From Adineta ricciae (lineage: Eukaryota; Rotifera; Eurotatoria; Adinetida; Adinetidae): a DNA stretch of 64,000 nucleotides. Shown here piece after piece: positions 1 through 64,000 of the stretch. The stretch is taken from positions 372,001 to 436,000 of the forward strand of contig CAJNOJ010000006.1 of the NCBI GenBank assembly GCA_905250025.1. Direction: 5' to 3'. The notes below the pieces were generated by a model. The model made no database searches, was not told where the DNA came from, and saw only the letters and a program-made list of their open reading frames with translations. A program made the translations under genes and the position numbers. How positions within the stretch are numbered: the first letter of the stretch is position 1; each line of letters begins with the position of its first letter.

Positions 1-229
1 AATGGGATTTGATAGTGTTTGACAATAGCGTCGAAGTTTATCGATTGCTAATTTATAAAACGTGATACCTTTACTATAATCACCATCTAAGATAAAAAAA
101 AAGATAAGGAAAATGGAATTGATAAATTTCCTATGCAATTCCAACGAGATATGTCTTACACATATAACATTCGCGAGCTTTTTTTGCTTCTTCTTCGAAA
201 TCGGAAGAGTTCGAGGCCACGGATGACAT
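1..229 (-). CDS. Katanin p60-type AAA ATPase, N-terminal fragment (runs off the left edge)
   Basis: Two short exons on the minus strand, 229-160 and 86-1, join in phase (T|AT) across a GT-AG intron at 159-87. The predicted N-terminus contains EEAKKARECYMYGDYSKG followed by FYKLAIDKLRRYCQTL. This resembles the N-terminal MIT-like three-helix domain of katanin p60 (KATNA1/KATNAL1), where the family has a KKGREYALLGNYDSS-like stretch and a following helix. Katanin p60 severs microtubules, and this domain binds tubulin and p80. The AAA domain would lie outside the window. The ATG at 229-227 directly follows a CAG, so it could be the true start or sit just inside an exon after a 5' UTR intron. Only about 52 residues are visible, so another MIT-domain ATPase cannot be excluded. 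Confidence 0.6.
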
Positions 230-439
230 CTGAAAACGAAATGATTATCTTCTGAAACGAAGTAGAGCGAATATTCCAGATCCATAATCTATACTTGATT
301 GTAAACAGACAAAACATTTATTTTTTTTCCTCAACGAATGTTGATCTTCAAATCGGAAAGGTGAAAAAATCATACTTTTTTTTCTCTAAACAACAAAACT
401 GATGAAAATATTCCTAGTCATATATATAGCCTTTGTGAA

Positions 440-3400
440 TTAGACTTCTTCTCCGCATTCAAATCGAACAAAATCATTGACGGTCAAGTGATTTTCATTA
501 AGAAAGATTTCAACGGTTTTCTTTTTATCATCGGTATGCATCCATTTTTGGTAGAGTAGGCGATTTTCATCGATTCCTAGTTGTTTTTGTTCATTTAAAC
601 CGATTGTTTTCGAACGTGCAGCAACAATGTGTTGAGCGATTAAGCGTCCAAATTGTTTCGTCTAGGGAGAGAGAAAAAAAAGAGATAAATCCTTGAACTT
701 TTTCTCTGGTTATGGTTCGTCAATAATATTGATTAAATTTCATCTTTTTTTCTATTAGATTTGAGATTAGATTGTCTTACATGCACGTAGGATATAGGAA
801 AGGGTGTGTTTAGATAAGGTTATGAATATTCGATATAAACAAAACGAAAAGATTAATCCGTGAAAAGAGAACGCGGAAGAAAGTAGAGCTATATTTTCTC
901 TCCTTTCAATAAATAGGATATTCAACTCAAGTTGTAATCAATCCAAAGGTAATATGACAGAAACACTTAGCAATACGTATACAAACGTTGGCAACGATAT
1001 TCAATCAGTGCGTGGCAAATATGTTGATAATACGGCACATTTATCAACTGAGCCCAAGTCATTGACTGAACTGATCGAATTGATCTACCAGGCATTCGCA
1101 ACTAATGAGGTCAATATCGATTATGTTCATACAATAATGCGCAACTACAAAGGTAACATGAGAGAATGGGCGCCGTATTTGAAATTTCAACCAAACAAGT
1201 ATACAAGAAATTTGGTTGATGCTGGAAATGGTAAATTCAATTTGATGATCTTGTGCTGGGCTGAAAGTCAGGGTTCATCGATACACAACCATACGAACTC
1301 GCATTGTTTTATGAAATGTATTCAAGGTTCAATGATTGAAACGAAATATGCTTGGCCAAAGGAAGGAAGCGAGAATGAAGAAGACGCGATGCGTGTCATT
1401 AGTCGGTCGGAATTAAAAGAGGGAATGGTTGCTTATATTCACGACTCCATCGGACTCCATCGTGTCGAAAATCCAAGTCATACAGATACAGCTGTTTCAT
1501 TACATCTGTATGTTCCACCGTATGATCATTGCAATGTATTTGATGAGCGTACTGGTCGAACAAATGAAGCGAATGTTACATTCTATTCTATCGGTGGTCA
1601 ATTAACAGCAAATGAATAAACTGAGATCTTCTTCCAGTTCCTCTCTGTTCTTTTTAAATATATAATTCTTTAATAAACGAAGCTTCAATCATATTTCAAT
1701 TGAGATTTTTTTTTCACAGAAGTAATTTGCATCTATTCACACTTGTCCTATGCCAATATCTAATATACGAATATGTTAATCATTTACAGTATCCTATTTG
1801 ACATCGTTTCTTCGTCATCTATCTAATAAAATCGGCTTATCAAAACTTTCTATGTCGAATGAATGAATTCGAGAGAAAAGTTGTTCGAAATACGAAATAA
1901 GAACATTCTGCTAATAGGTGGTGAGTCAAATAACCTATAAAACTAGTTATTTTTAATAACAAATAAATATTGTCTCCTGTTCACCTTTACTTCGAACAAC
2001 ATCAGTCATCTTTGACCCTGTAGCACATGATGTATCAAGAAGCCTAGAATCAACTTACCATAATATCGAAAATATGCCCAAGAGCTAATTCACCATTGCT
2101 GAGTGATTGTGGTAATGGAATTTTATTTTGAACACTATAATATTTTCTTGTCCATTTCGATGTTTGCTCATCTCGAAAGTCAACATGGGCTATTTTTAAA
2201 CTAGGCCAAACATATATAATCTGTTTCAGCGACGGTATTCGTTGATAATTGATTGATTTTTCATGTAATACTAATCGTTCAGTTGTTGGTGTTATAATTT
2301 CAACGATAACTACTGGTTCACGTGTGATTGCTTGATCAACTTTAGGTGCTTGGGTGCTAAGACACAAGCCTGGATAGTAAATGTAGACAGGATCGGGTGT
2401 TTGAACGCGAATATCCATGGGAAGCACGTGAACATTTTTTAATTGTTGTTGTTCAATTTGTGCGCTGATATTCTTCAATAATAAATCATGTGCATTCTCC
2501 CGGGATGGTAGTGCGTAGACATATCCATTGAGATATTCATGCATTAGATTACTTTCATCTTCACTATCTAAGTAAGTACTTAACTCAATCGGTTTTTGAA
2601 TATTATCTTCACAGATTGTTCGCAGCGGATACGAACGAGTTAGTACACTTGAAGTTAATGATTGACCATTCTGAAGAAAACAGTTATGAGAGGTTGGTTT
2701 TGCAGTCCTCAATGAAACAAACGTATGCATACTTCAGATTGACTTGTCGTCGAATCTACTTGTGAGTATTTCACAAGTGCACCGTATTTGCCCATACGGC
2801 ATGAATCCGAACTTGTACTATTGACTTGTCCATGACAATAGCTAGCTAATAGTTGATTGTTTTCAGTATTGAATACAACACCACGTCGTAAGACGACATT
2901 TTCACCAACCGAACCAACACATAAAGCTGTCACATCAGCTAAGGTTTTCGAACGATCATCTAAACTTGGCAATGTCCCAAGAGTCTCTTTATCGAACACG
3001 ACCTAATATATATTCAAAACAGGCATATTAAGTACAAACGAAAGCAAAACCCCACGAACTTTGTCTTTCGCCTTTTCCGATTGATTAACCAGTAGGCTAT
3101 TTGCGACTTGAGAAACAAGTTGTTGAAATTTTTCATTCTTAGCGACGAAGTCTGTTTCACAGTTGACCTAACGGGAAATATGTGAAGTTTAAACTGACTT
3201 GTATTAGTCATTTCGAACGAACCTCAACCATTGCTGCTGAATTCTTATTCGTAATGATGCCAACTAGACCTTGTAATGCAGCACGGCTCTGCAATTTTGT
3301 CGCGCGACTCCAGCCTTCAGTTTGAGCACGTTGATGTAACCACGCTTCAGCCTGTCGCGAAAAACTAATTCAAAAAGAGTGATCGCAAAACAAACGGACA

Positions 3401-3569
3401 TTACTTGTTCTAAATTATCGTTGAATTGCTGAAGAGCCGCTCGGCAATGTGACAAAGAATAGCCAGTCTTCTTTCGTAGTGTGCTTAGTGGTGACGAAGT
3501 TGAAGCAACAGCTGATTTAGCTAGATAGCGAGATACACTTGTATGAATAAATCGTCGGCAGACAAGCAT
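440..3569 (-). CDS. TSFM: Mitochondrial elongation factor Ts with an in-frame Uma2-domain exon
   Basis: Exons 3569-3405, 3351-3223, 3167-3060, 3002-2733, 2670-2059 and 661-440 all join in phase 0. Without the fifth exon the product is 297 residues; with it, 501. EF-Ts recycles mitochondrial EF-Tu from GDP to GTP. The N-terminus is Arg/Ser-rich and lacks acids for its first 20 residues, as in a mitochondrial presequence. The UBA-like LRKKTGYSLSHCRAAL, the core VNCETDFVAKNEKF, GKYGALV and the C-terminal NDFVRFECGE are EF-Ts hallmarks. The start at 3569 is chosen because the presequence and UBA region follow directly. The fifth exon codes for an unrelated 204-residue Uma2-like domain between GKYGALV...SQSE and TKQFGRLIAQHIV, which are contiguous in ordinary EF-Ts. 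The last intron (2058-662) contains a cysteine dioxygenase gene on the other strand. EF-Ts identity is firm; whether the Uma2 exon is constitutive, alternative or a terminal exon cannot be told from DNA. Confidence 0.9.
954..1619 (+). CDS. CDO1: Cysteine dioxygenase type 1
   Basis: A single uninterrupted 221-residue frame encodes a cupin-fold cysteine dioxygenase, the non-heme iron enzyme that oxidises cysteine to cysteine sulfinate in the cytosol. The iron ligands are visible as His111 and His113 (SSIHNHTNSHC) and His169 (DSIGLHRVENPSHT). Cys118 and Tyr186 (LHLYVPP) occupy the positions that form the thioether crosslink in the mammalian enzyme. Arg85 (KYTRN) matches the substrate carboxylate-binding Arg. 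Length is close to the mammalian 200 residues, with about 25 extra at the N-terminus. The gene has no introns, unlike most of its neighbours, and lies wholly inside an intron of TSFM on the opposite strand. An AATAAA at 1671-1676 could serve as its polyadenylation signal. Retroposition is possible; a conserved intronless gene is the alternative. Confidence 0.95.
   Translation: MTETLSNTYTNVGNDIQSVRGKYVDNTAHLSTEPKSLTELIELIYQAFATNEVNIDYVHTIMRNYKGNMREWAPYLKFQPNKYTRNLVDAGNGKFNLMILCWAESQGSSIHNHTNSHCFMKCIQGSMIETKYAWPKEGSENEEDAMRVISRSELKEGMVAYIHDSIGLHRVENPSHTDTAVSLHLYVPPYDHCNVFDERTGRTNEANVTFYSIGGQLTANE
2059..2670 (-). other. Uma2/DUF820-like domain exon captured inside the EF-Ts gene
   Basis: This 612-nt open exon is flanked by a TTTTCTTCAG acceptor and a strong ATG|GTAAGT donor, both in phase 0. 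If the donor is not used, translation stops two codons later. The 204 encoded residues follow the plan of the Uma2 family (PD-(D/E)XK fold, abundant in cyanobacteria and other bacteria): an E..NG motif (MHEYLNGYVYAL), a conserved His in ENAHDLL, a YYP strand, then VVIVEIITPTTE with a downstream Lys and Tyr (HEKSINYQRIPSLKQ). The Asp normally following YYP is Gly (codon GGC; residue 325 of the fusion), so the PD motif is broken while the Glu (348) and Lys (362) remain. This suggests a whole bacterial-type domain, probably not nuclease-active. Bacterial origin is inferred from the known distribution of the family. Confidence 0.75.
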
Positions 3570-4090
3570 GTTGTCAGGAATACTCAAATGAAAAAGAGAG
3601 AAAAACGGTTGTTGAAATATTATTCGTGAAAATTTAAAAAAAAAACACACAACAACAGAAAAACGGAAGAACTTCGGTTTATGTAAAAAAAGCAGTTCTT
3701 GAAAAAACAAACCCACAAAGATTCACATGCGATTTTGAATTAGAAAATTTATTGATGAAGAAAAACAAAGTCATAGTCGGTAGATGAAGAGATTATCGAA
3801 ATGGTGAATAGAATGTCTTTGGATCTTCTACTGTTTTTGGACTAAATTTTCTAATTCAAAGAATCGTTCTTTTTTTTGTTCAATTAACTTTTGTCATTTG
3901 TCCTATATACGAAGAAGAAAAATCAAACGAAGAACATAGCCTCTAAACACAAGTCATTTCTGCAAGTTGAAAATCGAGCAAAGCTGTACAGTGCAAAAAC
4001 ACATCACAATAAACACTGTCATACATAAAAGAAAAACATACTAATTACTAAACAAAACAGTTAAAACAACATAGATCATATCAAAAGATT
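3570..4090. other. Intergenic: TSFM promoter side and RBBP5 3' flank
   Basis: About 520 bases lie between the EF-Ts start and the RBBP5 stop, both genes being on the minus strand. The stretch is AT-rich with A-runs. The long minus-strand frame over TSFM exon 1 continues upstream to 3716 but is low-complexity Phe/Lys sequence with no similarity I recognise. I see no further gene here. Confidence 0.5.
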
Positions 4091-6063
4091 CTAATGTGAC
4101 ACAAGATCAGCATCATTATCTGTTGACTGTGTATGATGACTATGACGCTTCGTCCGGGTAGTACTGCTGATTTCTTCTGCAGTTGTTGTGATTGATACAG
4201 ATGTTTGTGTCGTCAGTGTGGTTGAAGTAGTTGCAGCTGCTTTTTTGCCTTCTAGACGAGCTGAGCGAGCTCGCTGTCCTTTCGCTTCTGGTGCTGAGGA
4301 TACTGTCGGCCGCTTTTGATTGTTTGTCAGTGTTGCAACAGCAGTGTCGATAGACTTCGAGAGCAAAATCGTATGTTGATCGTTTTGATTTGGTTGTACC
4401 GGTGGATTTTGATGATGGTGATGGTGATGATGATGATGATGACTCTTGCGACGACTTTTTATATCACGTCTATTGTCTTGAGATTCTTGAGTATTAGACA
4501 ATGTATTGGCAATCGAACGTGTTTGTTTGGGTCCGCCCAGATAAGGATGTACATCCATTACAGGTGGAATGTTCAATTGAATCTCGAAAGTCTCATCAGC
4601 GTCAACACGTGCTTGTAACGATGGACTTGATGTACGAGCTTGAGGTATATGCGTTACCGAAGCAGGTATATCCGTTTCTGGATCTTCAATTTCAGGCGCA
4701 ACTGGTAAATAAACAAGTTGATCAGTGGTATCGTCATCGTCACTTGATACTAATGCTTCAATACGTTGATCGGTAACGACGTCTATTTCGATATCATCAT
4801 TATCATCATCTTTCTTCATACATCCATTTGCATCCAGACGTTGACGTTTGCTTGGTGAGTCATCGCAATCTAGTCCATCTAAACTACGATCTTCATCTTT
4901 AATATCAAACTCTGATTCGCGTTCATGATATTCAACGTTTTCTTCTAATTCACGAAAGTCAGGTGCAAATGCTGACCAATTTTCTACTTGAGAATGTGAC
5001 CATATTGATACAACACCATTGGATATACTTGCGATAATTGGACGCACTGGATGCCAACAAACATCAGCTAATGTTTCACCTTTGGTTCCGTGTAAGATCT
5101 TCACTAGATTACCCGATAGCGTTTCCCAAATATAGAGTGAATGTTGCCGAGATGAAGCACCACAAATATATTCACCATCGCCTGACCAAGAACATTTTCG
5201 CCACAAAGATTTGTTCACAAGATCTTGCAGTTTTTGTTTAGGTTCGAGATCACGATTGATCCCACAAGATAACATTTCGTTGTAACTATAGATTCGAATG
5301 ATTCGATCACTTGTATTCACTAGACAATATTGACCTGAACGAAAATGTAGAAAACGAATATGTCTTTCCGTTGGACTTGTTCTATACCTCGTCGCGGAAT
5401 TTCAATATGTCGTAACACAGTATTTGTATTTGTTCCAGTTGCGATTCGAAACGAAGAAATCGTCTGTAAATCCGGAAAGCTCTTCACCATCATTAAACCC
5501 CGACTATTACCTAATATGATATGTTCACCTTTTCTATCAAATGTTGATACGATATCATTTGATTCATCGTCCATGCCAACAATTGTATGTCCACCGTGAT
5601 TATCAATCAACACAGGTGGATGTTTCATCGGACATATCAGTAAATACGACGAATCACGTGGATGAAATTGAACTTTGAGTATCGGCGATTGAACACATGA
5701 AACACGCGTTCGACATCGACCTGTCGATGTATTCCATATACAAACAGTATCATCAGTCGATGATGTAGCAATCAAGTCGGATTTCTTCGACCATGATATA
5801 CAACAGATTGGTGACCAGTCTGCACCGATAACTTTTGCTATACCGCGTGTTAAAAAGTCCCATATCACCAGACGACCATCTGAACAGCCAACAGCGAGCA
5901 TTGAGCCTAGATTTTTCAAATCAGCAATCATATATCGAAACTTCCGAACACGCCTACCTATTTTATTAAAAGCACAACAAACCGCGATCGATGAGCAATC
6001 CAGTGTGCCATCGAATTCTTCGGGATAATTCTGTTGAAATGTTGACAGCAACTCAATATTCAT
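4091..6063 (-). CDS. RBBP5: Retinoblastoma-binding protein 5 homolog (MLL/COMPASS subunit)
   Basis: Three exons, 6063-5958, 5906-5388 and 5334-4091, join in phase across 51- and 53-bp introns and give about 622 residues (human 538). RBBP5 is a WD40 core subunit of the nuclear SET1/MLL histone H3K4 methyltransferase complexes. The N-terminus MNIELLSTFQQNYPEE, repeat signatures VIWDFLTRGIAK, SPILKVQFHPRD, DRIIRIY and HPVRPIIASI, and the post-propeller NWSAFAPDFRELEENVEY and ERESEFDIKDED all match the family. VHPYLGG corresponds to the C-terminal hinge region. The extra length is a Ser/Thr- and His-rich tail containing an uninterrupted run of ten or more His (about 4409-4440). The activation segment and ASH2L-binding acidic stretch appear intact. 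It is the first of four consecutive minus-strand genes. Confidence 0.96.
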
Positions 6064-6195
6064 TTTTCATCTAGAAAAAAAAAGAAAGAAAGAAACTATT
6101 CCCTGTTATCTTAGTCATTGATTGCATATCGATACAAATAGAAAGAAAGAGATTTGTTATACGAACAAAGAAAAATAGAAGTATCTGACAAGAAT

Positions 6196-8190
6196 TTAAT
6201 TGAGTTTATCTAACAATTGTTTGACAATATCCTGTTCGGCAATTAATAATCGCACGATTTCCTGTCCGTCAGTTGCACTTTTACCAAGCTTGACTAGACG
6301 ATGATCGATGAATTCGATTAATTGTAAACGAAGGTTTTGTTCATTATTAACATAAAAAGAACGTTTACATTGTTCATATAATTCAGTAAATTTCATGCCT
6401 TCGTAATCTTTGGCACTAACGTTAGCCAAGAAAGCTTCCACAAGTAACCGGAAGATACGACGAGCGTTCGGTGTTAAACTTTCGATAACATGTTCGACAG
6501 CACTAATTGACAATTGACCTAAAGAAGTGCATTGCATCGGAAAAAACATGATCGAAAGCGTTAAAATCTGTTTACTTGTCTTGGACCGGATTGTATTAAG
6601 TCTTTCATTGGTTGTTTCATCAATGTAGGGTAACCTAAGTGGCCAATCGATATTTATTTGCAAGAAGATTCTGCTCAACCCTACCACGTGTGGATAGCGT
6701 ACCATATCCACCGGAAACTGGTAAGACTTTGCTGATTCCAAACTAGATGCATCTTACATGAAGATAGAAAAAGAGAAGCGGAAGAGTTTTACTTAACGGT
6801 CCATGTATATGATCAATCGTAGCAAGTATATGAATGTATTGAGATTGCGCTGCTAATTTAAATAAATTTTGGATATTACTATTACGAAAATTGATTCCAT
6901 CGATATTATTAATCAACAAATAAACATGTAATTCTAAAATAAGAGATATACATTTTCATTTTTCTCGAAGAAAAAGTAGTTCCAAAGAAATTACTCTTCT
7001 CTTCCACTCGCTTAATAAAATCTTGCATACACTCGTCGTTATTACTTGCTGCATTGATATTTATCTCTGGACATGAGCACAATGTTTGAAGAACCTACAG
7101 AAATATACGTTTTCTCCCCAGAATATCGTTCATATGAACCGAAATACTTGTTTGATGGAAGTGTTTGGCATGAAGCCGTGAATAATGAAGGTGAGATATT
7201 CATTCTTCAAGTACTTCTTGAAAAAAAGTGAAAGCAGAGACTTCTTCGAACCAACACCATGAAGGAGAATATTAAATCCCGCTCTAAAAAACGAACACTC
7301 ATCAACTTCTGAAATCTTGATATCGTTGAATGTTTAACCTTAAGTATCGGAACCATTCTTCGAATTCATTACCATGAAGAATATCCACCATTAAGTATTC
7401 ACTTGTCTTGCCATGATAGGCTTTCTCTTGGTTTTTCATTGCTGTTAGATGAAGATCATCGGGCGTCAATTGAATCAGACTGCTTTTGAATTTTTTCTTC
7501 TTCGCCGAGTCAACCTAAGTCATTTGGATTATTAGTCTTGAAATCAAATAATCAGGTGTTTGCTTACATCGTCATTGGACAGATTTGGTTCGAGAAGGAT
7601 TTTATCCATGTTTTCTTGTTGCATAATGTTATCCGATGCTACAAAGAGATTTCTAAATGGAACATCCAATTCGAGAAAACGGATATTGATATACTTTTCT
7701 CGGTGAGAATCTTCTTCTTTGATGTATGTTTACGTTTGTGTTTGAGAATTCCTTAAAAAGAGAAATCAAGTGAAAATTCGAATTGTATTAACAGATTCTC
7801 TCACCGTGGCGAACAGGAAATCGAGGTAAAATATGTGAAATAACATGGAAACGTGTAATTTCATGCTCGTTTATATCATTATTTTCATCCGTTATATTCG
7901 GAATTGGTGGAGCACTTTTATCTATTAAATATACGATCGTACGTCACAGAAGCGAAATCTTATAGAATTCGACTTACATTTGATTAACGATCGACCTTTA
8001 CTTTTTCTTGACGGTGTTGATTCTAATAGAATAAAGAACGACAAATTTAGTTTATGGATTTGATCTTAAACTTACTAAGTGCTGAACAATTCTGTGATAA
8101 TTCATATTCGATATCATCGATATTACGAATTTTATTTGGAATGTTTTCCGATGAAATGACAACAATGGGCACTGAACGATTTGTTGCCAT
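6196..8190 (-). CDS. ORC2: Origin recognition complex subunit 2
   Basis: A multi-exon minus-strand gene split by many roughly 50-60-bp introns. ORC2 is a core subunit of the six-protein complex that marks replication origins and loads MCM helicases. The last exon (from about 6733 to the stop at 6196) carries LTPNARRIFRLLVEAFL, FTELYEQCKRSFYVNNE and LRLQLIEFIDHRLVKLG, which match the ORC2 C-terminal winged-helix. Upstream pieces read HGFMPNTSIKQ, then VYLLINNIDGINFRN and ILATIDHIHGP, matching the degenerate AAA-like core. The first coding exon starts with ATG at 8190 (MATNRSVPIVVISS) and the N-terminal region is poorly conserved, as usual. The region around 6640-6720 is unclear: either a family-atypical insertion or an unremoved intron. 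N-terminal exon borders between 7170 and 8100 are approximate. Confidence 0.88.
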
Positions 8191-8609
8191 ACTTATTTGA
8201 ATGGTCGATCGAAGTTTTCGAATGAAATCTTACAGATGAATGAATGAATATATTACTTATATCATCTATATAAAAAAAACTGAAGAATTAACGATTCGTA
8301 ATCGTAAGCAAGTAAGGTATATATTGAATAGTTCTTGATTCGTACAATTAACCAATAGAACGCACTGTGATCTTTGTCGCTAGTAGACATGATGGTTCTT
8401 CAACTATGCAATAGAGACATCCCGCTCGCTCGGTCACACACATAACACCTATACTTGTGACGCATTGACTAAACGTATCATCTCGTCTTTTGATGTATTG
8501 CAATCGCGCTGTATCAAATACACTGCTTATGAGTAGGGATACAGTGATCTTTCTGACTTTTTTTTCTTGATTTTATTCTTAAAAATAAATGGAATAAAAA
8601 CAAGTTTCA
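8191..8609. other. Intergenic between ORC2 start and the Pro/Asn repeat gene
   Basis: About 420 bases with no convincing coding sequence. It contains the upstream region of ORC2 (minus strand) and the 3' flank of the next minus-strand gene, where TTTATT on the plus strand near 8570 is a possible AATAAA for that gene. No repeat or RNA gene is evident. Confidence 0.4.
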
Positions 8610-10293
8610 TTAGTATATTCGCATTGGATCGTTAGGTAACGCTTGGGCAGTATAGTATACGATAGGTTCTGGTAGCGCAATGTCATTTGACTGAAAGGGA
8701 TTATACAATGCTGTTGCCGGTAAGATTTGATTATTCGGTAGATGCTGAGCAAGTATATTCTGTATACTGTCAGAATTTTGCGCATGAACAACAGTGCTAC
8801 CTGGCATTTGTAACAGTTGGTCAACGTATTGACTCAACGGAATGTCAGAGTGACTACGATGTCGATTGCGGTTTCGGGATGTTCTGGGATACTGTTCATG
8901 AGGTGAAGTAGCAAGCAAATGATCATATTGAGAATTTTGACTATTATGATGAATTTCACGGATGTGCCTAGTACCACTACGATGCTTCGGTCCACCAGAA
9001 TAACGATCATTGTTAGAATACTGATCATATTGATTTTGGTTATCGTGCGATAGATTTTGTGACGCTGGTTCGTATGTATATCGATGAACATGGTACTTAT
9101 GACCATAACGATCTTGTTCAACAGCATCATTAATCTTTCGAGCGATTACGGAAGGAATATTAGCATCAATAAGAACATTTTCAATAGGATAATCAAGCTC
9201 AAGACGAGAAATAGTATCCTCGTCACGTTGTGGCAACGAGCTTGGCTGCTGTGTGCTCATGTAAGCACTGAAATCATTCGTTGAAGGCATTTGTGAATTA
9301 CTGCCCGGTTGAAAATTAACGGAGTTTGGCTGCGTATTGGTTGATACTGGATTAGCATTCATTGCAGCGAAAAAATTATTCATTGGTGCTGACGTTGTTG
9401 GATTAGTATTGGTGTTCGATGGATTGGTGGCTGCTGGCTGAAATGGTGGAGGTAAAGGTGGTGCTGCTGGTGTAGTTGGATTGGCATTTCGTTCAGCTGG
9501 AGCATTACGCTGGGGCGCTGCCGGTGTCGATGGATTGTTGTTTCTTTCAGGCGGAGCGTTGCGTTGAGGTGGAGCTGCTGTTGTGGCTGGATTGTTATTG
9601 CGCTCAGGTGGAGCATTACGCTGGGGTGCCGCTGGTGTTGACGGATTGTTATTGCGCTCAGGTGGAGCATTACGCTGGGGTGCCGCTGGTGTTGACGGAT
9701 TGTTATTGCGCTCAGGTGGACCATTACGCTGGGGTGCGGCTGGCGTTGCCGGATTGTTGTTTCGCGGAGGATTCATATTATTCGTAGGCGGATTTCGTGA
9801 TGTATTTCCCGGTTGAGCACTTTCGTACGGTGAAGTCGTATTTTGCTATAGAAACAGAAGCGTACATAGTTTCATAATAAGTGTGGTCATGGTTTTCTTT
9901 CTAATAAAATTCAAATTCTTTTTACTTGGTCTCTTAGTTGGGTTTGTAACGGTACATTATAATTTCCTTTACTTCCAGCTCCATCATCATCGTCATCATC
10001 ATCATCCTTGAGCAAACAATATTGATACTCCGACCTTAACTAGATGTTTATCAATTATATAACTCTTACCGTTGGACTTGGCGGTTTTGTTATAGTGCCT
10101 ATAGGTGCTTGATTGCCTTGACGATTTGGAAACGAGCCAGGCGGCAATGATCGACTATTCCTAGCAGATACATATTATGTATTTGTATATATATACATAA
10201 GTGTATTTGATACGACAAAGAAAAACCTTGAATTATCACTCACTTGCTCGTCTTGTTGAGTACACCCTTCACACGTTGAAGGACTCTACTCAT
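8610..10293 (-). CDS. Lineage-specific Pro/Asn/Ala-rich repeat protein, function unknown
   Basis: Exons 10293-10244, 10160-10070, 10039-9926 and 9845-8610 join in phase and give 496 residues. I do not recognise the family. The N-terminal exon encodes a basic helix-like MSRVLQRVKGVLNKTSK. Next comes an Asp run (eight Asp, followed by GAGSKGNYNV), then a block of about six 18-residue Pro/Asn/Ala repeats of the form NNNPSTPAAPQRNAPPER. The C-terminal half is hydrophilic, with YPIENVLIDANIPSVIARKI (a possible short folded or helical segment), a His/Asn/Arg-rich stretch, and PLSQYVDQLLQMPGSTVV. There is no signal peptide or membrane segment. Clean splice phase across four exons argues that it is a real gene despite low complexity. 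The 5' ATG at 10293 is the first in frame. Confidence 0.7.
9476..9776 (-). repeat. 54-bp coding minisatellite
   Basis: About five to six tandem 54-bp units inside the Pro/Asn-rich gene, each coding for an 18-residue unit like NNNPSTPAAPQRNAPPER on the minus strand. Two adjacent units (about 9600-9720) are almost identical at DNA level, including synonymous sites, which points to recent unit duplication or gene-conversion-like homogenisation. The outer units have diverged (ANPTT..., NNNPATTAAPP). Confidence 0.85.
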
Positions 10294-10762
10294 TTTTACG
10301 TGTAGATATAATGTTATTCGATAATATAAACACCGATATTGAATAAAAATCGAAGAGGATATTCACGGGTTTGTCTTGATTATCAAGAATTATTTAAAAC
10401 AACATCCTAAAGTATCGAATAAAACAAAATATAGACTATTCGTCAGGCATTTCTAGTATTAAAACTGAAAAATAATCGACGGTAATTAACATAAGGACAA
10501 GCATAGTAGCAAGCCGGGCACGTAGAGGCAAAAAATACGTGTCTGAGTTATAAAGTATCAGAGCAAATCACTCGTCCGTAGCCTGACGAACAAGAAAAAA
10601 TGATATGCTATAATTTTAGAGAAGCACGATAAAAGCATGTCGGATAAGAATGGCAAGTTTAAATGCAATGACTTCGTAGTTTTCTCTTTATTTATATAAA
10701 AAAAAACAAGCGAGACTAGAAATATTTGACGTAAAATTTTTTTCAAAAGAAGCGAAAGTTTA
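10294..10762. other. Intergenic, AT-rich
   Basis: About 470 bases between the Pro/Asn repeat gene start and the TMEM41A-like stop, both minus strand. The TTTATT on the plus strand near 10688 could be the polyadenylation signal of the TMEM41A-like transcript. No gene is seen. Confidence 0.4.
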
Positions 10763-12028
10763 TTATATCACTGTCTGTGGAATTTTTCGTCGAACACGAG
10801 CTACGATTAAACCAGTACAACCAGCAACAGTAGCAATCAGACAGAGTGTTAATAATGTTCGCCGTGTGAATAAATCGTCAAAACTGTTTAATTGAGAAAG
10901 AAATGAGCCGGTTTGAACGGTAATGAAAGTATAAGGAGCCATGCCTAGAAGAAGATTTTTCATCGTAAAAACTAAAATTTCAGTGGAATTCATTTACCTA
11001 ACAAAATCGAAAAGAAAAATATCTTCTTCGGAACATTTAATAATGGACATGTCATGGTTATAAGCGCATTCGGGCTCATAGGCACCATTCGCATAAAAAG
11101 TAGGACGAAGAAAAGGTTATCGCGACCGGCTTCTACCTAATGAGTAAGAAAGAGTGACTAATATGCAAATACGTTCACAAATAGCTTTTACTTTTTTCTG
11201 TAATAAAATAATTCGTTTGTGGCAATATTGTACAACTAATTTCCGAGCAAAATTAGCAACAATTAAATAACAAAATAGGGCACCGGTCGCTGTTAACAAA
11301 CAGCAAAGAGGAAAACCAATCCACGTGCCGAACAAAGCACCGCCAAGTAAATTCTGTAAAAAACAAAAGAACAATGTCAAAAATGATTATAGAAAGAGAA
11401 AGTTCCAACGACAATACCAATATCGCTGAGCCTGGTAATGAGAATGCTTGCTTATACAGGTATGCTGAACAATAGAGTAGTAAGAGATAAGCCAGATGAT
11501 TTTCACGATAATGTTGCAATGTATTCGATAAGTTTTTCAAGGCTTCGATACTTCGTGGAAAATGCAGAGTCATTCTAAAAGATCTTTGATATGATATAAA
11601 TGCAAAGGAATATTGCTTATCTTTCTGTCAATCATCACTCAATATTCAATATCGTAACTAATTTCAAGAGCAAAACCGCGTGCACATATGAGTGAACATT
11701 GAACGCTCGTTTACCTGTCAGCTTCGGTGTTTAGTGGTGGAGCATTTGTCGATAAAATATACATGTAAAAAGTAGCTAGTGCAAATATTATTGGAATGAA
11801 CCAAACTGTCGATGAGCTGTCTGAAAAATCAAAAATAGATTCAGTTGATCTCTATAGGTAACGAAATTTGGCTTTACTCATGAAACCAAATGGTGATTTC
11901 GTTGATGACGACGAAGGCGATGATGATGATATTGTTGTTGATGATGAAACAGATGCTGAATCAATTCCAATCGATGTTTGCCTTGGAATTAATTCCATTT
12001 CAAGTTCCGATTCATGTTGTTGCCTCAT
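10763..12028 (-). CDS. TMEM41A: TMEM41A-like VTT-domain ER membrane protein
   Basis: Six exons on the minus strand. The first begins at ATG 12028 (MRQQHESELEMELIPRQTS, cytosolic, Ser-rich). Next come a membrane segment (TVWFIPIIFALATFYMYIL), then LHFPRSIEALKNLS, the VTT signature LPGSAILNLLGGALFGTW, FLLFMRMVPMSPNAL-like sequence (LLFMRMVPMSPNALITM) and GMAPYTFITVQTGSFLSQL. The order LPGS, GALFG, F.R..P..PN and G..P..F...Q.G is diagnostic of the VTT/DedA superfamily, and the details agree better with TMEM41A than TMEM41B. TMEM41 proteins sit in the ER, and TMEM41B is a phospholipid scramblase needed for autophagosome growth; the same activity is inferred here. The C-terminus RVRRKIPQTVI is basic. 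Assignment to the A paralogue is moderate, to the superfamily firm. Confidence 0.88.
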
Positions 12029-12512
12029 TGTTCACTAATATGAAAATAGACTTGTGCAGTTAATTATCGTGAGTTTTCACTTCTTCATCTAGATAAATAC
12101 TAAAACAAGAAAAATGAGTCTGTGCATTCTTTCCAATATATTTATTTTATATAAATGCCATATGTTATATGTCGTTTTTCCTTAAACATGTCTAGAATAT
12201 ATGTCTTGTTCTATTGCACACAGTAAGATAGTGTAGATGTAGATATTCCTATCACTGTTTTGTATAAAATAGAGAAAAAAAAGGAAATAGAATGAGAGAC
12301 GAGAACAAAACATGCAAGAAAAGGCAAAATATCTGAACTTTGTTTTCTGTTGTGTTGGTTTTGTTTTTTTTGAAAAATTCGCGCAGAAATGTTGACCAGA
12401 CAAAACGACAAGGAACGAAAGAAAGAAAGGAAGAGAGAGACAGAAAAACAGAAGAGAGACATCTGACATAAACTGTTTTCTTTTTTTCGTTCGAAGAATA
12501 TATGTATATATG
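12029..12512. other. Intergenic, pyrimidine/purine-skewed
   Basis: About 480 bases between two minus-strand genes. The minus strand is T/C-rich and gives long open frames full of Phe, Ser and Leu (for example around 12211-12462), but these have no family resemblance and are best read as the 3' UTR of the Ser/Gln-rich gene upstream. Confidence 0.4.
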
Positions 12513-13773
12513 TTACAAATCGAGAATAGGAAGATTATCTTCCGGAGAGTAAAAAGGAAGAGTAGACGTGGCTGTTGGCAGACCATTTGATGGCGAATAG
12601 TTTGTCATAGGATGAGAAGATGTAGAGATTTGTGAGGGCGGCGCTAGTGCTGACTGTTGTTGTTGTTGATAGAACGATGATGATGTTTGATAAGAATAAT
12701 TTTGAATACCATAGATATTTGAGCGTTGTTGGGATTGATGATGATTATATCCTGATACGGTAGCTGGATGAGTCGGTGGATAACACATTGTTTGATAGTA
12801 GGAATTCTAAACAGATCAAAATTCGTGCATTCTATGGTGAAAATTTGGCGATAGAATGAATGAACCTACCGGATCAGTAGAAGTATCACTTTCAGAAGAG
12901 ATCTGTGATTGTTGGTAATATTGTCTCGTTGAATTATCAGTGTTATTGTTAGTATTGTACGGAAAATTAGAATACGATGAGGATGAGGATGTTGTCGTTG
13001 CTGTTTGCTGTTGATTGTACATGATTCTTTGTTGATGTTGAACTGCCATTTGTTTCAATGTTTGTGCAGCAGCACTTGTTGGTGGTCGATTGGAAATCGG
13101 CATTGAATGTGGACTGTAATGAATTGTACTTGAACCGCGCGGCATTGAATTTCGCCGTCGATCTGATGCTAGTGTTGACGAGGTTTGCGATGGTAAAGAT
13201 AATGATGAATGTCGTTTAGAAATTGAATCGTGTTCTTGACTTGATGAAGTAGAAGATGAAGAGGGTAGATCATCAAATGTCGATAAAAATAAATAATCAT
13301 CCGTTTTCTGTTTGATTCCATTGAGAAATTCATCGAATAAATCGCGATCAGCCGGTGTGATATCCTGTACAACACGTTGGAAGTCAGCTTCACTCAATAG
13401 ATCATTGTTGGAAAGTTTTAATTGCGGCTTCGGAGTTGACTTGATATTTATTGTTGAGCTAACTGTTATATCACTTGTTGTCGATTGTTGAATATTGAAT
13501 TCTTGAATAATTTTCGTCGTCTGTTGGTAATTACTTAATGAATTTGTGTAATTGTTTTTGTTTAGATTATTGTTCGATTGTGGTGAACGGCAACAGAATG
13601 ATTTTGTGCTCTGATCGTGTTCGATATCGAACGAATAGAAATGTTCGCTGTCGTCATTTGTGCCTAATTTTCGTTTGGGTGGATGCGATGAAGCCTAAAA
13701 ATAAAACGCAGAATAATAATGTACAAACAAAACCATCGCGATTTGCGATAATCACCTGTTCTATCGATTCCAT
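12513..13773 (-). CDS. Ser/Gln-rich nuclear-type protein, possibly mastermind-like coactivator
   Basis: Three exons, 13773-13756, 13694-12870 and 12806-12513, join in phase and give about 378 residues rich in Ser, Gln, Asn and Tyr. Visible landmarks are a basic SHPPKRKLG near the N-terminus, an acidic helix-like ADRDLFDEFLNGIKQKTDDY, the short motif AAAQTLKQMAVQHQQR, and an acidic hydrophobic end SPEDNLPILDL. The QTLKQMA motif and overall composition recall mastermind-like Notch coactivators (MAML). The defining N-terminal Notch/CSL-binding helix is not seen, however, and could lie in an unrecognised upstream exon. The intron between exons 1 and 2 is 61 bp. A MAML assignment is tentative; an unrelated disordered transcription cofactor is equally possible. 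The ATG at 13773 is the first in frame. Confidence 0.55.
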
Positions 13774-15768
13774 ATTTATACAGAATAAAGAAGAAAAAAA
13801 AACTAGTAGATGTATAATATTACTATTATTATCTCTTGTTTTTATTTCCTTATTTCCATTTCGAGGGCATGAATACGTGCCGAAACTAATAAAATGAACT
13901 TACCAATAGCCTAGCTAATGATGCAAGGTCATTGGTCCCAGAAACTCTATACATTTATTTATTCAAAATAACTCTTATATAAACAAAAGAGAATTCCAAT
14001 ATCATAGAGATACGATTAGCCGATCAGCGTCACCATTTTGTCGAAGTGACAGCTGTAGTTGTGATTATCTTGAAGAATATATACGTGTGTTCTGTTCTTG
14101 CGATAATGCCCAATGATCAACAATAGTCAGAACAGTGTGCCCGATCGATATATATGTGCAAGGGTTCTTTGCTCGTTCGTATTACCTTTTCTCTTTTTTT
14201 TTTCTCTTTTCTTTTCTCTGCCCGTTCATTTTTACTCGTCGTTCGTTGTTCACGTCAAAGTGGCCTTGGAGCTGCTCAAATATATACATACGCAAAGAGG
14301 GGGAAAAAGAGTATAAGCAGTCTTCTCTTTCCTTTCCATTCCTCTCTTTTTTTCGCGTAACAGTTCAATCGTATATGTATGCTTGCGCGCGATCAATGAA
14401 TGGATATAACATCGCATATAAACATACGCTCGCATACATACATACACACATTACCAAGAGAGAAAGAGAAGCAAAGTTGAGGCCAGAATAAAAACTTGTT
14501 CTAATTTCTTTCTCTCCTTCCCTTCTTTTGTATTCTCTAGCAAGAATAATGACCACAATCTTTCATTGTTTCTTCTCTTTCTGGCAGATTAGTAGAACAA
14601 AAGAAGAAGAAAAAAAAACATCGAAGAAAAGAAGAATGACACAGTTCTATGAGAAGAATGAAACTGAGTCAGTGCTTTTCGTACACATCGAAGACTAATA
14701 TTGTCGTCTGTGGTGTACCTTCATTACTCGGCATAGACATCGAGTCTTCATGTAAATGTCAGACTAATCTACTTCGTTTTAAGTCACATGATTATGTAAA
14801 ATACAGACATAGGAAAGGAAAATGTTGCGTTTTTGTAAATCTATCGCGAGAGTAATCGTTTTGTACGAACAATCAAACTAGTCTGTTTTTTCTTCGATCG
14901 ACGATGTTGATAAAAAGAAAACAGGTTAACAGTTTTTTAAAAGAACCAAAAAGTTCTACAAGGTCACGAATACAATACTCAAGTGTACATTTCATTTTGC
15001 GATTTTGTATTGAAATAGAATTACGCACAAGTTCATATCGCAAAAAAAAAGAAAGAAACTCTATATTGAAAGTATACTAGGCGACTGAAACTTACCTCGA
15101 AAGTATACATGTCTCGGTGGAAACTGAATGTTTATTGTCAATATCCGCTGTTCGACCAACTAAATGCACATATTTCTTGCAGAATTCAATTAAGATTGTG
15201 TAGATGCTAACCGTTTAGCGGTGATACATGTTCCACTTCGTTGCACTTGTCGAGGAGACAAAAATCGACAAATAACAATCATTCTGTTACACTTGCAATT
15301 CGATAAAACCTTGGAATTTTCCGTGTGACATGAACGATATGATGAAATCTGCATGATAGCTGAAAAAAAGAAGGTTTAGTGTTAGATTGAAAGCATCGTA
15401 TTTGAAGAAATGTGATGTGTGATCATCTTCGTCCTTAGAAATTCTTTTCCCTTTCGCCTGCCTGCCTGCCTATCAAAATACAAGTGAAGATGATTGGTTC
15501 CTTTCATTCTCCATTAGACAGTTGTAAAACCGTCTTAGCGCTCTCTATCTACTCATACAAAAACGAACGATTATTAATGAAATAAAAATTTTGAAACAAA
15601 AATAAATACATTCCTTAACAGTCGAGATTGCTAAGAACTCGAAGAATGTTCGAGTTACTTTCTCCTTAGCAACCAAACACAATCATAACTTATAATGGTA
15701 ACCATTCTCCAAAACTCTCGATTCATTCTTTTCCAATCAATCTCTCGTCATCGTTCTATTAAACAACC
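13774..15768. other. Two-kilobase divergent intergenic region
   Basis: This separates the minus-strand Ser/Gln-rich gene from plus-strand DNAAF1. It holds T/C-rich tracts (14160-14230, 14320-14350, 14500-14580), dinucleotide-like TA/CA runs (14420-14450) and no convincing conserved coding sequence. On the minus strand a good donor (CGAG|GTAAGT, near 15096) ends a stretch with no long conserved frame, so it may be a 5' UTR exon of the Ser/Gln-rich gene. CCTGCCTGCCTGCC near 15458-15473 is a short tetranucleotide repeat. Confidence 0.4.
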
Positions 15769-17556
15769 ATGCCCGAAGAACTAACCGAATCAACTGTTGA
15801 CAATATGCTTGTTCCAGCCATTTTGACACCATCGTCATTGACTAACACCGAACATATACCTGTTAAACGTGATGAAACACGCTATCCTCGAATGACCAAA
15901 GAGTTCATTAAGAAACATTGCAAAGAACATAAACTATATCAAACACCTTATTTAAACGATGTTCTTTATTTGCATTTCAAAGGATTTGGTCGGATTGAGA
16001 ATTTAGAAGAATATGTTGGATTGAAGTGTCTCTGGTTAGAATCTAATGGCATTCAACGTATCGAAAATCTTGATCATCAATTGGAACTACGTTGTCTTTA
16101 TTTACACCAAAATTTAGTCAGTCGGATCGAAAATTTGGATCATTTACAACATTTAGACACGATTAATTTATCGAATAACTACATAACTAAAATTGAAAAT
16201 CTTTGTAAGATCTCTGAGACATAGTTGTACTCGTCATATTCTCTTTACTTTTTCTAGCAATGCTACCCAAATTGAATTCGTTGTATCTATCGCATAATAA
16301 GCTTGAAAGTGTGGAAGATATTGAACATTTGAAAGAATGTAAAACATTGAGTGTTGTCGATTTGTCACACAATGCTATTGATGATCCAGATGCTGTGGAA
16401 GTTTTCAGTCAAATGGCTAATATCGTAAGTTCGGATGACGATTTCTATTTCGTCTACGCTCGTTTCGTTCTCATAGCGTGTCATCAATTTGATGGGCAAT
16501 TCATTATTGAAAAATGTAAAAGATTATCGACGAACAATGACACTTGGATGTGTATGTACTTCTCATTAGATATAAGATTTCATTCGAATGTTCGTCTAGG
16601 TGAATTTAACTTATCTTGATGATCGTCCAGTCTTTCCAAGAGACCGAGCATGTGCAAATGCATGGTGAGATTCATTTTTTATTTTGAAGTCAGTCCAATT
16701 CCAGTTCTAAATAGGGCTCAAGGCGGCCGAGAAGCTGAACGTGAAGAGCGGCAATTATGGGAAACGCCCGAACGTAAACGCAGCACGAAGCCTGTTGGTG
16801 GTAAATTATATTATTGAGTTATTTTACAAAGAGTAACATATCTATGTTGTTTTCTTGTAGATGTGATGTACATACGTCGACACTTTCTGGGTGATCGCGG
16901 TGAGAGTGAAGTCGATATCGAACAAAGTGAGAAGGAATTACGGGGCGAAACGGATGTGGTCGGTGAGGAAAACGCTGAAGAACCGCCGCCATTGGAAGAT
17001 ATCAGTGAACCGGAATCAGAAAACGAGAATGAAGATGAAAACAACAATGACATTCAACCAGAGAAAGAGAAAGACGAAACTAGTATCAATGATGTATCCA
17101 CTGAAAAGCCGAAAGAAAATGATATTGGTAAATTTTGACCTGCAAAATCATTTTCTAGCTCCAATAACATCTGGAATCCATTTTTATTTCTCAGATATTC
17201 CATTCATTCGGCCACCATTACAAAATATCGAGAGTCGAGAGTCATTTGATACGATATTCGGTGCATCTCAAAGTATGCACTTTTCTATTCCTTTCTTTCT
17301 TTTCACGGTAGATCATTCTGTTATAGAATCAAGCACTAATGCAAGTGAAAAACCAGTAAGATTGAAAATAGTCGACATGGACGATATCGATGAAGATGAA
17401 GCATCAATCAGTAAGTTAAAGAACAAACTGTTTCCTTCCTTTAGACATTCTTCTTTCTTAGAACCACACGATGATCAACCAATGGAATCGAACCTACCCT
17501 CATCATCCGCAACGACAACGACGACGACGACACGAAAATTGATTGAAGAATTATAA
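15769..17556 (+). CDS. DNAAF1: Dynein axonemal assembly factor 1 (LRRC50)
   Basis: A multi-exon gene; exons 15769-16204, 16258-16424, 16477-16551, 16600-16664 and later ones join in phase to the stop at 17556. DNAAF1 is a cytoplasmic leucine-rich-repeat protein needed to preassemble ciliary dynein arms. The N-terminal [20 protein letters not shown], then repeats such as [34 protein letters not shown] and [17 protein letters not shown], and the LRR cap [20 protein letters not shown] followed by [18 protein letters not shown] are all characteristic. The 75-nt exon coding the cap is too short to show as an open frame by itself. The C-terminal part is acidic (Glu/Asp/Asn-rich) and weakly conserved, as in other animals, and ends in a Thr run before KLIEEL. 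Presence of this gene fits a ciliated animal. Confidence 0.95.
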
Positions 17557-18172
17557 TATCAATGTATACGCTCGCGTCTTTTTTTTGTTTCGAGATATTC
17601 AAATTTCAATAAATAATCTGTTTTTTTTCTCGTCTTCGCTGTTATCTTAATCTCAATTCTTGTTGCATTCTTTAATCGTAAGCGCAAGAGCGACATTCTT
17701 ACGTCTGCACAATAAAATTCGAAAATGATGATCCATTGGTCTTCGACTAGACAAAGACGTTGTTTACAAAAGTTCGAACGAGTCACACTGAGGTTCTATT
17801 CTCATATCGAGGTCGAAACCGAAACGAAAATAAACAAGTAAGAAACAGAATGACGAAACACGTTGAATCGAATTAGAGAAAATAAAATTCGAGCTGTAAA
17901 GAAGTGCATCGCATATCATACACATGTCTATATCGATAAACGAGAACCATTGGTTGGTATATTTGTCTGCCGGCAAGTATCTTTCTCTCTTGCCGACGAA
18001 AATAATCATTGCACGTCGAACAAAACATACTATTCATACAGTTATACATTACCATTTTAGATGACCATACTGCTTCTCTTTCACGAGCACTAAGAAGAAA
18101 AACTCTGACTACACAAGCGCATCTATCCTTGAATATTCGCATTGCATATAAATTGATAAAGAGAAGATAAGT
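17557..18172. other. Intergenic between DNAAF1 and PLK1
   Basis: About 615 bases. AATAAA at 17608-17613 is a good polyadenylation signal for DNAAF1. The rest is the PLK1 upstream region. Several short frames on both strands show no conserved features, and I see no RNA gene. Confidence 0.4.
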
Positions 18173-20597
18173 ATGGACACGACAAAAGATGAATTCAACA
18201 TTCCTAATGTTATCATGGATCCACGGACGCGCACCCAATATTCCAAAGGAAAATTTCTTGGAAAAGTTTGTTCATTGTTCTTTGTTCGCCTAGGGCCAAC
18301 GATTTCTTTCTTCTTTTTCAAGGGTGGTTTTGCTCGATGTTATGAATTGATCGATACTAATACTGGACAAACATTTGCTGGCAAAGTTGTACCTAAATCA
18401 ATGCTCGTTAAACCACATCAAAAGGAGAAGGTAAGCATGGCATTCTGTCGAGATGGAACTTGTTCATGGAATAGTTTTAGATGCAACAAGAAGTGACCAT
18501 TCATCAATCGCTTAATCATAAACATATTGTTCAATTTTTTTCATATTTCGAAGATGAAAATAATGTTTACATCATCCTTGAACTTTGTCGTCGACGCGTA
18601 AGAAAGGCTATTTGATGGATGAGCGAGGGAATGATTTGACTTTCGATTTAGTCATTGATGGAATTACATCGCCGACGTAAAACCGTAACTGAGCCTGAAA
18701 CACGCTATTTCGTTAAGCAAATTGTTGAAGCATGTATTTATTTACATGAAAAACGTATTATTCATCGAGATCTCAAATTGGGCAATTTATTTCTGAATGA
18801 TCAAATGGAAATCAAAATCGGTGATTTCGGTTTAGCAACACGAGTGGAAAGTGAAAGCGATCGAAAAAGGTACCGGCAACATTCGTTCATATTCTAAATC
18901 AGACTTCTTCTTTTTAAATACTAAATCATATCTTCTTTTGTTTATTTCAGAACACTCTGTGGAACTCCAAATTATAGTAAGTTTCCTAAACTTTCAGATG
19001 CTTCTTTTATACATTTCTGGTTCGCTATTTTAGTTGCACCTGAAGTGATCAATAAGAAAGGTCATAGTTATGAAGTTGACGTATGGAGTTTGGGTTGCAT
19101 TTTCTATACATTATTACTTGGTAAACCACCCTTCGAAACATCGTCGTTAAAAGATACATATTCAAAAATCCGTAAAAATGATTATTTAATACCAGAGAAT
19201 CGCATTAGTCGAGAGGTTGTTCTTCTTATTCAACGTTGTCTGAGACATGAACCGTATGATCGACCAACAATGCAGCAAATCTATATGGACCCGTTCTTTT
19301 CTGGCTTCACACCGGCAACGTTACCAACATCAGTTTGTACAGTTGCACCACGTTATTCAGTTATGGCACCATTAAATCAAGTTCAACAACAAACAATCAT
19401 CAATGCTAGTAAAACAATCAATCAAAATCCAATGACAGCATCTATGCAGCAACAACAACAGCAACAGCGTCGACCATTCACTGAACAACAGCAAAATGAA
19501 CAGGCATTGATAGCATCACGCCATCAACAAGTGGTCACTTTACCAACGCCCATTTTGATGAGCGAACGTCCGAACGATGTACATGGTGTTGGACGGCCTA
19601 TATCGGCAGCAGCACCGAATCAAACTGATATTGTTCTTTCGTCTCAAATGGCTCGACAACTAACTGGCCTTGATGGCGGTGGATTTGTTCAAGCCGGCGC
19701 AACCAACGAAGAGATAAACGATGATCTTCATCTAGCTGTCGATCTTCAAAGACAACTGGAACATTTGATACAAATGAAACCCAACGAAAAACTTGATAAA
19801 CGGGAAGATGAAGCCGAAGATCCAGCATCAGCACCTATGCTTTGGATATCCAAATGGGTCGATTATTCCGATAAATACGGTTTAGGTTATCAATTATGTG
19901 ATGATTCCGTCGGAGTATTGTTCAATGATTCGACACGATTAATTATGACAGCTGGTGGTGCTGAAAATCTTCAATATATTGATCGAGAAGGTTTCGAACA
20001 CTTGTGTACAATGAAAGATTATTCTGATCAATTGAAAAAGAAAGTTACTTTGCTTAAAGTAAATCATTGCTCATTGCGACGCAAGTTTATTATTTTCGTT
20101 TGTGTTTCTAGTATTTTACTTCGTATATGGATGAACATTTACTTAAGGTAGGCAAAGTTCGCTTAGAATTATGCATTTATCTTGGTTCGTTTCTTTCCAG
20201 GCCGGTGCTGCTCATGCTCCCAGACCAGGAGATGAACTTTCTCGACTTCCATTTGTCAAATCCTGGTTTCGCACACGTAATGCTATTGTTTTCTATCTCT
20301 CCAATGGAACATTACAGGTTTGCGCATAATCACCAGTGACACATGACCACAAATCATTGTTTTCTTTCTCTCTCTCTCTTGCAGATAAACTTCTTTCAAG
20401 ATCATACAAAAGTTATTTTATGCCCATTAATGAGTGCTGTGACCTACATAAACGAACATCGCGAAATTCGTACTTATCGTTTACCAGCCTTAGAACAATG
20501 CGGTTGTTCCAAACAATTGTTTACACGTATTAAGTACGCAAAAAGTATGATTGATCGCATTTTGGCTGCTAAAAGTAATCAAAATCGACTTCATTAA
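18173..20597 (+). CDS. PLK1: Polo-like kinase 1
   Basis: Nine exons (18173-18265, 18323-18430, 18481-18597, 18652-18869, 18951-18976, 19034-20058, 20112-20147, 20201-20317, 20385-20597) join in phase and give about 650 residues (human PLK1 603). It is a mitotic Ser/Thr kinase acting at centrosomes, kinetochores and the midbody. The kinase domain has the Gly-loop [16 protein letters not shown]-type Lys in [23 protein letters not shown], and the activation loop [13 protein letters not shown] with the activating Thr. The linker is Gln-rich (runs near 19446-19470). Polo-box 1 starts [18 protein letters not shown] and polo-box 2 contains [15 protein letters not shown], with the His and Lys that bind phosphopeptides. 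Everything needed for activity is present. The Gln-rich linker accounts for the added length. Confidence 0.97.
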
Positions 20598-22014
20598 AAT
20601 TCAACATAGAACCATTCTCCTTCCTTCTTTCTTTCTTCTATCTCTCACTCTCACATGTGCAATTTTCTTTATTTTTTTTGTGGCTTGTACTTACGCGGTT
20701 TGTATTTTTTCTCTCTTCTTTTCTCTATTAATTCAATTCAGTCGAATGAATATGTTCATCCCTTGAGCTTATATTTTCTTTCTCTCTTTCTTTCACTAGT
20801 TCTTATTGTTATTATTACTATTTGTATCTGTGTGTGTGCGCGCGCGCGTTTGTACGAGTCAGACAAACAGCATCAAAATAAACTTGGATTTTTCTTTATT
20901 TTCAACTCCAACAGCGCCCGAGAAGAGTGTAGACGAGGTAGCTGTTCTTTCTGCTTTTATGTCTATGTGTATCCACAGCAGACGGTGAGAGAGAAAACGA
21001 AGAAATTCAAATAAATGATTAATAAAAAAATAATTGAAAATAACGTAGAAAAGAAAAAGTATAAAATCTTATTAAAGCAACAGAAGACAAGTTTTGCTCG
21101 TCGTAGCCTTAAGACGCGCGCTTATCGTATATGTAAGAGTTCACGATCCTCCTCCTCGAGGAGCACTCAATCAAGTGTAGAAAAAACCATACATATTTTC
21201 TTGTTATATTCAAGTATAGACATCGATGTCTATAGAATGAAATATATTGATGATTTCTATTTGATATAACGAGGAGCGATGAATAGTGAAGAATAAACGC
21301 ATTTATAGTAGACGTTCGATGTCATAAAATGAGTCATAGAAAAAACGTGAGATGATCATACTATGAAATTTTTACAAAATAACCAGTCGGTGTTTGATTT
21401 ATCATTCTTCGGTCACAGTACATCGCTAATGTCACTTGCGATACGTAATTGACCTTAAACTTGCACAATAGTATCGTACAAAGTACATGTCAACAAATGA
21501 AAGTCATTTGGAGAGATTTGTTTATTATTATTTAACAAGAAAAAAAAATACAATTTCTATTGAAATTATAATTGTTCACCAATGAATGTACGCATCTAGT
21601 TGAATACAAAAGAAAGCATCGAAAATGAAAAAAAAAACAACGCTGAACCGTTTTATGCTCATGATGGAATGCTATCCAAGAAGAATCTACTTTTACTTAT
21701 AAAATCAATTTCTATACAAACACGCACAAAAGAAAATGAGAAACAAAAAACCTAATTGGCGAAACGATCACTGAACAGATCAACGTTTCTATTTGAAAAG
21801 CTTCTATCTATTTGTCTCGCTCTGCCAACTATCATTTAACGAAAAGAAAAAGAAAAGAAACAACGAATACATAAATGATATATGCTTTAAATCATATATA
21901 AAGATGAACGGTAGAACTAGTATGTATATATCGATGCTTAAAATGGCGAGTAAGGTAAAATCCATGTGTATATCACGTACAAGTTCACAGAATCAAATTT
22001 AAACAAAGCTCTTT
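20598..22014. other. Convergent intergenic region, PLK1 and HP1 3' UTRs
   Basis: The first 400 bases are T/C-rich with a (GT/GC)n stretch near 20835-20850, and look like the PLK1 3' UTR. AATAAA signals occur near 20877, 21012 and 21292. The remainder is AT-rich and on the minus side would be the HP1 3' UTR. Frames on either strand are low-complexity only, and no gene is supported. Confidence 0.4.
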
Positions 22015-22735
22015 CTACTTGTCTTGATTGATCGATGTATTTTCATCGGTATTTGCCCATGTTAGACGGTCTTCATAAAAACGAATTACATGTTGGGGAC
22101 TTTTGATATTCGCTGAAGAAGAAAAAAACAAGAGATTCTATGCGAGAAGAATGAAAAATGACATACCAATGCGAGCTGGGACCAATTCAGGTTTATCTGT
22201 AGCTTGCCATTTGATTCTAAATAGATGGAAAAATGATGAGATGAAACAAATAAAGCAAAGTTCATCGTACAGAAACATTAATTCACCGTAGACGTCGGTT
22301 GCTCCGAGAATTTTCTCAATTTCAAGTCCACGTCCATAACCAAATTCGTTGGCTCGTTTATTTCTCTTCGATGCATCGGATATCTCTTGTTGATGATCAA
22401 TACTTTCGCGTGCAGATCGTTTACTTGAATTGGATTGCGGTGATGATTCGTTTGGGGACTTTTTTGACTGGGCATTGACTCGTTTGTGATAATCAGCAAT
22501 CAATTCTGGACAATCAAGATTCATTTCAGGCTCCTAAATTAGAGAATATTAAACAAAAAATCAAACTATTGCCTCTTACCCATGTATTCTCCGATTCGTC
22601 GAAACCTTTCCATTTTAAAAAATAGTAAACTTCACCGTTGACAACTTTTCGGTCGATAATTCTTTCGACAATGAATTCCGTTTCGTCCAATGCATCAACG
22701 TCGACATCCACTAGATTTTCACCATGTTTTCCCAT
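22015..22735 (-). CDS. Heterochromatin protein 1 (chromobox) homolog
   Basis: Four exons: 22735 to about 22580, about 22544-22271, 22216-22167 and 22112-22015. The chromodomain reads [20 protein letters not shown], then [19 protein letters not shown], with the aromatic cage residues Tyr, Trp and Phe/Tyr in place for H3K9me binding. A Ser/Lys-rich hinge follows ([17 protein letters not shown]). The chromoshadow domain starts [20 protein letters not shown], continues [15 protein letters not shown] and ends [13 protein letters not shown]. The 50-nt exon 3 restores IKWQATDK and removes the apparent hydrophobic read-through between 22217 and 22270. HP1 dimerises by the chromoshadow domain and compacts heterochromatin in the nucleus. 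CBX1, CBX3 and CBX5 types cannot be told apart here, so no symbol is given. Confidence 0.95.
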
Positions 22736-23469
22736 GATCTCGACAACTGAATAAAACTAAACAAATCTAAAATAATAAACACTTTGTCTACTATGTAATA
22801 AGCACAATGTGTCGTGTTCACTGTTGCGTGAGAAGATATATTACACACCGAAACGAATATATTAAAAGCTATTTTTTTCTCCTTCTTCTACTTTCTCATT
22901 CTTTCGCACGTGGATTATTATCTGACCGATTGCTAATTGATGAGAATGGTTCAATTCGAGAAGAGTTTCGTCCAAGAATAAAACGTATACTATTTCAAAA
23001 ATAAACGTTAGTAGAAGCTAGAAAGTTTTTTCGTCGTTGTGAAGGACATGTTTGAGCAAGATTGTGTCGCTTGACGTTGATTGGTGTGTGGGTATTCTAT
23101 GGAATATTTGTATGAAACAAGAAGATCGAGCAGAAGACGCGGATCTTCTTTTTAAAACACAGTTGTTGTGCGACAGTTTCATCACAAGCCGATGAATCTT
23201 GATAACTCGAAACTTGCAGAAAAATATTCATAAATATGAAACATAAAGTTATCGTATCAGTTTTTAAAAAGCTCTACACGATCACGAAATACCCTGCGCA
23301 TCGTCTCAACATTGAGAAGACAACTGATGATAGATATATATATATAGGTTTTCTAATCGCTATATAGTATTAGACTTGGGCACTTAAACGGAAAACATGT
23401 TTTGATTTATTCGATTTTCAAATAAAAAAATATAACATGGTAGTTTTCTTGTTTATTTACAAACATCTT
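22736..23469. other. Intergenic between HP1 start and GPN1 stop
   Basis: About 730 bases, AT-rich, with a TATATATATA run near 23333-23345. A plus-strand open frame near 22807-23004 has no recognisable features. The AATAAA-type signal for GPN1 on the minus strand may be the TTTATT near 23405 or 23453. No gene is seen. Confidence 0.4.
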
Positions 23470-24588
23470 TTACATGTCCATGTTATCATTAGTAGTAGTA
23501 GGATTTTTGACACTCTTCGCCAAGTAACGTTTGAAGGATTCTTCTTCTTCTTCTTCATAATCATCATTATTGTTCGTTCGATCCTCGTCATCCTCATCAT
23601 CATCGTCAACATCACTTTCATTATCGTCATACCGAATGCGTTTTTCGCCGATCAGACTCGGTTCTGTATTCAAGTCATTCTTCAACCGTTTTAAATCTTT
23701 TTCACGTTTATCCTCTTCACGTTTGCTTCGCTTTTCTTGCCATTTGTTATATTCTACTTTATAAACATGTTCATACTCATGGCATGCATCGTCAACAGCT
23801 TCGAAGAATTCTTTACAACCATCACCGGTCATGGAACTAAAACCAACACAACGTAAATTCGCATAGAATTCATCTAAGACAAGACTTAATGATCGGCATA
23901 GGTCTGTCGAATACGAATGTTCTTGTTCGATAGCTGATTGAAATAATTCGAAATCCTTCATCCATTCGAGAGCAAAACGATGATGAATGATATCAGTCTT
24001 ATTCAACACAACTATAAACGGTAAACGATATTTATAAAGTATCGACACGGCATAGAGCATATTCGACATAAATGTAATTGGATTTGCCGATCGTGGTGTA
24101 TCCATAATGTAAACAATAACGGTTGGATAAGTTGCGCCTAACGCTTCGGTGATAATTGTACCTGATGCTGACCATGTAAATACTTCAATTTGACCGGGTG
24201 TGTCGAAGAGAAAATAACGATATTTTGATTGATTTTTATCCAATATTGATAACAATTGATCGAATGTTGTCGAAAATAAATTCAAAGATGTGACAATGGC
24301 ACCATTAGGACCAAGACTATATTGTTTCATGACTTGTTTATAATTAACTGTATCACGAATGTCCACATTGCAAGGATATGGAAGTTCATGAACGGCTGGA
24401 TCAAGATTCACGACATACGGTGGAGTTTTTTCACTGTGTAAGTGTGCATTGATACGTTGAAGAAATGTCGTCTTTCCAGAACCGGCCATACCAAGTACTA
24501 GGATGCATACCGGAAGTTTCGGTTCTGCACTTGCACTTGCTGTAGTGGTGGGTGACGGTGCGGAAGTTGCTGTCGAATCAGTTTCCAT
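23470..24588 (-). CDS. GPN1: GPN-loop GTPase 1
   Basis: A single uninterrupted 372-residue frame, close to human GPN1 (374). GPN1 is a self-associating GTPase that, with GPN3, is needed for assembly and nuclear import of RNA polymerase II. The P-loop is GMAGSGKT (residues 33-40), the family-defining insert is [13 protein letters not shown], the switch II region reads [18 protein letters not shown], and VVLNKTDI gives guanine specificity. The C-terminal third is Lys/Glu-rich and then strongly acidic (Asp/Glu runs), ending [12 protein letters not shown], as in the family. The gene has no introns, unusual for this window. It lies on the same strand as HP1 and vigilin. Confidence 0.96.
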
Positions 24589-25924
24589 CTAGAAAACCAA
24601 GAAGTATCAGTTGAATTCTTTTCTGCGCAAAAGAAAACGATCTCTACTCGTCCATTCATTGAAAATGCTTGTCTTGACTTCGATCCTTACGCATAACATT
24701 CATCCTTTTGATCAAAACGAATTCGCTTATTTTTTGGTGGTTCTGATATCTTCTCAATAACCGTTTATTTATGTCTTTTTTGAAGAAAAAAAATCAAACA
24801 ACGAGATAAAAGAGCGAGCGCAAGTGTGCAAAAAAAAGAAACAAAACAACAATTTCATAACAGTATAATGGTTGAATAGGCTTATAGAGTAATATAAGGA
24901 TCCTTTAAAAAAACAAAAAAATGAACACATTAAAAGAAAACAGAGTGCGTACAACTAGCATATGTTAAACTTTTATCTCTCGAGGCATACAGACATCCAC
25001 ACACATAGACATATCCATATAATCATTCTCATTTTTTTTTCAAAACAAATAACGATGAAGACCAAGAATATCTTATCGATAAGAGCACGCGGGCACACGA
25101 TTGATATAAAATGATAGATAGTTTGGTTTAAAACAAAAAGGAAAAACAATCTTCCCTTAAGTGTACACACGAAACACATACAAGAATCGAGTCCAAAACA
25201 AAAGATATTGATAGCGATAATCCTTGACAAAACAAATAACAAAAGGCTGAAGATCGCTTGCGCGCATACGTACGTACGGAGGAGTTCAACGGGACAAATG
25301 ATAAGAGATCGACGGTGTTTTGTTTTAAACTAGTTCGTAAACGATAGACAAGAGAGGAAAAAACCGAAAGAAAGAAAAAAAAAACAGAATAGTTCAACCA
25401 AAAAAATGGTATGTACACATAATGAGAAGAGAGAGAAAACAAAAGCAAAACCGAATGAGAGATAACAAAACCAACAAAAAGAAAGTAATATATAGTATTG
25501 CATAATGATAACCGATAGTTCACCCATACGAAACAAACAAAAACGCATTCCGCTTTTCATCTTTTCTCGTACACACGTTCTAGTAGGCGTATAGAAATCA
25601 CAACAAACCCAATAAGAATAAAGAATAATTTGTGTTTTTTTATGAGTAGACGGAGAAAAGCACAAAAGAGAAGAGATATCGGAATAGAAAATAAGAGGGA
25701 GCATGAATATAGAGAGAGAGATAGAGGAAGAAGAACAATAATAATAAGGAAGTTTCTGTTTTTTTGGCAAGTTTTAAGAAAGGTCAGATAAGTTGAGCAA
25801 ACACAAACAGGTATATAAATAATGTGAGGAGAAAAAGAGAGAACAAATCACAGTTTTTCGACGTGACGACAGGGACAAGACAGACGAATATTGTTTCTTT
25901 TTTTTTCTTCATCTTGTGTCGCTC
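24589..25924. other. Long strand-skewed region, vigilin 3' UTR and GPN1 upstream
   Basis: About 1.3 kb in which the plus strand is purine-rich (A/G), so the minus strand is T/C-rich. Several minus-strand frames of 60-146 codons run through it (for example 25128-25523 and 25330-25770). They are dominated by Phe, Leu, Ser and Cys, overlap one another and resemble no family, so I read them as composition artefacts. As it directly follows the vigilin stop on the minus strand, most is probably vigilin 3' UTR. A small GAGA run occurs near 25712-25722. Confidence 0.5.
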
Positions 25925-28900
25925 TTATTTATTTCGTTTTTGAGGACCCCAGATAACTGGTATGGTATTCACTGTTGATGAATGCACTTGTGATGAGTTA
26001 TCATCAGCTGCTAATGAGAGTCCATTGCTGAACGATGGATATTCTCCTGAAAGAAAAACTTCGAAATTCATTGTAACTCGATTCAATTTTCTTACCGAGA
26101 TCGTCTCGATTTGGTGCGGATTTTTTCGGCGAAGCATCATGTCCATTACGTTGTCGTGAAGCATTTTTCTGTTGGTGTTCATTCTCGTGGTGATCACCGT
26201 TTGTCCATGGTGCATTTTTCACTTGAAATGGCGCTTGTCGTTGTTTCTTCTCATTGCGTGCTGGTTTCGAATTGCTGGCCGATGGAACTTCTTGAGTATT
26301 CGCTAACGTTTGACCTAATGTGAAATCACTTTGATTTTGCGTACCTGTTGCACGATGTGGAAGATCTTGAATGTAATCTTCTTCTAACATCAACAAGTGA
26401 TCAATACAAGCATCGATCTTATCTTGATCCAAACCAGTAACATGTACTTTATCAGTTTTATTATTAGCTTGAAATCTAATTTCAACACTATAATCCTTCA
26501 TGATTTGTTGTAGTTTCTGTCCACCTGCACCGATGATACGGGCGTGAATGCGTGGATCGATGTCAATTTCCATGGTTATTTTCGATTCAAAATCTTTAAT
26601 TAATTGTAAGATTTCATCGCGACATGCAAGTGCCTTGTCTTCGTAGCCGGTGATGACAACCTCAATGTCGGCTAGAGGATTTGAATTGTTTGTTTCACTT
26701 GGTAGCGAAAGATTTTCTTGTGGTGTTGCTTGTTGATCGTCATGCTGGTCATCTGCGTTGTTTGCATTATCATGATCAGTTGTTGTCGATGGTGTGGGAA
26801 CAACAGCTGATGCTGGTGGTTGATTACTTGATACATCGATTTTGACATCGTATTTTTGTCGTAGGCTGTTGATTGTTTTACCACGAACACCGAATATCAG
26901 AGAACGATATTCCGGTTTGATTGTAAATCGAATCTCGAATGAACGTGCCTGTCGGTCAGCTTGAAGTTTTTCATAAGATTCGAGTAGTTCCTGTCGGGCA
27001 CCTTCAACTTGTTCACGTTGACCTTTCAAACTAATTGTATTTTGTGCTGAGTTCATTGGTGGAAATGTGATTTGAACGTCAGGATATTTCTTAATCAATA
27101 ATTGAAGGTTACTTCCACCTTTGCCAACTAATGAGCCATGAGTATCAGATGGAATATCTACAGTACTTTCAACTGGAATCATTTTTTCTAAATCAACCAT
27201 CGCTTTCTCAATATCATCAGCACGACCTGAAATGCGAACAATATCTTTTTGAGTATCATCCTCGGCTACTGTTGTTGTGGTTGTTGCTGCACTTTCTTGA
27301 TCATCTTTTTGCGTGTTTCCATTACGTGGTGGAAATTTGATTTGAACGTTATGTTGTTTTTGTATAGGTTGTATGTACGCACCACCTTGAGCAAGTAAAT
27401 AACCATGATGACGATGAGGAATTGTCATTTCTTTCGTAACTGTATTCTCCCATGTGTCGATTAATTCTTCTAAACGTTTTCGTACTTGTTCAACGGTTTC
27501 CTTCGGACCACGCAATAAGACTTGATCGGAATTAGCATTACGTTCAGGTAATTTAATCAGCATATCACCATATTGTTGCTGTAAATCAGTTAGTAGTTTA
27601 CGTCGATTTTGAAAGAACTTATTATGCCATTTGGGATCAATTGTCATATGTTGTTCAATGGAGTTCTCCATCGAGGTGTTCAATTGGTTGATATGTTCTT
27701 CGAAAACTTTTCGTGCTTTATCAACATCGGCTTTTTTGCCATTCAAACGAATTACTGTCAATTCTTTGGTATCATCAAGTGATGGAACATCGATGCGAAC
27801 GTCCGGTATTTGGTCACGTAAACGCTGAATGTTAGCGCCACCTTTGCCAATTAACATTGGGTATAAACGTTTGGGTACGTCGATTTCAACCGAATAGAGA
27901 TCTTTAATCTTTTGTTGAAGAAATTTTGTGCATTTTTCCACATCATCTTTATCACCGTGTAATGTGACTTTATCACTTTTGCCGTTGGCTTCAGGAAATG
28001 TGATTTGAATACTATGAAATTTCGAGCGAACCTCTTCTAAATTTTTTCCTTTAGCACCAATGATTTGCGGATAGTATTGAGGATCGATACTCAAGTTTGT
28101 TGTAAGTTCATTAGACTAGAAAAAAAAAGAAAAACGCCTTTTGCTTTATGTCCATACAAGTACTACGGAAGAAAATCTTCAAGCTCAATACAAGACAAAT
28201 GACTGGTCACATCTTTTTCTAATTAACTCCAATCCTTGCTGAGTTTTAATCTGATCTTGTTCTGTGCCTCTTGTCGTGCCGGAAGATTTCCGTTATACTA
28301 ATCCGTGTTCGATTTGATAAGGACAATTGATCACTCATGGGAAATCTTTTTTCGTAGCATATCGATTTCTCACGCATCCTCAGTCTGGCAAATCTCTTTT
28401 CAAAACTTACCAATTTCTTCGCCTTTTCAAGTAGTAATTGTCGTGCTTTTTCAACACTTTCTTTTGTGCCCATTAATTTGACCATGCGTCCTTCGTCGAA
28501 AGGAAATTTGACATCGCATCCAGTTTGTTCTTGCATTTCAAGTAATCGCGCTTGATTTTTGCCAATTAATTGTTTATAGTATTGAGGATCGATTTCCACT
28601 TCTAAATATGTCGTATTCTTGCTCTTCAATTCGTCGATTGCCGCTTGAATTTGACTTCGGACACGTTCCACTTCTTCGGGTGGTCCTTCCAAAGAAATGT
28701 GATCATCGCGAAAGAAGATTTTCACATCTGGATGAGCTTTGCGAAAGTTTTCGAGATGACTATTGCGTTCACCTTTGACAGCACCGTGCATCCAACGTGG
28801 CGCAATGATTTGAGCAGCTGTTAGAGCATTTGCCTAAAACAACAAAAACTTAACTGTAACTGAGGAATAAAACGAGCAATTTACCATTTTATAGATCATT

Positions 28901-30579
28901 GTAATGGCTTCACCAATCTTAGCTGTTTCACCCATGACTTGAATAGTTGGCGAATTGTCTTCTTGATTCGGAATACGAACGATAACATTGGTTTTGTCGA
29001 AGATTTCTTTCAAACCAGCGCCTTTCTTGCCCAAAATGAATCGATGTTGTTCACAAGGAATTTCCAATGGAAAAGTCATGATTTTTCCTTCCTGAAAACG
29101 AAAATCAACAGCAAGTAGAGTCGCTTATAATCAACAACTGAAATAGACTCATACCAAACTCTTGTAGAATTGCAAAATTCGTGCCTTTGCTTGTTCAACG
29201 GGTTCTCGTTCGCCACGGATTGATATTTCATCAGTCTGTTTAATTGGTGGTGGTAAATCAATGATTACCTTCCATTGTTGTTGCAAATCATCCACCAATT
29301 GGTAACGAATCCATGGATGATATAAATAAGGAATCGATAAACGTTCAAAACCTTTATTCAATTGCGTATGATATAATTCGAGAATTCGTTGTTCGCATAG
29401 CTTAACATTGTCTTTGGCACCTTGAACAACTATGGCATGTGATTGACTGTCTTGGGGTGGTACAGTAATACGTGTCAATGTTTCTTGTTCTAAAAGTTTC
29501 AGCGTTGCACCACGTGGACCAATGATGAATCGATGAAAGTCCAATGGAACGTTTACCGATAACTTCACAGGTCTTTGTACTTCACGAAGAAGTTGGACTT
29601 GTGCTGCACGAACTTGTTCGGGTCGACCGGTGATTTGCACAATTAAGGTTTCATTTTTATAGAAAAATGTGATATTTGTATCTGAATGAACATCTTCATT
29701 AATAATTCATTACTCAAGCAATAATTCTTACTTGTTTCCTTTTGAATGCGCATACAAAGTTTTTGTAATGGTTGTCCATTATTGGTTGTAGCACCAGTAT
29801 TGCGTGATGATTGATTACCACCACGACGAGAATTATCCATTTTATCCGAAGCGCGCTCATCTGGAGGAATTTCAATCTAAAGAACAAGATTTGTAAAATA
29901 AAATGTCAATAACCGGTTTTAATCAAGAAAGAAAAAACAACAATGCCCTTTTTATCACTCAAATGTTGGGTTAGTTGATGCAAACATTTTTGAACTTCCT
30001 ATCATTTCGAATAGGTCATTGGTTCGCTACGAAACGAAGAAAACTTCGACTCAGGCTCCTAATGTCTCTATGACCTATACCTTGTTTTTTTTTGAAAAAC
30101 GTACTTGAAAGAAAATAATCTGCGAAACCTTACAAATACCTTCATAAACACAAATAAATATTCTTTTGCCTTATAAGATCGGTAAATATTGAATACTTTC
30201 ACTGTTAATGAAGAAGAAAGACTAAGAATATTCTGAAGTTGCTTACAATTTTAGTTGTAGCTGATGATGCATGAATAGCCATAGTACGTCGGCGCTCTTC
30301 TTCATTTTTCGCCGCTGAATACGCTGATGTTGTAGTATTAGCCATGGCACCTGCTGAACTATTTCCATTTGATGCTGATGGAAACGGTGAAGAGAAGAAT
30401 GTATTTGAACGATTAGCGTCAACTTTTCCGGCGGATCTTAATTGCGGAAAAGCTTCATTGTAGTCAGGCACATCATCAACATCGGGTTTTTTCGGTGCTG
30501 TTGATGAAGCCATAGTCAAGCTAGTCGTATCAGTAAGACCATTTTCTCTGAAATAAGGAGCGTCCATTGGCGCGGCCAT
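25925..30579 (-). CDS. HDLBP: Vigilin, multi-KH RNA-binding protein
   Basis: A minus-strand gene with about eight short introns. The start at 30579 (MAAPMDAPYFREN) is followed by DDVPDYNEAFPQL, which matches the vigilin N-terminal PTYKDAFP-like motif. The stop is at 25925. About 13 tandem KH modules are visible. Intact GXXG loops include RFIIGPRG, RFILGKKG, PQIIGAKG, PMLIGKGG, GSLVGKGG and ARIIGAGG, while several modules have degenerate loops (YHPWIRYQ, RWMHGAVKGE, NKFFQNRR). The C-terminus ends with VKNAPWTNG, EYPSFSNG and IWGPQKRNK, the same order as vertebrate vigilin. The largest exon runs from about 28110 to 26047. Vigilin is a cytoplasmic and ER-associated protein that binds many mRNAs and tRNA and promotes translation of secretory proteins. 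A 5' UTR intron acceptor seems to lie just upstream of the ATG. Confidence 0.95.
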
Positions 30580-31211
30580 GATTTCTTTAGTCCTAGAAAA
30601 GAAAACGAAGTCATGATAATTTGCCACTCCTATCGAACTGAAGAATGCCTGAGATGATTTTATTGCAATGAATGTGACTATTTTCGTTCGAGGAGAAGAC
30701 GAAGACGAAGAAGAAGAAAAAGGAAAGAACAAAGTCAACATAACAACAAATGTGATGTATGTATATAAATACACGGTAGACAAAGACATGAAGGAAGAGA
30801 AGAGAAGGGGGAAAACGAAGAGAGAAAGAAAAAATCTCCACGTTCGAGTTTAACATACAATCCGATCGATTGTTCATCCAGTAGACGAACAAATTTTTTG
30901 CTTCTCCTTACATGCACACACACACGCATACATACATACATCAGATGTATGCATAAGGTCGATATCATATCAATAAAAGAGAGCGCACGAGTGAAAATGA
31001 AGATGCATAGAAAAAGAAAGTACTAAAAAACATCTGTTCGCAGCGACGATGAAGACGACGAATAAGGTGGCGACCGATATTCATTCTGTTTTTGTTCTTT
31101 ATCTCTATCTGCAAAGAGAACAAAAGAAATGATAATCGAATTTTTTTGTTTCGTTCGTTGTCTCTAAACTTTTTTATATTCTCTACTATTACAAAGCAAT
31201 TTTTTCATTAT
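30580..31211. other. Intergenic: vigilin 5' region
   Basis: About 630 bases upstream of vigilin and downstream of TIMM29, both minus strand. It contains GA-rich plus-strand tracts (30680-30720, 30790-30830) and a CA/CATA run (30913-30940). A minus-strand CTAG just before the vigilin ATG looks like a 5' UTR splice acceptor. No coding gene is seen. Confidence 0.4.
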
Positions 31212-31742
31212 TCATTCTTCGAAAATATCTGCTTTACGTAGTTGTCTGTTTAATTGAAACCATCGATTACAGATTCCAATGTCAATAATCCGAGCGTTTC
31301 GTTTCAAGTGTAGATACGAACAAACATTTTCGTAAAATCGATGAGAAAAATCAGTTGTTCGATGTTGACTTCGGTAGATAATTAACGAAAAGAGGTAACA
31401 GTCAACAAAGTGGATTTGATCGCGTAACAACAACTGTTCGATGCTATTGATATAAGTTTCCACTTGTTTGTTTCGTATGAGACTCGAGGTCAATAACTGC
31501 TGGTGACGAAATTGTACGAAATCGTTCTGATAAGATTCAAATGATGGCATCGTACGATAAGCATAGATAAGTGCTGACACCGCTGACGAATAGACGATTG
31601 TTTTTATTGGCCGTTGAATCATTTTCTTTCCAGTATCAAGAAGTGCATCGCCATAATCCGATGAGAGTTGCTTCATATATTTATATACAAGTTTGGATGG
31701 GCGGCGTATGAAGAGATTATTAGCTTTGACCAAAAAGGCCAT
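31212..31742 (-). CDS. TIMM29: Mitochondrial import inner membrane translocase subunit Tim29-like
   Basis: An uninterrupted frame of 176 residues from ATG 31742 (MAFLVKANNLFIRR), chosen over an in-frame ATG 27 bases upstream because ACACCATGGCC is a better initiation context and a splice acceptor-like CAATTAG lies between them. The basic, amphipathic start fits mitochondrial targeting. Key matches to Tim29 are the DYGDALLDTGKKMIQRPIKT segment before a hydrophobic stretch (IVYSSAVSALIYAYRTMPS), FESYQNDF, and the C-terminal block IIDIGICNRWFQLNRQLRKA followed by DIFEE. Tim29 is a metazoan-specific subunit of the TIM22 carrier translocase. The protein is shorter than the human one (about 260 residues), ending soon after this conserved block. 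Identification is from short motifs and is moderate. Confidence 0.72.
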   Translation of the reverse strand: MAFLVKANNLFIRRPSKLVYKYMKQLSSDYGDALLDTGKKMIQRPIKTIVYSSAVSALIYAYRTMPSFESYQNDFVQFRHQQLLTSSLIRNKQVETYINSIEQLLLRDQIHFVDCYLFSLIIYRSQHRTTDFSHRFYENVCSYLHLKRNARIIDIGICNRWFQLNRQLRKADIFEE

Positions 31743-32771
31743 GGTGTTTTTCTTTGCTAATTGAATCAATAAAAAGTAAAAACGAACGTCTCACCTGAAC
31801 AGAGATTAAACTAACAAGTATATTGAATATGTTAGAAAAAAGCGAGAAGGGGCTACAACGAAAGATAAATAGGTGATCTTCTTGCGAAAAGAGAAAGCGA
31901 CGAGAGAAGAATGTGTGATACGCGTACAACAATTTCTAGCGAATGACGTCACAGATTTTGAGAAGGAAAAAAGCTAAATATACAACAGTGGAGTTTTCAA
32001 GAAAAACCAAGATAGATATTTATATTTTTCGTTAATAAGTAGAAATTAATATAAAAGATAATTTTTAGATGCATCATGAAATGCACACTCAAGTGACCTA
32101 TGCAGATATACCGTTGAGGTTCGCGGACTGATTTCTATTGGTCACGCTCAAGTCAATCATTGATCAGATGTGATCGAGATTAGAGTTTTTGCGAATATCT
32201 TGAAAGAGTTCTTTAGAAATCGATGGAAAACAGATATTCAACATGGGAAGATGCCGCACGAAGCATAGTACACAAATGAATCAATTAGTTTATTCGTTCA
32301 ACAGAATGGTCAATGCCGAATTCATACGTTTCGCGTCATGAAAAGAATATTTTTTGATAAGATAGAAAGCCAACCGCACTACAAGCACCTTTTTCTTTTT
32401 GTATGACGACTGAATATAGACACTCGGAATATGTTTTCTTTTCCAAATTGATATCAGAGATATTAAGCTCAATCATTGCCTGTCACGGTTATTGCAGTAG
32501 AACTGCATTGTTTTGTCTTATACTTCATTATCCATAATTTTATGGTTATTTTGATTCGAATTACTACCGACAACACTTGGCCAACTATGGAGTGCGCCTT
32601 TTCTTTGAATTAACAGTCAGTCACACGTAAGAGATCATCTACGTTAAGTATTTATTCTAACAAACTACTTAAACATAAACATGTTTGCTTATGAAACTAT
32701 AACTTAATTACTCGCCACTCACTCTTTACCGACTGATCTTCTTGTTGATCGATATTTTTAGATTTGTTAGT
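31743..32771. other. Divergent intergenic region TIMM29 / TGFBRAP1
   Basis: About 1 kb between divergently transcribed genes, AT-rich. A minus-strand frame at 31720-31932 is Phe/Ser-rich and overlaps the TIMM29 start in another frame. I see no conserved coding sequence, tRNA or repeat. A TTTGTTAG immediately before the TGFBRAP1 ATG may be a 5' UTR splice acceptor. Confidence 0.4.
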
Positions 32772-35700
32772 ATGGACATGGCACTGAATATATTTTCATC
32801 GATTCCAGTTTGGTCTCGATCAAAACCATCCGACAACCGAATTGGAGAGGTAGAACTATTGAATCACAAAATCGTTGCTATTCGTTCTTTTCAAAGATTC
32901 AATGCATGGATATAAGTAATGATTCAACTCCAATGTCAACTTCATTCGCTTCTCGCATCAACGACCTATATATTGGAACTACTGATGGGTAAGTTATTTC
33001 GTTTTGGTTTATTAAATTCACAAGTGTCTTCAAGAAAACCGAAAAAGATATTCGTTGATCGTTTATATGCATAGCCCTATTTGATTTCGAATTTTAATCG
33101 ATAAGCAACCTTTTAAGGACAAATTCATCTGTACTTGTAATTCTCCTATGAATACGTATTTTGACGAGAAGCAAATGCTTCTTTTCCACAGAGAAATATC
33201 TTGCACTTGTATACGTCTTCTATCTATCTCTCTTCTACCATATTTATGAAGATAAATTATACATATGTCTCGATATAATCATCCTATTTCCTTAATGTGT
33301 ATCTGGCTCTGCTTCTTTCCTATTTGTCCATGGTCGACAGGCGATGAAATATCGGATCAAAAGTCAAACGTCTGTTGGCTACGATGTGTAAGAGAAATGA
33401 AAATCAGTATCTTACATAAGAAAGAATAACCTGTTTCTTATACTGGCTCATGGCCATTCGTATACCTCTTACATCTAAGTAAATCTTTGCATATGTATAT
33501 TTACATATTGAACAATACTTTCGAGTTGCTGACATTTTCGTAAGAGGTATTAAAAAAGAGCAAAAACTTGATTATTTAAATAGTAAATAGAAAAAGAGCT
33601 CGAAAGTGAACAAGAACCTTGACGATTGGACTATGTTCGTTTATCTTCTTCGTTTTCGTTATCAGTGATTGAAAGTGTTTATTATTTACGATGACGACGT
33701 GATTATCATATAAAATACATATTGATTGACTATAAAAGAGTAGTACTTGACATTTTAATAGCCATTGTTGACGAGAAACGGAAATGACCTATGACAACTT
33801 GAGAGATCAAACGATAGTCACTCATAAAATGTGTCATCAACAGAGATAATTAGCGTTTTTTTTAATATAGTAGAAAAACGCAAAATCAATCAACATGAAG
33901 AGGACTTATCGTGATAGATATTAATTAAGTTAAGAGAGAAAATGTTTCGATTTGTTAAAAATCACGTTTTCCAATAAATTCGTATGTCATGCTGTGATGT
34001 AACGGATTCCCTCCGCCTATTTTCTACACAGAACAAAGAATAACCGTCGCCGTTGGTCATTCATTCATTTATCATAATCACTAGTTAGTATAGTGCAATG
34101 CATTCACATATAATCATAACGAACATTTCTTTCTCTCTCTCTCTCTCTTTCCCTCTGCCTCTCTCGAACATTTGAACAGTGCATAGAAAGAAAGAGAGAA
34201 AAAGGAAAGAAACAAGCTCTATCATATTTCTACTCAACTATTCTTTATCATCATTGTGTCTCGTCTCGTTTCTCTCTCGACATGCGATGCACTCTTCAGC
34301 GATAACGATGTAAATTAGAACTCTTCTTCCTGTACATATAAATATCGACATTCATATACATTTCTTTCTTCAACGTTTTCTGTTCAATTAATTGAATATT
34401 CATGTTAATTCGTCGAACAGCCAATTTGATCTCTCAATTCGTTCTTCTGCTAACGATTTTCAAACCGAGTTTTTCCGAACTGGATGAGCATGAACATACA
34501 TCTAATCAATTATTCAACATTCTCGGTACATTACAACCCTTTCGTTCTCAATTCTGTCAATTCAAATTCGAAAATTGCATCCAAGATTCTTCCTATGCTG
34601 ATCAACTCGATAATGATTGTAATATATATTCACGTTTACGTGATTGTTTTCGTTCGTTACTCGATGAAACTCAATGTTTAACTATTCAATTAAAACGTCA
34701 ATACAAAAAAGCCAAACAGAATGAATACGAATCATGCGGGATTGCTCTGTCATATGAATCGATCAATTCATCTATCTATACCCCATCATCGTCAATGAAA
34801 TTGAATATTAATTATTTAACAGTATTTCTTCTAGCATTATTCTACATTTTAATTTAACATACAGAAGACACAATCGATCTGTTCCGGTGATCTTTTTCTT
34901 TCTCTGCTCTCGTCCACTCGATCTCAACGTCAGACGTTCGCTATTCACACTGCTGTATCAATTCAATACATGCGTATATGGACAGATTATGAACACGTTC
35001 AATACGTTTAAATGATATTTGTCTAGTGCTCTATGATCAAGATAAATAATCGATGCTGACCAAGTGGTAATTGAACTCAATATATACGTGTGTGTGTGTG
35101 TGCGTTCATTTTTTGAACATAGCGAAAGAACTTGTGTCAATAAACTTTCAATCATTCTTAGAAAAAAAAGAAAAAGAAAGCCTTAGCGTAGTACAGTTCG
35201 ATTAACCGATTATGCAGCTGATTTATATTTTCCTGCAGGGGTGCTGATGTCTCGTTCAGTGCTGTTGCTGCTGCTGTTGTTGTTCTTCTTCTTGTTTGTA
35301 TTGAAATGATTAATCGATTGTATGATTCAGTCTCGTATGAAAATGGGCGTTCTTTTATATATGTATATATGTACGTATGCGCTAGGAGTGTTTTTCCTGT
35401 CTGATGCGATATTATTGATAAAAAAGTATAGATATCGATAACACCTGTGATTGTTTAATTAATCGATCAGAGATCCATTGTTCTAATGAAAATGGTATTT
35501 AACCTTTCATACGAATGACATATATTCGATTTAATGGATGGATGTATATATGTGTGTGTGATAGGCGATATTTAAGAGAATCAATCAAATATGAAATGAC
35601 ACGGTGACACCCTCGATTTCATAGACGTGTACATGTTTTATCCGAGAATGAACAAGTCATTCTGAAAGCAAATGACAAGTTTAATCTAATTGATTTCGAT

Positions 35701-38700
35701 GAAGGTTTTTCTCCTTAGTTATTCGTGCGTGTCAATGACGAATATCTTTTTCTTTTTTCTTTTTTTTTGAAAGGATAATTGTCTCCTTTCCGTGCACAGA
35801 TTAGAATATTGTTCTTTCATATTAAACAAATGTCAACTTGATTTAATAGTCGAATTCTAAAGACGTGTATCATGACATTTATATTGATAATCTTTCTTTC
35901 TTTCTTTTCTGTTTAGTTTTGTTCACAAATTTTACCTACGAAAGAGTTCGACAAACTCCGAAACGAAACAATATGATTGTCAATGTGTGAATAGTCTGAA
36001 TTTGGAGACAGTAAGATGAACTACTAGGTTATCTTTCGAATGTGTATTCATTTGGATTCTGCAGCGCAAACCAATAGTAAAACTGAAAGTGATCGCCTTT
36101 TCACTTCAACGCATTATTACATTGAGCGATAATGTTATTCAAGTGCTTAATAGCATCAATTTGCAAGTAGGAATCGATGAGTTAAATCGGAATGAAACAT
36201 CCGAGTCGGGTTTAGATTATACAAAATAAAAGATTGAAAAATATCGTCACTTTCGCAATTTCCAATCAATCGATTCAAGGCGCATCTGTTGACGTGAGTG
36301 TTTTGATAAATATTTCAATAAGTGTAAGTCGATTGAATAGATGTGCACGTCAACTAAACGCAATAAAATACAAATCTATCGACTTGACCGAGCAGATATT
36401 AATTTAAAACAAGAAATATCCGTTCCTGATCTAATTATATCTTTGGTATGATTTTTAACCAATTGAACAACTTGACATCAATAAATTGACGATTATTCTA
36501 GACTATGGATGAATGCGGTATACTAGCGTGCTCAGAAACAAACTACTATGGTTACATACCTTCAGCGAATAATGAGAGACGATCAACGAATTCTCTACGT
36601 ACTATATTTACTTTGAATGATGCAAGCATTCGTGCTTGTTTCACAAATATTTCACCAGTAAATATTACAATGATGCATTGAAATTGATCCTACATAGTCA
36701 TTCTAGGGCGAATATCTTCTGAATGGCCCTAGTATTGGTGTTCCAACTACTCTAGAGGGTACAAGTGAACGTGCACCAATTATGTTTGTTAGTCAGCCGT
36801 ATAGCTTTACTTATTCCCATCCATATCTAATCGTACTTGTCGATGATCATCTTCAGATCTATAGGTACAATCTTCGGGTTCTGAATGTGTTGAGAAATAT
36901 CGCCTTTCTCTTTTAGTTATTTAGACGATCAATTAGTACAACAAATTTCCTTGAAAAACTGTCGAACTGTAGTAAACATTCCTGAAGAAAATCGTAATAC
37001 GTTGTTACTCCATAACAAAGATACAATCTATCTTGTGGAATCTTCCAATATCGAAGAGCAGATCGATCAATTATTAAACTCCTATCGGTTGCAAGAAGCG
37101 TTAGCATTAGCTGAGAGTACTTGTCCATCAAACGAAAGCCGTCAAAATAATTCATTAGTACGATCAACTAAAACACGTATCGGCCTCATTGAATTCGCGG
37201 CGATGAATGTCATTCGAGCATTGTCTTTATTCGATGAAGTGCGTCTAGATTTTCATGAAATTATGATTAACATTCCGAATTTCTTACCATTGAAATCTGC
37301 ATGGCCAGAGCTGGATGAAAGTAATCGAAGTCAGTATGTTCAATGGCTCACGGCCTTTTGTGACTTCATGACAAAACGAGCCGACGAATTCTCTCATCAA
37401 CCTGTAAGTTGACATGAAGATTTGTATGAAGCAAACAATTACTGTTTCTCTTCGCCAGGATTATTATTCATCGTTATTGAAAGCCTATCTAGTCATTAAG
37501 TCGCGCGACAAAATCATTCAGTTCCTTGAAACACATGCAGCATCGATTCCTTTGGATTATGATCATCTACTTTTCAACGCCCGACTTTATCATGGCGCAG
37601 CAATTGTCTATTCGGCACATGATAAACACGAACAAACGTTGGATATTTGGAGAAAGTAATGAAATTTCTAGCGAGTACTTGTTGAGATAGCCACAAAATG
37701 TTTTTTGCATTTAGTGTAGAATTGTGCTGAAAGAATATCCTGTTGATGATGAGACATTTCCAGGCATTTGGATCATAGCTAAATATGTTCTCGAAAGAGA
37801 TATCGATCGCGCAGTGGAATTCTCTATTGCGAAATGGTTACTCGAACAAAATGAAGAAGAGTCAGCAATCAAAGTAAAACTGATTGGATCTTGAACTAAT
37901 CACCTGTTCATATCGATTTAGATCTTTATTGCCAAACATGAAAATGAATCGAATAGTGATATTTTTTGCTCAGATCGAGTGATTAGTTTATTAAAATCGT
38001 ATCCAACGGCGTTGAGGAGTTATCTCGAACAAGCAGCATTTAAATTAATGATTGAAGTAAGTTAGCTGGCTCGTATCATTGCTTGATGCTGAAACAAACA
38101 AGAATTTAGAGCAATGATATTCATACTGCATTGGTGAATATTTATCTGGATCAGTTGTTATCAAAATCTCAGGACAATAATGAATATACACGGTTTGTTT
38201 GCCTATTTCTTTGACTTTTATCTGAAGTTAGAAGTTGTACGTAGATCGAAGCTACAAGAGTTTCTTATCAAGTCCAATTCCTATCGTATCCAATCTGTGC
38301 TCAGTCGCATCAATCAAACGAACAAATTAAAGCGCGAAGTAGCTCTACTCTATGGAAAAGTATGTCATTCCCAAATGCCGCTCCTCCGTGATCGTACATT
38401 TCCGATTCCTAGATGAACAATTTCGAACAAGCATTTCAAATTCTTGTCAATGAACTAGAAGATTTTGAATATGCAGAAAAATATTGCATTGCTTTGTCGA
38501 ATGGTAAATGCAGTGAAGATCGAAAAATAGTTGCACATGTCCTATTTCGAATCTTCCTTACATCATTAGACAAGTAAGACTTCACTATGTTAGATTTGAT
38601 TATTAATCTATTGATTATTTAGAAATCCTGAACAAATAACAGTCGTGCTTCTTCGTCTTCTTTGTAATAACGAAATCGAATTCGATTTTCTCGAAGTTTT

Positions 38701-38989
38701 AAAACGCTTACCATCAAATTGGTCGATAGCATCGATCACCGATATTCTCATACGTGCCGTTCGAACCTATTCTTACACTCAACGCTCAACGAAACTCGAA
38801 TTAGCTTTAAATCGCGTACAAAACGAGAACCTATCAGTCAAATTAACGAAATTAAAGTGCGCGAATATCACTGTGAACGAATATCGACGATGTAAACATT
38901 GTCTACATCAATTTTACGAAACCTCGTGTGTAGTCTATCCCGATGGCAGCCAAGTTCATGTTCACTGTGCCAAACAAATGCATAACTAA
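32772..38989 (+). CDS. TGFBRAP1: TGFBRAP1 / Vps3-like CORVET tethering subunit
   Basis: A many-exon gene. Exons 32772-32849, 32897-32988, 35917-36010 and the following join in phase. The N-terminal CNH-type beta-propeller is recognisable from MALNIFSSIPVW, INDLYIGTTDGFVHKFYL and KPIVKLKVIAFSLQRIITL. The middle is an alpha-solenoid containing INSYRLQEALALAE-like sequence (LNSYRLQEALALAEST), ARLYHGAAIVYSAHDKHEQT, RIQSVLSRINQTNKLKREVA and FEQAFQILVNELEDFEYAEK. The C-terminus has a treble-clef-like CKHCLHQFYETSCVVYPDG followed by VHVHC. This order is that of the TGFBRAP1/VPS39 family, and the details favour TGFBRAP1, the animal Vps3 equivalent that tethers early endosomes through Rab5. The second intron is 2928 bp, about fifty times the local norm, and contains another gene. 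Exon borders between 36000 and 38600 were only partly checked. Confidence 0.88.
34127..34165. repeat. CT/TTTC-rich simple repeat
   Basis: A tract of CT dinucleotides (about 12 units) running into TTTCCCTCTGCCTCTCTC, followed by a purine-rich stretch at 34186-34212. It lies about 240 bases upstream of the nested gene and could be part of its promoter or a pyrimidine tract in the host intron. Confidence 0.8.
34402..34857 (+). CDS. Small secreted or GPI-anchored six-cysteine protein (nested gene)
   Basis: A 151-residue uninterrupted frame lying wholly within an intron of TGFBRAP1, same strand. I do not recognise the family. The N-terminus MLIRRTANLISQFVLLLTIF is a good signal peptide ending near Ser-Phe-Ser. 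The mature part holds six Cys (FCQF, ENCIQ, NDCN, RDCF, TQCL, ESCG), which could form three disulfides. The C-terminus is a hydrophobic tail (YLTVFLLALFYILI) after a Ser-rich stretch, as in GPI-anchored proteins or a single-pass membrane protein. A possible polyadenylation AATAAA lies near 35140, and CT-rich sequence near 34130 may belong to its promoter. The signal-peptide, Cys and tail layout makes chance coding unlikely. The spacing of Cys recalls small nematode and rotifer secreted families in general, but no specific homology is claimed. Confidence 0.72.
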   Translation: MLIRRTANLISQFVLLLTIFKPSFSELDEHEHTSNQLFNILGTLQPFRSQFCQFKFENCIQDSSYADQLDNDCNIYSRLRDCFRSLLDETQCLTIQLKRQYKKAKQNEYESCGIALSYESINSSIYTPSSSMKLNINYLTVFLLALFYILI

Positions 38990-39400
38990 TATTCGATTTT
39001 TAAGTCTTTGTGTGTTGTGTTTCGGGAGAAGACAACTTTTGATTGATTCGTTTTTCCAAATGTTTTCTTAATTTATTTATTTCTGCGATTAATGATATAA
39101 ATGTGATTGATAATTACAAAAGACAATACTGCCATCTGTGTAGTTTTACTTGTCGCTTTTGAATACTTCTGAATAATCCACTAAATACCAAGGCTAAATT
39201 CGTGCATTTAGATATCGCAAAACGAAAGAAATTATTAGTTTTGGTTACGTTGATGACTGTGATGAATAATTAGTATTCAGCAAATTAACCGGTTATTAGA
39301 CTATGCTAGACACAACATCCGTAAATTAATTTAGCAAAATACAGGTACACGAATGACATCGACAGAAATCATATTTTCTTTTCTTCATATTTCATAGATC
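38990..39400. other. Intergenic between TGFBRAP1 and TMEM115
   Basis: About 410 bases between two plus-strand genes. AT-rich, with no coding sequence. The segment just before the TMEM115 ATG reads TTTCATAG, possibly a 5' UTR splice acceptor. Confidence 0.4.
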
Positions 39401-40807
39401 ATGAAACAAACTGGAGTTCAAGATGTTAGTCGACAATTACAATCCGCTGTTTTCTCTTCGGGATTGACGACAAAGTTAATATGTCTCTTTTGTATTATCG
39501 GATATTTCCTTTCCTACAGTCCTCAATGTGTCCGCATCCTTGCTGTCATACCAGGTCGTGTCATGCCGCCTAACTTCTGGATTTGGTTCGTTAATTACAA
39601 TTTTCGTCATCATTTTTGCTTTATTATTTTCAATCAATTTAGGACATTTGTAACTCATAGTTTCATAGAGTTGCATATTTGGCATACCATCATCGATGTC
39701 ATCGTTGTGTTCCTCTATTCGAAAATGATCGAACCTTTGTGGGGCACCAAAGAACTTCTACGCTTCTATTTTATTGTCACCATTCCAAATGCATTATTTG
39801 CCACATGTATCTATTTTCTTTTTTATGGTTTTACATTTAAAGAGGAATATTTGTTCGAAAGACCAATCTATGGTTTAGCTGCATTTATCGGTGCTTATTC
39901 GGTTGTTATTAAACAAATTATGCCTGATACTGTTCTGGCAACAACACCTTTCTTTAAACTTAAACAAGATCAAGTACCATTGCTGATCATACTCATCTCC
40001 ATTGGACTTTGGTTTGCACATGCCGTTCCAATTCATTTCTTAATTATGCTAAGCTTTGGAATTGTTATTAGTTGGACATATTTAAGGTGAGATTCGTATA
40101 GAGGAATTCTCTTGTAAATATCTTTGATGCGTCACTTAGATTCTTTCAAAATCATCAAAACGGAACGAAAGGTGATATGTCAGCAACGTTTTCCTTTGCA
40201 AGGCAACTATAAATCAACTCTTTTTCGACAAAATCTATTCAATCTATTGTTTCAGCTTCTTCCCTTCACCTATCGCTCCGATTATTAGTATACTTGCCAA
40301 CACGATCTTCGGACTTTTTGTTCAATTGAAATTGTGTAAACCATTCGTTAAAAAATACAACGTTGCTTCATCATCCGGTCTGACAATTACAATTCCAGGT
40401 CCTGATGCAGCTGATGCTGACAGGCGAAGGTTAGTCCATCGAAAGAGTAAAAATGCAGTACTCATCGCTAGAAACACGTACCATCAGAATGTGTTCCTTG
40501 ACACTTGTGGCCTCTGACATGAATGCGAATCTATGACGAATAGAGATAATAAACTAAACTACGAAATTTTCATTTCAGACAAAAAGCCTTGAAAGCTTTA
40601 AATGATCGCATGAAAGCCAAAGAAACTGTCAATGAATCGTGGCCCGATCTCGATGAACCCAGCCAAAGTCCATTTATCGATCCGGCCCAAAATTCGTCGA
40701 TTACTATCGACATGAGCAATTTAGATGAGCCCACATCAGGTGCAACTAAAGAAGATCTAAATCAACCTTTCTTTGACACTGAACAACAACAGCAACAATC
40801 ATCATGA
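39401..40807 (+). CDS. TMEM115: TMEM115-like Golgi rhomboid-fold protein
   Basis: Five exons: 39401-39585, 39643-40086, about 40140-40202, 40256 to about 40431, and about 40579-40807, joining in phase. TMEM115 is a Golgi multi-span protein with a rhomboid-like fold but no protease site, implicated in retrograde Golgi-to-ER transport. Matches are VMPPNFWIWTFVTHSFIE, KMIEPLWGTKELLRFY, the FGIVISWTYLRF segment followed by GDMSATFSFASFFP, and the cytosolic tail TITIPGPDAADADRRRQKA then LKALNDRM. Several membrane segments are evident in the first 220 residues. The tail is acidic and ends in a Gln run. One intron (40203-40255) starts with GC rather than GT. Confidence 0.93.
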
Positions 40808-41850
40808 TAGAAATAAAGACACTTTCTCTTTCGTAGTCTCATTTACTCACAGCCAAGATATAAACTCAATTTCATAAACATTTGATTTTATTCGTACTTT
40901 TTGTCTTGTATATTTTCTTTTTCTCTGGCGAAAATGTCCATTGAACACTGAAATTCATACATTTATTAATGGAATTTTACCATAATATTTTAGATGATAG
41001 GCACGTCCGTTTCTTTTTTTTTCTCTGTTGCTGCTATGAACAATGAAAATATCTTGAAATTTTATCTCTATTAGACGATTAGTTCTTTGGAATGTATTTC
41101 ATGTGATTGCATAGATAAAGACCGAATCGCGCACTTCGATTATCTAATTAACGGATTCTATACATTGCATAGCATCACGTTCTTCTCATTCTTGTTGGTT
41201 TTTTCCTTAATTGAATTGAAATCGTCAGCACCAGGCAGTTCGATTTCTTCTCCAAGAAAAAACGATTAGATTTGGTCTAGTCACTTTTAAGTGCAAACTT
41301 TTCTCCTTCACGTGATTCTACGTCATTAGATGATCATCCTCATCATCATAGACGCATAAAAGAAGAAAAGACATCTATTTGAGGGTATTACAAGAGCAAT
41401 TCTTCATCTTATAATTGTACTACTCAGATTGGCTCGTTGTTCAAAGTTCATCAGACAATATTAAAAAAAAAGGGAGGAAAAAGTTTTGAGAAAAAAAAGA
41501 CGCTAAGACATACGCATCCACTCACCATTCAGGTGGAAGAGAGAGAGAGAGAGAAAGATTGTACACATTTTCCATTCGCTCTTTACCGTTCTTTCGTGCT
41601 ATACTCTCTCTCGCTTTCTCTTCTTTCTCTCTTTCTCTCTCTCTCTCTCTACCAATATATAGGAGAAGGGATCGAGCATGTAAGCGTTAATCATCGCATT
41701 CACATTTCGTCGTCGACTGAACACACAGCGGTAAGTCTATGCGTACAATCATAATGTTCATCAGACAATATTGTTATTTCTTCATCGCACTCAATGTCTT
41801 CAACGTATTTTTTTTTCTAGGTTAATTTTGTTAAAAGTATTTTTACAACC
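40808..41850. other. Intergenic between TMEM115 and MEX3-type gene, with GA/CT repeats
   Basis: About 1 kb. It carries a GA repeat near 41536-41556 and CT-rich repeats near 41606-41650, followed by a stretch ending TTTTTTTCTAG just before GTTAATTTTG, likely the acceptor of a 5' UTR intron in the downstream MEX3-type gene. Plus-strand frames here (41087-41269, 41437-41754) are low-complexity and not supported as genes. Confidence 0.5.
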
Positions 41851-43080
41851 ATGCCAAGTGCATCGCTCATAAGTGATTTTCAACGCTCATCATCGAATTC
41901 GTCTTTGTCATCGTCGCTTTTACTTGCTGCTTGCCAACAGCAATCATATGATATCAATGATTTGTCTTACTGCTTTGATCAACAACAAAAATTATCTTCG
42001 CCACCTACACCACCCTCGTTATTATCCTCAGCAACATACGATTCAATTGGAAAGAAGAGTCAAAATATGACCGAATGTGTCCCGGTGCCTAGTTCGGAAC
42101 ATGTTGCTGAAATTGTTGGCCGACAAGGTAGGAATAGAACAAATAAACATTTCGTATTGATATATGATTTTGGTTTTATTTAGGTTGTAAAATAAAAGCA
42201 TTACGTACGAAAACAAATACGTATATCAAAACTCCTGTTCGTGGTGATCAGCCTGTTTTCATCATAACAGGCCGAAAAGAGGATGTTTATCTAGCTAAGA
42301 AGGAAATTCTTTCCGCAGCTGAACATTTCTCTCAAATCCGTGCGGGTAAGAAGAAAGACTGCTGTTCAATATCAATTTGACTTTCTTTTCTTTTTAGCTC
42401 GAAAACAAAACAGTGCGAGTACTTCATCCAATAGTAGTACAAGCAGCGGAAGTAACACAAATTTACATTACAATAGTTTGATCTATCCATCAACAAACGT
42501 TCAACAAATCACCATTCAAGTCCGTGTACCCTACCGTGTTGTTGGTCTAGTTGTTGGACCCAAAGGTGCAACGATAAAACGCATTCAACAAACAACCAAT
42601 ACTTACATCGTCACACCAGGTCGTGATAAAGAGCCTGTATTTGAAATAGCTGGTTTACCGGAAAATGTTGAAGCCGCTAAGGCAGAAATCGAAAGTCATA
42701 TTGCTGTTCGAACAGGTCAAACATCAGATATGGATGAAAATGAATTTGATAAAGAATTATATCCAATCACCGATATCATCGATACCAATCAGCAATGTTC
42801 GAAATGGATAAAATTAAATAATGCTTCATCATCATCAACAACAAATGCAAGCATAACGACAGGAACAACAAAATTTTCTCATCATTTATCATTACCCTTT
42901 CCTCAAGATGATAAAATCAAATCAACTTATCGAAGTGTTTCACAATCATCATTTTTCTCTTCATTCAATGATCCATTAGATTTCAATTCCTCATTTGAGC
43001 AAATTTCCGATGAAAACTTAGATTCCGTCTGGCCGAATTTCAATTTTATATCAATGAAAACATCCATGGGTTTTGCTTAA
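41851..43080 (+). CDS. MEX3-type double-KH RNA-binding protein without RING
   Basis: Three exons (41851-42127, about 42184 to about 42343, about 42398-43080) join in phase. The protein starts with a Ser/Gln-rich stretch, then has two KH domains. The first contains [20 protein letters not shown] with [17 protein letters not shown]. The second contains [20 protein letters not shown] with [16 protein letters not shown]. These are the MEX3 signature (paired KH with the TNTYIKTP pattern). MEX3 proteins repress translation of target mRNAs in germline and early embryo. The C-terminal Ser-rich tail ends at 43080 without the RING finger of vertebrate MEX3, as in nematode MEX-3. A single ambiguous base (N) lies at 43088, eight bases past the stop. 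Confidence 0.92.
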
Positions 43081-44690
43081 TATAGATNAAAGAGTAAATG
43101 AATTTTGTTTTCTAATGAGCTTTCATTCTTTAACTTCTTCCTCAATGCACACATACGTATATACACTCGATTTGCTAATGATGATGAATTTTCTGCTTGC
43201 AGAAGTGATGACCACATGAATCAATCTGCTGCTGCATCAGAAATTGAGTTTTGTTTTTCGATTATTCCATTCTATCAACAAGAAACGATGATTAAGGAAA
43301 AGTTCTGCATCCATGTCTGTCTGTCTGTCTAATAATTGCTGACAATCTGCGTCTGCCAATAATTTTCATGTGAACTGAGTCGAATGTATACGAAGTGATA
43401 TACGTACTTCTCATTATCATTAATGTGAATGTCGAAATGAACATGCGTGTGTGTTCAGATAATTTCTTTTTATTCCTTGTTGAACTGTCTATGATATTAA
43501 TGATAGACAAGCATAGCGAAGCAGCTGTTATGGTTCAATTTAGATTTTCAAACTAGACACACCCTATTCTTCATTCAATGATTGAGCATGACATTTGAAT
43601 TCAATAGTGGCCACATACACACGCATATGTATATCTTTAGAAAAAATATAGTCTTAGTTATGTAACATTTTCAGATAGAATCATGAGAAGAATAAATTAT
43701 ATGGCGACTGATCGGTAATAATAATAATACTACTACTTTATACAAAGAAGAATCCTGAATTTTATTCTTGTCGATGTGAATGAAACATGCTGAATTGTTC
43801 ATATGAAGAAGCAAATGCTTTGCAATGATCTCAACATCCATAAAATATCTCGATTTGATTACATGCAAACATAAAACTTGAGAACAATCATTATTTACTT
43901 TCTTTCCCTTTTTTTTCAATGAATAAGATATTGAAGTTATAAAGATAGACCGCAAATGTACATAGATTGGACTGAAGAGTGAATTCATAGAAGATATGTG
44001 ATTGTCATGAAAAAAAGAAATAAAAAAAAAAGAACGTGAAGAAGTAATCTCGTTTGAGTCAATTAAACTTCGATGTTTCTGCTTTTTATCACGAGAGCAA
44101 ATGGATATTTTCTCGATTACATACTCAAGTTGATTTGAACAAAAAAGCTTTCCTTTTGAACTCGATTGAAAACGTGCTAATTGCTCATGAACGTGTGAAC
44201 CATAGATGTTGAATATGAAAAGAACGTAACTTCACTTTCTTTCTTTCTTTCTTAACGAAAGTGGGTTTGGTCAATACGGTAGAACAACTTGCAATAGATA
44301 AAGGAAAACAAACGAATACAAAAAGGTGTTTTTCCCATGATGATGCGTAGCGAAAGTTGAATATGTCATTTGTTTCTGCATCATAGGTCGAAAGGGATGA
44401 GTTGGATTAACGTGATAATTACTGATATGTTGCATTGATTTGATCATGAGCATCAGACATGCGTGAAATGTACGATTGAACAAGAATTTAACAAGGGAAT
44501 TTATGATAAAGCACGTCAATCTTTGATCTTTCAAATGCCTATCTCGAATTAATTTACAGCGTGTTTAATTGTTGAACAAATGAGAGAAATATTATCAAGT
44601 GTAGCGCACTCAATTGAGGAAATTACGGACCCTCTTCCGGAATCTATTTATGAAAAAAAAGGTATATAAAAAAAGACAAAATGAGAACGT
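43081..44690. other. Convergent intergenic region with one ambiguous base
   Basis: About 1.6 kb between the MEX3-type stop (+) and the DDX60-like stop (-), so both 3' UTRs lie here. It is AT-rich, with TCTGTCTGTCTGTC near 43317-43330 and TTTCTTTCTTTCTTTC near 44236-44251. N at 43088 marks an unresolved base. Short frames on both strands have no conserved features. Confidence 0.45.
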
Positions 44691-47600
44691 TTATTTATAA
44701 TCTCTGTGAAATTTTCCAGAGAACATCTCTTCGATAGTGTGCAGCTTTTTGTGTAAGGGTTTGAAAAATCCCAGGTCACGATTTGAGTCAATTTTCGGTT
44801 CAGCAGCAAGAATTTCTTCTAGTGACATCTTGATAGATGTTAACACTTTACCAAAATCGAACAATAAAGCATAAATTTGTCCTCGTGACAAATTGTTCTC
44901 TGAATGCAAAACTTTTTCTGAACCATGTCGAAAATAATCTGTTACATAACTATTCAAATAATAACTCGCATTTGTATGATCATGCGCATCGATATCAACG
45001 AATGGAACAATACGTGGTGATAGATCGAGATTATAAGCAAGGTCCCATGAAGCGACTGTTGGATTATAATTTGATATGTATTGCTGATGAGTTAGACCAG
45101 ATGGACCAACGAATGGGGATATAGATGGGTTTTGCGACTGTTGCGAGTGATGATGATGAAGATTGTATTCGAATGTTCCGTTATCATAGTCAGATGATGG
45201 AAGAAATTCGATGCTTGACAATGGTAAGATGCATTCTTGATTGGTATTCAATGAGCGCATATACTTGTTAACATTTTCAATGTATGATCCATAGATATCT
45301 TTTACTAAGCAATTGTATGATTGAATACGTTGACGGATATCAGCTGAAAGTGATCGAAGTGTATGTGTTGGATTGCGCGATGTTTGTCGATTTGTTGTAG
45401 AAGTTTCATTCGAATGTTGACGAACCGTCAATCTATTCAAAGAGGAGAGAAAATGCATAAAATTTCAGCAGAAATAAAAGTTGTAGACTTACGAAGGCAT
45501 GTTTGTAAACAGCTGAGCTAAAAGATTGACAATTTCTTCTTCGTCATGCACTTGGTGAAATAGTTGTGTATCTAACAGATGAATAAATAGAATATCCGCT
45601 GGCTCGACATGATAGAGATGCTTTAGGAATCCAGCCAGACCAATTAAATCACCTTGTTCGTTAATTAAATTCAAACGATAGAGAAAGTCGAGCGTGTGTA
45701 AACAATGAAAACGATTTCGCATAGCGAATATTTCTTGTGCATGGGATGTTTGACCACTGAAAGGACATTGAAGAGCAACGAGAGATCGATTGTTAGCATC
45801 TTTTTTATCTTCAGCGTTTGAATATAAATGGAGTAGACGCATAAGGAATGTCACACTGATTGGATTACGTGTTTGAATATCAGGAATCGCTGAAATAGTT
45901 AAATGGCGAATCTTGGGGATGGGAATATCGATGAAAATGATGTTTCCTTGTACATCGAAACCACGACGGCCAGCACGACCGGATGACTGTCGATACTGCA
46001 AGGCATCGAGTTGAATAGAATCTTTGATGAAAGCGACAGTTTTCGTTGGCATGTGAACACCCAAAGCTACAAAAGGCAAAAATTCAAACAGATCCTAAAA
46101 AGGTCTCCTCTTCTTCATTGTACGTACCAAGTGTCCATGTGGAAAAGACTATTTGAACGTATCGATGTCGAAACAAACCTTCCACAGATAAACGAGTTCG
46201 ATTATTCAATTGCTCATGATGATAGGCAACACCACGCTTCATATATCGAATTAATTTCGGATTACTTGTTGATACTCGTTCCGTTAATTCTTCGACAAGG
46301 TCTCGATCGCAATGAAATCGATTCGCTAATGTACCTTCCTCGACAACTCCATCCAATAGCTCTTGTTCAAGGCCCGATAAACGAAATTGAAGTTGATCTT
46401 CTTCTTCCATTTTTTTCAGCTCATCTGGCTTGTCACCTTGATCTTCGTCATCGTTTCCACGTTTACTCGCACTTTTACTCGCTTGTTTTGCTTTAGCTGT
46501 TTTTTGCACCTTCTCAATAAGTGCACGACGTTTCTCCAAAGCTTCGATTTGATGTTTGTATTTTGTTTGCCGTAATTCCTTTTCTAATTCTTCGAAATAT
46601 ACAGCAACACATTCGGACAGTTCTTCACACAATGCTCGACTATCAGTGAAAACGATACATGGAAGAAGACTCTTCTCCTTCAATGTTAAGACAAACTCTC
46701 CGATTAATGATGAAATAGGTTTCACTTCAGGATATGAGATTTGATTCGATGTTGTGGGATTAAGCGATGTAGATATAGAATCAATGGTTGAAGCTTGTTT
46801 CGTATCAATCAATTGTCGAAATTGTCTACAGACGAGTTGTGAATATTCATTGCAGCGATTTCGTTCAGCAATCCAGCCAGGAGAAAAGTGTTCCGTCAAT
46901 GTGGGAACTGGTTCTGCTTGAACATTGGTCTGTTGTACCGCATCAGTCAGCCGAAGAGTTTCACATGGTGAGAGAGAAAAATCGTCGGGTAAACCTCGGG
47001 TTGTCAGCTGTTTGGCATTCATAAGACTAACCGGATGCAATGGATAGAGTTGCCGATTCGAGTAAAGGTATTTATTCAAATCAGCTAGACGTTCATGGTG
47101 GGAAATGTAACATACTGGAAGAGGTTTAGTAGTGTTGAATAATTTTGCTCGCTTTTCTTCGACATATGTGATCCATTCTCTTAGGACTTCACCATTATTG
47201 ACTGTTGCAGATAGACCGATCATCGGACAATTGATGAGTAGCATAGTTCGTTCCCAAACATCGGAATTCGTATCGTCAGACATACAATGAATTTCATCGA
47301 AAATACAATACCGAATTTTTTGACATCTTCGTTGATAACTCGCAGAAAGGAGAAGCATTTCGAGACTTTCAGGAATTGTGATTAGAATTCGGCACGCTTG
47401 TGTATTCATACGAAACTCTTTCGTAAATATACCAAAGACAGGACCAAACTTCATTTGAATAGTTCCTAAAATCATAGCAATTCATGCATTGCATGCGTTC
47501 ATTAACACTACTCATCATGCTTACCTGCTACTTGATTGATCAATGCTTTCGTTGGCGCTACATACACGCAGAGACCAGTGGTATCATCCTTGTCTTTGAG

Positions 47601-50600
47601 AACCTTGCCCATCGCATAATACGATGCATAAGTCTTACCTAGAATTAATCATTAAGAAAGCTTTTTGTTTGATTAATTAAGTGTGTACAAACCGGAAGCA
47701 GTCGGTGCAACGATGATGATCGATTGCTGTTTATCAACTGCATCTAAAAACTTCACTTGCCATGGGTCCGGTATAAAATCCGGTAATCTTTGATCGGGCT
47801 CGCCTTGTTCACGTCGTGGCAATCGGCTATTGATCTTTTCCATTTGAAATCGATACCATTTTTCTGCTTCTAATGGACTCTCATTCACTAATTCTTCCAT
47901 GAACTTCTTATTTACATCAAATGCATTAGCAAGGTTTTCTAAATGTGTCATTTCACACAATGTTGCGAAGAAGCCAATTTGCAATAATTCAAAATGTGAT
48001 CTTTCTTCATTTGTTAGATTCGTTTTCTTCCTAAACGTACGTAAGAATTTTCGCTGTAGATCGAATTTCTTCTTCAAAATTTCCAGACGTTTGGTCGTAG
48101 TTTCGAAATTCTCTAAACTTCCATCAATTAAATTGATGGCACCAACGTAGTCATCGCTTTTGAATTGTTTCAATTGTGCTTCGACATTCTTAACTTTTTC
48201 AGCTTCGTCGTCCGTACGCTTATCTAGTAATCTTTTCGTATTTTGTTCGATGATTTTCTCGGCTTTTGTCGGTTGAGCTTTTTTCGGTTGGTTCTTATGT
48301 TGCTGTTTCTTCTTCCCAGCTGACGCGGCAGCCTCTGCTCGATCAGTGGTATTTTCGATTTGCTGTTGTGCAGGTGTTGAAGCAGTTGGAAGAATGATAC
48401 GATATTGATGATCTCTGACATCGCGCGTAGCCAACGATTTACCATATAAATCGAAATAATCGTATCTAGAAAAGAATCGAGTTATTGATAAAATTTAGAA
48501 ATGCGAAATTCTTTACAGTTTTTGTACATGTTTAGTTCGAAATCGATGATTAGTTGATTTGCTATGTGCACTGTCATTATCACGTATACGATCGATTTCG
48601 TCACCAGTCTATGAAAACGAAAATAGGCAAATGAAAATGTTCTTTGACAATAATCGACTTACTTCTTTGTACGTTTCCCAAGAGTGTTTACCTGAAAAAG
48701 GAAATTCTTTAGAAAATATGCTCGTGTCTAGTCAAGATCCTTTACCTCGACATTGTAGTATATATCTATCCTCTGCCGGAATCAAATCGAATGCTACAGT
48801 GTTACCATTCAAAGCGGATAGTGGTTTAAGATACGCATCGACAAATGGATTTGAGATTTTCAGAACTCTTTGCTTAACCGAAGTTTTCGTCTGCTTGTCA
48901 TTGATTGGTTGAACAGAGAAATTGATATAATTCGATTGAACTAATTGATTGATTGTATCTTGAAAGAGAGTTTCACTGAATGGAATGCGCAAGATTTCTA
49001 GGGATCGTTGAAGAATTTGATTTGTTCTTGAGTCGAGTCGTGCAGTCGCTGATTGATGAATGTGATAGAGGGTAAAAAGGAAGAGACGACCATCGAAAAG
49101 ATCAGCAATTTTCGATTGGGAACATTTTGATGTACATGCAGACAGATTGAATGCCAAGCGTTGTTGAAATTCACGAATAGATTGAGAAAATCTCGTATGA
49201 GTTTCGATCGATGGGATAGACAATGGTAAATGTCGATCGAGTAGAGAAAGACGAATGAGAAGTGCGACGTGGAGAATTAATAGCGGATTGAGTGATGAAA
49301 GAAATGATTCCTGGTTCGTTTTCTCGTTGAGGTCAATGATTGTTTGCAAATACAAATAGAGTCGAACATCATCTTCGCATAAATTTTCAAGTTCCTGTCG
49401 TTTTTGTTCTCCGGTGTAAGTATTGATGTTAATTTCAAACGACGTTATCGCCATGACTGTATCAAATAATTTCTTTGGACAATCCCGATCAAACTGAATT
49501 TGAAAACATTTCACGCTTGTTTCTGTTAATATGAATTTGTTCATTAAATAAAGTTGACATTGCACAGCATACTGATGATAGTTGCCGAAACAATGATAGA
49601 TACAAAGTAATTTTGCTAAAACATCTTTCGAAAAGAGACTATCATTCTCTCGATCAAATGTTGACATGTCATGGTAGAATACAAATAAGGGTCTTTCTTC
49701 ACGAATGAATTGCAAGTAATCACGATCATCATACCAAGAAACGAACCGTTTGATTTTGATTTTTCCTATTTTTTCCACATTTTCCGAAAGATGAGCGATT
49801 AAACATGCGCGAAGTAGATTAAGTATTGGACTATCTTCACGATAACAGTGATAATGGCATTCGAAAAAGACTAGAGTGTAATTGCACTTGTGCGATTGTT
49901 GAAAGAGCGTATGAAGGAATCGTTCGATGAGAAATATCAAATGCAATGTATTCCCGAACGATGAGTTTAGATGGATGTTTGTATGATGCGCCATAGATAA
50001 GAGCAGTGAATCACCATCGATTAGATATTGAGCTGTGTCACGAAATTCTTGACGAACATCAAGAAAAGCAGCTTGACGAGGATAGAGAATATCAAGATGC
50101 TTGGACAGGAAATTCGTGGTATTGATTTCATTGGTATCGCTTGATAAGAGCGATTGAATTGTTGCTAAGATAGGTTGATAGGATAGACGAGTCATTAAAG
50201 ATAGTTTTTCAGTTAACTGTTCCTGTTCATTCGGTGTTTTCGCTCCTTCGAAGAGATGAGTAGCAATTTGTTGTAAAACGACCAGGCCAATTTTTTCAAT
50301 GTCGCTTCTTCGATACTGTTCGAGTGAATCATAGTAAAGACTAATAAAATGTGGATATTTTTGTTGACAATAATGTAAGAGACGAAGCAATCGTTGGCAT
50401 TGACGAACAGTATCGACATAAAAATCCGTTGCTTTATTCGATGAATAACTCTGAAAAGTAAAATATGCAATCGATAATCAAAACAATTCAATATAATTTA
50501 TAGTTACATTTCCATTCGATGAAGATTTGTTTTGATTATTATTTTGTTTTTCGTCAGAATCATCATCATCATCATCGTCATCTTCTTCAGATGAAGACGT

Positions 50601-50828
50601 CATTGTTAATTCTTTAGAATTCTGCCCGTTATCGACATGGCTTGATGTAGATACACTGGCAAACCGATGCACCTGTTGTATTGTACGTAAAACCGTTTGT
50701 TCCCAGTCCTTAAGATAACGTACATGGAATAAATCGGGAGATTTCGAAATATTCTCATAAAACATCATCTCGGACGTTGTTTCCGTATCCAGTAAATAGT
50801 GAAGAAAAGTTTCTATTTGGTTGTTCAT
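44691..50828 (-). CDS. DDX60: DDX60-like superfamily 2 helicase
   Basis: A large multi-exon gene, roughly 1,800-1,900 residues (human DDX60 1,712). The start at 50828 is the first real ATG ([13 protein letters not shown]); the frame upstream has no ATG. After an acidic stretch (eight Asp, near 50560-50585) comes the long N-terminal region of the family, largely in one exon from about 50450 to 48750. Helicase motifs, split by introns, are APTASG|KTYAS (motif I), [11 protein letters not shown] (Ia), [11 protein letters not shown] (II), GLSATVNN (III) and [15 protein letters not shown] (VI). DDX60 is a Ski2-related cytoplasmic helicase linked in vertebrates to antiviral RNA sensing and IRES repression. 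Ski2 itself has other flanking domains, and the DEIH box and N-terminal length favour DDX60. Function in this animal is inferred. Confidence 0.88.
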
Positions 50829-51732
50829 TTTGACAGTTGACAAAATGACTTTCGACCGAGCCTATATATATGTATTTAGTGTATGGGTAAAAAAACCCGG
50901 TCAAACATTAATCTTTTCCACGCGCAGAACGCAAGAAAAAAAAAGCCTAAGTCATAACAATAATTTCGTAATGACATGACTCATACTGGTTAGGTAATAA
51001 CTGGAGTACATGCATTTTTGTTCGGTTGGTGCAGAGAGAATTACAGACAAGATGATGAAATTTCTATTGAGTAAGTAGCGGACTAAAAGAAAATAAAAAT
51101 TCAAAACTTCTTTTTTCACAATTCTCAACTCTCAACAATAATATGTTTACTAGTTTAAAAACATAACATATCAGTAGAATGATTTGTTCTGTCTTCATTG
51201 TCATAAGATCCATTCAATTATTGTTGGTCATTCTTCAGTCTTTTCTTGAGAAACGAGTTTTGACTAAAAATGTTCAATCTTACTTTAAACCGAAGTATGT
51301 TTCATGTACTCCAGATCAACACACACTACACTATATGCAATCTTGAATGAGCATGACGATAAACATTAGCACAACATAGATTTTCAGCAGAAATTAGACG
51401 TAAAAGCTCCTATTAGAAAGAGTTTTACACTTGAAGAACACGTGTGGGAAAATACCAAGTTGACATAGCAATGATGACTATGGTTTCTGACATCTTCTGA
51501 TGTTTATATGACCAATTTTTTTACGAATAGATAGTCTTTCTAAACAGCGTTATTTGAGTTCCAGGTTGCTTGAAACTCACATGTTATTTTGCAAGTAATT
51601 TTTATCTGAGAAAACTGATTCAGATTTGAATCATTTTATTTCTTTGTCTAAATTGCAATGAAATCTCCTATCACAATGTGCTTTTCCGTAAAAAAAATGA
51701 AGAAACTACATATATACGAGGAATATCTATCC
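50829..51732. other. Intergenic between DDX60-like start and MPPE1-like stop
   Basis: About 900 bases, AT-rich, both flanking genes on the minus strand. It includes the DDX60-like promoter side and the 3' UTR of the metallophosphoesterase. No gene, repeat or RNA is evident. Confidence 0.4.
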
Positions 51733-53216
51733 TCAACGTAAAAGTTCAAATATTTGAATTAAAGTACGTCGTGAAAATAATGAAGTGACAATCATGAATA
51801 GCACTGCAAATATCACATAAAATATATAAAAACACAATGCTGTGTATCTTTTTGGTGTTAACAGAATAGTCACATGAGCAGTTTGACTTTCTAAAACCAT
51901 ATAACAAATGAAATCATATCGACTTTCATGACAACCTACCGCTATCTAACAGAAGTACAACATATCCAATTCGATTCACACCCATTCGATATGAACATGT
52001 GGGAACTGATATTTCATAGATGAGATTCTTCTGACCTAAATCTATCGTATAGAACGGCCGTGTCAAGTATTCTTCAGCAAGAATTGTATTCTTCATTGAT
52101 ATACGATCATACATTGTTATGGAAAACTAATAACAAAGAGTATCTGATTGTACATAAGAAAAGATCGTAATCTTTACATACATGGTGACTGTCACCTTTA
52201 AGGATAAGATTTGGTTCCAGATCATTCATAAACGGTTTAACAAAATTGGCCGTACGTCTCACGATCGGCCAATGATTTAATACAATACGAAATATCGCTG
52301 TCATCGGATGAGTATGTATTTGTTCCATGATCAGATCACGTTTTCCATTCGTGTATGAATCGAACATGTCGATATCTAACTAAAACATATTCAGAACAAT
52401 ATATGGAAAAAAGCTTATCGAATAAATGAAATTACTTTTAAAAATTGTATGTCATTCTGATGATAGAGTGCAACATTTCGACCGAAAAAGTTTCGAAAGC
52501 GTTGTCTTAACATTGGTTGCTTATCGCCATAATACTCGCCGCCCACATCATTATCACCCGACACGATAATATAACGTTGTTCATGATTTTTATAATCAAA
52601 TATGGAATCAAATCGTTCGAAATATCGTTTGAATTCATCATCTGACGCTGATAAACCTTCGTCGAATATGTCACCAAGAAACGCAACCCAATGTGGGTTA
52701 ATATAAGCGTTAACTTGTGCGAACGTTTTTCTAATATACCTAAAAACAACACAGTGGTCTTGTGCATGAATACTGAACAACATACCGATCAGCATCTGTT
52801 CGAGTGATAAAGCCAAAGATACCTTCATCTTTTTCGCCAATTAATTGAGGATCGGCAACAAGTAGAAGCTTCTCCACCGTAGGTCTATAATAAAAACAAT
52901 ATTCAAGTTTCTGATTAAATTGTTTAGTCAAACATGAATAGAATTCAATCGGTCTCTTCTTACTTTTTCGCGATTTCTTCAATATTCGGCCAACGTAGTC
53001 GTGCCACTTGATAGGCTAAACTTTCATTGATAAAAATGACAATTAAACCCAAAATAATTACTATCCCAAGAGGTTTCAATTTCCATCGTTTGAATCTGAT
53101 TAAAACAAACGATGTGTATTCGGTACAAATGTCATTATTTCTCACTTGGTGTACCAAACTGATTGAATATACAACCTACGAAGTCGAAGTCTCCATGCTG
53201 TGTGCACTTGACTCAT
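51733..53216 (-). CDS. MPPE1/Cdc1-like membrane metallophosphoesterase
   Basis: Multi-exon. The first coding exon is 53216-53146 (MSQVHTAWRLRLRRLY), in phase with an exon encoding an N-terminal membrane anchor (LGIVIILGLIVIFINESLAY). The phosphoesterase core follows: LLLVADPQLIGE, VAFLGDIFDEG, VSGDNDVGGEYYG, VLNHWPIVRR and LILKGDSHH. The last exon, 51890-51733, encodes a second membrane segment (CFYIFYVIFAVLFMIV) and a short tail. Two anchors around a luminal catalytic domain is the layout of MPPE1 (PGAP5), which removes a side-chain ethanolamine phosphate from GPI anchors in the ER, and of yeast Cdc1/Ted1. Several usual metal ligands differ: DxH is DPQ, GNHD is GDND, and GHxH is GDSH. Whether this is an active subfamily or a degenerate enzyme is unknown, so no symbol is assigned. 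Confidence 0.82.
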
Positions 53217-53403
53217 CTTATCGAATTAAACTTTCATGTAGAAATCATTGTGAAAAATTTATCTGTAAAAAGATCATATCTTCGAGTTTAATAAAAGAGC
53301 AAACAAATATATACTTATATAAATAGAAAATAATTCAAACAAACGAGAAATATATTAAATTACAATGAAACAAAATGACAGGCAAAACAGTCTCGACTTT
53401 CGT

Positions 53404-56400
53404 TTAGTCACTGGTATTCTTCTCATAGATCTTTTTCATACGTTTGATTGCATCGTACAAATCATGTGGAAATGTCGATATTGTGTCATTGAGTCGCAAT
53501 GATATACTATACATTTCTTTATAATCATCATAAAGTAATTTCTTATTACTTGTTATTTTCAATATTTTCACGATCTCTTTGAGAAATGTTTGGATACGTC
53601 CGTTTAATATTGCAAGAAGACGCTGTGCTTCTTGTGCGAACATTTCGTTGTAGTCATCCGGATCTGGACTGGTACGATGTTGATCGATAATACCGACTGT
53701 TTCTTCACATCGAAAGGAGAAGTTTAAACCTTGTTGGGAAAATTTTAATCTTGAGGGGTTATCTGTTGCATCTAGAAATATTTCCTAGATAGATTTCGAA
53801 CGAACGAAAATCAACTTACTCTGAAGTTCGAAATCGGCCAGTGCGACTTCTTCAATCAATAATCGTAAATATTCAAGTGGATTGTCATGCGGTGAAAATA
53901 ATTTCAACGCTTTATCATAATGTAACGAAGCTAGAGAACGTAAATGCTTTCGACGAACTTTATTATCCTAAAAGTAAAATCGAATCAAACAGATGAAGAC
54001 TAAGGTGATGGAAAAACGTACTTCAGTGCGAAAAGCATTGTGCAATAATGATGCTAATCGATGATGGATTGTACCTGCTCGATATTTCGCTAATGAATAT
54101 CGATCAGAATACGGGTGATTAAGTTCAACATCAAGGTACTTCAATGCGCGTGTCATACATTCAATAACTTCTTTCTCGACCTGGAACAAACAAACAAACA
54201 AATGAAATGATTGGCGACATCAGACAGAACTACACTTACATCTTCTTGTGACATTGTTGTCAATGGTGCATGATCTTGTAAAGATGTGGCCATAGCGAAG
54301 TAACTATTCGATAACTCCCATGATAATGTTCGATAAACTTCGAATAGTTCAGTGCGATTTTCAACTAATTTTAAACCTCGTAGATAGTAATCGAATGCTT
54401 TATGATAACTTTGTCGTTCTTCTTGAGAGAATTCATCCCGGCTACCATCGATGATTGGCGCATAGAATTGTGCATGATATCTCATCAGACGACCAAGATT
54501 GGAATTTAATAGTGCAACATTGGAAATGTCATGAATCTTTTCAAATGCTTGTATACCAGCATCGAAACTTTCAAAACTTTTTCGAAATAGTTCTTTGATT
54601 TCCTGAAAGACATTTTTTTTGTCTTGACATGGAATTGCAAACGAATATTTGCTTACTTTGGTTCCATCTTGATCGCAAGTTTTTATCGCTTGAGCACATC
54701 GATTCATCCAATACACTCCCATTTCATTTCTTACGTTGCCCAAACGTTTCATTAGAACACGAAGTCGTTCTTTTTCATACTCGCCAAGGTGACGAACGAC
54801 ATTGATCGCATATTCATACGCATTCGCACTCGCACAAAGATTATGCTCAACGACCGGTGTCAATTCAAATACCCAGGAAAATTCTACAGATCAGAAACGG
54901 AAATTCATCATAAAAAATCCAGAGAATCAAACATACCAGATGAATTTTCATCGATACCAATTTCATCGATCGTATTTTGAATTTCGATGTCAATTTCATT
55001 GGTAACTTGATATTGTTCACGAAATTTTTCAATCTCTTCCGTTGACAGTACATGTGATATCATTAAACGACAATCACCTGCAACACTCATTATATTGGAT
55101 AACAATTTTCGACATTCAACATGACTATTATTTAATTCGACTGATTGAAGTTTCAATTCTGCACTGTGACAGTTTAACGATAGACGGAGATATCGTAAAC
55201 AAGAGCCGTAGTTTTTTTCTCGTTCGTATCGATGCACAAGTGCAAAATAAGCAGACGCTGCTTTGTGTAAAATAATTGCCTTCAAACGTCGATCGCTTGT
55301 TAGGTGATTTTGGTTATCGATTAGGAATTTTGTGCCATATCGCCTTGGCTGATTAGGTAAAGGAATAACCACTTTGGATTTGTTTGCGCTGTTATGACTT
55401 GCGGGTTCAGGTCCATCAGAATTTGCTGTTGACGATTGAGAACGACGATGAATTGCATTGCTATGTATTGCCTATCAACGTAAACAACATAACTTCGTAT
55501 GTAAACTTTTTATAGATCGTCTCACCGCTACTAAGTATTTCAATGCTTCACGAGCTCGTCCGTCAAGATTACCATGTATCGGATTTAGTCGTGGCACATC
55601 AGGATTCTTTCGATATCGATGTTGTTGCGGTTGTATCAATGTTTTAATATCGACACAGGCACAAGTCACTGATTCCTTATCGCTATCAAACGATAACTAG
55701 AAGAAAAATTAAATCGAATACACGACGAACTAGAGAGAATCGTGTCTTACATCATCTTTGAAAGCTTCCGATTCGAATGTTGTCTCATTTCCATTGAAAT
55801 GCCAACTTTGTTCACCTATGTTATCATCAATAAACAGATCCGACATCATGTATGCAGCTGCACAGTAATATTCCGGATACTTTTCTGGATCAAGCATGTC
55901 AAGACAATGTTTAAGTAATGTACGAATCGTTCCCGATTCTTTCAAACGCGTTTCATAATCTGACTTCAATACCAGATTATGTGCCATCTTATATAATAAA
56001 CTAGCAACTGGCACTGTATAAGGATTATCATCGCGATCTGTTTCGCATAGACTTGTTAAATCATACAATTTGACAATATCATCATCAGGACCTGGAAAAA
56101 CACATATAAACGTGAAGATTCTCATCGAATTCAAATGATTTACCTTTGAATAACCAATATGTGTGTCCTTCTTTGGTGGCATTTGCTTTCAGAAAAGATA
56201 GAAGATTGGTCGCTAAATCACGAATGACACTTGGTGGAAATTGACATCCTTCACGGTATGGTATATCTTCCGTCTTGATGATTTCATACGATTGAACAAT
56301 ACCATCAACGTGATAACACATAGCTAATTCAGGAACATTACACATTAAATTATCCAACCAACAATCAATGCCAGTTAGAACATTGATGGGTTTATTCATA

Positions 56401-57527
56401 TCTCTAAATGAACGAAAGATTTCGAACGAAGAATTGTTGGAATTGTTTTACCTTAATCGAAGACTGACAGCTGGATGTTGTTCATCACCGAAGATAGGTA
56501 GATCGGATCCGATTAACATTTTCATGTTTTCAAATGTCCAATTGACCGTTCTTTGAAATGGTGACGATGTAAAATTCGTATTCTTATTTTCGTTATTTTC
56601 ATCTTCGATGTTATTGTTTGCATTGACAATTTCTTTGATTTGTTGAAGAAGTGCTGCCGCCGTGGGTGTTTCTGTGGATGACGATTCACCATTGTTGGAA
56701 TTGGAACGCATTAGTTGTGGTAATTCAACGCTATAGATAGAAAGATTGAACGAAAAGCTCGCTTCTTGAGAAAGAATACCTTTGACAAAGAAATTTAATA
56801 AGACGATCTTTGCGTATTAATTCATCGCGTGTTTTGTTTTTCTTATAAAAATGTTTAACTGAAATATTTCGTAGAATTGTATCAAGGAAAAAATCGCGAA
56901 ACCACGTCCATTCATTCTAAAAGTAAAACAAATCTCAACGAACATTGGGATTTATTAATCTGGCAGTTGCCATACATTTTCTAAGCGTAGTAAATGAGAA
57001 TGAACATCGAATTCATCGAGAAGTATCGTTCGGCCTAGACGATGGACAATCATGGAAATTTGACTGTGTTTGTTAAACGGAACTTTGAGTAGTTTCTTGA
57101 TATGCTATTGTCGAAAGAAAAGAAGAACAGGTAATGATGTTTATTTGGAATAGTGACAAAGCGTACCTCTGCATCCGATATCACATCAACTTCCCCTAAA
57201 CTATCAGTATGTGCATTTGCTGAATGAAAACTGGAAAAGGAAAGAAGAGCATTGATATTTTGTGGTATATTCACTATTACCTGCCGAATATATCATCATG
57301 ATTCGTTCGTTGTTGAAGCCAATATGAAAGTAACAAGGCAAGTTCATTGTTCCAGACAGGTTTTTGATCGAGGTCTAAATATTACATAGATTGTTCAATA
57401 CGGTTCTCGAATGCGGGAGAATGTCACTCGTTTTACCTGTATCTTTATCCAAAAAGTTACATTTTATGTATGGTACAGTGCTCGGCGGAGTAACCGAAAC
57501 AAGACTTGATGATGAAGGTTGAGACAT
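53404..57527 (-). CDS. EDRF1: Erythroid differentiation-related factor 1 homolog
   Basis: A minus-strand gene with about 14 short introns. The start is at 57527 (MSQPSSSSLVSVTPP). The conserved N-terminal half contains NVLTGIDCWLDNLMCNVPE, LAMCYHVDGIVQSYEIIKTE, SFLKANATKEGHTYWLFKG, DIVKLYDLTSLCE and GTIRTLLKHCLDMLDP, all matching EDRF1. The C-terminal half has TPR-like helical repeats (for example KAFDYYLRGLKLVENRTE) and ends in an alpha-helical segment KRMKKIYEKNTSD. In vertebrates EDRF1 is linked to globin expression and erythroid differentiation. Its presence in an animal without red cells points to an older, poorly understood role. The ATG faces NIT2 across 237 bp. Confidence 0.92.
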
Positions 57528-57764
57528 GATGCAATCAATAGTCTGAAGGAAAGGAAATTTCAAAGAGAAAGTTCGTTCGTTTTCTCGAAGATGCGAAAGA
57601 CTGAGAGACAGACAAGAGACGAAACGTATATAAATAAATATGATTCGTACACGTCAAAGAGAAGACCAATTAAAATTCTGCCTAGATGTCGTCCGATGTA
57701 TTATTCTAGGAAGAGAAACTTTTATTGACTTCATAAACATATTTCACCGAAAAAACTACACCAT
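57528..57764. promoter_or_regulatory. Short bidirectional intergenic region EDRF1 / NIT2
   Basis: Only 237 bases separate the divergent start codons of EDRF1 (minus, 57527) and NIT2 (plus, 57765), so both core promoters and 5' UTRs must fit here. No TATA box is placed convincingly for either direction. Shared promoter use is inferred from the spacing alone. Confidence 0.5.
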
Positions 57765-58610
57765 ATGACGTCAAAATTGAAAGTAGCTTTGATACAATTT
57801 CTTGGCTCAACTTCGAAACAACAAAATATCAAACGAGCCTGCGATTTAATTCGACAAGCAGCATCAAACGGAGCACGTTTAATTGTTCTTCCTGAAATCT
57901 GGAATAGTCCATATGGTGTCAAATACTTCGCTCAGTATGCTGAATCCATACCGAATGGTGAAACAGTCGAGGCTCTTAGTGCATGTGCACGACAAGCCAA
58001 CATCTATCTTGTCGGTGGTTCTATACCTGAACGTGAAGGGGATAAACTTTACAATACATCGACTATTTTTGATCCCAATGGCGAATTATTAGGAAAGTTT
58101 CGTAAAATACATTTATTTGATATTGATATCCCCGGCAAAATAACTTTCAAGGAAAGTGATGCGTTGGCTCCTGGTCAACAGTTGTTTACATTTGATATTG
58201 ATCAGAAGTATCGTGTTGGTCTTGCTATTTGCTATGATTTACGTTTTCCATTATTAGCATCGCTATATTCCAGTCGACAATGTCATCTTTTGCTTTATCC
58301 TGGTGCATTTAATATGACCACAGGTCCAGCGCATTGGGAATTATTGTTACGTGCACGTGCATTGGATAACCAAATGTATGTGGCTGGTGTTAGTCCAGCA
58401 CACGATGACCAAGCAGATTACAAATCTTGGGGGCACACAACTTTAGTTGATCCATGGGGAACAGTTGTTAGTAAATGTGAACTGAACGAAGAAATTATCT
58501 ACGGTGATATTGATGTTGAACACTTAAACACAATACGGAAACAACTACCGTATCTATCACAACAAAGAATTGATATCTATACATTGAGTGAAAAGAAGAA
58601 TGACAACTGA
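57765..58610 (+). CDS. NIT2: Omega-amidase NIT2
   Basis: A single uninterrupted 281-residue frame (human NIT2 276). NIT2 is a nitrilase-superfamily amidase that hydrolyses alpha-ketoglutaramate and alpha-ketosuccinamate to the keto acids, completing glutamine transaminase reactions. The catalytic triad is visible: Glu44 in LIVLPEIWNSPY, Lys114 in FRKIHLFDIDIPG, and Cys156 in LAICYDLRFP. HLFDIDIPGKITFKESD and YPGAFNMTTGPAHWELL are typical of NIT2 rather than NIT1. The gene has no introns and lies head-to-head with EDRF1. The OGFR-like gene starts 203 bases downstream on the same strand, so the two may share a tight intergenic region. Confidence 0.96.
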   Translation: MTSKLKVALIQFLGSTSKQQNIKRACDLIRQAASNGARLIVLPEIWNSPYGVKYFAQYAESIPNGETVEALSACARQANIYLVGGSIPEREGDKLYNTSTIFDPNGELLGKFRKIHLFDIDIPGKITFKESDALAPGQQLFTFDIDQKYRVGLAICYDLRFPLLASLYSSRQCHLLLYPGAFNMTTGPAHWELLLRARALDNQMYVAGVSPAHDDQADYKSWGHTTLVDPWGTVVSKCELNEEIIYGDIDVEHLNTIRKQLPYLSQQRIDIYTLSEKKNDN

Positions 58611-58812
58611 AAATTTTAATTCGTATGAAAGGTCAAACATCCAAAATGTTTATTTTAGATTTCTACTGGATCTATCTCTTCCCTTTTTGATTAAAGTTAA
58701 AGATTTTCGTCTTTCGCTGCATAAGCTTCTTTTAGCTGTTTTGATTATCGTTGATTGCATAAGACTTCACGAATATATTAAAAATCATTCGTTTCATTCT
58801 AGATATACATAT

Positions 58813-60624
58813 ATGGCTAACGGAGAGGATTCTAATGCTGAACTAAATAAAATATCTGACAGCGAGAAGGAGAATACCGTTTTAGATCCACCAATCCCCG
58901 GCGGTGAGACGCAGTCGGAACCAAACGAGGAATCGTCAGACGAAGGTATATGAACTGTTACATAACAAGACTCTATTTCTAATTCGAAGAAATATAGACT
59001 CAGCAAATAATAACGATACTATGGGTATGTTAAGTTACTCTTCGCCGAGTATCTCATCGGCTACTTATATTTGCTAAGTCCTTGCTTTGTCATCATTTGA
59101 AATATCCGCTCTGAATACTTATGTAAACTTTTTTCAATAAACACATGAAACTCAACGTGATAAGAACTAAGAATAAGAGAAAGTTTTTGAGCACTGTGTG
59201 TCTGATCGCTTGTGTTGCACATCGTCTCACGCATTTCAATAACGTAACTTCAATTTATTCTATAAATTTGATTGTATTTCGCTTTAGGATGCACAACATC
59301 AACAAAAGCAAAAGATGCCATGGATACAGAAAGTATTGATAGAGAATTACTTGTTTTGTGTTGACCGTCTATTTCTATCTTCTTTTATTGAACAGATCAA
59401 CCTGTAGAAAATTCAAATCAAAGAAAAATCGACGACTATTTCTCACCACAAGGAAAGAAGGGTCCGACTAACAGAAAGTCGTCACCGATGGTAAAAAAAT
59501 GACGTATTCTACTTTTGACATTGATCTCTATTGGATCTTTTTAGCAAATGGATGTTGACAGCGATGGAGACCACGCTCGTAATAGACCACAATCAAGTGG
59601 TTCTCGGCGAAAGTTTAGTGATGATGATGATGATGAATCTAGCAAACGATCGTCTAGTCGTGGCACACGTGCGTCCCGTCCATTATCTCCAATTCGCATG
59701 AAATTTGAAGATTCTGACGATGATGAAGATTCACGTTTTGTTTCATATTCCAAACAAGATATATTAGAATATCGTAATCATTATCCACGCGCAAAATCCA
59801 ATAAGGCATTAAAAGATAATGTCCAGTTTTATAAAAATTCAATGCCTTCGTATCCAGATGGAGATTATATTGATAATATTCATAAACAGTGGCGTGACGA
59901 TTACCGAAAATTAGAATTCCATCATGGTTTTATTCAATGGTTATTTCCCTTACAAGAACAAGGACTCAATTGGTCAGCACAACCATTGCAAAAGCATGAA
60001 ATTGAAGCAATAAAGAGCGACCCTAAAGCATTAAAACGACTTCTCGAATCCTACAGAATGATGTAAGATTGCCATAGGGATTATTTTCTTTGTCAATGAT
60101 TATTCGATATTTTCAGGCTCGGATTCTATGGTTTTGAATTAGTTGATGAACAATCAGGTCAAATACGTCGTTTGAGAGGTGATAATTACAAATCACGTTT
60201 TCGTAATCTTAACACATCCTCACATAATTATCTTCGCATAACTGTAAGTGTGGTATTTGTGAAGATTAACATAGATTTTCAAGTCTTTTTCTTATAGCGC
60301 ATATTAAAATGTTTGGGCGAATTCGATTATGAACATTTAAAATTTCCCTTTCTCGAAAGAGTTCTCTATGAAAGTATTATTGAAAATACGTTACCGAATT
60401 GTCTCCGATCGTGCAAAGATTATTGGATCGAAACCTTACGCGATCAAGGCGAACGACGTGCTATTCGTATGTATGCAAGAGAATTAATAGAGTATCGAAA
60501 TAAAGGAGTATCACCACCAAAATGTCATCGTGCTCAGCGACCTGCACCAAAATCACCAATGAACAAATCTAGCGGAGCGTCGTCCCGACCAAGAGGAGGT
60601 TCCGCTGGTAATCTGAACAGCTAG
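58813..60624 (+). CDS. OGFR: Opioid growth factor receptor-domain protein with PIP-box-like motif
   Basis: Exons 58813-58945, 59288-59332, 59396-59490, 59545-60062, 60117-60243 and 60298-60624 join in phase and give 414 residues. The OGFr N-terminal-type domain covers residues about 150-370: NVQFYKNSMPSYPDGDYI, KLEFHHGFIQWLFPLQEQG, HEIEAIKSDPKALKRLLESY, MLGFYGFELVDEQSG and KCLGEFDYEHLKFPFLERV. OGFR in vertebrates binds met-enkephalin and restrains proliferation from the nuclear envelope and nucleus. The N-terminal extension is acidic and disordered, and at residues 68-75 carries QRKIDDYF, which fits the PCNA-interaction consensus exactly. The 45-nt and 95-nt exons were chosen because both keep phase and have AG and GT borders; inclusion of the 45-nt exon is less certain. 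The tail is Pro/Ser/Arg-rich. Receptor function here is inferred from the domain only. Confidence 0.88.
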
Positions 60625-61018
60625 AACTACATTATCTATGACATGAACTCATTTTTTCGTTCGTAAATAAAAAATATATCATCGACTGTAAAATATAATA
60701 TTTAATTAAGAAAACAAATTAGTAAATAATGTTAAGAGAAAACAAACAAATGATTTTTTGCGAACATTCTAACTATCTACTGAAACACACCTTCATACAT
60801 GTTTAATGACACGATAAGAAAGAAAACAAACAAAGAAAAATTCTGAACAAACTGCAAACAGATCAGCTGATATGGATACGAATGGTTGTTTTGTTTTCCA
60901 AAAAAAAAACCTTTTATGACTAAAAATATTTTCGTTTCGACTTATGTCAGAATTAGAGTTCACGGCTCGCTAAATAAAAGAAACGAACAGCTTTTCGATC
61001 GGAAATTACACAATCATT
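60625..61018. other. Convergent intergenic region
   Basis: About 390 bases between the OGFR-like stop (+) and the IGFBP7-like stop (-). AATAAA at 60666-60671 fits the OGFR-like transcript. A short plus-strand frame at 60886-61077 overlaps the end of the minus-strand gene and is not supported. Confidence 0.45.
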
Positions 61019-62179
61019 TCACTCACTTTCAACCGAAACAGTACATGATCTTTCGACTTTGCCCAATGCATTGCTAGCAACACATGTATAGCTGCCTTGA
61101 TCATTGTTTTGTAATGATTGAATTTGAAGCCATGATGTTAAAACGTGAGCATTTGGTCCACCACGAACCAATGTAGAAATACGATCATCATCAGCTAAAA
61201 TAGATGGTTTCGAGACACGTCCATTTCAATTGTTATTTATTTACTTGGATAAACAATTTGCTTGCCATTTGGTGCTGTATAAACCCACTCAACGACCGGT
61301 AATGGAACACCAGCAGCTTCACATGTGAGAAACACATTACTTCCGGTTTTATTCGAAACACTCACGGGTGGTAATGTTATTTCGGGTGCTAAAGAAAATC
61401 AACATTAAAACATATATTATCTCCTAATTGTACATACCTGAATCACATGGTTTACGTTTGAAAACTTTAATAAGCGGTTTCTGTTCGATTTTAGCAAGCC
61501 GACTTGATTCCATTAAATGACAATAGTTACGATAAGTTTTGCCATCCGAACTTTGTAAAGAAATTCGTAGAAAACTAGGTTTCAATTAATGATCATTTGA
61601 ACTTACCCACACATTTCTACTTGATCATTACATTCACATCGAGCTTCACGTGGTGCACCGCGAGTATCCGCACGAATTCTAAATATCAAATCTATGTATT
61701 ACTTCACTTAGAAACATTCGTTTCGAATTTGTTCATTAAGATACTTCAAAACCGAATAAAAATGATATCCTTTTGTTTCAATCGATAGTTATGTATATCT
61801 TACTTGCACTGAAGATTTTCACCACATGCTTCATACTGTTTGCTCGCTGGGATATCGGGGTGATTGCATAGTTCACTCTATATGTGAAATAATTATGATT
61901 CAACGTTTTTCACGAAATGTCTCTACTAACTTCACGTTGAGCGCAAACTTGACAACAACCACAACGATCGAGTGTTAATCCGGCGAGGCATTCTTTATCC
62001 GAGGTCTAAAATGAAAACCCCAAAAATATTATTAATTCGATTGGAAAACAAGAAAATCTGCATCCTACCAATGGGCATTTGCTCGGATCGCAGGGTTCAC
62101 ATGGTTTGGTCTGTTGAGCAAGAATGGCTGAATAGACAAACGTTAAAGTAAGCAATGTAAAGAGACATCGAGTAGCCAT
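61019..62179 (-). CDS. Secreted IGFBP-Kazal-Ig protein, IGFBP7-like
   Basis: Seven exons (62179-62069, 62005-61931, 61877-61804, 61678-61607, 61550-61438, 61388-61245, 61194-61019) join in phase to give 254 residues (human IGFBP7 282). No exon exceeds 60 codons, so the gene is easily missed. A signal peptide (MATRCLFTLLTLTFVYSAIL) is followed by an IGFBP N-terminal domain with PCEPCDPSKC and the hallmark DRCGCCQVCAQ. Next are a Kazal module with CGSDGKTYRNYCHLM, and an Ig-like C2 domain with VFLTCEAAGVPLPVVEW and NDQGSYTCVASNALG. This order is that of IGFBP7, IGFBPL1 and KAZALD1, secreted matrix-associated regulators of growth-factor signalling. Which of the three is closest cannot be decided by eye. 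Confidence 0.9.
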
Positions 62180-64000
62180 CGTCTTCTAGTGTTGTAAAAA
62201 TAAAATGGTAGATATGTTGTTTGCTCTTTCTTCGTTCTTTCTCACTATCGTTGCTTGAGATATTATTTATGTCCGTTTGCGGTTATACAGGCGAGCAGCG
62301 CCGACGACGACGACGACGATATATTGACAAGTCCCTTACTAACATAGGGGAAGAGAGAGGGAGAGAAGAGAAAGCTAGTACAAGCAACTAGCGTACAGTT
62401 AGATATACAGAGAAGAGAAAAAAATACCAAGCGACATATGGTTGTATTACTACACATCTTCCAGATCTATTCCAATCTAGCATATCTATGTTTACTTATC
62501 AATCTGACCAAGGAAACTAGCGTCCTTCTTTTCTACGTTTTCTTTCCTATAGAAAAATTTGCGAGATATACAATTAATTCTTTTATCTATAGACATTTGA
62601 TGGTACTGTCTTATTCCTATTGCATAAACTCTACTCCTACTCCTTTTTCTCTCTCTCTCTTTCTCGCTGTTGATATTCTCATGTACACATACACATATAT
62701 ATTTGCTTGCATTCAGATTATATAATAGACATATATCAGAGCAGACAGGAAGGAGATTGTGCGATGCATATGCACCAAAGAAAATGGATAGCAACGTCGA
62801 TCTTGATGTTGTCCTTCAATCATTTACAGAAAACGAAGGCTAATATGATGTTGTTTAACCGGAATTGTATTCATTAAAATAGCAAAGGTCACATTCTTCT
62901 ACTCGTATCCAAGAACTTCGAAAGTATTCAATGCGATTTTTAACGGTGGATTATTTTGATTCTTTCGCCTTAGCAGAACGTTCATTAAATGTTTAATTAT
63001 ATAAAACCTGCGTTGGATAATTGCTTTGAGCGGCATCACCTACGCATGAACTGGAGATGAATCCACAGTTTTCATATTTATCAAAGTCATCAGCTTCATC
63101 GACTTTTGTTCATAGCAACTTTGTTAACCATCGTAATTAGACAGAAAGTATAAAAGTGGATACATCTACTAATTCAACGCTTGCAAGTATTTACTCACTT
63201 TCCTTCTCCATAGTTTTACTATAAATTATGCAAATAGAATATTTATATATTTATAATTTTGCAGTGAAACTTCCGTTTTGAATAGCTAATCCAGGAAAAA
63301 GTCATGAAACTCCTGCTATAGACTATATCATAACTATGAGCCATTTTATAATCATGAATGTTAGAGATACGTGAACAAGGTATATATATATAAACTATAA
63401 TTATTCAGCTATGAATTTAAAAGGTCAGTGTTTTGAATTAGCATATACTAATTCACCGACAAACAGAAGTACTCTGCTTATTCTTCCAGGTAAAGAGTAA
63501 TTCGTTCTAAACTTAACGGAATTAGTTAAACAGTGTGTTTTACATGAAATTTTCTTGAATGGCAAGATAACTTAGTCGTGATCGAGCAGGATAGACTTAC
63601 TCGTTTTTACATGTCGCTGTCTGCTGTCAAGGACTTGAACAGAGAATAGTCACGAGAACTCTGACGCCATAAACAATATTTATGCTCATAATCGTTGCCT
63701 AAGCGGTTTTCGTTTATATATAATCCTTATTTAACGTTAATTGAGGATTTATTTTATTTTTTATCTGATGTATAAAAAAGACGTACATGAAGGGAAAGCA
63801 CATTAGTTTCCTTTAGATCTAACCTCTGGTTGAGCTTCGTTCTTAAAGCACACATCGATGTAGGCTGACTTTCGCATTCCTTTGCCAATAATCATCACAA
63901 AACCTGATCTTTCTAGGTCTTAATTAGCATAGTGAATTTTTATTCGAGTTGTGCGAGATACATAGTTAATCAAGAGTTTTTATCGACCGCCTGGGAGAGG
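62180..64000. other. Right-hand flank without convincing genes
   Basis: About 1.8 kb upstream of the minus-strand IGFBP7-like gene. It starts with a CGACGA repeat (62303-62320), purine-rich tracts (62348-62372) and a CT-rich stretch (62648-62668). A plus-strand ATG at 63411 opens a 26-codon frame ending at a plausible donor (CCAG|GTAAAG, 63491) that could be a first exon of a gene extending off the window, but the evidence is weak. Otherwise I see nothing. Confidence 0.4.

Follow-up and report, generated by a model that had tools for sequence, protein, structure and literature searches.

A bacterial-type Uma2 domain encoded inside the mitochondrial EF-Ts gene of bdelloid rotifers

In the bdelloid rotifer Adineta ricciae, an exon encoding a Uma2 domain, of a family known mainly from bacteria, lies within the gene for the mitochondrial translation factor EF-Ts, and protein models containing both are on record for six bdelloid species. 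Probably the best explanation is that, in an ancestor from which the sampled bdelloids descend, a complete Uma2 gene of bacterial type was captured within the mitochondrial EF-Ts gene, where a connecting stretch separates exon 4 (..GKYGALVKYS..) from the last exon (..GRLIAQHIV..). Uma2 would now be a constitutive, internal phase-0 exon. The product would be a single 501-aa chain made up, in order, of a targeting peptide, the N domain of EF-Ts with most of its core, a variable linker, Uma2 and the C-terminal part of the EF-Ts core, and the Uma2 domain would bind instead of cutting.

Structure of the EF-Ts–Uma2 locus

The window (the whole stretch of 64,000 nucleotides analyzed) contains the following features at this locus:

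3405 to 3569, minus strand: EF-Ts exon 1, with the start codon, an Arg-rich acid-free N-terminus and the start of the EF-Ts N domain
3223 to 3351, minus strand: EF-Ts exon 2, phase 0
3060 to 3167, minus strand: EF-Ts exon 3, holding the motif VNCETDFVAKNEKF
2733 to 3002, minus strand: EF-Ts exon 4, core domain
2671 to 2732, minus strand: intron between exon 4 and the Uma2 exon, 62 nt, phase 0
2059 to 2670, minus strand: Uma2 exon, 204 codons, both ends phase 0; residues 32-190 of its product form the Uma2 core
662 to 2058, minus strand: last EF-Ts intron, 1397 nt, donor ATG/GTAAGT, acceptor CTCTCTCCCTAG
954 to 1619, plus strand: cysteine dioxygenase gene (CDO_I, PF05995, E 1e-62), lying antisense within the last intron of EF-Ts
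440 to 661, minus strand: EF-Ts last exon, 73 aa and stop, encoding the core's C-terminal part (..VNDFVRFECGEEV)

Re-derivation of the exon structure from the sequence bore out all the coordinates, phases and splice sites given in an earlier note on this DNA. The introns of the EF-Ts gene measure 53, 55, 57, 62 and 1397 nt, their sites are GT-AG, and every exon is in phase 0. The splice sites of the Uma2 exon (acceptor TTTTCTTCAG/A, donor ATG/GTAAGT) equal by eye the quality of the others in the gene. Its GC content is 0.356 versus 0.36-0.48 in the EF-Ts exons, and its frame stayed open in 0 of 20,000 shuffles of its 612 nt. The predicted product has 501 aa with the Uma2 exon and 297 aa without it, the shorter form being a normal-looking EF-Ts. 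A poly(A) signal AATAAA is found at 322, after the EF-Ts last exon, and the variant ATTAAA at 1957 (minus strand), 93 nt beyond the stop reached by reading through the Uma2 donor. EF-Ts exon 4, the EF-Ts last exon and the cysteine dioxygenase gene, which is complete, has a single exon and was absent from the earlier note, each gave one match in the assembly (130.46 Mb, 1033 contigs). The EF-Ts of the window was identical to the A. ricciae database entry P0029 at 402 of 402 compared residues, which assigns the DNA to this bdelloid or to a strain almost identical with it.

The exon-skipped protein matched bovine mitochondrial EF-Ts (TSFM; 1xb2) over residues 22-295 of 297 (E 4.5e-53, 183.5 bits), the last exon being aligned up to residue 295. 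Scanned alone against Pfam, exon 4 scored 29.6 bits (cut-off 27), and the last exon matched PF00889 with 26.2 bits (E 7e-06), slightly below the cut-off of 27. Entry P0029 carries both the N domain (EF-Ts_N, PF25025, 1.1e-19) and the core (PF00889, 4.4e-21). The rotifer protein and 1xb2 chain B share the N domain, the core, the DFVRFECGE end and an Arg-rich N-terminus, but the former has an insert of 204 residues in the core, which falls in a weakly aligned connecting stretch. At such a site EF-Ts need not be blocked by a domain that is well formed and hangs on a free linker; EF-Ts would remain the exchange factor for mitochondrial EF-Tu, Uma2 being an insertion. The first 35 residues include 7 K/R and 0 D/E, and this Arg-rich, acid-free N-terminus would be in keeping with a putative import of EF-Ts–Uma2 into mitochondria.

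Fold and active site of the Uma2 domain

The product of the Uma2 exon matched the Pfam family Uma2 (PF05685) with 39.8 bits (cut-off 27, E 4.4e-10) and shows the Uma2-type PD-(D/E)XK fold; at a threshold of E 0.001 the family was found in 18 of 18 sequences, the window and 17 relatives. Solved members of this family (Uma2/DUF820/COG4636, within the PD-(D/E)XK superfamily) are 1wdj, 3ot2, 6okh and 9y1l. Bacterial Uma2 proteins have been described as numerous in cyanobacteria and scattered elsewhere (PMC1274311, PMC2701414), and as predicted nucleases, likely solo toxins (PMC2701414); one occurrence has been reported in a fungus (PMC4102429). The bacterial domains are free genes, unlike the bdelloid one, which is embedded in a eukaryotic protein.

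Residues of the putative active site were compared between 34 bdelloid rows (the window, P0001-P0028, P0030-P0033 and P0035, some sharing a species; P0034, a model without Uma2, was excluded) and the 37 bacterial rows nearest to the bdelloid profile, 29 of them from phylum searches and 8 from another search. The bacterial motif YPD reads YPG at residues 99-101 of the window domain. At the position of its aspartate, all 37 bacterial rows have D and the bdelloids have G (30) or S (4), and so lack a residue expected of a competent PD-(D/E)XK nuclease. A second bacterial set, overlapping the first, has D in 51 of 53 rows, but most of it was retrieved with peptide patterns, YYPD being part of one of them; it is therefore biased, and the 37-row set is the more reliable. 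By contrast, E124, K138 and Y142 are invariant in all 34 bdelloid and 37 bacterial rows, and E45 is present wherever a row has a letter there (19 of 34 and 37 of 37, respectively). We take the aspartate of YPD to be the PD catalytic residue, whose loss would stop cutting, and E124 and the helix residue K138 to be catalytic as well. Compared with the family, the bdelloid domain also has T instead of S at 127 (34/34), W155 and P156 (33/34 each), near-invariant residues that suggest a new constraint on it.

Most likely, then, the domain no longer cuts. Since the PD aspartate is gone and the fold is kept, together with the active-site Glu and Lys, binding is likelier than cutting, and the candidate partners of the Uma2 arm would be nucleic acid (tRNA, rRNA or mtDNA), a protein, or another copy of itself. 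Within the fusion hypothesis a binding or dimerizing arm ranks first, with a chance approaching even.

Distribution, conservation and origin

A search with the Uma2 exon returned 28 proteins, including ones from Rotaria magnacalcarata and A. steineri. Among the best 120 of 4494 matches to the exon-skipped EF-Ts, six entries had both EF-Ts and Uma2 domains, from A. ricciae, A. vaga, A. steineri, Rotaria sp. Silwood1, R. socialis and Didymodactylos carnosus; screening these 120 for motifs returned the same six. One more, P0034, is an EF-Ts of bdelloid type whose model apparently runs into the intron. Uma2 is listed for none of the other 113 of these best 120, including the EF-Ts of Brachionus plicatilis and B. 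calyciflorus (P0055 and P0095). Because six bdelloid species have the fusion and the two Brachionus lack Uma2, the insertion is placed, from these sequences, earlier than the divergence of the sampled bdelloids; the two sampled monogononts do not have it.

Identity to A. ricciae in EF-Ts and Uma2 was 87 and 85% for A. vaga and 72 and 58% for D. carnosus; over the five other named species Uma2 identity ranged from 58 to 85%, each time somewhat below that of EF-Ts, and the linker preceding Uma2 was 30-50% identical. In a first Uma2 tree, 32 of the 34 bdelloid rows were kept and fell, those of the named bdelloids among them, on one side of one branch (SH-aLRT 100, long stem of 2.83 changes per column); it used 80 of 87 rows, P0017, P0021, L039, L052, L053, L055 and L056 having been dropped. 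In a second tree under another model, which also omitted L010, L041, L047, L054, L057, L058, bdelloid rows of at most 170 aa and exact duplicates, 17 bdelloid rows grouped together (support 100/100, stem 1.71). Both trees are midpoint-rooted and point to no particular donor group; they are consistent with one origin. The known distribution of the family is the ground for taking bacteria as the source of the transfer and bdelloids as its recipients. Bdelloids are known for horizontally acquired genes (PMC11258130, PMC10665377). Like other such genes, Uma2 represents a bacteria-type family in an animal; unlike them, it is fused into a core organelle factor instead of standing free, and is probably devoid of enzyme activity.

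The earlier note had read the exon as a Uma2 domain, of a mainly bacterial family, fused to mitochondrial EF-Ts. The profile score, the fold, the distribution of the family and the occurrence in six bdelloid species all uphold this part of its interpretation; its proposal that the exon is optional fared differently, as discussed below. The probable loss of a catalytic Asp, the one-copy state, the spread among bdelloids and the automatic entries with both domains go beyond what the note stated.

Proposed splicing between Uma2 and the EF-Ts last exon

In each of the six named fused models (P0029-P0033 and P0035), 2-19 residues follow the Uma2 donor before the model ends, without the EF-Ts last exon, and Uma2 joined to that exon was seen in no public protein among the best 120 of 4494 EF-Ts matches or the 20 candidates of a junction-region search. 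The residues following the last one of the Uma2 exon were examined in 33 database sequences (P0001-P0035 minus P0034 and the motif-less P0021; P0029 and two A. steineri models are included). V was found in 32 of them, followed by S (29), R (2) or G (1), which is how GTRAGT-like sites would read in protein sequence; the exception is P0017, an A. steineri model with KR in place of V. The tails past the donor measure 2 to 103 residues, and 12 of the 33 end within 10. Mean pairwise identity over tail residues 3-17 (15 rows, 105 pairs) was 0.28; the final 15 residues of the exon gave 0.67 and shuffles 0.09. This likeness of the tails may reflect coding read-through, an element used in splicing or conservation of the start of the intron. 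A loose pattern (e.g. SFRFH..HLI) recurs after the donor in P0001, P0004, P0018, P0022, P0024, P0025, P0028 and others.

The sole hit among the 20 junction candidates was P0149, which matched no family in a Pfam scan. It contains an exon similar to the EF-Ts last exon (64/78 identical) that begins at TKQFGRL and is preceded, by eye, by intron-like residues. The gene following EF-Ts in the window (about 232-1, minus strand) and P0149 start alike, by eye, with M(S/T)S..DFEEE..KKARE.YM, which suggests conserved gene order. Because donor-like residues are kept, the last exon still codes for EF-Ts and a similar exon is present in P0149, we argue that the early ends of the six fused models are an effect of gene prediction. 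Gene finders tend to stop early at a gene nested antisense in an intron, and the cysteine dioxygenase gene would be a likely explanation of these ends.

The intron at 2732-2671 has no counterpart in P0009, where EF-Ts exon 4 and Uma2 lie in one open reading frame with zero extra residues at the join; in the second tree this sequence grouped inside the bdelloid rows. Its frame opens within exon 4 and runs out in residues resembling intron, which makes P0009 likely genomic, a partly spliced transcript being possible. Either origin supports the fusion of EF-Ts and Uma2, but only the genomic one argues against skipping; an intron would then have been lost or gained at the fusion joint.

Alternative explanations

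If Uma2 were an alternative last exon, translation would read ..IFDIM-VS-stop and yield a 430-aa EF-Ts–Uma2 without the C-terminal part, a second mRNA skipping Uma2 to give normal EF-Ts. The ends of all six named fused models agree with this, as do the ATTAAA beyond the read-through stop and tails alike above chance. Yet the position of the stop varies with tail length, donor-like residues that a terminal exon does not need are kept in 32/33 sequences, and the nested antisense gene offers a likely cause for the early stops, so that we regard this explanation as unlikely. About as unlikely is the regulated cassette of the earlier note, in which skipping would give normal EF-Ts and inclusion EF-Ts–Uma2. 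Phase 0 at all junctions means that skipping preserves the frame, but no skip-form bdelloid EF-Ts occurs among the best 120 of 4494 matches, the splice sites flanking Uma2 seem by eye no poorer than the rest in the gene, and P0009 holds exon 4 and Uma2 in one frame, with the reservation on partly spliced transcripts made above; an optional exon is thus unsupported so far.

That the insert is a tolerated passenger without a function of its own, kept as it is not cleanly removable, would suit the freely varying linker and the somewhat lower conservation of Uma2 than of EF-Ts in all five other named species. It is an improbable reading given the 58-85% identity of the domain across these species and its near-invariant residues that depart from the bacterial pattern, such as W155 and P156. 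Very improbable is a domain still active as a nuclease and aimed at mitochondrial DNA or RNA: the fold persists, as do E45, E124 and K138 in all bdelloid rows that have a residue at those positions, but the PD aspartate is lost in 34/34 rows, and such an activity would presumably be hazardous if tied to an obligatory translation factor. Contamination, a chimeric assembly or a pseudogene can practically be dismissed, as we found no point in their favour, fused models come from records of six species, the GC content of the exon lies next to that of the EF-Ts exons, and the frame is open and conserved. The constitutive, non-cutting internal exon thus remains the preferred explanation.

Implications and previous records

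We tentatively propose, at rather less than even chances, that bdelloid mitochondrial translation uses an EF-Ts permanently holding a domesticated non-cutting nuclease domain as a new nucleic-acid-binding or dimerizing arm, perhaps coupling elongation to the state of mitochondrial RNA or DNA in desiccation and recovery. A foreign domain would then, it appears, no longer be separable from an ancient mitochondrial housekeeping protein with a single match in the genome. If so, one transfer would be dated to a time when the sampled bdelloids had not yet split, the taming of a potentially harmful nuclease through loss of a likely catalytic residue would be illustrated, and the function of the Uma2 domain would become testable in Adineta.

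The combination of EF-Ts and Uma2 already exists in public databases as automatic annotation, and no description of it was found among the papers listed from the open-licence PMC literature (in one case the best 10 of 8,784), judged by titles and abstract openings, so that it is present in databases and undescribed as far as these searches go. The words 'fusion' and 'endonuclease' do not occur in the main text of a compendium of metazoan transfers (PMC13342648). In six species, the present analysis further suggests, automatic gene prediction has cut the EF-Ts models short. Upstream of EF-Ts, the window encodes a WD40 beta-propeller protein at 6066-5320 (minus strand), an ordinary animal gene neighbour that resembles RBBP5.
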